Source: a virus
IMG/VR virus record: IMGVR_UViG_3300030103_000970
Location: 1-35,610 of that record
DNA length: 35,610 nt
Reading direction: 5' to 3' (one strand)
Of the stretch, positions 1 through 35,610 are shown piece by piece. The notes beneath the pieces are model-generated. The model was not told the origin of the DNA. It ran no database searches and saw only the letters and a program-made list of their open reading frames with translations. Made by a program: the position numbers and the translations under genes. Each line of letters opens with the position of its first letter. Position 1 is the first letter of the stretch.

Positions 1-51
1 AGTAGTTATACTGCAACTCATGTAATGTTTACAAGATTAGGAGATACATAG
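1..51 (+). CDS. 3' end of a receptor-binding (C1q-like) tail protein, cut by window edge
   Basis: Sixteen codons plus a TAG stop are open from base 1 and encode the C-terminal strand of a tail protein ending TRLGDT. The same bases close the complete 179-residue protein at 34539-35078, so this is the tail of a second copy whose body lies outside the window or was lost in assembly. The assembly-chaperone-like gene at 53 follows directly, as it does after the other copy. Confidence 0.7.
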   Translation, partial: SSYTATHVMFTRLGDT

Positions 52-231
52 AATGACAGATAAAATGACAGGCAGACCAAATCACATTGAAGATGCTCTT
101 GTTAAAATGCACACTAGACAATGGTTTACTTGGACAGATAGTAAAAATAAAATTTATGCTAATTTAAGACTTACAGAAAAAGTGGGTATTGATGGAAACA
201 TTGTAAATAATCCAGTAACAGAATTACCTAC
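1..231 (+). repeat. Near-identical direct repeat, copy 1 (copy 2 at 35028-35258)
   Basis: Bases 1-231 match 35028-35258 with four substitutions that I can count (at 85, 116, 193 and 213). The repeat covers the last codons of a tail protein and most of the following small gene. Past about base 231 the copies diverge in sequence while still encoding related C-termini. It is not a perfect terminal repeat, so it looks like gene duplication in the receptor-binding array rather than a packaging end. Confidence 0.9.
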
Positions 232-295
232 CGAAGAAGAAGTAAATGCTAAACTTCTAGAACTACAAACAGCTTGGGATAATGCTAATGATTAA
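53..295 (+). CDS. Small tail-fibre assembly chaperone-like protein (copy 1)
   Basis: An 80-residue soluble protein preceded by an AGGAG motif. Its C-terminal part, PTEEEVNAKLLELQTAW, has the form seen at the end of short phage tail-fibre assembly proteins and of the other small proteins in the receptor-binding array. It is nearly identical to 35080-35325 over the first 60 residues. Placement straight after a fibre-tip gene supports a role in folding or attaching that tip; this is inferred from context and motif. The last 8 bases overlap the next gene, giving translational coupling. Confidence 0.6.
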   Translation: MTDKMTGRPNHIEDALVKMHTRQWFTWTDSKNKIYANLRLTEKVGIDGNIVNNPVTELPTEEEVNAKLLELQTAWDNAND

Positions 296-371
296 TCCTT
301 GTCCTGATTGTGGTGCTGAAAGTAAAGCAGATTGTAAGTGTCCTGATGAATGTGAGAACTGTGGGGCATAG
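288..371 (+). CDS. 27-residue Cys-rich zinc-ribbon-like microprotein
   Basis: Starts at ATG 288 inside the end of the previous gene (ATGATTAA overlap) and stops with TAG at 369-371; the last base of that stop is the first base of the GTG start of the next gene. Six cysteines at residues 5, 8, 16, 18, 22 and 25 form CPDC, CKC and CENC, a pattern suited to binding one zinc ion or more. Coupling at both ends and the regular cysteine spacing argue for a real gene. Function unknown; a small zinc-bound adaptor is possible. Confidence 0.55.
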   Translation: MINPCPDCGAESKADCKCPDECENCGA

Positions 372-769
372 TGCCAAGTGTCTCTGAAAAAACAGAAATA
401 GGACTACCATTAAAAAATCTTTTAGGTTTATTAGGGGCAACAGCGACAGCTGTATGGGCATATTTTGGAATTATTGAACGCTTAAATAATATTGAGACTC
501 AAGGTAAATTAATGATTGTTGATGTAGAAAAAAATACAGAATTTAGAATTAAATGGCCTAGAGGAGAAATGGGATCTTTGCCAGCAGATAATGAGCAATA
601 TATGTTAATAGAGCATATAGCTGGACAAGTAGAAAAGCATACACAGCAGCTTGAAGGAGGTATGCATAACAAAGTTAATATTGATTTTTTAAAAGAACAA
701 GTACACTCACTTCAAAATGATGTAGAAAAATTAAAAGATAAAGTAAGGGAGAATGGAAATGGTCATTGA
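371..769 (+). CDS. Membrane-anchored coiled-coil protein of the late region
   Basis: A 132-residue protein with a GTG start overlapping the previous stop (TAGTG). One hydrophobic segment lies at about residues 16-34 (LLGLLGATATAVWAYFGII) and a charged region likely to form a coiled coil at about 102-128. An N-terminal anchor followed by a soluble helical domain fits a lysis accessory or inner-membrane protein; I do not recognise the family. The 3' end overlaps the next gene by about 11 bases. Confidence 0.6.
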   Translation: MPSVSEKTEIGLPLKNLLGLLGATATAVWAYFGIIERLNNIETQGKLMIVDVEKNTEFRIKWPRGEMGSLPADNEQYMLIEHIAGQVEKHTQQLEGGMHNKVNIDFLKEQVHSLQNDVEKLKDKVRENGNGH

Positions 770-992
770 GTATGTGTTTAGTTTATGTATGTTTGTCAAT
801 GGGTCGTTAGACGGACATATGATGACAGAAGGATTGTCAGACTGCCTAAAAGCTAAACGTCAAGCTGAAAGAAATTTAGCAGAGAATAGAACAAATCGTA
901 TTCGTTATGAATGTGGTAAAGTTAAAGCTGAACTTAGAGAAGATTCAGAAGGTAATTTAAAAATCTATAAAATTATAGAAGATAAATATTAA
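759..992 (+). CDS. Small Cys-containing protein, possibly exported
   Basis: A 77-residue protein. The ATG at 759 is chosen over 753 because AAGGGAG (745-751) lies 7 bases before it and abuts the earlier one. A short hydrophobic N-terminus (YVFSLCMFV) precedes a charged body with DCLKAKRQAERN and YECGKVKAEL. Two conserved-looking cysteines about 25 residues apart could form a disulphide if the N-terminus directs export. The next protein has the same arrangement, so the two look like distant paralogues. It ends in TAATG coupling with that gene. Function unknown. Confidence 0.6.
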   Translation: MVIEYVFSLCMFVNGSLDGHMMTEGLSDCLKAKRQAERNLAENRTNRIRYECGKVKAELREDSEGNLKIYKIIEDKY

Positions 993-1201
993 TGTTTAAA
1001 ATATTTGCTATGATCTGTATGCTTAATGTAGGTGAACTAGATCAAACGCTATGTTTTAAAAGTGAAGTACCTTTAAATTTTAATGATAATTTAGAATGTA
1101 ATTTAGCAAAAAATAATTTAGCTGATTATCTTGATACTGATTTAAAAGAAAGAAAACTAACTGTAATATTTAAATGTGGTAATGGTGGATCTAATGTCTA
1201 A
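992..1201 (+). CDS. Small Cys-containing protein, distant paralogue of the preceding gene
   Basis: A 69-residue protein starting on the TAATG junction. It repeats the layout of the gene before it: hydrophobic start (MFKIFAMICML), a cysteine followed by LAKNN, then a VIFKCGNG motif near the end. The similarity of the C..AK..A and (Y/F).CG pattern is by eye only. It sits among membrane and lysis-like genes and may act in the periplasm. It ends within the start of the next gene (8-base overlap). Confidence 0.55.
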   Translation: MFKIFAMICMLNVGELDQTLCFKSEVPLNFNDNLECNLAKNNLADYLDTDLKERKLTVIFKCGNGGSNV

Positions 1202-1397
1202 TTGGGAACAGCAATACATACAAATAACTAAAACTCTTGATGAAATTAAAGCAGATGTTCGTGCTAATAAAGAAGAAGTTTCCTTGTTAAAACAAGAAAT
1301 GGCTACTGGTAGAGGAGCATTAAAAGCTGTAGCTTGGATAGGATCTATACTTATTATTATCTTTACAACTTTGAAGCTTTTTAATTATAACGGTTAA
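1194..1397 (+). CDS. Holin-like / XhlA-like small membrane protein
   Basis: The start at 1194 (MSNWEQQY) overlaps the previous stop as ATGTCTAA; an in-frame start at 1176 would overlap much more. The 67 residues are a charged amphipathic N-terminal helix (DEIKADVRANKEEVSLLKQE) then one hydrophobic segment, AVAWIGSILIIIFTTLKLF, at the C-terminus. This order and size match XhlA-like lysis accessory proteins and short T7-type holins. The role is inferred from topology; no motif is specific for holins. Confidence 0.5.
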   Translation: MSNWEQQYIQITKTLDEIKADVRANKEEVSLLKQEMATGRGALKAVAWIGSILIIIFTTLKLFNYNG

Positions 1398-2156
1398 ATG
1401 AAATTCAAAGGGCATAAAGTCCTTGTCATTGGTGATACTCATGACAGTCCACATATACCTCAGAATAGGTTTCATTGGATAGGTAAGCATATTCGTAAAT
1501 CAAAACCAGATTACGTTGTTCATATAGGGGATTTTTCTAGTCTAGATTCTCTTAGTTTTTTTCAAAAAAATAGTACGCAACAAGGTAAGTTAAAAGATGC
1601 TTTTATGGTTGATATAGCTTCTATGAAATCTGCATTAAAAATTTTAGATAAATATATAAGTGATTACCCCAGGCATTTTTGTATGGGGAACCATGAGCTG
1701 CGCATACACAGATTTGAAGAAAATATACCTGAGATACAAGGTATGATGAAACATCAATTATATTCTAGTTTTAAAGAATACGGTTGGTCAGTATCTGAAT
1801 ATGGTGAATTTAAATTTATAGCTGGTGTAGGTTTTGTTCATGCACCATTAAATATAATGGGCAAAGAATATGGTGGTAAAAATGGTGAAGTACAGATAGG
1901 AAATGACAGTATACATGACTTAGTATTTGGTCATACGCATAAAGCTAGAGATTGGAAAGCTATTAAAATAGGCTACGACAAATGGGTAAGGATCGTAAAT
2001 GTCGGTTGCTCTTTACCTCATGGTCATATAGAAGAATATGCTAAGTTAAATATGAATGGTTGGTCTTGGTGTATTACTGAGTTAGGCATTTGGGATAACC
2101 ATATCCAAGAAGTAAATTTTATTTCTATGGATAGATTGGAGAGAGAATATGATTAA
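1398..2156 (+). CDS. Calcineurin-like metallophosphoesterase
   Basis: A 252-residue protein with the metallophosphoesterase signature in order: GDTHD (D13, H15), GD (D45), GNHE (N98, H99) and GHTH (H179, H181). These residues hold the two metal ions, so the enzyme is probably active on a phosphate ester. Substrate unknown; relatives cut cyclic nucleotides, nucleic acids or phosphoproteins. It starts directly after the holin-like gene and overlaps the next small gene by 8 bases. It may also act on host nucleotides or modified ends rather than in lysis. Confidence 0.85.
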   Translation: MKFKGHKVLVIGDTHDSPHIPQNRFHWIGKHIRKSKPDYVVHIGDFSSLDSLSFFQKNSTQQGKLKDAFMVDIASMKSALKILDKYISDYPRHFCMGNHELRIHRFEENIPEIQGMMKHQLYSSFKEYGWSVSEYGEFKFIAGVGFVHAPLNIMGKEYGGKNGEVQIGNDSIHDLVFGHTHKARDWKAIKIGYDKWVRIVNVGCSLPHGHIEEYAKLNMNGWSWCITELGIWDNHIQEVNFISMDRLEREYD

Positions 2157-2265
2157 AAATATTTGGAATAAACTAAATTTATACTCTTTAAGTAAAAGAG
2201 GAAAGATTGCAGTAGGTATATTAGCAATTATTATTGTTGTTATTATAGTTGGTTGGGCAGCTTAA
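2149..2265 (+). CDS. 38-residue single-span membrane microprotein
   Basis: ATG at 2149 lies in the last codons of the phosphoesterase gene (ATGATTAA overlap) and the TAA at 2263-2265 abuts the next ATG at 2266. A basic N-terminus (KNIWNKLN, SKRGK) is followed by one strongly hydrophobic stretch, IAVGILAIIIVVIIVGWAA. The tight spacing on both sides fills what would otherwise be an odd gap. It could be a lysis accessory protein or antiholin; topology is all that can be seen. Confidence 0.6.
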   Translation: MIKNIWNKLNLYSLSKRGKIAVGILAIIIVVIIVGWAA

Positions 2266-2703
2266 ATGTTAGGTGGTTTACCAGTAGAAATGATTACCAT
2301 GCTAGGAAGTTCGGTTCTTGGTGGGTTTATGTCTATATGGTCACAATCCATAAAAGCAAAACAAGATGAACAAAAAATGTTATTAGCTAGAGCTGATAAC
2401 CAAATGAAACATATTAATGCTGCAAGATCTTATGAGAATAAAGGCTTTCAGTTTACAAGAAGAATCATTGCATTAACAGCTGTGTTCTTTATTATTGCTT
2501 GGCCAAAGTTAGCACCTGTATTTTTCGATACTACAGTTGTTTTAACTTGGACAGAATTTACTAGAGGGTTTTTATTTTTAATTGAAAAAAAAGAGATCGT
2601 GATGGATAAAACATTTAATGGTTTAATTATTACTCCATTAGATACACATTTGATGTCAGCGATAATTGGACTATATTTTGGTGGGAGTTTAGTTAAAAAG
2701 TAG
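2266..2703 (+). CDS. Multi-span membrane protein, holin candidate
   Basis: 145 residues with three likely membrane segments: about residues 8-25 (ITMLGSSVLGGFMSIW), 66-82 (IIALTAVFFIIAWPKLA) and 125-142 (HLMSAIIGLYFGGSLV). A charged helix (KAKQDEQKMLLARADNQ) lies between the first two. It is the last gene before the convergent terminator, next to other small membrane proteins, where a late phage operon often places its holin. Holin activity is an inference. Confidence 0.6.
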   Translation: MLGGLPVEMITMLGSSVLGGFMSIWSQSIKAKQDEQKMLLARADNQMKHINAARSYENKGFQFTRRIIALTAVFFIIAWPKLAPVFFDTTVVLTWTEFTRGFLFLIEKKEIVMDKTFNGLIITPLDTHLMSAIIGLYFGGSLVKK

Positions 2704-2789
2704 CTTATATTTGAGCATACAGAGCTTAATTATATAGTCTAGGTTAAATCATACACAAGAGTTTCATCTTCCTCCCATTGATGAAAAAA

Positions 2790-2823
2790 AGGGGGTTTAT
2801 GTGCGTTCACTCACATACCCCCT
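2790..2823. terminator. Convergent (bidirectional) hairpin terminator
   Basis: AGGGGG(TT)TATGTG at 2790-2803 pairs with CACATACCCCCT at 2812-2823 around an 8-base loop; TT is a bulge. On the - strand the stem is followed by a run of seven T (complement of 2784-2790); on the + strand it is followed by AATTTTAAT. It lies between the end of the + strand late genes and the end of the - strand early genes, where both should stop. Confidence 0.75.
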
Positions 2824-2917
2824 AATTTTAATGATCACAATGTAATTGTATAGGATAAATTACTAAAACCTATGGCATTACATCAAATAGGAAACGAAAG
2901 GAGAAACCTATTCATGT

Positions 2918-3127
2918 CTAATCATTAAACCTTTTGTTATAACATCTAATACAATACCAATCACAACTATCAGCTCTGTTCTGATTAGTAGGTATGTATG
3001 CTAATAAATTATCTTGTAAGTATTTTTTATTACAATCAGCACATTCATAAAAATTAGAATGGGATATCTTCTGCTGGATCTTCTGTTCTAGCGTTTGTTT
3101 GCGATTGAACTTTAGAACTTGAGCCAT
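2918..3127 (-). CDS. Zinc-ribbon-like small protein overlapping ssb
   Basis: About 69 residues with two CxxC pairs, ECADC near residue 30 and CIRC near residue 60, typical of a small zinc ribbon. No start codon exists in frame downstream of the ssb stop, so translation must begin inside ssb. ATG 3127 (MAQVLKFNRKQ) with a G-rich stretch upstream is the best choice, giving a 74-base out-of-frame overlap with the acidic tail of SSB. Last gene of the early block; possibly a DNA or RNA binding partner of SSB. Confidence 0.55.
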   Translation of the reverse strand: MAQVLKFNRKQTLEQKIQQKISHSNFYECADCNKKYLQDNLLAYIPTNQNRADSCDWYCIRCYNKRFND

Positions 3128-3464
3128 CTTTGCCCCCAATCATTTTTAGAATACCTTTGAATCTAGGTATAATAATTTCTGTGGTGTATTTAGTTTCACC
3201 ATTAAGATCATATTGTCTAGTTTCTATTTGACCTTCAATGTATAGAGTAGTTCCTTTCTTTACATATGTTTCAATAGTCTTAGCAATGTTAGGATCCCAA
3301 CATACAACTCTATGCCATTGTGTTTTTTCTTGCCACTCACCAGATTTATTTTTAAATCTTTCTGAAGTAGCTAGAGAGAAACCAGCAAATTTTTCTTCTC
3401 TGGTAGAAATTTTTACTTCAGGATCGCTACCAACACGACCTAGTAATATAACTTTATTAATCAT
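3054..3464 (-). CDS. ssb: Single-stranded DNA-binding protein
   Basis: 136 residues with the bacterial-type SSB OB-fold: N-terminal MINKVILLGRVGSDPEVK, central TQWHRVVCWD and GTTLYIEGQIETRQYD, then a flexible linker and the acidic DPAEDIPF tail used by SSB to bind partner proteins. It coats single-stranded DNA during replication and recombination. GGAGG lies just before the start, and the ATG overlaps the previous stop as ATGATTAA. It belongs with the annealing protein and exonuclease upstream as a recombination set. Confidence 0.95.
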   Translation of the reverse strand: MINKVILLGRVGSDPEVKISTREEKFAGFSLATSERFKNKSGEWQEKTQWHRVVCWDPNIAKTIETYVKKGTTLYIEGQIETRQYDLNGETKYTTEIIIPRFKGILKMIGGKDGSSSKVQSQTNARTEDPAEDIPF

Positions 3465-3750
3465 TTAGACCTCCAATTAAAGTATCTACTGAGTTCTTAA
3501 TTCTAAGTAACTCATAGTGTATATCTGCTTTACTCATTGTAGCAGATAAATCTGTTTTGTCTTGAGTTTGTTCATTACTATCTACGTTTTGTATAAACGC
3601 ATTTATAAAATGAAACAAATCCATTTCACCAACTGGTTTATATTCTTTTTTACTTTTAGAATAATATTCAGCTTGTAATGGTGGGTGTAAATTTAATGGT
3701 AACTTATGCCCTTGTAACACCAGGCTATGTAATAATTCATTTACTTTCAT
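3457..3750 (-). CDS. Unknown protein between pseudoknot RNA and ssb
   Basis: 97 residues, soluble, with a Pro/Leu-rich N-terminal part (HKLPLNLHPPLQAEYYS) and a C-terminal helix (LLRIKNSVDTLIGGL). I do not recognise a family. AAAGGATT lies upstream of the ATG, and its stop overlaps the ssb start by 8 bases. Its leader is the structured GC-rich RNA at 3767-3829, so translation of this gene and of the coupled ssb may be controlled by that RNA. Confidence 0.65.
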   Translation of the reverse strand: MKVNELLHSLVLQGHKLPLNLHPPLQAEYYSKSKKEYKPVGEMDLFHFINAFIQNVDSNEQTQDKTDLSATMSKADIHYELLRIKNSVDTLIGGLND

Positions 3751-3766
3751 ATTAATCCTTTCTTAT

Positions 3767-3829
3767 GTGTGTAGGCATGGAGAACATTGCCCAGCAGCTG
3801 ACCTACACACCGTACCCCCAGCTGTGGGC
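3767..3829 (-). ncRNA. Candidate H-type pseudoknot RNA in the leader of 3457-3750/ssb
   Basis: Read on the - strand, GCCCACAGCTG (3829-3819) pairs with CAGCTG-C-TGGGC (3800-3789): 11 pairs and one bulged C. The enclosed loop holds GTGTGTAGG (3810-3802), which is complementary over 9 bases to CCTACACAC (3775-3767) downstream of the first stem. Loop 1 is 8 bases, the junction 1 base and loop 3 13 bases, compatible with an H-type pseudoknot. It begins two bases after the TAG of the annealing-protein gene and ends about 10 bases before the ribosome binding site of the next gene. It is GC-rich within very AT-rich DNA. A cis-regulatory RNA is likely; ligand or protein partner unknown. Confidence 0.55.
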
Positions 3830-3831
3830 GA

Positions 3832-4326
3832 CTATACTGTCTTAGTAACTTTACTTGGATCTACTTTTCCTGAGTATTTTTCTTCTAAATTTTTCACATA
3901 TTTAGAATCATCAAACTTACCCATGAATATATCAGAGCAAAGTCCTAAGTGACTGAAAGCTTTTGTTAATGCATCAGTCATTGCTTTCTTTGGTGCTTCG
4001 TCATCTAATGCACCAGTCTTTCTATACATTTTAAGTGGTGAACAAATAGGCCCATAAAAATCCCAAAAGCCTTCTTTGTTTTTATTTGTTGCAACAGATA
4101 CTTCTGCAGCTACAACAGCAGTTTGATTACTGTCCATACCATGATAACTGTAATCAACTCGGTATGTCCAACCAGTACCTACTGGGCCAAACTGTTCTGT
4201 TATTTTCATAATCTGCCATTGTGGATCAATAGTAGTTATGTCACCAAAACCTTTATTAATGCGTTTGGTAAATCTAGGATCAGTTTCTTTTAAACTATCC
4301 CATACATTTCTGTTATCTTTCGTCAT
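3832..4326 (-). CDS. Rad52/Sak-type single-strand annealing protein (candidate)
   Basis: About 164 residues from ATG 4326, which has GGAGG just upstream; a longer in-frame start at 4386 would overlap the previous gene heavily. It has an alpha/beta N-terminal half (GTGWTYRVDYSYHG) and a PKKAMTDALTKAFSHLG helix followed by GKFDDSKYV. That last pattern is frequent in Rad52-superfamily annealing proteins of phages. Such proteins pair complementary single strands exposed by a partner exonuclease, and a YqaJ-type exonuclease lies two genes upstream with ssb downstream. Family assignment is from pattern recall and context. Confidence 0.6.
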   Translation of the reverse strand: MTKDNRNVWDSLKETDPRFTKRINKGFGDITTIDPQWQIMKITEQFGPVGTGWTYRVDYSYHGMDSNQTAVVAAEVSVATNKNKEGFWDFYGPICSPLKMYRKTGALDDEAPKKAMTDALTKAFSHLGLCSDIFMGKFDDSKYVKNLEEKYSGKVDPSKVTKTV

Positions 4327-4639
4327 TGTACCTCCATACTTTAGTGTTACTACCGAAACTATTTTTTCTTCTGTCACCAGAATCAATTATATATTGTAAT
4401 AATTTTAGTTCAGTAAATCTTGGTCTAATTGATAATATACTTTCTGATAATATTTCTGCTACTTCTTCAGGTGTAGCTCCATAGTTACCTTTTCGTTTTA
4501 TTATCTTTAAACATTCTGTACGCAGATTAGTTGATCTAGAATCAATTTTTTCTGCTGCCTCTTTGCTAGTTGAGTTTTCCTTGTAACCAGCTGTTAGAGG
4601 ATATTTCTTCTCCAAAGTGTAACGCGATGTCATGTTCAT
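4313..4639 (-). CDS. Winged-helix DNA-binding protein
   Basis: 108 residues: an N-terminal KYPLTAGYKENSTSKEAAEK segment, then a winged helix at about 45-100 (TPEEVAEIL, RPRFTELK, GDRRKNSFGSNTKVWRY). The same arrangement occurs in small phage proteins thought to bind DNA during replication or recombination. ATG 4639 is chosen because GGAG lies about 10 bases before it; it overlaps the exonuclease gene by 74 bases. It sits between exonuclease and annealing protein, so it may recruit one of them to DNA. Confidence 0.7.
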   Translation of the reverse strand: MNMTSRYTLEKKYPLTAGYKENSTSKEAAEKIDSRSTNLRTECLKIIKRKGNYGATPEEVAEILSESILSIRPRFTELKLLQYIIDSGDRRKNSFGSNTKVWRYNDER

Positions 4640-5216
4640 TTTTAATTTTCTCCATTAGATCAAAGTCAACATATTCTGGTGGTGTAATATCATTCATTAC
4701 ATGAAACCAAAATAAGTGACACGCTATTTCTAGTTTTTGTTGAAAAGGCTTATCCCTTTCTATTGTGTATACTTTATAGTTATGATTACCATAAAGCACA
4801 GATAACACAGCTTTAGAAAAACCTGTGACCATCATATAATGCTGCACTTGAGCATAATATCTTTCTATTAATTTATCTTCTTTAGTAAATGGGTTTGTAT
4901 GTTTAGCTTCAAAGACTTTGCCTTTTGCAACACCATCTAAACTACCATAAATATATTCATATTCAGGGTGTGTCCAAACACTATTTATATTAACAACCCT
5001 TTCTCCAGTAACTTCTTGATACCAGCGTCTGTTGAACTCCTCGGTAAATATTCCAAGTTGAACTGGCAGTACACCTGAAAGATCTTCTCTTTCGATCTTT
5101 CCAATTTTCTCAAGCCAAAGGTCTTTCCATTCACCATTTGTAAGACGCACTGCATCAGTACCTCCAATGCCTGTTGGTCGTTTGGGTTGTTCAAGTTTTC
5201 CATTTCCTTTTCCCAT
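4566..5216 (-). CDS. YqaJ/lambda-exonuclease-like recombinase nuclease
   Basis: 216 residues with the PD-(D/E)XK core of YqaJ exonucleases: GIGGTDA (16-22), QLGIFTEEFNRRW (53-65), GSLDGVA with D94, FEAKHTN with E103 and K105, and the YYAQVQHYM helix. These enzymes chew one strand of double-stranded DNA ends to provide single strands for annealing. ATG follows directly after the stop of the upstream gene. Together with the annealing protein, SSB and the resolvase-like nuclease at 10814 it forms the only recognisable DNA metabolism set here. Confidence 0.85.
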   Translation of the reverse strand: MGKGNGKLEQPKRPTGIGGTDAVRLTNGEWKDLWLEKIGKIEREDLSGVLPVQLGIFTEEFNRRWYQEVTGERVVNINSVWTHPEYEYIYGSLDGVAKGKVFEAKHTNPFTKEDKLIERYYAQVQHYMMVTGFSKAVLSVLYGNHNYKVYTIERDKPFQQKLEIACHLFWFHVMNDITPPEYVDFDLMEKIKNEHDIALHFGEEISSNSWLQGKLN

Positions 5217-5549
5217 CTAGTCAGAGCTCCTTTCTCTAATTTGTTGTCGTCTGTATACATTTCGTTGATCTCTTGCCAAATCCCTGTCTGACTTCCCATG
5301 ATTATACCTCCTCCATATATAGTTTTCTATTGGTTTTACTTTACGATTATCAGCAACACGCTGGCTCGTATAATGTTTGGCAAAGTATCTATACATATCT
5401 GATTCTAGATATTGTATAGCTAATACCATAACAAAGTTTTGAATAGATCTTTTACGATCTATGTGGTCTGAGTGTTTTAAGGGTAGTTTGATTTTCAACT
5501 TCTTGAACTGCCCTTCTAATGCTTTTAGCAAACTGATTCCCATATTCAC
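5217..5549 (-). CDS. Basic unknown protein upstream of the exonuclease
   Basis: 110 residues, strongly basic, ending in an Arg-rich tail (RRQQIRERSSD). The start at 5549 has AAGGTG upstream but overlaps the DUF3310 gene by about 98 bases in another frame; a later start such as the Met near residue 41 remains possible. The central part (MVLAIQYLESDMYRYFAKH) looks helical. Its stop touches the exonuclease ATG, suggesting coupled translation. No family recognised; nucleic acid binding is plausible from charge only. Confidence 0.55.
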   Translation of the reverse strand: MNMGISLLKALEGQFKKLKIKLPLKHSDHIDRKRSIQNFVMVLAIQYLESDMYRYFAKHYTSQRVADNRKVKPIENYIWRRYNHGKSDRDLARDQRNVYRRQQIRERSSD

Positions 5550-5730
5550 CTTCTAATATATTTGTTAAATACCAAATTGCTTTTAGTACATCTTGTTCTT
5601 TATTTTTGTTTCGGTGTCTGCGAATATATTTTACAGCATTACCTTCACACCAATTTAACTTCCATGCATTAATTAATTCAGTTAGTTCTGGTTTGTTATT
5701 ACTATAATAACTTGGACTTGTTTTATTCAT
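5452..5730 (-). CDS. DUF3310 family protein
   Basis: 92 residues with the DUF3310 signature: ELTELINAWKLNWCEGNAVK followed by YIRRHRNKNKEQDVLKAIWY. The family is common in phages next to replication genes and its biochemical role is not established; some members are annotated as nucleotide kinase-like. It overlaps the upstream gene by ATGA. The C-terminal 30 residues lie over the start of the next gene and may be less constrained. Confidence 0.8.
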   Translation of the reverse strand: MNKTSPSYYSNNKPELTELINAWKLNWCEGNAVKYIRRHRNKNKEQDVLKAIWYLTNILEGEYGNQFAKSIRRAVQEVENQTTLKTLRPHRS

Positions 5731-5927
5731 ATTTGATATATTACCTCATCATCTGTTAGTTCTTTTGTTGTTACATTATATTCTTTTAATATTTTATTTA
5801 TATCTTCTATTTTAAGATCTTTATCATAAGAATAAACTACAAAAGATTTTGTATAAATATACCCAGCATTATCTGTTGGTATTTTTTTTGCAGCTTTATC
5901 AATTATTTTAGAAAATTTATTATTCAT
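5727..5927 (-). CDS. Small unknown protein
   Basis: 66 residues from the ATG at 5927, which overlaps the previous stop as ATGA; a second in-frame ATG 12 bases upstream is possible. It has an amphipathic N-terminal helix (FSKIIDKAAKKIP), a strand-like middle (YIYTKSFVVYSYDKDL) and an acidic end (ELTDDEVIYQI). No known motif. Couplings on both sides place it firmly in the early operon. Confidence 0.6.
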   Translation of the reverse strand: MNNKFSKIIDKAAKKIPTDNAGYIYTKSFVVYSYDKDLKIEDINKILKEYNVTTKELTDDEVIYQI

Positions 5928-6136
5928 TTCTTCCCCCATTCATTAAGATGGCAATTACCACAATACCAATATGTGCCATTACCATATACTAAATCAACAC
6001 CTTTGCATTTACAGCCTTTCGGTTGATTTTTTTCTTTATATATAATTTTAGATTGTGGTGTTAATGTGTCGAAGTGTGTACCGACTAAGATTCTATTTTT
6101 TGTTGATCTTTTTTTTCTTTTAATATTATTGTACAT
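5924..6136 (-). CDS. Small zinc-ribbon-like protein
   Basis: 70 residues with a Lys/Arg-rich start (KRKKRSTKNR) and two cysteine pairs, GCKCKG near 42 and YCGNCH near 60, with a histidine after the last. The pattern suggests a single zinc ribbon. It overlaps the end of the regulator gene upstream by about 52 bases in another frame, and the start of the next gene by ATGA. The basic N-terminus and zinc module could contact nucleic acid; no family recognised. Confidence 0.6.
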   Translation of the reverse strand: MYNNIKRKKRSTKNRILVGTHFDTLTPQSKIIYKEKNQPKGCKCKGVDLVYGNGTYWYCGNCHLNEWGKK

Positions 6137-6330
6137 TCAAGTGCATTGGCCCAACAACAAAACAGAAATCCACTCGGTTTTCTAATACCTACTTCCCATT
6201 TTGATACTAAACCTCTAGCACAACCAATCATATCATCAAGCTTTGATTGTGATAATCCTAGTTTTTTTCTTTGTTCTACGAACTGAGGTATTACACTATC
6301 AAAGAATATTCCTAATTGTTTATTAGACAT
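6085..6330 (-). CDS. XRE/Cro-type helix-turn-helix regulator
   Basis: 81 residues with a helix-turn-helix at about 22-55: RKKLGLSQSKLDDMIG then GLVSKWEVGIRKPSG, the usual SQ..L....G.....(V)S.WE.G...P pattern. It probably binds an operator as a repressor or early switch. It is first in its transcription unit, and a TTGACA/TATTAA promoter ends only 5 bases before its ATG, which suggests a leaderless or nearly leaderless transcript. No integrase is present, so a lysogeny role is not supported. Confidence 0.8.
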   Translation of the reverse strand: MSNKQLGIFFDSVIPQFVEQRKKLGLSQSKLDDMIGCARGLVSKWEVGIRKPSGFLFCCWANALECTIILKEKKDQQKIES

Positions 6331-6335
6331 AGGTT

Positions 6336-6365
6336 TTAATATCTGAATATAGTTCGGTTTGTCAA
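6336..6365 (-). promoter_or_regulatory. Sigma-70-like promoter for the XRE gene
   Basis: On the - strand TTGACA (6365-6360) and TATTAA (6341-6336) are separated by 18 bases. The -35 is a perfect consensus. The ATG of the regulator begins 5 bases after the -10, so transcription would start at or near the start codon. Confidence 0.45.
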
Positions 6366-6508
6366 GATACGCTGGGGAAGTCTTGTATCAGCTTAACTTT
6401 TAATGTGTACCCCTCAAACAAGCCCACGATCACTTATCTTGCTTCTCCACTAGGTAATCTAATATATTACTATATTACCACACCTCTCGGGTTGTTGGAG
6501 TACACTAA

Positions 6509-6551
6509 CTTACTAATATGTTTTAACTGTCGACTTGAATCTATTAGTAAG
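6509..6551. repeat. Inverted repeat in the 6331-6556 intergenic region
   Basis: CTTACTAATA (6509-6518) and TATTAGTAAG (6542-6551) are exact inverted copies around 23 bases containing GTCGAC. It lies just past the stop of 6557-6928 (- strand) and upstream of the regulator promoter. No T-run follows on the - strand, so a binding site or mRNA 3' structure fits better than a simple terminator. The rest of 6331-6556 shows only a weaker GGTAAT/ATTACC dyad. Confidence 0.5.
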
Positions 6552-6556
6552 TGTTT

Positions 6557-6928
6557 TTAGTATTCACTAGCTTTCATTATAGTGAGTACTCTAACTGTTT
6601 GTTCTGGATCAGTTTTATCAGGACTATGAAAACTCATAGTATTGTCAAAATAATCTATTTTCCAGTTATATCTTTCTTTCTTAAAGTTAAATGCACCAAA
6701 GTCTTTTTCACCCCATGGGTTATTATCTTTAGTAAAGTTTCCATAGTATTTAACAGAAGCAAATACTTTTTCTTTATCTTTAAGATTTAAACCATCTACG
6801 CCAGGTGTTAATACAACTTTATTTCTTAAATTATGTTTTTTTAACATATTGCCTGTAAACATATCTTTGCGTAATTGATCATTTAAGTCTGCTATTTTTC
6901 TAGTATATTGTACATCATCACTATTCAT
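6557..6928 (-). CDS. DUF3768 family protein
   Basis: About 123 residues from ATG 6928, preceded by GGAG and overlapping the previous stop (ATGAATAG). DUF3768 features are clear: IADLNDQLRKD, VVLTPGV, NPWGEKDFGAFNF, WKIDYFD, SPDKTDPEQTVRVLTIM and a final ASEY. The family is widespread in plasmids and phages of alphaproteobacteria and has no assigned activity. Its presence agrees with an alphaproteobacterial host. Confidence 0.85.
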   Translation of the reverse strand: MNSDDVQYTRKIADLNDQLRKDMFTGNMLKKHNLRNKVVLTPGVDGLNLKDKEKVFASVKYYGNFTKDNNPWGEKDFGAFNFKKERYNWKIDYFDNTMSFHSPDKTDPEQTVRVLTIMKASEY

Positions 6929-7124
6929 TTGTTTCTCCAAATTCTTTTTGTATTTCGGTTTTTAATTCTTGATTTTCACCTTCAAGTTTTAAAATACGAT
7001 CATTTAACTTGTTGATATCACTCATGTTTTTTATTACTTGTTTTCCTATTGTTGTAATAAAAGAATTTTGCATATCAACCATTTTATCATTTAGTATTTT
7101 CATTGTTTGTTCATGTTCACTCAT
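6921..7124 (-). CDS. Small coiled-coil protein
   Basis: 67 residues, mostly predicted helix with heptad-like spacing (DINKLNDRILKLEGENQEL). It overlaps the upstream gene by ATGA and the downstream gene by 8 bases. Probably an oligomerising adaptor; no family recognised. Confidence 0.6.
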   Translation of the reverse strand: MSEHEQTMKILNDKMVDMQNSFITTIGKQVIKNMSDINKLNDRILKLEGENQELKTEIQKEFGETNE

Positions 7125-7315
7125 TTGTTCTCCTTTTTATTTAGTTCATGTTGAACGTCATGTATGCTTGGTATTAGTTCATGTTCTAATACTTCTTGTT
7201 TATTATTATCCCATACATCTGCATTAGCTTCACCATACTTTTTGATAAATTGTTCTCTAGTAAGTTCAGCTGCAGCTTCGGTCATTTCTAATACCCAGTT
7301 ACCTATTTTACTCAT
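7121..7315 (-). CDS. Small acidic unknown protein
   Basis: 64 residues: SKIGNWVLEMTEAAAELTRE then FIKKYGEANADVWDNN and a charged C-terminus. I recall similar short proteins from marine phages but know no function. The start overlaps the stop of the 23-residue membrane peptide gene (TAATG), and its end is coupled to the coiled-coil gene. Confidence 0.6.
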   Translation of the reverse strand: MSKIGNWVLEMTEAAAELTREQFIKKYGEANADVWDNNKQEVLEHELIPSIHDVQHELNKKENK

Positions 7316-7386
7316 TACTTCCTCGCTTGTATGTATACCATAGTAATACCTACTAATAGTAATATGGTTATGTCTAAGATACCCAT
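7315..7386 (-). CDS. 23-residue transmembrane microprotein
   Basis: ATG at 7386-7384 overlaps the previous stop as TAATG, and its own TAA at 7317-7315 overlaps the next ATG in the same way. The product is a nearly all-hydrophobic peptide (ITILLLVGITMVYIQ) with a basic end, ARK, compatible with one membrane span. Perfect coupling on both sides of a 72-base gap is the main evidence; function unknown. Confidence 0.55.
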   Translation of the reverse strand: MGILDITILLLVGITMVYIQARK

Positions 7387-7883
7387 TATCTTAAACTAGC
7401 TGTATATTCATTAATCATGTCAGTAATTTGTTCATCTTCTTCCATTGAAGTTATGTAGTTATACTTTTCCATGAGTTCTTTATTAACAGCACCGGCAATA
7501 GCATTTACATCTTCTTCTCCATAGTGTTTAACTATTAGTTCTGAAGCTGTATTTTCAAAGTCAAAGTCAGCTTTCGGTTCTGTTTTAGGAGTAGCTGGTT
7601 TTGGTGTAAAAGTATTTACATTGCCAAATATTTCACCAGTAGCTGGATCCCATATATTGCCATTGTCATCTACATTAAATACTCTTTTCTTTAATTTAGA
7701 TAATCCTTTAAGTTTGCGTTCCATAACATTTAATTCATAGATATCGCCCATAGTCTTTGCAAAGTCATCTGATAGTAATAATCTATAATACCAAATACCT
7801 TTACGTTTAGCAGCTTTGTATACTTTACTGTTCAGTAATGTGCTGCCAATCCACATACCTGATCTCCATGTAGTTCTAATCAT
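7386..7883 (-). CDS. Unknown early protein
   Basis: 165 residues from ATG 7883, which has AAAGAGGT upstream; an in-frame ATG at 7910 is less favoured. The N-terminal half is basic (KVYKAAKRKGIWYYRLLL, ERKLKGLSKLKKR). A short DDNGNIWDPATGEIFGN turn follows, then a Pro-rich linker (FTPKPATPKTEPKAD) and an acidic helical C-terminal part. The two-domain plan with a linker suggests a binding adaptor. No family recognised. Confidence 0.65.
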   Translation of the reverse strand: MIRTTWRSGMWIGSTLLNSKVYKAAKRKGIWYYRLLLSDDFAKTMGDIYELNVMERKLKGLSKLKKRVFNVDDNGNIWDPATGEIFGNVNTFTPKPATPKTEPKADFDFENTASELIVKHYGEEDVNAIAGAVNKELMEKYNYITSMEEDEQITDMINEYTASLR

Positions 7884-7966
7884 ATTTACCTCTTTCGGTT
7901 CGGTTAACATAGCTTGGCATTACCATCGAATTATGGCTATTTTAAGCTATTTTTTACCAATAGAAA

Positions 7967-7985
7967 CGCGAGCCGAAGGCTCGCG
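7967..7985 (-). terminator. Hairpin terminator/attenuator inside the early - strand block
   Basis: CGCGAGCC (7967-7974) and GGCTCGCG (7978-7985) form a perfect 8-bp GC stem with a 3-base loop. On the - strand it is followed by TTTCTATT, a short imperfect T-run. It lies after the first early gene (8005-8625) and before the rest, so partial termination could make the first gene more abundant than those downstream. Confidence 0.65.
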
Positions 7986-8004
7986 AAAATTTATAAAATC
8001 CCAA

Positions 8005-8625
8005 CTATGCGACAGCTGGGATTAATTCAGATGATATAGTACCATCATCATTGTCTAAAGGTTTTTCTAATTTACCCATTGTAGAATTATAAAACTCTTT
8101 TAGTTTTTCTTTTTGTTTAGTTTTGATTGTATTTACTTTGTTTTGTCTTTCTTCACTAGGCATATACTTTGTTGCTTTAGATGTATAAGGTACGTATTCA
8201 TCACCAGTGATTTCTTTGAAATACTTAGTATAAGCAACCATTCTTGCATATGCGTGATAAAAGTTATGTTCTCTTGCATTGAATTGTTTTTCTAATGCAT
8301 GAAGTTTAGTGTGTGCAATCTCTTGAGATCTTGCATACATATCAAGATTTGATATTCTTGAACTAGCACCCATTTTGTCTTTTTCCCATTTAAGACCATT
8401 TTCTGCATAACTGAGCATTTTGTCAGTATAAGAGACTTGGTTATATAAAGTTGGAATAATGCCATTGAGTTGATACACTACTGATTGTAATGAATTGTTG
8501 ATGTCATTACCATCTGCGTCAGTATCTCTGAACTCTGTATGTACCTGATTGTCATACATAGATCTCAAAGCATTGAGATTATTATCAATTAAGTCATTTA
8601 ATAATTTATCATTTAATTTATTCAT
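8005..8625 (-). CDS. Unknown first early protein
   Basis: 206 residues, largely helical and charged, with an N-terminal Asn/Leu/Asp-rich segment (LNDKLLNDLIDNNLNALRS) and a Lys-rich C-terminal helix (KTKQKEKLKEF). No membrane span or catalytic motif seen. It is the first gene on the - strand after the divergent region and is followed by a strong hairpin, so it is probably made early and in quantity, a position where host-takeover proteins often lie. I do not recognise the family. Confidence 0.65.
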   Translation of the reverse strand: MNKLNDKLLNDLIDNNLNALRSMYDNQVHTEFRDTDADGNDINNSLQSVVYQLNGIIPTLYNQVSYTDKMLSYAENGLKWEKDKMGASSRISNLDMYARSQEIAHTKLHALEKQFNAREHNFYHAYARMVAYTKYFKEITGDEYVPYTSKATKYMPSEERQNKVNTIKTKQKEKLKEFYNSTMGKLEKPLDNDDGTISSELIPAVA

Positions 8626-8652
8626 TGTATTACTTTCGTTATTTATTTAGTT

Positions 8653-8684
8653 TGTGAGCTTTTCTCACAGTCTTGCCAAGCAAG
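8653..8684 (-). promoter_or_regulatory. Tandem hairpins in the leader of the first early gene
   Basis: TGTGAG/CTCACA (8653-8669, 5-base loop) and CTTGC/GCAAG (8672-8684, 3-base loop) lie 28-59 bases upstream of the ATG at 8625. In the - strand transcript they would form two small stem-loops, possibly stabilising the mRNA or controlling translation. Confidence 0.4.
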
Positions 8685-8742
8685 ATGGTGATTTAGATAT
8701 ACTTGTCACTTTATCCCTTTCCCCAAATCTTACGAATAAGGG

Positions 8743-8769
8743 GGGGTAAAGGCAGCTACGCTGCACCCC
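8743..8769. repeat. Compound hairpin in the divergent region
   Basis: GGGG (8743-8746) pairs with CCCC (8766-8769), enclosing GCAGC-TAC-GCTGC (8752-8764). The structure can form on either strand. No T-run follows, so a protein-binding or origin element is as likely as a terminator. Confidence 0.4.
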
Positions 8770-8776
8770 TTGTGGG

Positions 8777-8804
8777 TTGACTAGTTTATCTTAATCATTA
8801 TCAT
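8777..8804 (+). promoter_or_regulatory. Possible second + strand promoter
   Basis: TTGACT (8777-8782), 16 bases, TATCAT (8799-8804). Each hexamer is one or two bases from consensus. Transcripts from here would carry the pyrimidine tract and the GC-rich island as a long leader. Confidence 0.25.
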
Positions 8805-8819
8805 GAGTATAAGACATAA

Positions 8820-8945
8820 GAGATTTCTCTATCTTTCTTATCTTCATAATTATATATATTAACATTATCATATTTATTATTATCATTATTTATCCTTTCT
8901 ATTATTCTTATTATATTCTTTATCTTTATTCTTTTATTCTTTTTA
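8820..8945. other. AT-rich polypyrimidine tract
   Basis: About 125 bases almost free of G on the + strand, built from T, C and A with recurring TTATTCTT/ATCTTT-like words. No reading frame of note. Such strand asymmetry can ease unwinding or form unusual structure; it sits beside the promoter and structured island. Confidence 0.5.
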
Positions 8946-8947
8946 AC

Positions 8948-9000
8948 CCAGACCGAAGCCTGCAAGGGCGAGACCTTGGCTCGACTTTAGCGAGGGCTGG
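8948..9000. repeat. GC-rich island able to fold as a three-way junction
   Basis: AGCC (8957-8960) can pair with GGCT (8995-8998), enclosing AAGG/CCTT (8964-8977) and CTCG/CGAG (8980-8994). Alternatively AGCC pairs with GGCT at 8978-8981 in a longer single stem. It is clearly richer in GC than its surroundings. Helices are short, so confidence in any one fold is low. Confidence 0.35.
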
Positions 9001-9034
9001 ATCAGTTCCAATCGTCACACTAAGACGAATGTTC

Positions 9035-9062
9035 TTGACATGATTTTATCAATGATTACAAT
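9035..9062 (+). promoter_or_regulatory. Sigma-70-like promoter for the late block
   Basis: Consensus TTGACA (9035-9040), 16-base spacer, TACAAT (9057-9062). The ATG of the small terminase gene at 9081 is 18 bases past the -10, giving a short leader. The best promoter match I found in the window, at the head of the + strand genes. Confidence 0.6.
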
Positions 9063-9080
9063 TATCCAACGATAGCGAGT

Positions 9081-9461
9081 ATGACGGATAATACAGAATT
9101 AACAGATAAACAGAAGGCACTTGTCGATACCATCGTATCAACAGGGTGTAGCATAGTTGAAGCAGCAGAAAAGGCTGGATACTCAACGAAAATCAGTAGA
9201 GAATCAGCTAGGGTAAGTGCTTCTCGTACACTACGACTTCCAAAAGTACAGAGATACATGATGGAATGTGTGTCAAGAACGATAGGTCTAGGTGCAGTAA
9301 CAGCAAGTAATAAGTTAGTAGAACTATCCAATAAAGCTAAATCAGAATACGTACAGCTAGAAGCCAGTAAGGATATTCTAGATAGGGTTGGGTTACGTAC
9401 ACCAGATAGAGTTAATCACCAAGTAGTCGGAGACATAAAGGTTAGTATCGATCTTAGTTAG
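9081..9461 (+). CDS. terS: Terminase small subunit (candidate)
   Basis: 126 residues. The N-terminal part is helix-turn-helix-like (LTDKQKALVDTIVSTGCSIV, EAAEKAGYS), followed by ASRTLRLPKVQRYM and a C-terminal helical segment LEASKDILDRVGLRTPDR with a short VVGDIKVSIDL tail. This plan matches terminase small subunits that recognise phage DNA and recruit the large subunit. It is the first gene of the packaging/morphogenesis block, about 1.9 kb before the large subunit, with small genes between, an unusual separation. Confidence 0.75.
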   Translation: MTDNTELTDKQKALVDTIVSTGCSIVEAAEKAGYSTKISRESARVSASRTLRLPKVQRYMMECVSRTIGLGAVTASNKLVELSNKAKSEYVQLEASKDILDRVGLRTPDRVNHQVVGDIKVSIDLS

Positions 9462-9621
9462 ACGAGAGGGTGGGGGTTAAAAACTAACAGGTGGTTAGTA
9501 GTAAAGATGTCATACACACAACAGAGTTAAAAAAAGTAAACATATGTGCGTAGACAAAAATATTTCTAAGATTTAAGGTAAAATGTCTTTAGACGATAAA
9601 CCAAGAGAGGGTTTCTCTCAC

Positions 9622-9633
9622 GCCTTGCAAGGC
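9622..9633. repeat. Perfect 12-base palindrome before the Lys-rich gene run
   Basis: GCCTTGCAAGGC is a complete palindrome, 10 bases before the ATG at 9644, just after GAGAG/CTCTC (9604-9619). Related CTGCAAGG and CTTGCCAAGCAAG words occur in the divergent region. It may be an operator or may hide the start region in mRNA. The remainder of 9462-9643 shows a small CTAAC/GTTAG hairpin and no gene. Confidence 0.45.
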
Positions 9634-9643
9634 AATAAAAGTT

Positions 9644-9823
9644 ATGAAGAAAAAAAGTACAGTAAATAAGGCTGGTAACTATACTAAGCCTACTCTTAGA
9701 AAAAGACTGTTTCAGTCTATTAAGTCATCTGCTGTTCAAGGTACAGCCAGTGGACAATGGTCAGCAAGAAAAGCGCAACTGTTAGCAAAAAGATATAAAG
9801 CTGCTGGTGGTGGATATAGATAA
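9644..9823 (+). CDS. 59-residue basic protein
   Basis: Starts MKKKSTVNKAG and ends AKRYKAAGGGYR; rich in Lys, Arg, Ser and Ala with no acidic residue that I can see. The TAA overlaps the next ATG as TAATG. It is first in a chain of four small basic proteins linked the same way. High positive charge suggests binding to DNA or RNA, possibly packaged with the genome. No family recognised. Confidence 0.65.
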   Translation: MKKKSTVNKAGNYTKPTLRKRLFQSIKSSAVQGTASGQWSARKAQLLAKRYKAAGGGYR

Positions 9824-9978
9824 TGAAGAAAAAACTTACAAAAAAACAATTAGATACTTTAAAAAAACATTCTGTTCATCATTCAACAAAACATATGAAC
9901 ATGATGAAAAAAGAAATGAGAGCTGGAAAATCTTTTACTGCTTCTCATAAGAAGGCACAAAGATTAATTGGGAAATAA
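9823..9978 (+). CDS. 51-residue Lys/His-rich protein
   Basis: Starts on a TAATG junction and ends on another. Sequence is dominated by Lys, His, Thr and Met (KKKLTKKQLDTLKKHSVHHS, MNMMKKEMRAGKSF, ASHKKAQRLIGK). I recall similar AGKSF.ASH..A motifs in short marine phage proteins but no function. Coupling and codon use like the neighbours support it as real. Confidence 0.65.
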   Translation: MKKKLTKKQLDTLKKHSVHHSTKHMNMMKKEMRAGKSFTASHKKAQRLIGK

Positions 9979-10223
9979 TGGCTCTTGCAAGATCACAGCA
10001 ATCATTAAAAGCATGGGGTAAACAGAAATGGCGTACCAAGTCTGGTAAGAAATCATCTGAAACAGGTGAAAGATATTTGCCAAGTGCTGCTATTAAAGCT
10101 TTATCTCCTAGTGAATACGCTAGAACTACTGCTGCTAAAAGAAAAACAAAGAAAAAAGGCAAACAAGTGTCTAAGCAACCTAAAAGTATAGCAGCTAAAG
10201 TAAAAAAGTTTAGGAGTTTCTAA
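9978..10223 (+). CDS. DUF5872-like basic protein
   Basis: 81 residues with WRTKSGKKSSETGERYLPSA and IKALSPSEYARTTAAKR, then a Lys-rich tail. This pattern agrees with the DUF5872 group seen in phages, often near terminase genes. It is linked to both neighbours by TAATG. Function unknown; strongly basic, so nucleic acid contact is likely. The family name is from memory of the motif. Confidence 0.65.
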   Translation: MALARSQQSLKAWGKQKWRTKSGKKSSETGERYLPSAAIKALSPSEYARTTAAKRKTKKKGKQVSKQPKSIAAKVKKFRSF

Positions 10224-10471
10224 TGGCAACTCCAGCATGGCAAAGAAAAGAAGGAAAAAATCCAAGTGGAGGATTAAATGCCAAAGGTAGAGCTAGTTAT
10301 AACAGAGCTACTGGTGGCAATCTTAAAGCACCTTCTAAAAAAAAGGGCAATAAGAGAAGAAAATCATTCTGTGCAAGAATGAAAGGTATGAAAAAGAAGC
10401 TGACTTCTGCAAAAACAGCAAGAGATCCTGATTCTAGAATTAATAAATCACTTAGAGCGTGGAACTGCTAG
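10223..10471 (+). CDS. DUF6321-like basic protein
   Basis: 82 residues with WQRKEGKNPSGGLNAKGRAS, YNRATGGNLKAP, RRKSFCARMKGMKKK and ARDPDSRINKSLRAWNC. The pattern is highly conserved among marine phages and matches what I know as DUF6321. Two cysteines sit in fixed motifs. It closes the TAATG chain of four basic proteins. Function unknown. Confidence 0.7.
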   Translation: MATPAWQRKEGKNPSGGLNAKGRASYNRATGGNLKAPSKKKGNKRRKSFCARMKGMKKKLTSAKTARDPDSRINKSLRAWNC

Positions 10472-10553
10472 TAAGTGAATTGAAATAATATTTTGTTTCT
10501 AATATAGTTGTAGTTTACCTAAAAAAATTTTATAACAATAAGGAATGAAAACT

Positions 10554-10733
10554 ATGACTATTGATGATTTAACGACTACTGTAAGAATACTTCAAGATGA
10601 AGTAAAAGATATTAAAGAAATAAACAATGTATTAATGAATAAGTTAGATAAAGCTTATGAAGATAGAATAGTATTGCGTAGTCAAGTTTTAAAGTCTAAA
10701 GTCAGTAAAGAAAGTGAGGTCGAAAATGCCTAA
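10554..10733 (+). CDS. Small coiled-coil protein
   Basis: 59 residues from ATG 10554, 9 bases after AAGGA; the ATG at 10545 abuts that motif and is unlikely. Heptad-like sequence (TVRILQDEVKDIKEINNVLM) indicates a coiled coil. Ends in an 8-base overlap (ATGCCTAA) with the next gene. Confidence 0.6.
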   Translation: MTIDDLTTTVRILQDEVKDIKEINNVLMNKLDKAYEDRIVLRSQVLKSKVSKESEVENA

Positions 10734-10845
10734 AGTTGGTAAAATGAAATTTCCATATAGTGCTGCTGGAAAGAAAAAAGCAAAAGAAACAGCAAAGAAA
10801 AAAGGAATGAAAGTTGTCAAGCAAAGCAAAAAGAAAGGGTACTAG
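10726..10845 (+). CDS. 39-residue Lys-rich protein
   Basis: MPKVGKMKFPYSAAGKKKAK followed by more Lys/Ala repeats and ending KKKGY. Fifteen or more lysines in 39 residues. It starts inside the end of the coiled-coil gene and overlaps the TTG start of the nuclease gene in another frame. Short basic peptides with a K(F/Y)PY motif occur in marine phages; role unknown, possibly DNA-binding virion or packaging peptide. Confidence 0.6.
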   Translation: MPKVGKMKFPYSAAGKKKAKETAKKKGMKVVKQSKKKGY

Positions 10846-11404
10846 AGTAGAGAACGAAATAGTAAAACTCTTTCAAGCTGAAGGGTTTAATGCCAGGAGA
10901 CAACCTTTATCTGGTGCTATTGCTGCGTTCCCTCATGACGTTCAAGTATCTGATCTTTTTGAGGGAACTAACATTGAAGTCAAGGCTAGAAAAAATGGCG
11001 AGGGCTTCGCCCAATTAGATAAATGGAAAGGATCTGCTGATTTATTAGTATTAAAAAGAGACTTTTCTAGTCCAATGGTATATCTTAATTGGGATTTATT
11101 TAAGGAGTTTTTGTATGAGTATAGACAAAACAGACGACGTAACGAATCTGGAGAACAGGCAGCTATTTCACATTTCTCTAGCAGAAAGACGGAAGCTAAG
11201 ACAGATCGTAAGAAAGGTACATCTAAAATTCCTTCCAGAAGCTTCAGTAACGGACAAGGAGTGCGACAAATTAATAGAAAGCCTTGGCCCAAAAGTCAGA
11301 GAAAGATTGCTAAGAGAAGCGATAGACAAGAATCTAGTATAAATGGCACAGCTAAGTTACAAACCAGATGGCAATATCTTAAAGAACTTTCTAAAGGGGA
11401 ATGA
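10814..11404 (+). CDS. Holliday-junction-resolvase-like PD-(D/E)XK nuclease with out-of-frame extension
   Basis: The first ~100 residues form a small nuclease domain: KGTRVENEIVKLFQAEGF, then RRQPLSGA, a DVQVSDLF segment, NIEVKARKNGEGF (E-V-K catalytic motif) and WKGSADLLVLKRD. Similar proteins resolve branched DNA before packaging. The start is TTG at 10814 with AAGGA upstream; no ATG fits. Beyond about residue 100 the frame stays open across the whole gene at 11115 and 62 bases into the terminase gene, with Arg/Ser/Lys-rich residues unlike a folded domain. The natural end may have been near 11115 before a stop was lost. Confidence 0.7.
   Translation: MSSKAKRKGTRVENEIVKLFQAEGFNARRQPLSGAIAAFPHDVQVSDLFEGTNIEVKARKNGEGFAQLDKWKGSADLLVLKRDFSSPMVYLNWDLFKEFLYEYRQNRRRNESGEQAAISHFSSRKTEAKTDRKKGTSKIPSRSFSNGQGVRQINRKPWPKSQRKIAKRSDRQESSINGTAKLQTRWQYLKELSKGE
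11115..11342 (+). CDS. Small protein directly upstream of terminase large subunit
   Basis: 75 residues, charged and helical (SLAERRKLRQIVRKVHLKFL, ASVTDKECDKLIESLGP). GGAG lies just before its ATG and its stop touches the terminase ATG. It overlaps the nuclease reading frame in a different frame, so both cannot be fully constrained. Related short proteins precede terL in other marine podoviruses as I recall. It could be a packaging cofactor. Confidence 0.65.
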   Translation: MSIDKTDDVTNLENRQLFHISLAERRKLRQIVRKVHLKFLPEASVTDKECDKLIESLGPKVRERLLREAIDKNLV

Positions 11405-12860
11405 GTTTTTTAGAGGTTTACGAGGGCCAGTAGGAAGTGGCAAATCTGTCGCTTGCGCTATTGAGGTACTTAGACGTGCTCTCCAACAAGAAAAAAATGC
11501 ACAAGGAAAAAGAAAAAGTAGGTGGGCCGTTATTCGGAATACTAATCCGCAACTTAAAACGACTACTATCAAGACGTGGTTAGATTGGTTTCCTGAGAAT
11601 GAATGGGGTATATTCTCATGGTCAGTACCTTATACCCATAGAATAAATGTAGGTGAACTAGAATTAGAGGTCATATTCTTAGCTTTAGATAGGCCTGAAG
11701 ATGTTAAAAAGCTTTTATCATTAGAACTAACAGGAGTATGGGTAAACGAAGCCAGAGAGCTTCCTAAGAGCATTATTGATGCTTGTACTATGAGGGTAGG
11801 TAGATATCCTAGTATGCGTGATGGTGGTGCTTCTTGGTATGGAGTTATTGCAGATACTAACGCACCAGAAGAAGATCATTGGTGGCCTATTATGGCTGGT
11901 GATGTACCAGTACCAGATCATCTATCTAGAGATGAAGCCTTGATGTTAGTTAAGCCTGAGAATTGGAATTTTTATACGCAGCCATCTGCTTTATTAGAAG
12001 ATAAAAATAAAGATGGTACACTCAAAGGATATAAAAGAAATAATAAATGCGAAAATCAAAACAATCTTACACAAGATTATTATAACAATATTATTAAAGG
12101 TAAGATGAAAGGTTGGATTGATGTTTATGTAATGAATAAACTAGGATCTTTAGAAGAAGGTAAACCAGTATACCCTAACTGGAATATGGAAATACATTTA
12201 TCAAAAGAAGATTTAGAGCCAGCTCAAACAACAGTCTATGTTGGTATTGACTTTGGTTTAACACCAGCTGCAGTTTTCGGTCAAAAGTTACCTAATGGTA
12301 GATGGATTATACTTCAAGAGTTAGTTTGTTTTGATATGGGTATAGCAAGATTTAGTGAACTATTAAAATATGAGTTTGCAAAGAATTATAGAAACTTAGA
12401 TATAGAAGTATTTGGTGATCCAGCTGGAGATTTTAGAGCTCAAACAGATGAAACTACACCATTTCAAATATTAAGACAAAATGGCATAATGGGTAAACCT
12501 ACTCATAGTAATGATGTAGCTCTTAGAATAGAAGCTGTTGAAACTTCATTAGCTAGATTAGTAGAAGGATCTGCTGGTTTTTTAGTAGATCATAGATGTA
12601 TTAATCTTAAAAAAGGATTTAATGGTGGTTATTTCTACAGAAGATTACAAACATCAGGTGATAGGTATGACGAAAAGCCAATGAAAAATAGATATTCCCA
12701 TGTCCATGACGCATTACAGTATTTATTATTAGGAGCTGGGGAAGGTAAACAATTAATATCTGGAAAAGCTAAAAATCCTACTGTTGTTAAGACAAGAGGT
12801 TGGAGTATATTTGGTGATAAAAAAAGAAGAAGTGTATGGCAAAACAGAATGAATGGTTAG
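11343..12860 (+). CDS. terL: Terminase large subunit
   Basis: 505 residues. ATPase half: Walker A GPVGSGKS (28-35), Walker B-like LTGVWVNEARE (129-139). Nuclease half: GIDFG (D303), FGDPAGD (D359, D363) and HVHDALQYL (D456), the acidic residues that bind metal. It pumps DNA into the prohead and cuts it. It follows the small protein at 11115 without a gap. Length is normal for podovirus terminases. Confidence 0.95.
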   Translation: MAQLSYKPDGNILKNFLKGNEFFRGLRGPVGSGKSVACAIEVLRRALQQEKNAQGKRKSRWAVIRNTNPQLKTTTIKTWLDWFPENEWGIFSWSVPYTHRINVGELELEVIFLALDRPEDVKKLLSLELTGVWVNEARELPKSIIDACTMRVGRYPSMRDGGASWYGVIADTNAPEEDHWWPIMAGDVPVPDHLSRDEALMLVKPENWNFYTQPSALLEDKNKDGTLKGYKRNNKCENQNNLTQDYYNNIIKGKMKGWIDVYVMNKLGSLEEGKPVYPNWNMEIHLSKEDLEPAQTTVYVGIDFGLTPAAVFGQKLPNGRWIILQELVCFDMGIARFSELLKYEFAKNYRNLDIEVFGDPAGDFRAQTDETTPFQILRQNGIMGKPTHSNDVALRIEAVETSLARLVEGSAGFLVDHRCINLKKGFNGGYFYRRLQTSGDRYDEKPMKNRYSHVHDALQYLLLGAGEGKQLISGKAKNPTVVKTRGWSIFGDKKRRSVWQNRMNG

Positions 12861-13249
12861 TATATTTCTACGAAAATAAAGATTATCATAGACATACTAA
12901 ATTTTTTAAAAAGGGTTTTAAACATTGTGGAGTAATGGGTTATGATCCTGAAAAAAAAATATGGATAATAGCAGAGTTTTTGTTTGGTAAATTAAATATA
13001 GAAATACTTAATGAGCAAGAAGTAGATAAAATATTTAGGTTAATACAAATAAAAAATGGACATATATTAAAAGTACCTGTCCAAGACACTATTCCTAGTT
13101 TTCCAACAATTATGGGATCTTGGATAAAAGAACATAGCTGCGTTAGTTATGTACAAAGAATGATAGGCTGGTCTAGATTTTGGATATTTACACCTAATCA
13201 GCTATATTGTGCGTTGAAAAAAAATGGAATGTGTGAAATAGACTTATAA
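12836..13249 (+). CDS. Candidate circularly permuted papain-like (YiiX/NlpC-P60-like) protein
   Basis: 137 residues. Near the N-terminus FKHCGVMGYDPEKKIW has H30, followed by IIAEF with E47. A later segment, HSCVSYVQRMIG, has C102 at the start of a helix, then FTPNQLYCALK. The order His-Glu-Cys is that of permuted NlpC/P60 enzymes, in which His precedes the catalytic Cys. Those cleave peptidoglycan peptides or act on lipids. With no classical endolysin in the window, this is a candidate. It overlaps the end of terL by 25 bases. The enzymatic role is inference. Confidence 0.5.
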   Translation: MAKQNEWLVYFYENKDYHRHTKFFKKGFKHCGVMGYDPEKKIWIIAEFLFGKLNIEILNEQEVDKIFRLIQIKNGHILKVPVQDTIPSFPTIMGSWIKEHSCVSYVQRMIGWSRFWIFTPNQLYCALKKNGMCEIDL

Positions 13250-13251
13250 CT

Positions 13252-13473
13252 ATGGGTGCATTTAAAAAACCAAAGTATCAAGAAACTGCTGCAGATAAAG
13301 CAATTAGAGAAGATATTGAAAATAGAAGAAAAGAAGAATTACTAGAACAAGAAAAATTAGAAAAAAAAGATAAAAAATTAAAAAGAAGAAAAGCAAAAGG
13401 TATGGTTGGTATGAGATCATTATTTTCTAGAGCTGGTGGCAAAGGATTTTTTTATGAAGGCAAGGAAAACTAA
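13252..13473 (+). CDS. Small highly charged protein
   Basis: 73 residues; a Lys/Glu-rich central helix (ENRRKEELLEQEKLEKKDKK) is followed by KAKGMVGMRSLFSRAGGKGF. The end resembles a conserved GMVG(M)RSLFSR.GGKGF pattern in small marine phage proteins located before the portal. TAATG-coupled to the next gene. Function unknown, perhaps a head or connector component. Confidence 0.65.
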   Translation: MGAFKKPKYQETAADKAIREDIENRRKEELLEQEKLEKKDKKLKRRKAKGMVGMRSLFSRAGGKGFFYEGKEN

Positions 13474-14249
13474 TGGGTGGTAAAACAAGTACAAGTTCAT
13501 CTTCTGGTGGAGGAGGTGGTGGAAGTAACAATAATAATAACAATAATCAAACTAATCAAATTGTTAAGCAAGTAAAAAAAGATATTGGTTTAACTGCAGT
13601 AGGTGGTATTGGTGGCCCAAACATGGGATATGTTGCAACAAGAGATCCTAAAACAGGTGGAAAAATTAGTAATCCTCAAATGTATGGTGAAGCAGCATCA
13701 ACAGCAGCTAAAAAAAGAATGGCAGAAGCTGGAATGGGAACATACAATCCTGAAAAAGATAGTTTTCAAAATGTTGTAGGTAATCAAATAATATCAAGTA
13801 CTGGAATGATGGGTACTTCTATGGGTAGTGGTGAAAATACTATTATGGGTCAAATACCTATTTCAAAACAAATGTTTGAATCACAAAAAAAATTAAAAAT
13901 GATGGCTTTGCTTCCTTTGTCAGTATTAGCTCCTTTTCCTGTTTCAACTGTATTAGGTTATGGTGCTGAAGAAGCAAGAAAAGCATCATATGATAATTAT
14001 GTAAATAGTTTTAATCAAGGTGGTTTAATTAGAGAAACATCATCTACTTCTTATGCAGCTAAAAGTAATACAGATACTTCTGATGCAAAAATACAAGATA
14101 CTAAAGCACAAGCAGAAGCTAGTGAATCTGCAGCAGTTGAAGCTGCTAATTTAAGAAAACAAGCTATTGCAAGAAATCAAGCAGCATTAAAAGGTAAAAG
14201 ACAATTTTTTAGTGGAACAACAAAACTAATAAAAGGAGCAATGCAGTAA
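13473..14249 (+). CDS. Unknown protein before portal, Gly/Asn tracts
   Basis: 258 residues starting with Ser, Gly and Asn homopolymer runs (SSSSGGGGGGSNNNNNNN), a flexible tail. A hydrophobic stretch MMALLPLSVLAPFPVSTVLG lies at about residues 141-162. The C-terminal third is Ala-rich and helical (KAQAEASESAAVEAANLRKQ). It ends on TAATG with the portal gene. Position suggests a virion or head-assembly protein; family not recognised. Confidence 0.6.
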   Translation: MGGKTSTSSSSGGGGGGSNNNNNNNQTNQIVKQVKKDIGLTAVGGIGGPNMGYVATRDPKTGGKISNPQMYGEAASTAAKKRMAEAGMGTYNPEKDSFQNVVGNQIISSTGMMGTSMGSGENTIMGQIPISKQMFESQKKLKMMALLPLSVLAPFPVSTVLGYGAEEARKASYDNYVNSFNQGGLIRETSSTSYAAKSNTDTSDAKIQDTKAQAEASESAAVEAANLRKQAIARNQAALKGKRQFFSGTTKLIKGAMQ

Positions 14250-15850
14250 TGGCATTTATACCAGTAGCAGAAAAAAATATTTCATCAGGATATACTGATA
14301 ATAAATTTAAAAATTTTTTTAAAAAGTATCAAGACGCAGAAACAATCTTTGATCATTGGAAAGATAAATATGAAGAAGCATATGAATACACAATGCCTTC
14401 AAGAGAATCTTTTTATGAAGAAACAGTAGGAGAAAGACGTACTGATAAAATATTTGATGAAACTGCAGTAGTAGGTATTCAAGAATTTGCTAGTAGATTA
14501 CAAGCTGGTATAGTTCCTACTTATGGTAGATGGGCAAACTTTGAAGCTGGTACTGATATACCAGAAGATCAAAGACCAGCAGTTAATGAAGCATTAGATG
14601 AAATAACTAAATATGTTTTTGAGATATTAGCTGGATCTAATTTTAATCAAGAAGTACATGAAGCATTTATGGATTGTGCTATTGGCACTGGTGTAATGTT
14701 AGTAGAAGAAGGTGATGCATTAAATCCTATTAAGTTTACAGCAATACCTTTGCCTAAAGTTATGTTAAACAATGGGCCAGATAATAGAGTAGATACAGTA
14801 TTTAGAAAAAGACAAATAGCTTACAATCAATTGATGACTGCTTATCCTAAAGCAGAAATGTCTGAAAAGATGTTAAAAGCTATTGAAAATAATGAAACTA
14901 AAAAAGCAAATATTGTAGAAGGTGTTTACAAAATTTACGATGAAGCAAATACAGAAAAATATAAATATTGTGTTGCTTGTATGAATGAAGAAGAAATTAT
15001 TTTTGAAAAAGAATTAGATGGAGTTGGTAGTAATCCTTATATTGTATTTAGATGGAATAAAGGATCAGGAGAAGTTTATGGAAGAGGGCCTGTATTTAAT
15101 AGCATGGCTGCAATTAAAACAACTAATCTTACAGTAGAACTAATATTACAAAATGCACAAATGAATATTAGTGGAATATATACTTATGAAGATGATGGTG
15201 TTGTTAATCCTGATAATATAAATCTTGTGCCAGGTGCTTTAATTCCTGTAGCTCCAAATAGTAGAGGTCTTACACCTTTAGCTGGTGCTGGAAGATTTGA
15301 TGTAGCGCAGTTAATACTTTCTGATATGCGTCAAAATATTAAAAAAGCATTATACATGGAAACACTTGGTAGACCAGAGGGTACACCAATGTCTGCTACT
15401 GAAGTATCTGAAAGAATGGCAGATCTGTCAAGACAGATTGGATCATCATTTGGTAGACTACAATCAGAATTTGTAACACCATTACTTCGTAGAGTAATTA
15501 GAATATTATCTAAACAGGGTAGAATTGAAATACCAAAAATTGATAACAGAGAAGTAACTGTTATATCTCAATCGCCATTAGCTCAGGCACAACATCAACA
15601 AGATGTTGCAGTAGTTAATAATTTTAATGCAATATTAGCTCAAACATTTGGCCCACAAATTCTTAATATGATTGTTAAACAAGATGAAGTAGCTAGATAT
15701 TTAGCAGAAAAATTAGGTTTACCAGAAAAATTAATAAGAGATCCACAAGAGCAACAACAAATGATACAAGAGTTGCAAAACATGGCACAACAGTCTAATA
15801 TGGCACAAAATGAGTTGGGAATCCCTAGTCAATCGCCACAAGGACAATAA
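14249..15850 (+). CDS. Portal / head-tail connector protein (T7 gp8-like)
   Basis: 533 residues of the T7-type head-tail connector family. Recognisable parts are YEYTMPSRESFY, DETAVVGIQEFASRLQAGI, TYGRWANFEAG, the middle VYGRGPVFNSMAAIKTTN, and ETLGRPEGTPMSATEVSERM near the C-terminal half. It forms the 12-subunit ring at one vertex through which DNA passes, and it binds terminase and tail tube. The C-terminus is Gln-rich. TAATG-coupled upstream; the next gene starts inside its last 41 bases. Confidence 0.95.
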   Translation: MAFIPVAEKNISSGYTDNKFKNFFKKYQDAETIFDHWKDKYEEAYEYTMPSRESFYEETVGERRTDKIFDETAVVGIQEFASRLQAGIVPTYGRWANFEAGTDIPEDQRPAVNEALDEITKYVFEILAGSNFNQEVHEAFMDCAIGTGVMLVEEGDALNPIKFTAIPLPKVMLNNGPDNRVDTVFRKRQIAYNQLMTAYPKAEMSEKMLKAIENNETKKANIVEGVYKIYDEANTEKYKYCVACMNEEEIIFEKELDGVGSNPYIVFRWNKGSGEVYGRGPVFNSMAAIKTTNLTVELILQNAQMNISGIYTYEDDGVVNPDNINLVPGALIPVAPNSRGLTPLAGAGRFDVAQLILSDMRQNIKKALYMETLGRPEGTPMSATEVSERMADLSRQIGSSFGRLQSEFVTPLLRRVIRILSKQGRIEIPKIDNREVTVISQSPLAQAQHQQDVAVVNNFNAILAQTFGPQILNMIVKQDEVARYLAEKLGLPEKLIRDPQEQQQMIQELQNMAQQSNMAQNELGIPSQSPQGQ

Positions 15851-16064
15851 AAAAGATACTAGCGAAATAGATCAAATATTTGCTGCAGTTTTTTCTGATC
15901 CTGATGGTAAAAAAATATTGGAATACTTTGATAGTATTGTTATGAATACTACAGTAAATCCTACTGCTGATAGTAGAGTATTATGGCATTTAGAAGGACA
16001 ACGATTTATGCTGCAACAAATTAAAAATAGAATTAAGCGAGGTAAAGAATGGAAGAAGAAGTAG
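15810..16064 (+). CDS. Bbp19-like small phage protein
   Basis: 84 residues: AAVFSDPDGKKILEYF, then NPTADSRVLWHLEGQRFMLQ and a basic end. This agrees with the Bbp19 family found between portal and scaffold genes in podoviruses. The ATG at 15810 lies in the portal gene; no later ATG precedes the conserved part. Function unknown, presumably head-related. It overlaps the scaffold gene start by 16 bases. Confidence 0.7.
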   Translation: MSWESLVNRHKDNKKDTSEIDQIFAAVFSDPDGKKILEYFDSIVMNTTVNPTADSRVLWHLEGQRFMLQQIKNRIKRGKEWKKK

Positions 16065-16786
16065 TTACACAAACAGAACAAACAGAAGAAATTTCTAAAC
16101 CAGACTTTGTTCAAGATAAATTTTGGAACAAAGATACTAATGAAATTAATATAGAAGAATTATCTAGTAGTTATAATTCATTAGAAAAAAAATTAGGATC
16201 AAGAACAGAAGATTTATCTAAACAAATTAGAGAAGATATGGCTAATGAAATAAGGTCTAAAGTTCCTGAAAATTATGAAATTAGTATGCCTGAGATACCA
16301 GAAAATGTACAAATGGATATTGATCCTGAAATGCCTTTATTACAATGGTGGCAAAAAACAGCAAAAGAAGCTGGTTTATCTCAAGATCAATTTAATACAG
16401 GGATAGAAGCATTTGTTAATAATGAGATAGGAAGTTTACCTGATCTTGATAATGAAAAACAATTATTAGGTGAAAATGCAAATGCAAGAATAGAAGCTGC
16501 TGATTTATGGAGTAAAAAAAATTTATCTACTGATTCTTATGATGCTATATCTGAATTTGCTAGCACAGCTAAAGGTGTAAAAGCATTAGAAGAAATAATG
16601 AAACTTAATAAAGATGCACCAATACCACAAACAGAAACAGCTATTGACGCTGCTCCTAGTTTAGATGATCTTAGATCTATGATGAAAGATCCTCGATATT
16701 GGAAAGATGGAGATAGAGATCAAGCTTATATTAATAAAGTAAGTAACTTATATGAAAAGTACTACGGAAATCAAAAGGCGAGTTAA
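16049..16786 (+). CDS. Capsid scaffolding protein
   Basis: 245 residues, acidic and helical, with a disordered Glu/Thr-rich N-terminus and a C-terminal segment (LRSMMKDPRYWKDGDRDQAY, KVSNLYEKYYG) typical of scaffolds of T7-like phages, where the end contacts capsid subunits. It guides prohead assembly and then leaves. Located between portal and capsid genes as expected. Confidence 0.85.
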   Translation: MEEEVVTQTEQTEEISKPDFVQDKFWNKDTNEINIEELSSSYNSLEKKLGSRTEDLSKQIREDMANEIRSKVPENYEISMPEIPENVQMDIDPEMPLLQWWQKTAKEAGLSQDQFNTGIEAFVNNEIGSLPDLDNEKQLLGENANARIEAADLWSKKNLSTDSYDAISEFASTAKGVKALEEIMKLNKDAPIPQTETAIDAAPSLDDLRSMMKDPRYWKDGDRDQAYINKVSNLYEKYYGNQKAS

Positions 16787-17024
16787 AGCTACTTGGCGTG
16801 ACGCACAATCTTTTGCTGAATGGCTAGATCCTATTGAAGGTAAAAAATTAAAACCAGCTATAAATTATAGTGAAGGATATGTGTTAAAAGATGATGATGA
16901 CGTATTAATTTTGTATATGACATATAATGATACAGATATTGGTGATACTTGTGTCATTCCTAAAGAAAATGTTGTTAATATTTGTGAGTTGAAAAATATT
17001 AAAAAAAATGTCAGTAAAGAATAA
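16752..17024 (+). CDS. Small unknown protein between scaffold and capsid
   Basis: 90 residues: basic start (IKRRVKATWRDAQSFAEWLD), then beta-like acidic segments (LKDDDDVLILYMTYNDTDIG, CVIPKENVVNICEL). It starts inside the scaffold gene in another frame (35-base overlap). Probably a small regulatory or head protein; no family recognised. Confidence 0.6.
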   Translation: MKSTTEIKRRVKATWRDAQSFAEWLDPIEGKKLKPAINYSEGYVLKDDDDVLILYMTYNDTDIGDTCVIPKENVVNICELKNIKKNVSKE

Positions 17025-17039
17025 ATAGACCTCTAAGGC

Positions 17040-17091
17040 CCTAGATATGCCTGTAAAGATAACATATCAAACTCCTCTGAGACAATCTAGG
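17040..17091 (+). promoter_or_regulatory. Structured leader of the capsid gene
   Basis: CCTAGAT (17040-17046) is complementary to ATCTAGG (17085-17091), and within this GATATG (17044-17049) can pair with CATATC (17063-17068); the two stems share three bases so they are alternatives or partial. GGAGG follows just before the capsid ATG. It could be an mRNA processing or stability element for the most expressed gene. No convincing promoter seen. Confidence 0.4.
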
Positions 17092-17119
17092 TAAACTTAA
17101 CAAGCATACGGAGGTTAAA

Positions 17120-17965
17120 ATGTCTGCTTCTATTACTAATGCTTTTATCACTCAGTTCGAAGCTGAAGTGCATATGGCATATCAAAGAATGGGTAGTAAG
17201 CTAAAAAGCCTAGTGCGTACTGTAAACGGAGTAAGTGGCGAATCTGTAAAATTCCAAAAAGTTGGAACAGGTGAAGCTACAAGCAAAGCAAGACACGCAG
17301 AAGTAGTTGCTATGAACATTTCTCACACAAATGTAACTGCAACTCTAGCTGATTTCTATGCGTCTGATTACGTAGACAAACTAGACGAGCTTAAAACCAA
17401 TATTGACGAAAGATCAGTTGTTGCAAATAATGCAGCATATGCTCTTGGTCGTAAAACTGATTCTATCATTACAGATGCTATGAGTTCTGCTACTACACTA
17501 GCTAACAATGCTGGTGCTCAAGGTGGTACTGTTGCAACTGATATGAACGTAGATAAGTTCCAAGAAATGCAAGCGCTTTTCGGAACTAACAGCGTTCCTG
17601 ATGATGGCGGAAGATACTGGGCAATCGGCCCTAACCAATGGTCTAACTTATTAGATGAAGATCAATGGTCAAGAATGGAATACATTGGATCTAACGAATT
17701 ACCTTTCTCTGGTATGAATTACACAGCGAAAAAATTCTTAGGTTTCTTAGTATTTGTACATTCTGGTCTAGACACATCTGGTTCTACTGATAGACACACT
17801 ATTGCATGGCACAAGTCATCAATGGGTCTAGGTGTAGGATCTGAAGTTAGAACTGAAGTAAACTATATACCTGAAAAGGTATCTCACTTAATGACTTCTT
17901 ACCTATCCATGGGATCAATTCTAATTGATACTAATGGTATTAGAGTACAGAAGTGTGCGGAATAG
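17120..17965 (+). CDS. Major capsid protein (T7 gp10-like)
   Basis: 281 residues with the T7-type capsid pattern: ITNAFITQFEAEVHMAYQRM, SVKFQKVGTGEA, DFYASDYVDKLDEL, and near the C-terminus SEVRTEVNYIPEKVSHLM. This is the HK97-fold shell subunit. It has a strong GGAGG site and visibly more C-ending codons than nearby genes, as expected for very high expression. Leader structure lies upstream and a hairpin downstream of the next gene. Confidence 0.93.
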   Translation: MSASITNAFITQFEAEVHMAYQRMGSKLKSLVRTVNGVSGESVKFQKVGTGEATSKARHAEVVAMNISHTNVTATLADFYASDYVDKLDELKTNIDERSVVANNAAYALGRKTDSIITDAMSSATTLANNAGAQGGTVATDMNVDKFQEMQALFGTNSVPDDGGRYWAIGPNQWSNLLDEDQWSRMEYIGSNELPFSGMNYTAKKFLGFLVFVHSGLDTSGSTDRHTIAWHKSSMGLGVGSEVRTEVNYIPEKVSHLMTSYLSMGSILIDTNGIRVQKCAE

Positions 17966-17975
17966 GAGATAAATA

Positions 17976-18230
17976 ATGGCATACGCAACTTCAAATCCGA
18001 TTAAGAAAATTGCTGGAATGGGTGCTGGAAACTCACTATGGTTTTATACTGATGGTGATGCTAAAGCAGCTGTTGTAGCTTCAGGTTATTTCAATTCTGC
18101 TTACAAAGAATTAAGCAAAGGTGATGTTATCCTTTGTTCAATCGGTGTAGGTGGTACTCACGAAATGGACACAATTACAGTTACTTCTGAAACAGGTGCA
18201 ACTACTGTAACAACAGTAGCTCTTGCATAA
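17976..18230 (+). CDS. Small capsid-associated protein (decoration/head-fibre-like)
   Basis: 84 residues, beta-rich: GAGNSLWFYTDGDAKAAVVA, FNSAYKELSKGDVILCS and ETGATTVTTVALA. Short proteins of this type follow the capsid gene in many podoviruses, and I believe they bind the shell surface. GGAG lies before the ATG; the gap to the capsid gene is 10 bases, and a hairpin terminator follows. The role is inferred from position. Confidence 0.65.
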   Translation: MAYATSNPIKKIAGMGAGNSLWFYTDGDAKAAVVASGYFNSAYKELSKGDVILCSIGVGGTHEMDTITVTSETGATTVTTVALA

Positions 18231-18246
18231 GGAGATTAACAGCTAT

Positions 18247-18265
18247 GAGGGGGTTTATCCCCCTC
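18247..18265 (+). terminator. Hairpin terminator after the capsid genes
   Basis: GAGGGGG (18247-18253) pairs perfectly with CCCCCTC (18259-18265) across TTTAT. Only TAGTT follows, so termination is probably partial. The position matches the T7 terminator after gene 10, which lowers expression of tail genes relative to capsid. Confidence 0.65.
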
Positions 18266-18284
18266 TAGTTAAATAGGAAAAATT

Positions 18285-19004
18285 ATGGCAATAAGTGCAG
18301 CAATAGGTGTAGGAAAAAAAATAGTTGGCAAAGCTATTAATGTTGCCAAAAAAAAGAAAAAAGATTTAGAAACTAAAGGTAGAAGAGTAAAATCAGCATT
18401 AAATAAAAAAGGAAAAACAGCAGATATACCTGATGTTGCTGCTGGTGCTGCTGCAAGTACAATACAAACTGGAAAACAAATAGCTAAAAATCCTACTGTA
18501 AAAAAAGCTGTAGAAGCAACAAAAGAAACAATATCAAAAGCAACAAGAAGTCCTGCTGGAATAGCAGCTACTGAATCTTTAAAAAACATAGATAAAGCTA
18601 CTGGAGGATTTGTTTCTGGTAGAAATATTGCAGCTGTAGCTGGAGTTGCTGGTGCGTTAGGATTAGCTTCATCATTAACAAAATCTAATGCAAAACCAGA
18701 ACAAGAATATAATGTTACAAGAATGAGTGATGGTAGATTTTCTACAACTTATAGAGATAAAAATGCTAATGCTGTATTTAGTGCAAAACAATTATCTGAA
18801 AAAGAAATAGATGATGTTAGAACACAATTAGCAGTATTAGATAGTATTTTAGATTCAAGTGATCCAAAAGCAAGAAGTAAAGAATTTAAAGATACAGTAA
18901 TGAATTTAGCAAAGAAATATAAAATATCTAATATTACTGGTAAAAATTTATCTGTTATTATTCCTAATGTTGAAGGTGGAGTACAGTTAAGACAAAGAGC
19001 TTAA
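18285..19004 (+). CDS. Unknown basic virion-region protein
   Basis: 239 residues: Lys-rich N-terminal third (INVAKKKKKDLETKGRRVKS), Ala/Gly hydrophobic stretch at about 112-127 (NIAAVAGVAGALGLASSL), then a folded-looking C-terminal part (VTRMSDGRFSTTYRDKNANA, EFKDTVMNLAKKYKI). Placed between the capsid and tail tube genes. It may be an internal or head protein; no family recognised. Confidence 0.6.
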   Translation: MAISAAIGVGKKIVGKAINVAKKKKKDLETKGRRVKSALNKKGKTADIPDVAAGAAASTIQTGKQIAKNPTVKKAVEATKETISKATRSPAGIAATESLKNIDKATGGFVSGRNIAAVAGVAGALGLASSLTKSNAKPEQEYNVTRMSDGRFSTTYRDKNANAVFSAKQLSEKEIDDVRTQLAVLDSILDSSDPKARSKEFKDTVMNLAKKYKISNITGKNLSVIIPNVEGGVQLRQRA

Positions 19005-19005
19005 T

Positions 19006-19614
19006 ATGGCAGTAACAAAAGTAGATATAGCTTCAAGAGCATTAGTAATGATAGGAGCAAATCCTATTGCTTCATTTACTGATGGAACAACAGAAGCTAA
19101 CGTAACTAATACAATATACGAAGAAATTATTGAATCTAGTTTAACTAGACATAATTGGAGATTTGCAACAGGGCAACAACAATTATCTTTGTTAGCAAAC
19201 TCTCCTACTGGTAGATTTGAATATGCATATCAAATACCAGCTAATCCTGAATGTTTAAAAATATTAGCAGTTACAGTTAATGATGCATTGATACAATATA
19301 ATAGATATGAAGATAAAATTTATTTAGATGGTTTTGGATCTCAAAGCACAGTTATAATGGATTATATATTTAGACAAAGCGAAGATCAGTTTCCTCCTCA
19401 TTTTAGATTAGCAGTAGAATATAAACTGGCTAGTATTTTTGGTGGATCAGTAGCAAGAGACGCAGCTCTAGTTAGAGAATTTGATCAACTGAGTGAAAGA
19501 CAAATGTTAATAGCTAAAAATACTGACTCACAAGAAACTACTACTAAAACACTTTCTACTGATAGATTTATAACAGAAAGAAGAAGCAGTCGTAGTGGAC
19601 TTGTAGTCGGATAA
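19006..19614 (+). CDS. Tail tubular protein A (T7 gp11-like)
   Basis: 202 residues with the gatekeeper pattern: VDIASRALVMIGANPIASF, RHNWRFATGQQQL, FEYAYQIPANPECLKIL, FRLAVEYKLASIFGGSVARD. It forms the ring between portal and nozzle and binds the fibres. It follows the preceding stop by one base and its TAATG links to tubular protein B. Confidence 0.92.
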   Translation: MAVTKVDIASRALVMIGANPIASFTDGTTEANVTNTIYEEIIESSLTRHNWRFATGQQQLSLLANSPTGRFEYAYQIPANPECLKILAVTVNDALIQYNRYEDKIYLDGFGSQSTVIMDYIFRQSEDQFPPHFRLAVEYKLASIFGGSVARDAALVREFDQLSERQMLIAKNTDSQETTTKTLSTDRFITERRSSRSGLVVG

Positions 19615-21830
19615 TGCCTAGAAAAGTAAGACAAGTATATACCAATTTTTCAGCTGGAGAAATTAATAATCTTCTTAATGCTAGAACTGACGCTAAAGCA
19701 TATTTTGAAGGTGGTAAACAAGTTCGTAATTGGTATTTATTAGATGAAGGTGGAGTAATGCGCAGACCAGCTACTGAGTATATGGCTACAATGCCAGCAG
19801 AATGTAGAATAATTCCATTTGTATTTTCTAATGATGAGGTTGCAATATTTGCACTGTCTAACAATCGGTTAGATGTTTATTCCAGTGCTGGAGCTGTTAT
19901 TCAAAGCAATATTACATCAAATTGTAATTGGACAACAGCTCAATTATTTGAATTAAATTTTGCACAGTTTGGTGACACAGTTTTTTTAACACATAGAGAA
20001 AATGCTATTAGACAAATTAAAAGAACAAGTGCTTCTACATTTTCTGTATCTGGATTTGCTTTTGAAGAAGATGATACAGTTACAGTAGGTGGTGTAAATA
20101 AAAGCGAACAACCATTTTATAAATACGCTGATTCATCAATTACAGTTACATTATCTTCTCATGCAACTGGTACAGGAAGAACTCTTACTGCTAGTGCAGA
20201 TGCTTTTACATCTAATCATAATGGTACATATTTAAAGGTAAATAATAAACAAGTTAAAGTAACAGGATTTACAAGTGCTACTGAAGTAACTGTTACTGTT
20301 ATTGAAGATACTGTAAGTACAGGCCCACACTCAAATTGGGAAGAACAATTAATATCTGCTGAAAGAGGTTTTCCTCAAGCAGTATCATTCCATGATAATA
20401 GATTGTGGTTTGGAGGAGTAAGAGATAAACCTTCTGCTGTTATTGCTAGTCAAATTGGAGGTTACTTTAATTTTGATTTAGGAACTGGTTTAGCTAACGA
20501 AGGTATTAATGTTGCTATTGCAAGTGATACAGTAAATGAAATTAGACATTTTGTATCTTCTCGTAACTTACAAATATTTACTGACAGTGGTGAATATTAT
20601 GTTCCAGTTTCTTCACAGTCTGCTGCAATTACTCCTACAAGTATAGCATTTCTTAGACAAACACCTTATGGCTGCAATAGAGCTGCACCAATACCTTTTG
20701 ATGGAGCTTCTTTGTTTAGTCAAAAAAATGGTAAAGCAATTAGAGAATATGTATTTTCAGATGTTGAACAAGCATATAGATCTACAAGTGTATCTGTATT
20801 AGCTTCTCATTTAATAGATACACCAAAACAATTATCTATGATGACAGGTAATGAAACTAAACCAGAACAATTTGCTTTTTTTTTAAATAGTGGAACTAAT
20901 GATAATGGTAAATTAGCTGTATTTCATTCTATTCGTGATGAAAAAATAGCTGGTTGGACTATGTGGGAAACACAAACTGGAGATAAATATCATAGTATAG
21001 CTGCATTAAATGATCAATTATTTGTTATAGTAAAAAGAGTAGTACCTTCTGGTACAAAATATTTTTTAGAAAGATATGCTAATGATGATTCTATAACTCT
21101 TGATTGTTCTACAACCACTACTGTATTTCAAAAAGGAACACCATTAGTAAATGGTGCTAGTCAAACAGGAAACACATTATCCGTAGATGGATTTAGTTCT
21201 GCACCAGCTATACAAGAAACTTTTACTATTGCTGGTAATGCAACTAAATATACTATTACTGCTGTAACACAAACTGCTGCTGGATATGATTTAACATTAG
21301 ATCAAAACTTAGCAGTTTCTCCTAGTAATAATGCTGTAATAACTATTGTAGAAGGATTTGTTCATACAGTAAATGCAATTTATGAAAACACAGATAAAGT
21401 ATTTGCAGTATATGGTAATGGATCTTTAGGTGAATTTACAGTAGATAGTAATAATAGAATAACATTAACTTCTGCTCCTTTTCCAACTGGAACTAGAGTA
21501 GGATTTAATTTTACTCCTATATTAGAAACAATGCCAATAGATAAAGAAATAGATACAGGCCCATTAACAGGACAGCCTAGACGAGTTAATAAAGCTATTG
21601 TAGATATATCTGGTGGTTTAGATATAACTATGAAAGCACAAGATTTAAATTCAAAAGAGTTAGTAATACAACAAGCTGGTTTTACTGCTGGTACAGACAT
21701 TAGTCCAGTTACAGATAAAAAAGAATTTAATTTTTTAGGTTATAGTAAAAATCCTACAATTACTATTAGCCAAAACGATCCTTTACCATTAAAGGTATTA
21801 GGAATAGCTATGGAGTTACAGTTCGCATGA
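19614..21830 (+). CDS. Tail tubular protein B (T7 gp12-like nozzle)
   Basis: 738 residues. The start YTNFSAGEINNLLNARTD and QVRNWYLLDEGGVMRRPATE are typical of the nozzle family; further conserved parts are FPQAVSFHDNRLWFGGVRDK and SQKNGKAIREYVFSDVEQAY. It forms the narrow end of the short tail with beta-propeller domains. The next gene starts on ATGA overlap. Confidence 0.92.
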   Translation: MPRKVRQVYTNFSAGEINNLLNARTDAKAYFEGGKQVRNWYLLDEGGVMRRPATEYMATMPAECRIIPFVFSNDEVAIFALSNNRLDVYSSAGAVIQSNITSNCNWTTAQLFELNFAQFGDTVFLTHRENAIRQIKRTSASTFSVSGFAFEEDDTVTVGGVNKSEQPFYKYADSSITVTLSSHATGTGRTLTASADAFTSNHNGTYLKVNNKQVKVTGFTSATEVTVTVIEDTVSTGPHSNWEEQLISAERGFPQAVSFHDNRLWFGGVRDKPSAVIASQIGGYFNFDLGTGLANEGINVAIASDTVNEIRHFVSSRNLQIFTDSGEYYVPVSSQSAAITPTSIAFLRQTPYGCNRAAPIPFDGASLFSQKNGKAIREYVFSDVEQAYRSTSVSVLASHLIDTPKQLSMMTGNETKPEQFAFFLNSGTNDNGKLAVFHSIRDEKIAGWTMWETQTGDKYHSIAALNDQLFVIVKRVVPSGTKYFLERYANDDSITLDCSTTTTVFQKGTPLVNGASQTGNTLSVDGFSSAPAIQETFTIAGNATKYTITAVTQTAAGYDLTLDQNLAVSPSNNAVITIVEGFVHTVNAIYENTDKVFAVYGNGSLGEFTVDSNNRITLTSAPFPTGTRVGFNFTPILETMPIDKEIDTGPLTGQPRRVNKAIVDISGGLDITMKAQDLNSKELVIQQAGFTAGTDISPVTDKKEFNFLGYSKNPTITISQNDPLPLKVLGIAMELQFA

Positions 21831-22303
21831 GTGCTAATGCATCAACAATGTTTGCAGCTGCTGCAATAGTAAGTGCAGCCGGTACTGTTGCTAGTGTACA
21901 ATCACAAAGAAGAGCATTAGCAAGAGAAAATTATAGATTAGAAACAGAAAAAAAACTAGCTGCTGTACAAGCATTAGAAGAAGAAAATGCTAGAAAAGAA
22001 ATGTTAAATGATACTATTGCTCAAAATTTAGCATGGCAATCTATAAGTGGATATTCTGATGATAGTAGAAGTTTTTTAAATATAAATGAACAAGCTAAAA
22101 ATAAAGCAAATAAAGATATTAGTAACATTAGATTAATGGGAAAAAATATACAAAATAAATATACATCTATGTTGTATGAAAATAAATATAAAGAAAATGA
22201 TTTAGTATTTGGTGGATATGTTTCTGCTATTAGTGAACTTACTACAGGGTATGCTCAATATGATTATTATGGAGATGGTGGAAGTAAAAAAAATATAGGA
22301 TAA
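21827..22303 (+). CDS. Internal virion protein (T7 gp14-like)
   Basis: 158 residues with a hydrophobic N-terminus (MFAAAAIVSAAGTVASV) and a long helical middle (RLETEKKLAAVQALEEEN). Size, topology and position directly before two large internal proteins match T7 gp14, which inserts in the outer membrane on infection. Sequence similarity to gp14 itself is not evident by eye. Confidence 0.75.
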   Translation: MSANASTMFAAAAIVSAAGTVASVQSQRRALARENYRLETEKKLAAVQALEEENARKEMLNDTIAQNLAWQSISGYSDDSRSFLNINEQAKNKANKDISNIRLMGKNIQNKYTSMLYENKYKENDLVFGGYVSAISELTTGYAQYDYYGDGGSKKNIG

Positions 22304-22304
22304 T

Positions 22305-24548
22305 ATGGCATTAACAACAGGTAAAAGACAAGTAACAACTACTGCTTCTTCAGTAGCAAATAGAATGGGTGTAGTACCAGCTTATGCTGGTGATCCAGTT
22401 TCTACTATTGCAAAAGTTGCAACAGAAAAATTAGATTTTTTTGCTAAACGTCAAGCGTCATTAGAAGAAGCAAAATATAAAGCTGATTTAGAAATAAAAA
22501 CATCTAAATTTATTAATGCAAAAGCAAGAGAACATTTTAACGATCCAAAAACTTTTACAACATCAACTGATAGTTATATTGAATCTTTAGTAAATGAAGC
22601 TCCTACAAGATATAAGTCTTGGACTAAAAGCATGATTTCAGGAAAAGCTATTAGAAAAGGTGAAACAATATTTGCTAATAGAATTAAACAAGATCATAAT
22701 GATGCTATGAAATTACAAGAAGAAAGAGTAAGAACGCACAATGAAGAAACTTTAGAAGATTTGTTTGATTTAGCTACTGTAAGTCAAGGAGATCCTGAAC
22801 TTAAAAAAGATTCTACTTTTACAAATAACATAGATGATTATCATAAAAATGTTTGGTTACCTAAAGTTTCAGAAATGTATAAAAGTCATTTAGAAGTTTA
22901 TAATGCAGCATATCCTGAAGATAGAAATAATATGCTTACACCACAAGAATTTTTAAGAACAATGCAAATTTCTTTTGAACAATTAAGATTAAATACAAAA
23001 GTTAAAAATATAATTGATACTACAATGTTAGAAATAACTGAAATGGGTGGAGATTATCAAATAGGTAATGATAAAATAAAAGAATTAAATTTAAAAATTG
23101 GAAAAATGTTAAATGAAGAATATATGAAAAGTCCTCAAATAGATATGTTTGATGGTAAAGCTACTTTAGTAAACACTACTAAAGATGAAAGAGGACAAAT
23201 AATTTCTAATGCTGAATCATTTATGAAAGGTCATTTAAATGTATATAGCAATCAATTAGTTAAATATGAAAGTGAAAAAAAATTAGCAATAGCAGATCAA
23301 TTAAATAATGATTTATATAATTTTGTAAATAATCCTGATGATTTTGGAATAATAACTGAAAAACAATTAGAAAGAAAAATGATTGATTTAGAATTAGATG
23401 ATAATGAAAAATTAAATTATCGTAATTCTTATTTTGCAGGACAAATGATTAAAGGAAGTATTGATGAAAATTTACAAAATTTTGTTGGAGATACTAGTGG
23501 CATGAAAATGGATACATTTTCAGGTAGATTATTTGTAAGTTTAGAACGAAAAGGATATTTAGAAGCATTAGGTGTTAATAATCAAGAAGATTTAAAAAAA
23601 ATAATTATTCAACAACATATGAAAAGAATATTTCCAAGTTTAAGAACAATTGAAACAGATAACGGCCCACAAAAAATAATAGTGCCAGGTGTTGATAATA
23701 TTGCTGATACTTGGTTAGGAACTGAATCTGTATTTGTAGAAGATTCAGAAGGTAATACTGTTTTAGATAAAGATCAAAATGCATTAGCTACTGCTAAATT
23801 TAATAAAATGGTTGGTTATGCAAAAATGATGGGTGAGCCAATACCACAATTAACAGATTTTTTTAATGATATAATGAATATTAATATAAAATCTGAATCT
23901 GACTTAATGAAATTAGATAATGCTGCATATATGGTTAATTATTTTATGGATACAGATGGATTTGAATTTATGTTTAAAGGTATAGACAGTGATGTAAAAG
24001 CAAATATTTTAAAATTACAAGAATATCATAAATTGCGTCATGCTGATTTTGATAGATTAACAAGAGTAGATGTAGCACAAAGTTTTTTTGAAAGTCTTAA
24101 ACCTAAAGAATCTACAAGAACTGGTAAAATTAAAATAGCTATGGATAATTTTATTAATTATGGAGAAGAAGGTGATGATAGTGCAGATCAAATAGATTTA
24201 ACAGCAAAAGTAGATGAATATATAAAAAAATATCAAGATAATAGAGTAGCATTTAGTGTTCCTTTAAATTTAGCTCAACCAGTTTTTACTTCATTAGCTA
24301 CTGGAGAAATGACACCAATATTAGGTGATTCAGTTATTGATAGTATGACAGTAGACGCTAATAAAGTAAGAAAAGCTATAAGACCTTATTTAGATATTTA
24401 TTTAACTAATATGTTTGAAGATGAAAGTTATGTAACTAAACAATCAATTGAAAAAAATTTAAACAAAGCAATGAAATTTATAATGGAAGATTTTGCTAAT
24501 GATGGATTTAATTGGAAAGTTTTTAGTGGGAGTAGTTATAATGAGTAA
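22305..24548 (+). CDS. Internal virion protein (T7 gp15-like)
   Basis: 747 residues, overwhelmingly helical and charged. It starts with VANRMGVVPAYAGDPVSTI, has RYKSWTKSMISGKAIRKGE in the N-terminal quarter, and shows no transmembrane span. In T7 the equivalent gp15 lies between gp14 and gp16 and builds the periplasmic channel for DNA entry. Assignment rests on order, size and helical content. Confidence 0.7.
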   Translation: MALTTGKRQVTTTASSVANRMGVVPAYAGDPVSTIAKVATEKLDFFAKRQASLEEAKYKADLEIKTSKFINAKAREHFNDPKTFTTSTDSYIESLVNEAPTRYKSWTKSMISGKAIRKGETIFANRIKQDHNDAMKLQEERVRTHNEETLEDLFDLATVSQGDPELKKDSTFTNNIDDYHKNVWLPKVSEMYKSHLEVYNAAYPEDRNNMLTPQEFLRTMQISFEQLRLNTKVKNIIDTTMLEITEMGGDYQIGNDKIKELNLKIGKMLNEEYMKSPQIDMFDGKATLVNTTKDERGQIISNAESFMKGHLNVYSNQLVKYESEKKLAIADQLNNDLYNFVNNPDDFGIITEKQLERKMIDLELDDNEKLNYRNSYFAGQMIKGSIDENLQNFVGDTSGMKMDTFSGRLFVSLERKGYLEALGVNNQEDLKKIIIQQHMKRIFPSLRTIETDNGPQKIIVPGVDNIADTWLGTESVFVEDSEGNTVLDKDQNALATAKFNKMVGYAKMMGEPIPQLTDFFNDIMNINIKSESDLMKLDNAAYMVNYFMDTDGFEFMFKGIDSDVKANILKLQEYHKLRHADFDRLTRVDVAQSFFESLKPKESTRTGKIKIAMDNFINYGEEGDDSADQIDLTAKVDEYIKKYQDNRVAFSVPLNLAQPVFTSLATGEMTPILGDSVIDSMTVDANKVRKAIRPYLDIYLTNMFEDESYVTKQSIEKNLNKAMKFIMEDFANDGFNWKVFSGSSYNE

Positions 24549-26091
24549 TGTACAACGATATGATTTGTTTGATCATTATGGTAAATTAGGTTTTACTAAA
24601 AAACAAATACAAGATGATATGATTTTTACTTTGCAAGAAAGAATGGCAAACATGAGTAATTTGCAAAAAGAAGAATACGGTATCAATGATGATTTTTATA
24701 ATAGAACAAATTTATTTGATATGTATGATGCTGGTAGAATAATAGCTACATATGATGATAAATCTACTGAGCCATATCCTACTTATAATTTAAAAGTTGA
24801 TTTTGATGGAGATGGTGTTTTTTCTGTTTTACATAATCCTGATAATACAGCAGTTAATTTTAGACCTGTTATGGGTGGAGAGTTTGCAGATAAAAGATTT
24901 ACAAGAGATGCTTTTTTTGATGAATATTTTAAAAAGGAATATGAAACTATGGTATCTTCTATGCCAAGTGATGTTAGAGATTTTTTAACTGTTAATACAT
25001 GGGCTAATACTTTTTTACAAAATACAATAACTGGTTATTCTAGATTTGCAGAATTTGATAGAGAAGTTACAGAAAAATTTGCAAACTTTATTGATGATTT
25101 TTCTAATCAAGAAAATAGAGTTGGACCTCCTAGTGTATTTAAAAAAATAGTAAGAAGTGTTTTTGAAAACACAATAGGGTTTGATGCTAATAAAGATAGA
25201 TTAGAATATGAAGTACAACAAGCACAAAAAGAATATATTGAACAAACTAAATTAAATAAAGTAAATGAAAATAATTTTATAAGTAATCCTTACTTAGCGC
25301 ATATATATAGAAACGAAGGAGCATTTAGTAAAGTAGCTTATGATCCTATGAGCAATAATAGATCCTATGAGCATTTATCAAAAATGGAAAATGGTAAATA
25401 TGTAAATGATCCAACTATAGGATTTGGTTTATCATTAAATGATAAGTGGGTAACTAATCAATTAATTAACAAAGGATATAGTGTTGATTTATTATTAAAA
25501 GGTGAACAACAATTAAAAAGATCAGATGGTATGGACATATCAGTTAATTACATGAATATTAAAAAAGATGATTTAGTTAATTTTTTTGGTGAAGATTTAG
25601 CTAAACCAGAAAATAGTTATTTAATGATGGCTTTATTAGATTTAAGTTATTTAAGTGGTTTTAATGTAGATGGAAGTTTTATTGGAGATAGAATGAAATC
25701 AGCAGTAAAAGGTGCTTTAATTGCTACAACAACAGAAGAAAAAATAGGATTTTTAGGAAACTTTGCTTCTTATATTCCTAGTGATTTATTAGATAAACCA
25801 TCTGGTGAAATGTTAGATTTTTCAGATCCAGATGTTCAAGATGTAAAACCATACATTGGATATGATAATAAAAATCAAACTTATGCAATGTACCCTGAAG
25901 CTACAATAGCACAAGAGTTATTTAATGATAGTGCTAGATATATGCAATACAGAGGAAGATTTTTAACTAACTTTGCATTATTAGAAAAATGGGCACAAGG
26001 AAGTTCTACTGCAGCACCTTTTCCAAAATATGATGAGCAATTACCTTCTTTAAAAGAAGATGAAAATATGCCAGTTATAGAAATAAAATAA
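24541..26091 (+). CDS. Virion protein with lysozyme-like (GH24-type) segment
   Basis: 516 residues from ATG 24541, which overlaps the previous stop (ATGAGTAA) and has GGGAG upstream; an in-frame start at 24493 would overlap 56 bases. About residues 250-420 look like a phage lysozyme: HIYRNEGAFSKVAYDP with E259 as likely catalytic Glu, then DPTIGFGLSLND (291-300), then GYSVDLLLKGEQQLK. It would open peptidoglycan locally during DNA entry, the job of the T7 gp16 N-terminal domain. Here the activity is on a separate protein before the gp16-like one. Confidence 0.65.
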   Translation: MSNVQRYDLFDHYGKLGFTKKQIQDDMIFTLQERMANMSNLQKEEYGINDDFYNRTNLFDMYDAGRIIATYDDKSTEPYPTYNLKVDFDGDGVFSVLHNPDNTAVNFRPVMGGEFADKRFTRDAFFDEYFKKEYETMVSSMPSDVRDFLTVNTWANTFLQNTITGYSRFAEFDREVTEKFANFIDDFSNQENRVGPPSVFKKIVRSVFENTIGFDANKDRLEYEVQQAQKEYIEQTKLNKVNENNFISNPYLAHIYRNEGAFSKVAYDPMSNNRSYEHLSKMENGKYVNDPTIGFGLSLNDKWVTNQLINKGYSVDLLLKGEQQLKRSDGMDISVNYMNIKKDDLVNFFGEDLAKPENSYLMMALLDLSYLSGFNVDGSFIGDRMKSAVKGALIATTTEEKIGFLGNFASYIPSDLLDKPSGEMLDFSDPDVQDVKPYIGYDNKNQTYAMYPEATIAQELFNDSARYMQYRGRFLTNFALLEKWAQGSSTAAPFPKYDEQLPSLKEDENMPVIEIK

Positions 26092-29000
26092 TGCCTGACG
26101 TATATATTGCTAATGGTAATCCTTATTATCAAACAGATGATAATATTTACAAAAATGAACAACCTACAACTTTTAATTTTGTAAATCAAATAAAAGGAGT
26201 TTTTGATGAAAATGTTGTAGCAATGGGTACTAAAAGATTAGTACAAACTGTATTTGATAATAGACCAGATTTATATAAAGTAGATGTAAGTTACGATCCT
26301 TTTTATGATCCACAATTAGCACCCTATAAAGATTTTATGGGTAATTTTTTACATTCTAAAAGTGCAGATCATACTACTTATTTATTAGATAGATTTAAAA
26401 AGAAAATGAAATCTATAAATGGAGATCCGGGTTATATAATTGGAAGAATAATTGGAGGTCTTACAGATCCTTCAAGTATATTTATGTTTACCAAAGGTGC
26501 TAATCTTTTACTTACTGGTAGTAGATTAAAAAGAAGTGCATTAGGTGGAAGTATTATTGGTGGAGAAGAAGCTATAAAAGGTTATCTTGATGATACAAGA
26601 ACAGGTGCAGAAAGAACTATCATTACTGCTGCTGGATTTATTGTACCAGCTATGTTTCCTAGTTTACCTAATGGTAAGTCAGCTAAAAAATTTGATAAGT
26701 ATGCAGCTATGTATGATGAACAAGATGCATTTGCTGCTGGAACTACTGGTGCTGCTGTACCAAGAACTAGCAGAATAATGAAAGAATCAGAAATACAAGA
26801 AATGAATAAAATAGCTCCTACTGGTTTAGGTATATTTGGTGAGCAAGGCCCATACAATCCTGTATTTAGAGTTATGAAACAAGGAGTAAGTGAAGCTCAA
26901 GAAATGATAGAAAGAATTTTAGAAATTCCTTTATTTCAAAATAAAAATTTAAAAGATATTATAAGTAGTCCAACTATAGAACGTAAAATTAAAATGCGTT
27001 ATGCTCCATTAGTTGTTACTACTACAAAAAAAATAGAAGCTGCATATAATAGTTATTTAGCTAGACAAGGAGCTAAAAGTCAAAACTTTTTAGAAAGAGG
27101 TTTAGATACAAAATTTGTAAAAAACAAAGCATATATGACACCTAAAGAATTTAGACAAAATATTTGGGAATATAAAATGGGTCAAAGATATGGAACTCAA
27201 ACAGTATTTGATGAAGATGTAATTACTGCATCAAAAGCTATTGATGATTTTTATAGAACAATAGGTAAAGAATATGACACTTTAAAAATACCACAAAAAG
27301 CAATGCAAGGACATATTAATTTTTTACAAAAAATTTTAGCTAAAACTAAAAATCGTAAAAAAAGAGAAAAATATATTTTGCAAATTGCTAAAATGGAAAA
27401 ACGATTAGAATATGTAAAAGAAAATGGATCTTTAATAAATAATTATATTAATGTTGTTTATCGTAGAGATGTTATTGAAGCTAATTATGATAAGTTTGTA
27501 AAAACTTTAGGTATGGCTTTAAGAGAAAGAAATCCAGCAATTACACAAGATGAAATATTAGATATTGCAGAAGGATTCAAAGGGTATCAACCTGTAATAG
27601 CTATGCCTAATTTAGCAGATGAATTAAAAATAGCTGCTGGTAAAGGAACTTCGGCTGACATTGATGGGTATATAGAAAAAATAAATAAAATATCTAATAG
27701 GTTTAAACAACGAACAATAGATATTGATTACAGACATTTATCAAAAGAAGGTTTTATTGAAACAGATACACAAACATTAAATAAAATGTATTTTAATCAA
27801 ACAATTCCTGACATTGAAATTACTAAAGCATTTGGTGATCCTATGGGATTTGGTACAAATTATATTCCTAAACAAAATCAAATGGGAATACAGCAAATTG
27901 CTGAAGTATATGATGAAATGATTATAGCGGCTAAAACACCTAAACAAGCTGCAGCATTAGAAAAACAAAAAAATAAAATATTAAAAGATTTAGATGCTGG
28001 TATTCATTTACTTAGAGGAACATATGGTTTGGCAGAAGATCCTAATAGATCTGTTAGCAGAGGTATTAGATTAATGAAATTGTATAATGCTATGACTATG
28101 CTTACTGGAATAGCACAAACAGTAGATGTTGCTAGATTAGTAATGATAAATGGTATGGGTAAATCTTATAAAATTTCTTGGGATTTATTAACAAGTGGTT
28201 ACTTTAAAGAAATATATAAAATGAATTTAAAGACTACTCAACTTGGTGGTGAATCTTTAGATATGTTTGCTAGTACAAGAGCTATGGCTATGTATGGTTT
28301 AGATGATGCTTTTGGTGTGTTTAATAAATTTGAACGAAGTGCTAGTAGTATGGGTAATTTATATTTTACTTATTTAAATTTATCTAATCCTTGGAATACA
28401 GCAGTAAAAAATATTGCGTCATTATATAATGGTACAAGAATATTTGATACAATAGAAACACAAATACTTACTGGCAAAATATCTAAAGTAAATATGGCTA
28501 GATTAAGAAGTATGGGTATTAGTAATTCTATGGCAAAAAGAATATATAAACAATATACTAAATATGGTTATGGAAAAAATGCTAGAAAATGGAAAGAAAA
28601 TGGAGATACATATAAATCATTAAGAGTAGCTAATTCTGACGAATGGGTAGATAAAGAAGCTGCAGAAGTTTATCATCAAGCAATAGGTAAACAAGCTAAT
28701 ATTGATATTGTTACTCCAAGTAAAGGTGATGTACCTTTATGGGCAAACACAGAAATGGGTGGTTTACTTACACAATTTAAAAAATTTGGTATGGCTGCTA
28801 CTCAAAGAATATTACTTAGAGGATTACAAGAAAAAGACGCTAATTTCTTTACAGGAGTATTATTATTATTAGCTGCTGGAGCTGGTGTAGATGCATTTAG
28901 ACAAAAAGCATTTAATAGAGATTATTCTAAAAAACCATTTGGTCAAAAAATTGTAGATGCATTTGATAGATCAGGATTAGGTGGTATTTATTCTGATATT

Positions 29001-29285
29001 AATAATGCTATTGAAAGATTAGGTAATAATGAAATAGGATTAAGACCATTATTAGGTGCTAAAAAACCTTATGGAACATATAGAGATATATTTAATAATC
29101 CTGTACCAGATGTATTAGGGCCTACTGCTAGTCAAATAGCTAATATATCAGATATTATGTGGACTTGGGGTAGTGGTAAATACAATCATCACACAGCAAG
29201 GAATGTGCGTAGACTTTTACCTTTTCAGAATGTATGGTTTTTAGATTCATTATTTGACGAGATAGAACAAAAAGGACTAAGATGA
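26091..29285 (+). CDS. Large internal virion protein (T7 gp16-like)
   Basis: 1064 residues, the largest product here. It is helical, with Gly/Ala-rich hydrophobic parts near residues 120-155 (IIGRIIGGLTDPSSIFMFTK) and 922-940 (GVLLLLAAGAGVDAFRQKAF). The C-terminal region RNVRRLLPFQNVWFLDSLFD ends the protein in many marine podoviruses. It probably forms the inner-membrane part of the DNA ejection channel. No lysozyme motif seen in it; that lies in the preceding gene. It starts on a TAATG junction. Confidence 0.75.
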   Translation: MPDVYIANGNPYYQTDDNIYKNEQPTTFNFVNQIKGVFDENVVAMGTKRLVQTVFDNRPDLYKVDVSYDPFYDPQLAPYKDFMGNFLHSKSADHTTYLLDRFKKKMKSINGDPGYIIGRIIGGLTDPSSIFMFTKGANLLLTGSRLKRSALGGSIIGGEEAIKGYLDDTRTGAERTIITAAGFIVPAMFPSLPNGKSAKKFDKYAAMYDEQDAFAAGTTGAAVPRTSRIMKESEIQEMNKIAPTGLGIFGEQGPYNPVFRVMKQGVSEAQEMIERILEIPLFQNKNLKDIISSPTIERKIKMRYAPLVVTTTKKIEAAYNSYLARQGAKSQNFLERGLDTKFVKNKAYMTPKEFRQNIWEYKMGQRYGTQTVFDEDVITASKAIDDFYRTIGKEYDTLKIPQKAMQGHINFLQKILAKTKNRKKREKYILQIAKMEKRLEYVKENGSLINNYINVVYRRDVIEANYDKFVKTLGMALRERNPAITQDEILDIAEGFKGYQPVIAMPNLADELKIAAGKGTSADIDGYIEKINKISNRFKQRTIDIDYRHLSKEGFIETDTQTLNKMYFNQTIPDIEITKAFGDPMGFGTNYIPKQNQMGIQQIAEVYDEMIIAAKTPKQAAALEKQKNKILKDLDAGIHLLRGTYGLAEDPNRSVSRGIRLMKLYNAMTMLTGIAQTVDVARLVMINGMGKSYKISWDLLTSGYFKEIYKMNLKTTQLGGESLDMFASTRAMAMYGLDDAFGVFNKFERSASSMGNLYFTYLNLSNPWNTAVKNIASLYNGTRIFDTIETQILTGKISKVNMARLRSMGISNSMAKRIYKQYTKYGYGKNARKWKENGDTYKSLRVANSDEWVDKEAAEVYHQAIGKQANIDIVTPSKGDVPLWANTEMGGLLTQFKKFGMAATQRILLRGLQEKDANFFTGVLLLLAAGAGVDAFRQKAFNRDYSKKPFGQKIVDAFDRSGLGGIYSDINNAIERLGNNEIGLRPLLGAKKPYGTYRDIFNNPVPDVLGPTASQIANISDIMWTWGSGKYNHHTARNVRRLLPFQNVWFLDSLFDEIEQKGLR

Positions 29286-30898
29286 GTATAACAATATCGG
29301 CAACTGATCCAAGAATACAGTATACTGCAAGTAGTAGTCAGACTACATTTGCTGTTCCATTTGAATTTTTTGCTGACGCTGATTTACAAGTAAAACATAC
29401 TAGCTCTGGTGGAGTAGATACTACTCTTACACTTTCTAGCAATCCAACTACTGTAGCACAATACTCAGTAAGTGGTGCTGGAGAAACAGGTGGTGGTAAT
29501 ATTACTTTAGGATCTGGTGCTACTTCTGGTGATAAATATACAATTACTAGAAACTTAACAGTATCAAGAAGTACAGATTTTCCTAGCTCTGGTGTATTCC
29601 CAATAGAAACACTTAATACAGAATTAGATAAAATTATTGCTATGATACAGCAAAAAGGAATTGATATTAATTTATCTCCTAGAGCTTCTTCTACTACATC
29701 AACAGCATATGGTTTAACATTTCCAGAGTTGGTCGCAAATAAGCTACTAACTGTAAACAGTGCTGGTAATGCATTAGAATTTTCACAAGAGATAGGTACA
29801 TTTAAAGGTAATTGGTCAGCAAGTGTTGCATATGTTCAAAGAGATATTGTAAAAGATACTAGTACAAATAATATATTTATAGCTTTAACTTCTCATACAA
29901 GTTCAGGATCACAGCCATTAACAACTAATACTGATTCTGCTAAATGGTCTTTACTTGTTGATGCTTCTTCTGCAACAACAAGTCAAAATGCTGCAGCCAC
30001 AAGCGCAACAGCTTCGGCAAATAGTGCAACTGCTTCTGCAAATTCTGCTACAGCAAGTGCAAATAGTGCTACAGCTAGTGCAAGTTCAGCAACTTCGGCA
30101 GCTAATAGTTTTGATTCTTTTGATGATAGATACTTAGGAGCAAAATCTTCTGAACCATCTGCAGATAATGATGGTGATGCTCTTATTACAGGTGCTTTAT
30201 TTTTTGATACTACTGCAAATGCTACAAAAGTATATACAGGATCAGCTTGGCAAACAGTCACAGTTTCTGCAAGTAATCAGGCAAATATTAATACTGTTGC
30301 TGGTATATCTAGTAATGTAACAACTGTAGCTGGGATAGCTTCTAATGTTACTTCGGTTGCTGGTGTTAGTTCTGATGTAACTTCGGTTGCTGGAATAGCT
30401 AGTAATGTTACTGCTGTTGCTAGCGATGCAACTGATATAGGTAATGTTGCTGGATCAATTAGTAATGTTAATACTGTTGCTGGATCTATATCTAATGTTA
30501 ATACAGTAGCTGGGTCAAATTCTAATATTGGCACAGTAGCTGGATCTATTTCTAACGTAAATACAGTAGCTTCTAATGTAAGTGGTGTAAATAGTTTTGC
30601 AGATAGATATAGAGTAGATTCTAGTGATCCTAGTTCTAGTCTTGATGCTGGTGATTTAGCATTTAACACAAGCTCAAATACATTAAAATATTATGATGGT
30701 TCTGCTTGGCAGACTATAACAGCTGATACTGATGTAAAAACTAAAGTATCTGTTAATGATACTACTGCTGGTTTTCTTAATGGTAAATTAGTAGCTGGTA
30801 CAAATGTGACATTTACAGAAAACAATGATAGTGGTAATGAAACATTAACGATTGCAGCAACGGATAATAGTATTCCTTTCGCAATCGCATTAGGTTAG
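29282..30898 (+). CDS. Tail fibre with T7 gp17-like N-terminal domain
   Basis: 538 residues. Residues 1-125 match the T7-type fibre attachment domain: DPRIQYTASSSQTTFAVPFE, YTITRNLTVSRSTDFP, FPIETLNTELDKIIAMIQQK. A rod follows with five heptapeptide units (ATASANS type, DNA 30005-30109), then ten decapeptide units of the form NVxTVAGxxS (DNA 30284-30583). FADRYRVDSSDPSS and YYDGSAWQTI motifs, found in many fibres, lie after these. There is no obvious receptor-binding end, which may be supplied by the separate proteins downstream. ATGA overlap with the previous gene. Confidence 0.9.
   Translation: MSITISATDPRIQYTASSSQTTFAVPFEFFADADLQVKHTSSGGVDTTLTLSSNPTTVAQYSVSGAGETGGGNITLGSGATSGDKYTITRNLTVSRSTDFPSSGVFPIETLNTELDKIIAMIQQKGIDINLSPRASSTTSTAYGLTFPELVANKLLTVNSAGNALEFSQEIGTFKGNWSASVAYVQRDIVKDTSTNNIFIALTSHTSSGSQPLTTNTDSAKWSLLVDASSATTSQNAAATSATASANSATASANSATASANSATASASSATSAANSFDSFDDRYLGAKSSEPSADNDGDALITGALFFDTTANATKVYTGSAWQTVTVSASNQANINTVAGISSNVTTVAGIASNVTSVAGVSSDVTSVAGIASNVTAVASDATDIGNVAGSISNVNTVAGSISNVNTVAGSNSNIGTVAGSISNVNTVASNVSGVNSFADRYRVDSSDPSSSLDAGDLAFNTSSNTLKYYDGSAWQTITADTDVKTKVSVNDTTAGFLNGKLVAGTNVTFTENNDSGNETLTIAATDNSIPFAIALG
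30005..30109 (+). repeat. 21-bp tandem repeat in the fibre gene
   Basis: Five units of 21 bases encode ATASANS-type heptads, the last degenerate. Codons vary between units, so repetition is kept at protein level. Likely forms a coiled-coil rod. Confidence 0.8.
30284..30583 (+). repeat. 30-bp tandem repeat in the fibre gene
   Basis: Ten units of 30 bases encode decapeptides around NVNTVAGSIS. Units 5 and 6 are the most divergent. The repeat probably forms a trimeric rod and its number may vary by recombination. Confidence 0.85.
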
Positions 30899-30905
30899 GA
30901 GAAAT

Positions 30906-31229
30906 ATGGCAAATAATTTTAGTCAAGCAGACGCAAGTTTAGCAAACAACTCTTTAACTACTGTGGTAAGCACAACTTCTAATAAACAAATTGTAATAGG
31001 TTTGTTAATATCTAACACAGGTACAGCAGCTATAAATGTAGACGCTGTATTAAATGATGGATCTAACGATAGATACATTGTTAAAGGGGCTCCTTTACCT
31101 GTTGGATCTAGTTTAGAGTGTGTTAATGGAAAGATAGTAATTCCTTCTGGTGGCAGTATTAAAGCAAAGAGTGATAATGCTAGTGGCACAGCTGACGTTA
31201 TTGTTTCACTATTAACAGACGTAGCATAA
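30906..31229 (+). CDS. Small beta-rich virion protein
   Basis: 107 residues, all beta by look: QIVIGLLISNTGTAAINVDA, NDRYIVKGAPLPVGSSLECV, GKIVIPSGGSIKAKSDN. This resembles short beta-sandwich proteins next to fibre genes in marine phages. AGGAG lies before the ATG, 7 bases after the fibre stop. It may be an adaptor between tail and receptor-binding proteins or a surface protein. Confidence 0.6.
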   Translation: MANNFSQADASLANNSLTTVVSTTSNKQIVIGLLISNTGTAAINVDAVLNDGSNDRYIVKGAPLPVGSSLECVNGKIVIPSGGSIKAKSDNASGTADVIVSLLTDVA

Positions 31230-31230
31230 C

Positions 31231-32130
31231 ATGGCATATTTAGGCACAAAACCTCAAAGTGGTTTTATATCACAGGAAGCTAACCAGTATTTTACTGGGT
31301 TAACGCAAAATTTTATAGACTTAAATCAAAGCATAAGTTCTTTGAGCTCAGTAATAATTTTAGTTAATGGAGTAGTTCAAGAAAATTCAGATTTAACTTT
31401 AACTTCTTCAACTAGAATTACCCTTGGAGATACTTTAGTTTCCGCAGACAAAGTTACTTGTATTTATGTAGCTAAAATTTCTAGCACACAAGCACCTGGC
31501 ACAGGCACAGTTACAAATGATATGTTGGCTGGAAGTATAGCAAACTCTAAACTTGCTAACTCAAGTATTACATTAAATGGCTCGGCAGTTTCTTTAGGTG
31601 GTAGTGCTACTGTAGGTGGAGATAATACTCCAAGTTTTTATTCTTACATTGATAGTAATTTAAGTGTTTCACACAATACTCAAACATTAATTCCTTTTAA
31701 CCAAGAAGTATATGACATTGGAGGGTGTTTTAATACATCAAGCAGTAATGCTACTTTAAATGGTTTAACTTGTCCTCCTCATGGTTTTTGTCCAAATGAA
31801 GCTGGTTATTATTATTTTAACGCACAAGCACGTTGGAATGATTTAACAGCTTCGCAACAAGCGGCTGGAGAACAAGAAGTTTTACAAATATATACTTGGT
31901 TTTCTTCTGTTGGAACAGGAGAAGAAACAGCTTACAAATATCATTTTCTTTCTCAACTTAATGAAAATTCAAATCATATTTTTTATTTTAATGGCACAGG
32001 TAACTGTATGCAAATGAGAGCATATCAAGCAAATAATAGTTCTTCTACTAAAACTGTTAGAGGACAAGATGGAAACCCTATGACAAATCATTACACAACT
32101 TATTTACATGGATTTAAATTAATAACATGA
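31231..32130 (+). CDS. Receptor-binding protein A: attachment module plus C1q-like head
   Basis: 299 residues. N-terminal ~90 residues (YLGTKPQSGFISQEANQYFT, VIILVNGVVQENSDLTL) are an attachment module shared with 33212-34204 and 35326-35610. A linker (NDMLAGSIANSKLANSSI) follows, then a C-terminal ~150-residue jelly-roll resembling C1q domains (LIPFNQEVYD, EAGYYYFNAQARW, TTYLHGFKLIT). Such heads trimerise and bind host surface ligands. Paired with the chaperone-like gene downstream (4-base overlap). Confidence 0.7.
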   Translation: MAYLGTKPQSGFISQEANQYFTGLTQNFIDLNQSISSLSSVIILVNGVVQENSDLTLTSSTRITLGDTLVSADKVTCIYVAKISSTQAPGTGTVTNDMLAGSIANSKLANSSITLNGSAVSLGGSATVGGDNTPSFYSYIDSNLSVSHNTQTLIPFNQEVYDIGGCFNTSSSNATLNGLTCPPHGFCPNEAGYYYFNAQARWNDLTASQQAAGEQEVLQIYTWFSSVGTGEETAYKYHFLSQLNENSNHIFYFNGTGNCMQMRAYQANNSSSTKTVRGQDGNPMTNHYTTYLHGFKLIT

Positions 32131-32450
32131 GTAATTTATCAAATAAAATAGAATTATATTTAGGTAGAACACCAGATTTTTTAGAAGAAGTAAAACTTCA
32201 AGATGATGGTCAAGGTGCATACATCAAAGAGTGGAATGTAGAAGGTGTAGCTAAACCCACAGACGCACAACTAGACGCATTATCTTCCCAAGCAGAAACT
32301 TTAGAAAACAATGCAATCGCTGTAGCTAACAGACAAAAAGAATATGGCTCACCAGAAAAAATGATTGAGTTCATTACAGAAAATGGTTTGGAAGCATGGC
32401 AATCAAAAGTTCAAGAAATAAAAACAAAATATCCAAAGGAGAGTGAATAA
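32127..32450 (+). CDS. Tail-fibre assembly chaperone-like protein A
   Basis: 107 residues with LGRTPDFLEEVKLQDDGQGA and KPTDAQLDALSSQAETLEN. The KPTDAQL(D/N)AL motif recurs in phage fibre-assembly proteins. It is a clear paralogue of 34206-34535, and each follows a protein with an attachment module. It overlaps the genes on both sides (ATGA, TAATG). Role inferred from motif and pairing. Confidence 0.65.
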   Translation: MSNLSNKIELYLGRTPDFLEEVKLQDDGQGAYIKEWNVEGVAKPTDAQLDALSSQAETLENNAIAVANRQKEYGSPEKMIEFITENGLEAWQSKVQEIKTKYPKESE

Positions 32451-33019
32451 TGGCTTTTACAACTTTGCCAACTTCGGCTTACTCAACTTTAGACGCAACT
32501 AAACTTACAGGAGCCTTGCCGAGTATTTCAGGTGCTTCGCTAACTGGGATTAGTGGGGGTCTTTCTCAATTTGATGTTTGGGGATTAACTTCTTCACAAA
32601 CAGTTTCTTCAGGCGAAACAGTTTTAACTGCTTGGGGCAGACTTACTTCAAGAAGCAGAGGTAACGAAGGTAGTGCTATGACAGAAAGTTCTGGTGTATT
32701 TACTTTTCCTTCTACTGGTAAATATTTAATAGTAGGTAATTTTTGGGCGAATGGTTACACCTCAACACATTACAGAGGTGTTCAATTAATGAATAATAGT
32801 AACGAAGTATTACAAGTTTCTTATACACATGGACAAGGTAGTGACCCTAGTTGGCATCATGGTACTGTAACTTTAAATACTATTTTAGATGTTACAGATA
32901 CAACAAATGACGCTTGTAAAGTAAAGTTTAAAACTAATGCTGGTGGAGCAACAACTTGGGTAGGTAGTTCTAATGATGGAAAATCTACTATGTTATTTAT
33001 AAAACTTGGTGATACATAA
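32450..33019 (+). CDS. Receptor-binding protein B: short collar plus C1q-like head
   Basis: 189 residues. A short N-terminal collar (LDATKLTGALPSISGASLTG) replaces the long attachment module; then a C1q-like head with SAMTESSGVFTFPSTGKYLI and final IKLGDT. It shares these motifs with 34539-35078, so the two are paralogues. The type-B head is followed by a different small partner gene (33021). Confidence 0.7.
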   Translation: MAFTTLPTSAYSTLDATKLTGALPSISGASLTGISGGLSQFDVWGLTSSQTVSSGETVLTAWGRLTSRSRGNEGSAMTESSGVFTFPSTGKYLIVGNFWANGYTSTHYRGVQLMNNSNEVLQVSYTHGQGSDPSWHHGTVTLNTILDVTDTTNDACKVKFKTNAGGATTWVGSSNDGKSTMLFIKLGDT

Positions 33020-33020
33020 A

Positions 33021-33215
33021 ATGGCAAAAATTAGATTATTTCAAGCAATAGAAAGTTTAAATCCAAATGCAAAATATAAATATTTGCACGACAGTAAAGA
33101 TGAAAGCATTGAACTAATAGATACTATTATTTGGGAAGATGGAACTACGCCAATTTCTAATGCAGATATTTTAGCAGAACAAACAAGATTACAAGACATA
33201 GAGGATAATAAATGA
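33021..33215 (+). CDS. Small assembly chaperone-like protein B
   Basis: 64 residues from ATG 33021, just after the previous stop. The C-terminal part WEDGTTPISNADILAEQTRL keeps the P(I/T)xxx(D/E)(I/V)xAxxxxLQ form seen at 53 and 35080. It overlaps the next gene by ATGA. It would serve the type-B head before it. Confidence 0.55.
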   Translation: MAKIRLFQAIESLNPNAKYKYLHDSKDESIELIDTIIWEDGTTPISNADILAEQTRLQDIEDNK

Positions 33216-34204
33216 GTTACATAGGCAGAGGAATAGACCAAATAGATAATATTTCTACTTTAGATAATTTATCTTTCAATGGAAGTGACGCAACATTTAA
33301 CCTAACACAAAACTCGGTAGCTTTTGTACCAGTAAGTGCAGACGCATTACAAATTCAAATTGATGGTATTATTCAGTCAGGAAATTTTTCTGTATCGGGA
33401 TCTACTGTTACATTTAATTTTACTCCTAGTGGTAGTTCAGTATGTAATGGTATTAAACATTTTGGGGTTGGGGTTGCTTTTACTCCAAGTTCAGGCTCAG
33501 TTACAAAAGATAAAACTAATTTTGTTTCTACTTCTAGTTCACCTGGATTAGAAATTAAAGGTGATGGAACTACTGACGGAACTCTACAACTTAACTGTTC
33601 ACAGAACTCTCATGGTATAAAATTAAAATCACCTCCTCATAGTGCTGGTGCAAGTTATACTTTAACTTTTCCTAATGATGACGGATCAAGCGGACAAGCA
33701 TTAACAACTAATGGCTCTGGTGTTTTAACTTGGGCTGATGCTGGTGGTGCAAATACTCCTAACTTTTCCGCTACTAGAAATAGTGACCAAACAGGAGTGT
33801 CAGATAATACAGAAACAAAAATACAATTTAATAATGTTCAATATGATACAGCTAGTGGTTGGGATAGTTCAAACTATTGGTGGGTTGTACCATCTGGTCA
33901 AGGAGGAAAATACTACATAAGTTGGAGTGCATATTGTAGTGGAGGAGGCTATGCATTTATAGATAGTGTTAATTTACTTTTGTATGGAGGAGGGGGAACT
34001 AATGCAATAGATGTTGTTTCACATAGTTCTCATAATAGTAATTTTGATTTAGGTATATTTAAAGGCTCTGGTATTTATTCTCTTTCTGTTGGAGATAAAA
34101 TAAATGTTTACGCTAGTATAAATGTTGATGGTGGCACAGCAAGAATTGATGGAAGTGGAACATGGGATTACACACATTTACAACTTTTTAAAATAATAGA
34201 ATAA
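33212..34204 (+). CDS. Receptor-binding protein C: attachment module plus C1q-like head
   Basis: 330 residues. N-terminal module (YIGRGIDQIDNISTLDNLSF, ALQIQIDGIIQSGNFSVSGS) is shared with the proteins at 31231 and 35326. A middle beta segment contains SPGLEIKGDGTTDGTLQLNC and YTLTFPNDDGSSGQALTTNG, common in fibre shafts. The head ends IDGSGTWDYTHLQLFKIIE. The head differs from A, implying a different ligand or antigenic form. Confidence 0.7.
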   Translation: MSYIGRGIDQIDNISTLDNLSFNGSDATFNLTQNSVAFVPVSADALQIQIDGIIQSGNFSVSGSTVTFNFTPSGSSVCNGIKHFGVGVAFTPSSGSVTKDKTNFVSTSSSPGLEIKGDGTTDGTLQLNCSQNSHGIKLKSPPHSAGASYTLTFPNDDGSSGQALTTNGSGVLTWADAGGANTPNFSATRNSDQTGVSDNTETKIQFNNVQYDTASGWDSSNYWWVVPSGQGGKYYISWSAYCSGGGYAFIDSVNLLLYGGGGTNAIDVVSHSSHNSNFDLGIFKGSGIYSLSVGDKINVYASINVDGGTARIDGSGTWDYTHLQLFKIIE

Positions 34205-34205
34205 T

Positions 34206-34535
34206 ATGGAAAAATTAAATTTTAAAATACGAGAATACTTAGGTAGAAAACCAGATTTCAATAGTGAAGTAAAACTTCGTAATGATGGTAGTGGAGATTA
34301 TATTTCTTTCTGGTCAGACAGTTTAGAAAAACCTAAACCTACAGACGCACAACTAAACGCATTAGAAACTGAAGCAACTAAACTTGAAAACAATGCAAAA
34401 GCTGATGCAAAAAGAAGAACAGAGTATTTAAGTTGGCAAGACCAAATGGAAATGATTTACAAAGACCAAAAAAATGGAACAACAACTTACAAAGACCATT
34501 GCGATAAAGTTCGTAGTGATAACCCAAAGGATTAA
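34206..34535 (+). CDS. Tail-fibre assembly chaperone-like protein C
   Basis: 109 residues, paralogous to 32127-32450 over YLGRKPDFNSEVKLRNDGSG and KPTDAQLNALETEATKLENN; the C-terminal third is different. It sits one base after receptor-binding protein C. Divergence at the C-terminus fits a part tailored to its own client head. Confidence 0.65.
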   Translation: MEKLNFKIREYLGRKPDFNSEVKLRNDGSGDYISFWSDSLEKPKPTDAQLNALETEATKLENNAKADAKRRTEYLSWQDQMEMIYKDQKNGTTTYKDHCDKVRSDNPKD

Positions 34536-34538
34536 TAT

Positions 34539-35078
34539 ATGGCACAGACATTTTTAAATTTAGCACAAGGAGTTACAGGAACTTTGCCTACAAGTAATTA
34601 TGTTCAAGGTGGTATATCTATGGCTGATAACTGGAAAATAACTTCTGGTGCAACAGGTACAAATTCTCCTTTAGCTAATAACTGGGTAAGAGTTAGTAGT
34701 ACAGGAATAGGAACTATAGGAAGTGCTATGACACAATCATCTGGTATATTTACTTTTCCAAGTACAGGAATTTATCAAATAACTTTTATGGCTTATTTAG
34801 AAGGAAATGATGATTCAAGATATAATACAATAGATATATATGGAACTATAAACAATAGTAGTTATGTTGTTATAGCAGAAAGTTCACAATTTATACAACA
34901 AACACAAAGTAACGCCGCTTATGGATGTATAATGTGTTCTACTAATTTTGATGTTACAGATACATCAAATTGTAAAGTAAGATTTCATTATACTCCTGCA
35001 ACAAGTAATATAAAGTTATTAGGTGCAAGTAGTTATACTGCAACTCATGTAATGTTTACAAGATTAGGAGATACATAG
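34539..35078 (+). CDS. Receptor-binding protein D: short collar plus C1q-like head
   Basis: 179 residues. Short collar (NLAQGVTGTLPTSNYVQGGI), then a head with SAMTQSSGIFTFPSTGIYQI and final FTRLGDT, paralogous to 32450-33019. Its last 51 bases are identical to bases 1-51 of the window, so a further copy existed beyond the window edge. Confidence 0.7.
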   Translation: MAQTFLNLAQGVTGTLPTSNYVQGGISMADNWKITSGATGTNSPLANNWVRVSSTGIGTIGSAMTQSSGIFTFPSTGIYQITFMAYLEGNDDSRYNTIDIYGTINNSSYVVIAESSQFIQQTQSNAAYGCIMCSTNFDVTDTSNCKVRFHYTPATSNIKLLGASSYTATHVMFTRLGDT

Positions 35079-35258
35079 AATGACAGATAAAATGACAGGC
35101 AGAGCAAATCACATTGAAGATGCTCTTGTTAAAATGCACATTAGACAATGGTTTACTTGGACAGATAGTAAAAATAAAATTTATGCTAATTTAAGACTTA
35201 CAGAAAAAGTAGGTATTGATGGAAACATTGTAGATAATCCAGTAACAGAATTACCTAC
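35028..35258 (+). repeat. Near-identical direct repeat, copy 2 (copy 1 at 1-231)
   Basis: Matches 1-231 with four substitutions, covering the end of protein D and most of its small partner gene. Beyond it, the gene here is followed by a new attachment-module gene, while copy 1 is followed by the late small genes. Confidence 0.9.
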
Positions 35259-35325
35259 AGAGTCAGCAGTAAATGCAAAACTAAAGGAGCTGCAAGATGC
35301 ATGGGATGCAGCAAATGGAGGTTAG
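35080..35325 (+). CDS. Small tail-fibre assembly chaperone-like protein (copy 2)
   Basis: 81 residues; differs from the protein at 53-295 at few positions until residue 60, then has PTESAVNAKLKELQDAWDAA instead. The new tail keeps the motif but uses quite different codons, as if the 3' end came from another lineage by recombination. GGAGG overlapping its end serves the next gene. Confidence 0.6.
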   Translation: MTDKMTGRANHIEDALVKMHIRQWFTWTDSKNKIYANLRLTEKVGIDGNIVDNPVTELPTESAVNAKLKELQDAWDAANGG

Positions 35326-35610
35326 ATGGGATACGTAGGACCAGGTTTAGATTTTGGCGCGTTCCAGAAAATCGATGATATTAGTTCTGGATTTAACGGA
35401 TCAGCTACAGAGTTTAACGTACAGATAGGGGGCAGCACAGCAGAGATTGCCAGCTTAAACCAACTGATAATTTCTATATCAGGAGTTATTCAAGAACCAA
35501 ATAGTGCCTTTACTTTTGGTTCTAGTCGTAGTACAATAGCATTTACAGGACCACCAGCAGCAAGCGATACGTTCTTTGGTATATTGCTAGGGAATAGTTT
35601 TGATGCGGGT
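35326..35610 (+). CDS. Receptor-binding protein E, N-terminal module only (cut by window edge)
   Basis: 95 codons open to the end of the window: GYVGPGLDFGAFQKIDDISS, LIISISGVIQEPNSAFTFGS. This is the attachment module of proteins A and C. GGAGG stands before the ATG. By hand count the first 135 bases are about 44 percent GC, above the neighbouring genes, so the segment may be recently acquired. The head lies outside the window. Confidence 0.65.
   Translation, partial: MGYVGPGLDFGAFQKIDDISSGFNGSATEFNVQIGGSTAEIASLNQLIISISGVIQEPNSAFTFGSSRSTIAFTGPPAASDTFFGILLGNSFDAG

Follow-up and report, generated by a model that had tools for sequence, protein, structure and literature searches.

Judging from covariation among its homologues, positions 3829-3767 on the minus strand of the window (the whole 35,610-nt stretch of viral DNA analysed here) form a true H-type pseudoknot in RNA that is maintained by selection. 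Two crossing stems, S1 (11 bp and a single bulged base) and S2 (9 bp), lie directly behind the gene for a single-strand annealing protein. The host phage is Pelagibacter-phage-like, with a terminase 66% identical to that of EXVC031P. The element stands for a family of structured RNAs that is well supported, belongs to phages of very abundant marine bacteria and has no entry in Rfam 15, and a search of the literature for pelagiphage pseudoknots found no report. Since close relatives occur with and without it, and since the genes downstream of it are swapped, its function is directly testable in reporter constructs.

Read 5′ to 3′ on the minus strand, the TAG stop codon of the annealing gene (3834-3832) and the bases TC are followed by the 5′ strand of S1 (GCCCACAGCUG, 3829-3819), which pairs with 3800-3789, and by the 8-nt loop 1 (GGGGUACG, 3818-3811). 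Next come the 5′ strand of S2 (GUGUGUAGG, 3810-3802), which pairs with 3775-3767, and a single U at the junction (loop 2, 3801), where the two helices could stack. The second half comprises the 3′ strand of S1 (3800-3789; CAGCUGcUGGGC, or CAGCUGCUGGGC with C3794 bulged), the 13-nt loop 3 (AAUGUUCUCCAUG, 3788-3776) and the 3′ strand of S2 (CCUACACAC, 3775-3767). It is followed by AUAA, the likely Shine-Dalgarno sequence of the next gene (GAAAGG, 3762-3757), AUUAAU and the AUG start codon.

All stem and loop positions in the first-pass annotation proved correct, including loops of 8, 1 and 13 nt and the onset of S1 2 nt past the stop codon. The same annotation placed the element in a GC-rich gap of 80 bases. 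The gap is indeed GC-rich but measures 81 nt (3831-3751), and the ribosome binding site (RBS), put about 10 bases past the element, begins 4 nt after S2. The G+C content of the element is 60%, against 31.8% for the window, and equally GC-rich 63-nt windows make up 0.02%. A 61-aa ORF runs antisense to the pseudoknot (3767-3952, plus strand) and is most likely no gene but a side effect of the GC-rich element.

A purpose-built pseudoknot scan gave the element a score of 45, while the runner-up place in the window scored 27. When the whole window was shuffled 1,549 times with its dinucleotides preserved, seven of the shuffled windows reached a score of at least 45. Nested folding alone did not set the stretch apart (z −0.5). 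From the window sequence alone a chance origin is thus unlikely, yet the case without homologues is moderate to weak. Crude sums over both helices in seven variants ranged from −27.6 to −30.8 kcal/mol, compared with −18.7 to −24.0 kcal/mol for the best nested folds. The stems use different strands, the loops permit both to form, and the helix sum beats the nested folds, all of which disfavours two mutually exclusive hairpins. The first-pass annotation had left the choice between a true pseudoknot and two hairpins competing as a switch; the former is borne out as an H-type pseudoknot under selection and the latter is less likely.

Homologues were collected by scanning viral contigs with the upstream annealing protein, which yielded 80 relatives, and further queries added more. 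The element was present in 58 of these first 80 contigs; the 22 contigs that lack it include several that end inside or just past the annealing gene. We parsed 16 distinct sequence variants by hand and verified them against the contigs. Every stem position in these variants forms a standard pair (182/182 in S1 and 155/155 in S2, or 0 of 337 broken), with 16 G-U pairs in S1 and three in S2. Variants of equal stem length differ by up to eight double changes in S1 and seven in a 10-bp S2, and no pair is lost. Between the window and relative L002, whose annealing proteins are near-identical, pair 11 of S1 changes cleanly from G-C to A-U. As a rough control, pairing the 5′ arm of one variant with the 3′ arm of another gave about 79-81% paired positions against about 100% for the true partners, a comparison in which some relatives' arms are similar to begin with.

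Since the structure steered the hand parse, an unguided MAFFT alignment and a variant outside the parse provide cleaner evidence. In the MAFFT alignment, S2 was 100% paired and changed on both sides at seven of its nine pairs. The structure as a whole had a covariation score of 0.425, while shuffles gave 0.231 +/- 0.017 and slid registers at most 0.125. Only 72% of cells were paired in S1, since S1 varies in length from 10 to 12 bp and is misplaced by the aligner. A 17th variant (L235), which belonged to neither the parse nor the model, keeps both stems and differs from L077 by a U-A to C-G change in S1. S1 is therewith retained in 17 of 17 variants, and a search for uncompensated stem changes, the check proposed in the first-pass annotation, found none in the 17 variants and left the pseudoknot standing. 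Homologues with both stems compensated exclude chance, and because the sequence varies freely while the two stems stay intact, we consider the element real.

The loops vary in sequence and length. Over the 16 variants, loop 1 is 4-8 nt long and in many cases purine-rich, and loop 3 has 9-15 nt; loop 2 has 1-2 nt in all 17 variants. The best conserved unpaired motif is in loop 3 and reads UGUUCUCC in the window and GUUCUUC in most variants. In some variants, of loops 1 and 3 one is rich in purines and the other in pyrimidines, so pairing between them is conceivable on paper.

The pairs that are tolerated also indicate at which level the element works. A U-G pair occurs at the third S1 pair in 7 of the 16 variants and at the fourth in 6 of 16, and these recurrent pairs argue that the element acts as RNA, folded on the coding strand. 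We therefore rejected a DNA-level element, such as a cruciform or recombination site, as the main reading, given that G-U pairs are tolerated on the coding strand.

The element occurs in one clade of Pelagibacter-like phages. The annealing-protein gene lies directly upstream in every homologue found, and degenerate motif patterns run over viral contigs gave no long-stem match except after that gene. Scanning with a covariance model gave a single copy for every one of the 11 element-bearing contigs tested, whereas element-lacking relatives and the cultured pelagiphages EXVC029P, HTVC035P and EXVC031P gave no hit. A scan of genome contigs with the annealing protein recovered only six distant relatives, in which the model found no element, and BLAST of two further variants against a phage collection gave no match. 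More distant relatives (L135, L140, L143 and L150, minus strand) carry a recurring inverted repeat (GATGGGAGTACGAGGAGG...GTACTCCCATC) whose potential to form a pseudoknot is weak; it may be another conserved structure.

In the annealing-protein tree, three changes suffice to explain the occurrence of the element, and all element-bearing rows fall in one supported clade (35 rows, 98/95). Within this clade, a sister group whose annealing proteins are about 97% identical lacks the element. Relatives L067 (5420-5560) and L087 form a natural presence/absence pair: for most of their length the annealing genes barely differ, but they diverge at the 3′ end, where one has the knot and the other a TAATG overlap. 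This divergence points to gain or loss of the element via recombination near the gene end.

The ToxI RNAs of type III toxin-antitoxin systems are small pseudoknots, and phage mimics of ToxI are known, so the element could be an RNA decoy or antitoxin mimic directed against such a defence. Having a single copy within an mRNA, without repeats, and a sequence that drifts strongly while remaining tied to one gene junction, it is a very unlikely candidate for that role.

Upstream of the element, a RecE/YqaJ-type exonuclease gene and a small ORF precede the annealing-protein gene (3832-4326, minus strand; 164 aa from the ATG used here; PHROG 7838/7792). Downstream in the window lie ORF97 (3457-3750, minus strand), of unknown function, and ssb (PF00436; 3054-3464, minus strand), which overlaps ORF97 by 8 nt. 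S1 begins 1-3 nt past the annealing stop codon, except in L036 and L037, where the stop codon is within S1. Across 15 measured loci, the end of S2 is 3-12 nt from the Shine-Dalgarno sequence and 14-24 nt from the start codon. These loci do not include L036, which carries an extra insert. This second GC-rich insert (about 1948-2030 of L036), between the pseudoknot and an ORF97-like gene, consists of a long ATGTAGC...GCTACAT hairpin (MFE −17.4 kcal/mol) and is absent from the sister L037. A −10-like TATAGTCGC was considered as an internal promoter and rejected by eye: the sequence drifts, there is no good −35, and the start would fall inside S1.

A stable pseudoknot right behind a stop codon, usually TAG, might be expected of a recoding signal that causes frameshifting or stop readthrough in the annealing gene. 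Several features of the junction make such a signal very improbable here. The spacer is only 1-3 nt, no common slippery heptamer is visible by eye, and in L021 and L038 the in-frame extension ends within the element. TAA can also serve as the stop, and in L036/L037 the stop sits inside S1.

The first downstream gene is freely exchanged, sometimes after identical elements, while the annealing gene is constant. Other small genes stand in place of ORF97 in relatives, and the position right after the pseudoknot is an exchange hotspot for several unrelated small genes of unknown function (3457-3750 of the window, L015, L021, L022, L048, L051, L073 and L077). The ssb gene always follows the element at a distance of zero to four genes: no gene separates the two in the L038, L042 and L060 types, a single gene does so in the window, and up to four do in L051. 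The proposal that the element specifically controls 3457-3750 is therefore not supported, as the gene in that place is swapped while the annealing gene is constant and ssb lies zero to four genes on.

In relatives that lack the element, the annealing stop codon usually overlaps or abuts the next start codon (TAATG, ATGATAA). Such overlap or abutment is the usual arrangement for coupled translation. Where the element is present, this coupling is thus replaced by a gap of about 75-85 nt and a separate RBS, and the element marks a break in translational coupling. The genes from the element to ssb are spaced by −32 to +14 nt, mostly overlapping or nearly so, which makes the element the main open joint.

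According to the account we tentatively favour, though at somewhat less than an even chance, the element is a cis-acting mRNA pseudoknot that provides translational insulation, or an operator, between the exonuclease/annealing genes and the ssb unit. The pseudoknot most likely acts on translation. As it fills the interval from the annealing stop codon to the next RBS, ribosomes that terminate at this stop codon would be unable simply to start again on the next gene, and the ssb unit would depend on its own ribosome entry. A terminating ribosome would presumably reach into the 5′ strand of S1, given the ribosome footprint. A protein that recognises the knot could set the level of ribosome entry, with the phage SSB or the annealing protein as first candidates; both the binding and the identity of the protein are speculative. 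That the element lies between genes is in itself no proof of function, because any intergenic element in a compact genome abuts both its neighbours. Three observations count against translational insulation or an operator: a constant annealing gene followed by a changing downstream gene also fits a role in the upstream message, the close relatives with about 97% annealing-protein identity manage without the element, and the knot does not hide the RBS.

Such an upstream role is the main rival and has perhaps one chance in four. Here the element would be a 3′ end module of the annealing-protein message, either a barrier to 3′-5′ exonucleases or a processing boundary, which would set how stable the exonuclease/annealing segment is compared with the ssb segment. 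Consistent with this, the element and the 3′ end of the annealing gene move together, exchange occurs just past S2 (L002 versus L015, L021 versus L022, L031 versus L033, and L073 versus L077 versus L079), and the shape is far better kept than the sequence. Simple hairpins could do this job, however, so that a pseudoknot would be needless. Neither a U-run nor a terminator lies behind the element, and in most variants S2 is only 3-8 nt from the next Shine-Dalgarno sequence.

Folding predicted that in most variants the RBS is similarly open whether the knot is locked or free. In L021, L030 and L073 it was predicted to be closed by pairing other than the knot, and sequestration of the Shine-Dalgarno sequence by the pyrimidine-rich loop 3 was rejected because folding showed no conservation. 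As the knot leaves the RBS unhidden, no direct switch is visible. This bears on the suggestion that the element is riboswitch-like. Several riboswitches are H-type pseudoknots close to an RBS, and the element shares this topology and position. A metabolite riboswitch is nevertheless very unlikely, for the RBS is not controlled by the knot in the predicted folds and there is no terminator-like U-run. Loops 1 and 3 form no invariant, aptamer-like core, since loop 1 is diverse in sequence and length and the loop 3 motif is replaced in L021 and L060, and a downstream metabolic gene is absent. In keeping with the earlier failure to assign a known class, a search of Rfam 15 gave no match at the gathering score, and a permissive search gave only chance matches far below threshold. 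Riboswitch-like control is thus not supported.

Among known systems, the preQ1, SAM-II and SAM-V riboswitches are H-type pseudoknots near the RBS and resemble the element in topology and RBS proximity. They differ from it in that the element has no Rfam match, no invariant ligand core and no RBS sequestered by the knot. Intercistronic or leader pseudoknots control translation in rpsO and in repY/repZ of IncB/IncI plasmids, and in repY/repZ the folding of the pseudoknot depends on ribosomes that terminate just upstream. As in these systems, the element adjoins an RBS. Here, though, what lies upstream is a complete gene for the annealing protein instead of a leader peptide, and no alternative stem that hides the RBS was found.

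The gene 32 operator of T4 and RB69 shares more features with the element: a pseudoknot upstream of an RBS in the mRNA of a phage replication/recombination cluster, with ssb downstream and with shape weighing more than sequence. In T4 and RB69, the SSB nucleates on a pseudoknot upstream of its own RBS, from which it extends to the RBS across an unstructured stretch of more than 40 nt (PMC535899). A narrower version of the translational reading, its probability included in the latter's, holds that the knot is likewise a nucleation site for the phage SSB, which would repress the downstream unit. The constant presence of ssb zero to four genes on, and its adjacency in three types, is consistent with such autogenous control, which we regard as rather unlikely. 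The SSB here belongs to the bacterial PF00436 family, and ssb is also present in relatives without the element. The T4 pseudoknot measures about 28 nt; an unstructured UUAAA/UAAA stretch of more than 40 nt comes next, with gene 32 directly behind it. The present element, by contrast, is about 60 nt long with a full-turn S1, its Shine-Dalgarno sequence is 4 nt away, and other genes usually precede ssb. At the loci measured, the 14-24 nt from S2 to the start codon fall short of the T4-type stretch of more than 40 nt (PMC535899). Lacking the long stretch, serving an SSB of another family and usually being separated from ssb by other genes, the element should not be classed with the T4 gene 32 operators. 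We see a limited chance that it is an operator or insulator that evolved in SAR11-type phages independently of T4, in which the SSB or annealing protein would sense the large pseudoknot and terminating ribosomes would open it, balancing the synthesis of annealing protein and SSB. By analogy, the T4 gene 32 operator is the closest known counterpart, albeit of a different family. If the element is an operator for the SSB or annealing protein, then control of recombination proteins by an mRNA pseudoknot arose outside T4-like phages, with another SSB family.
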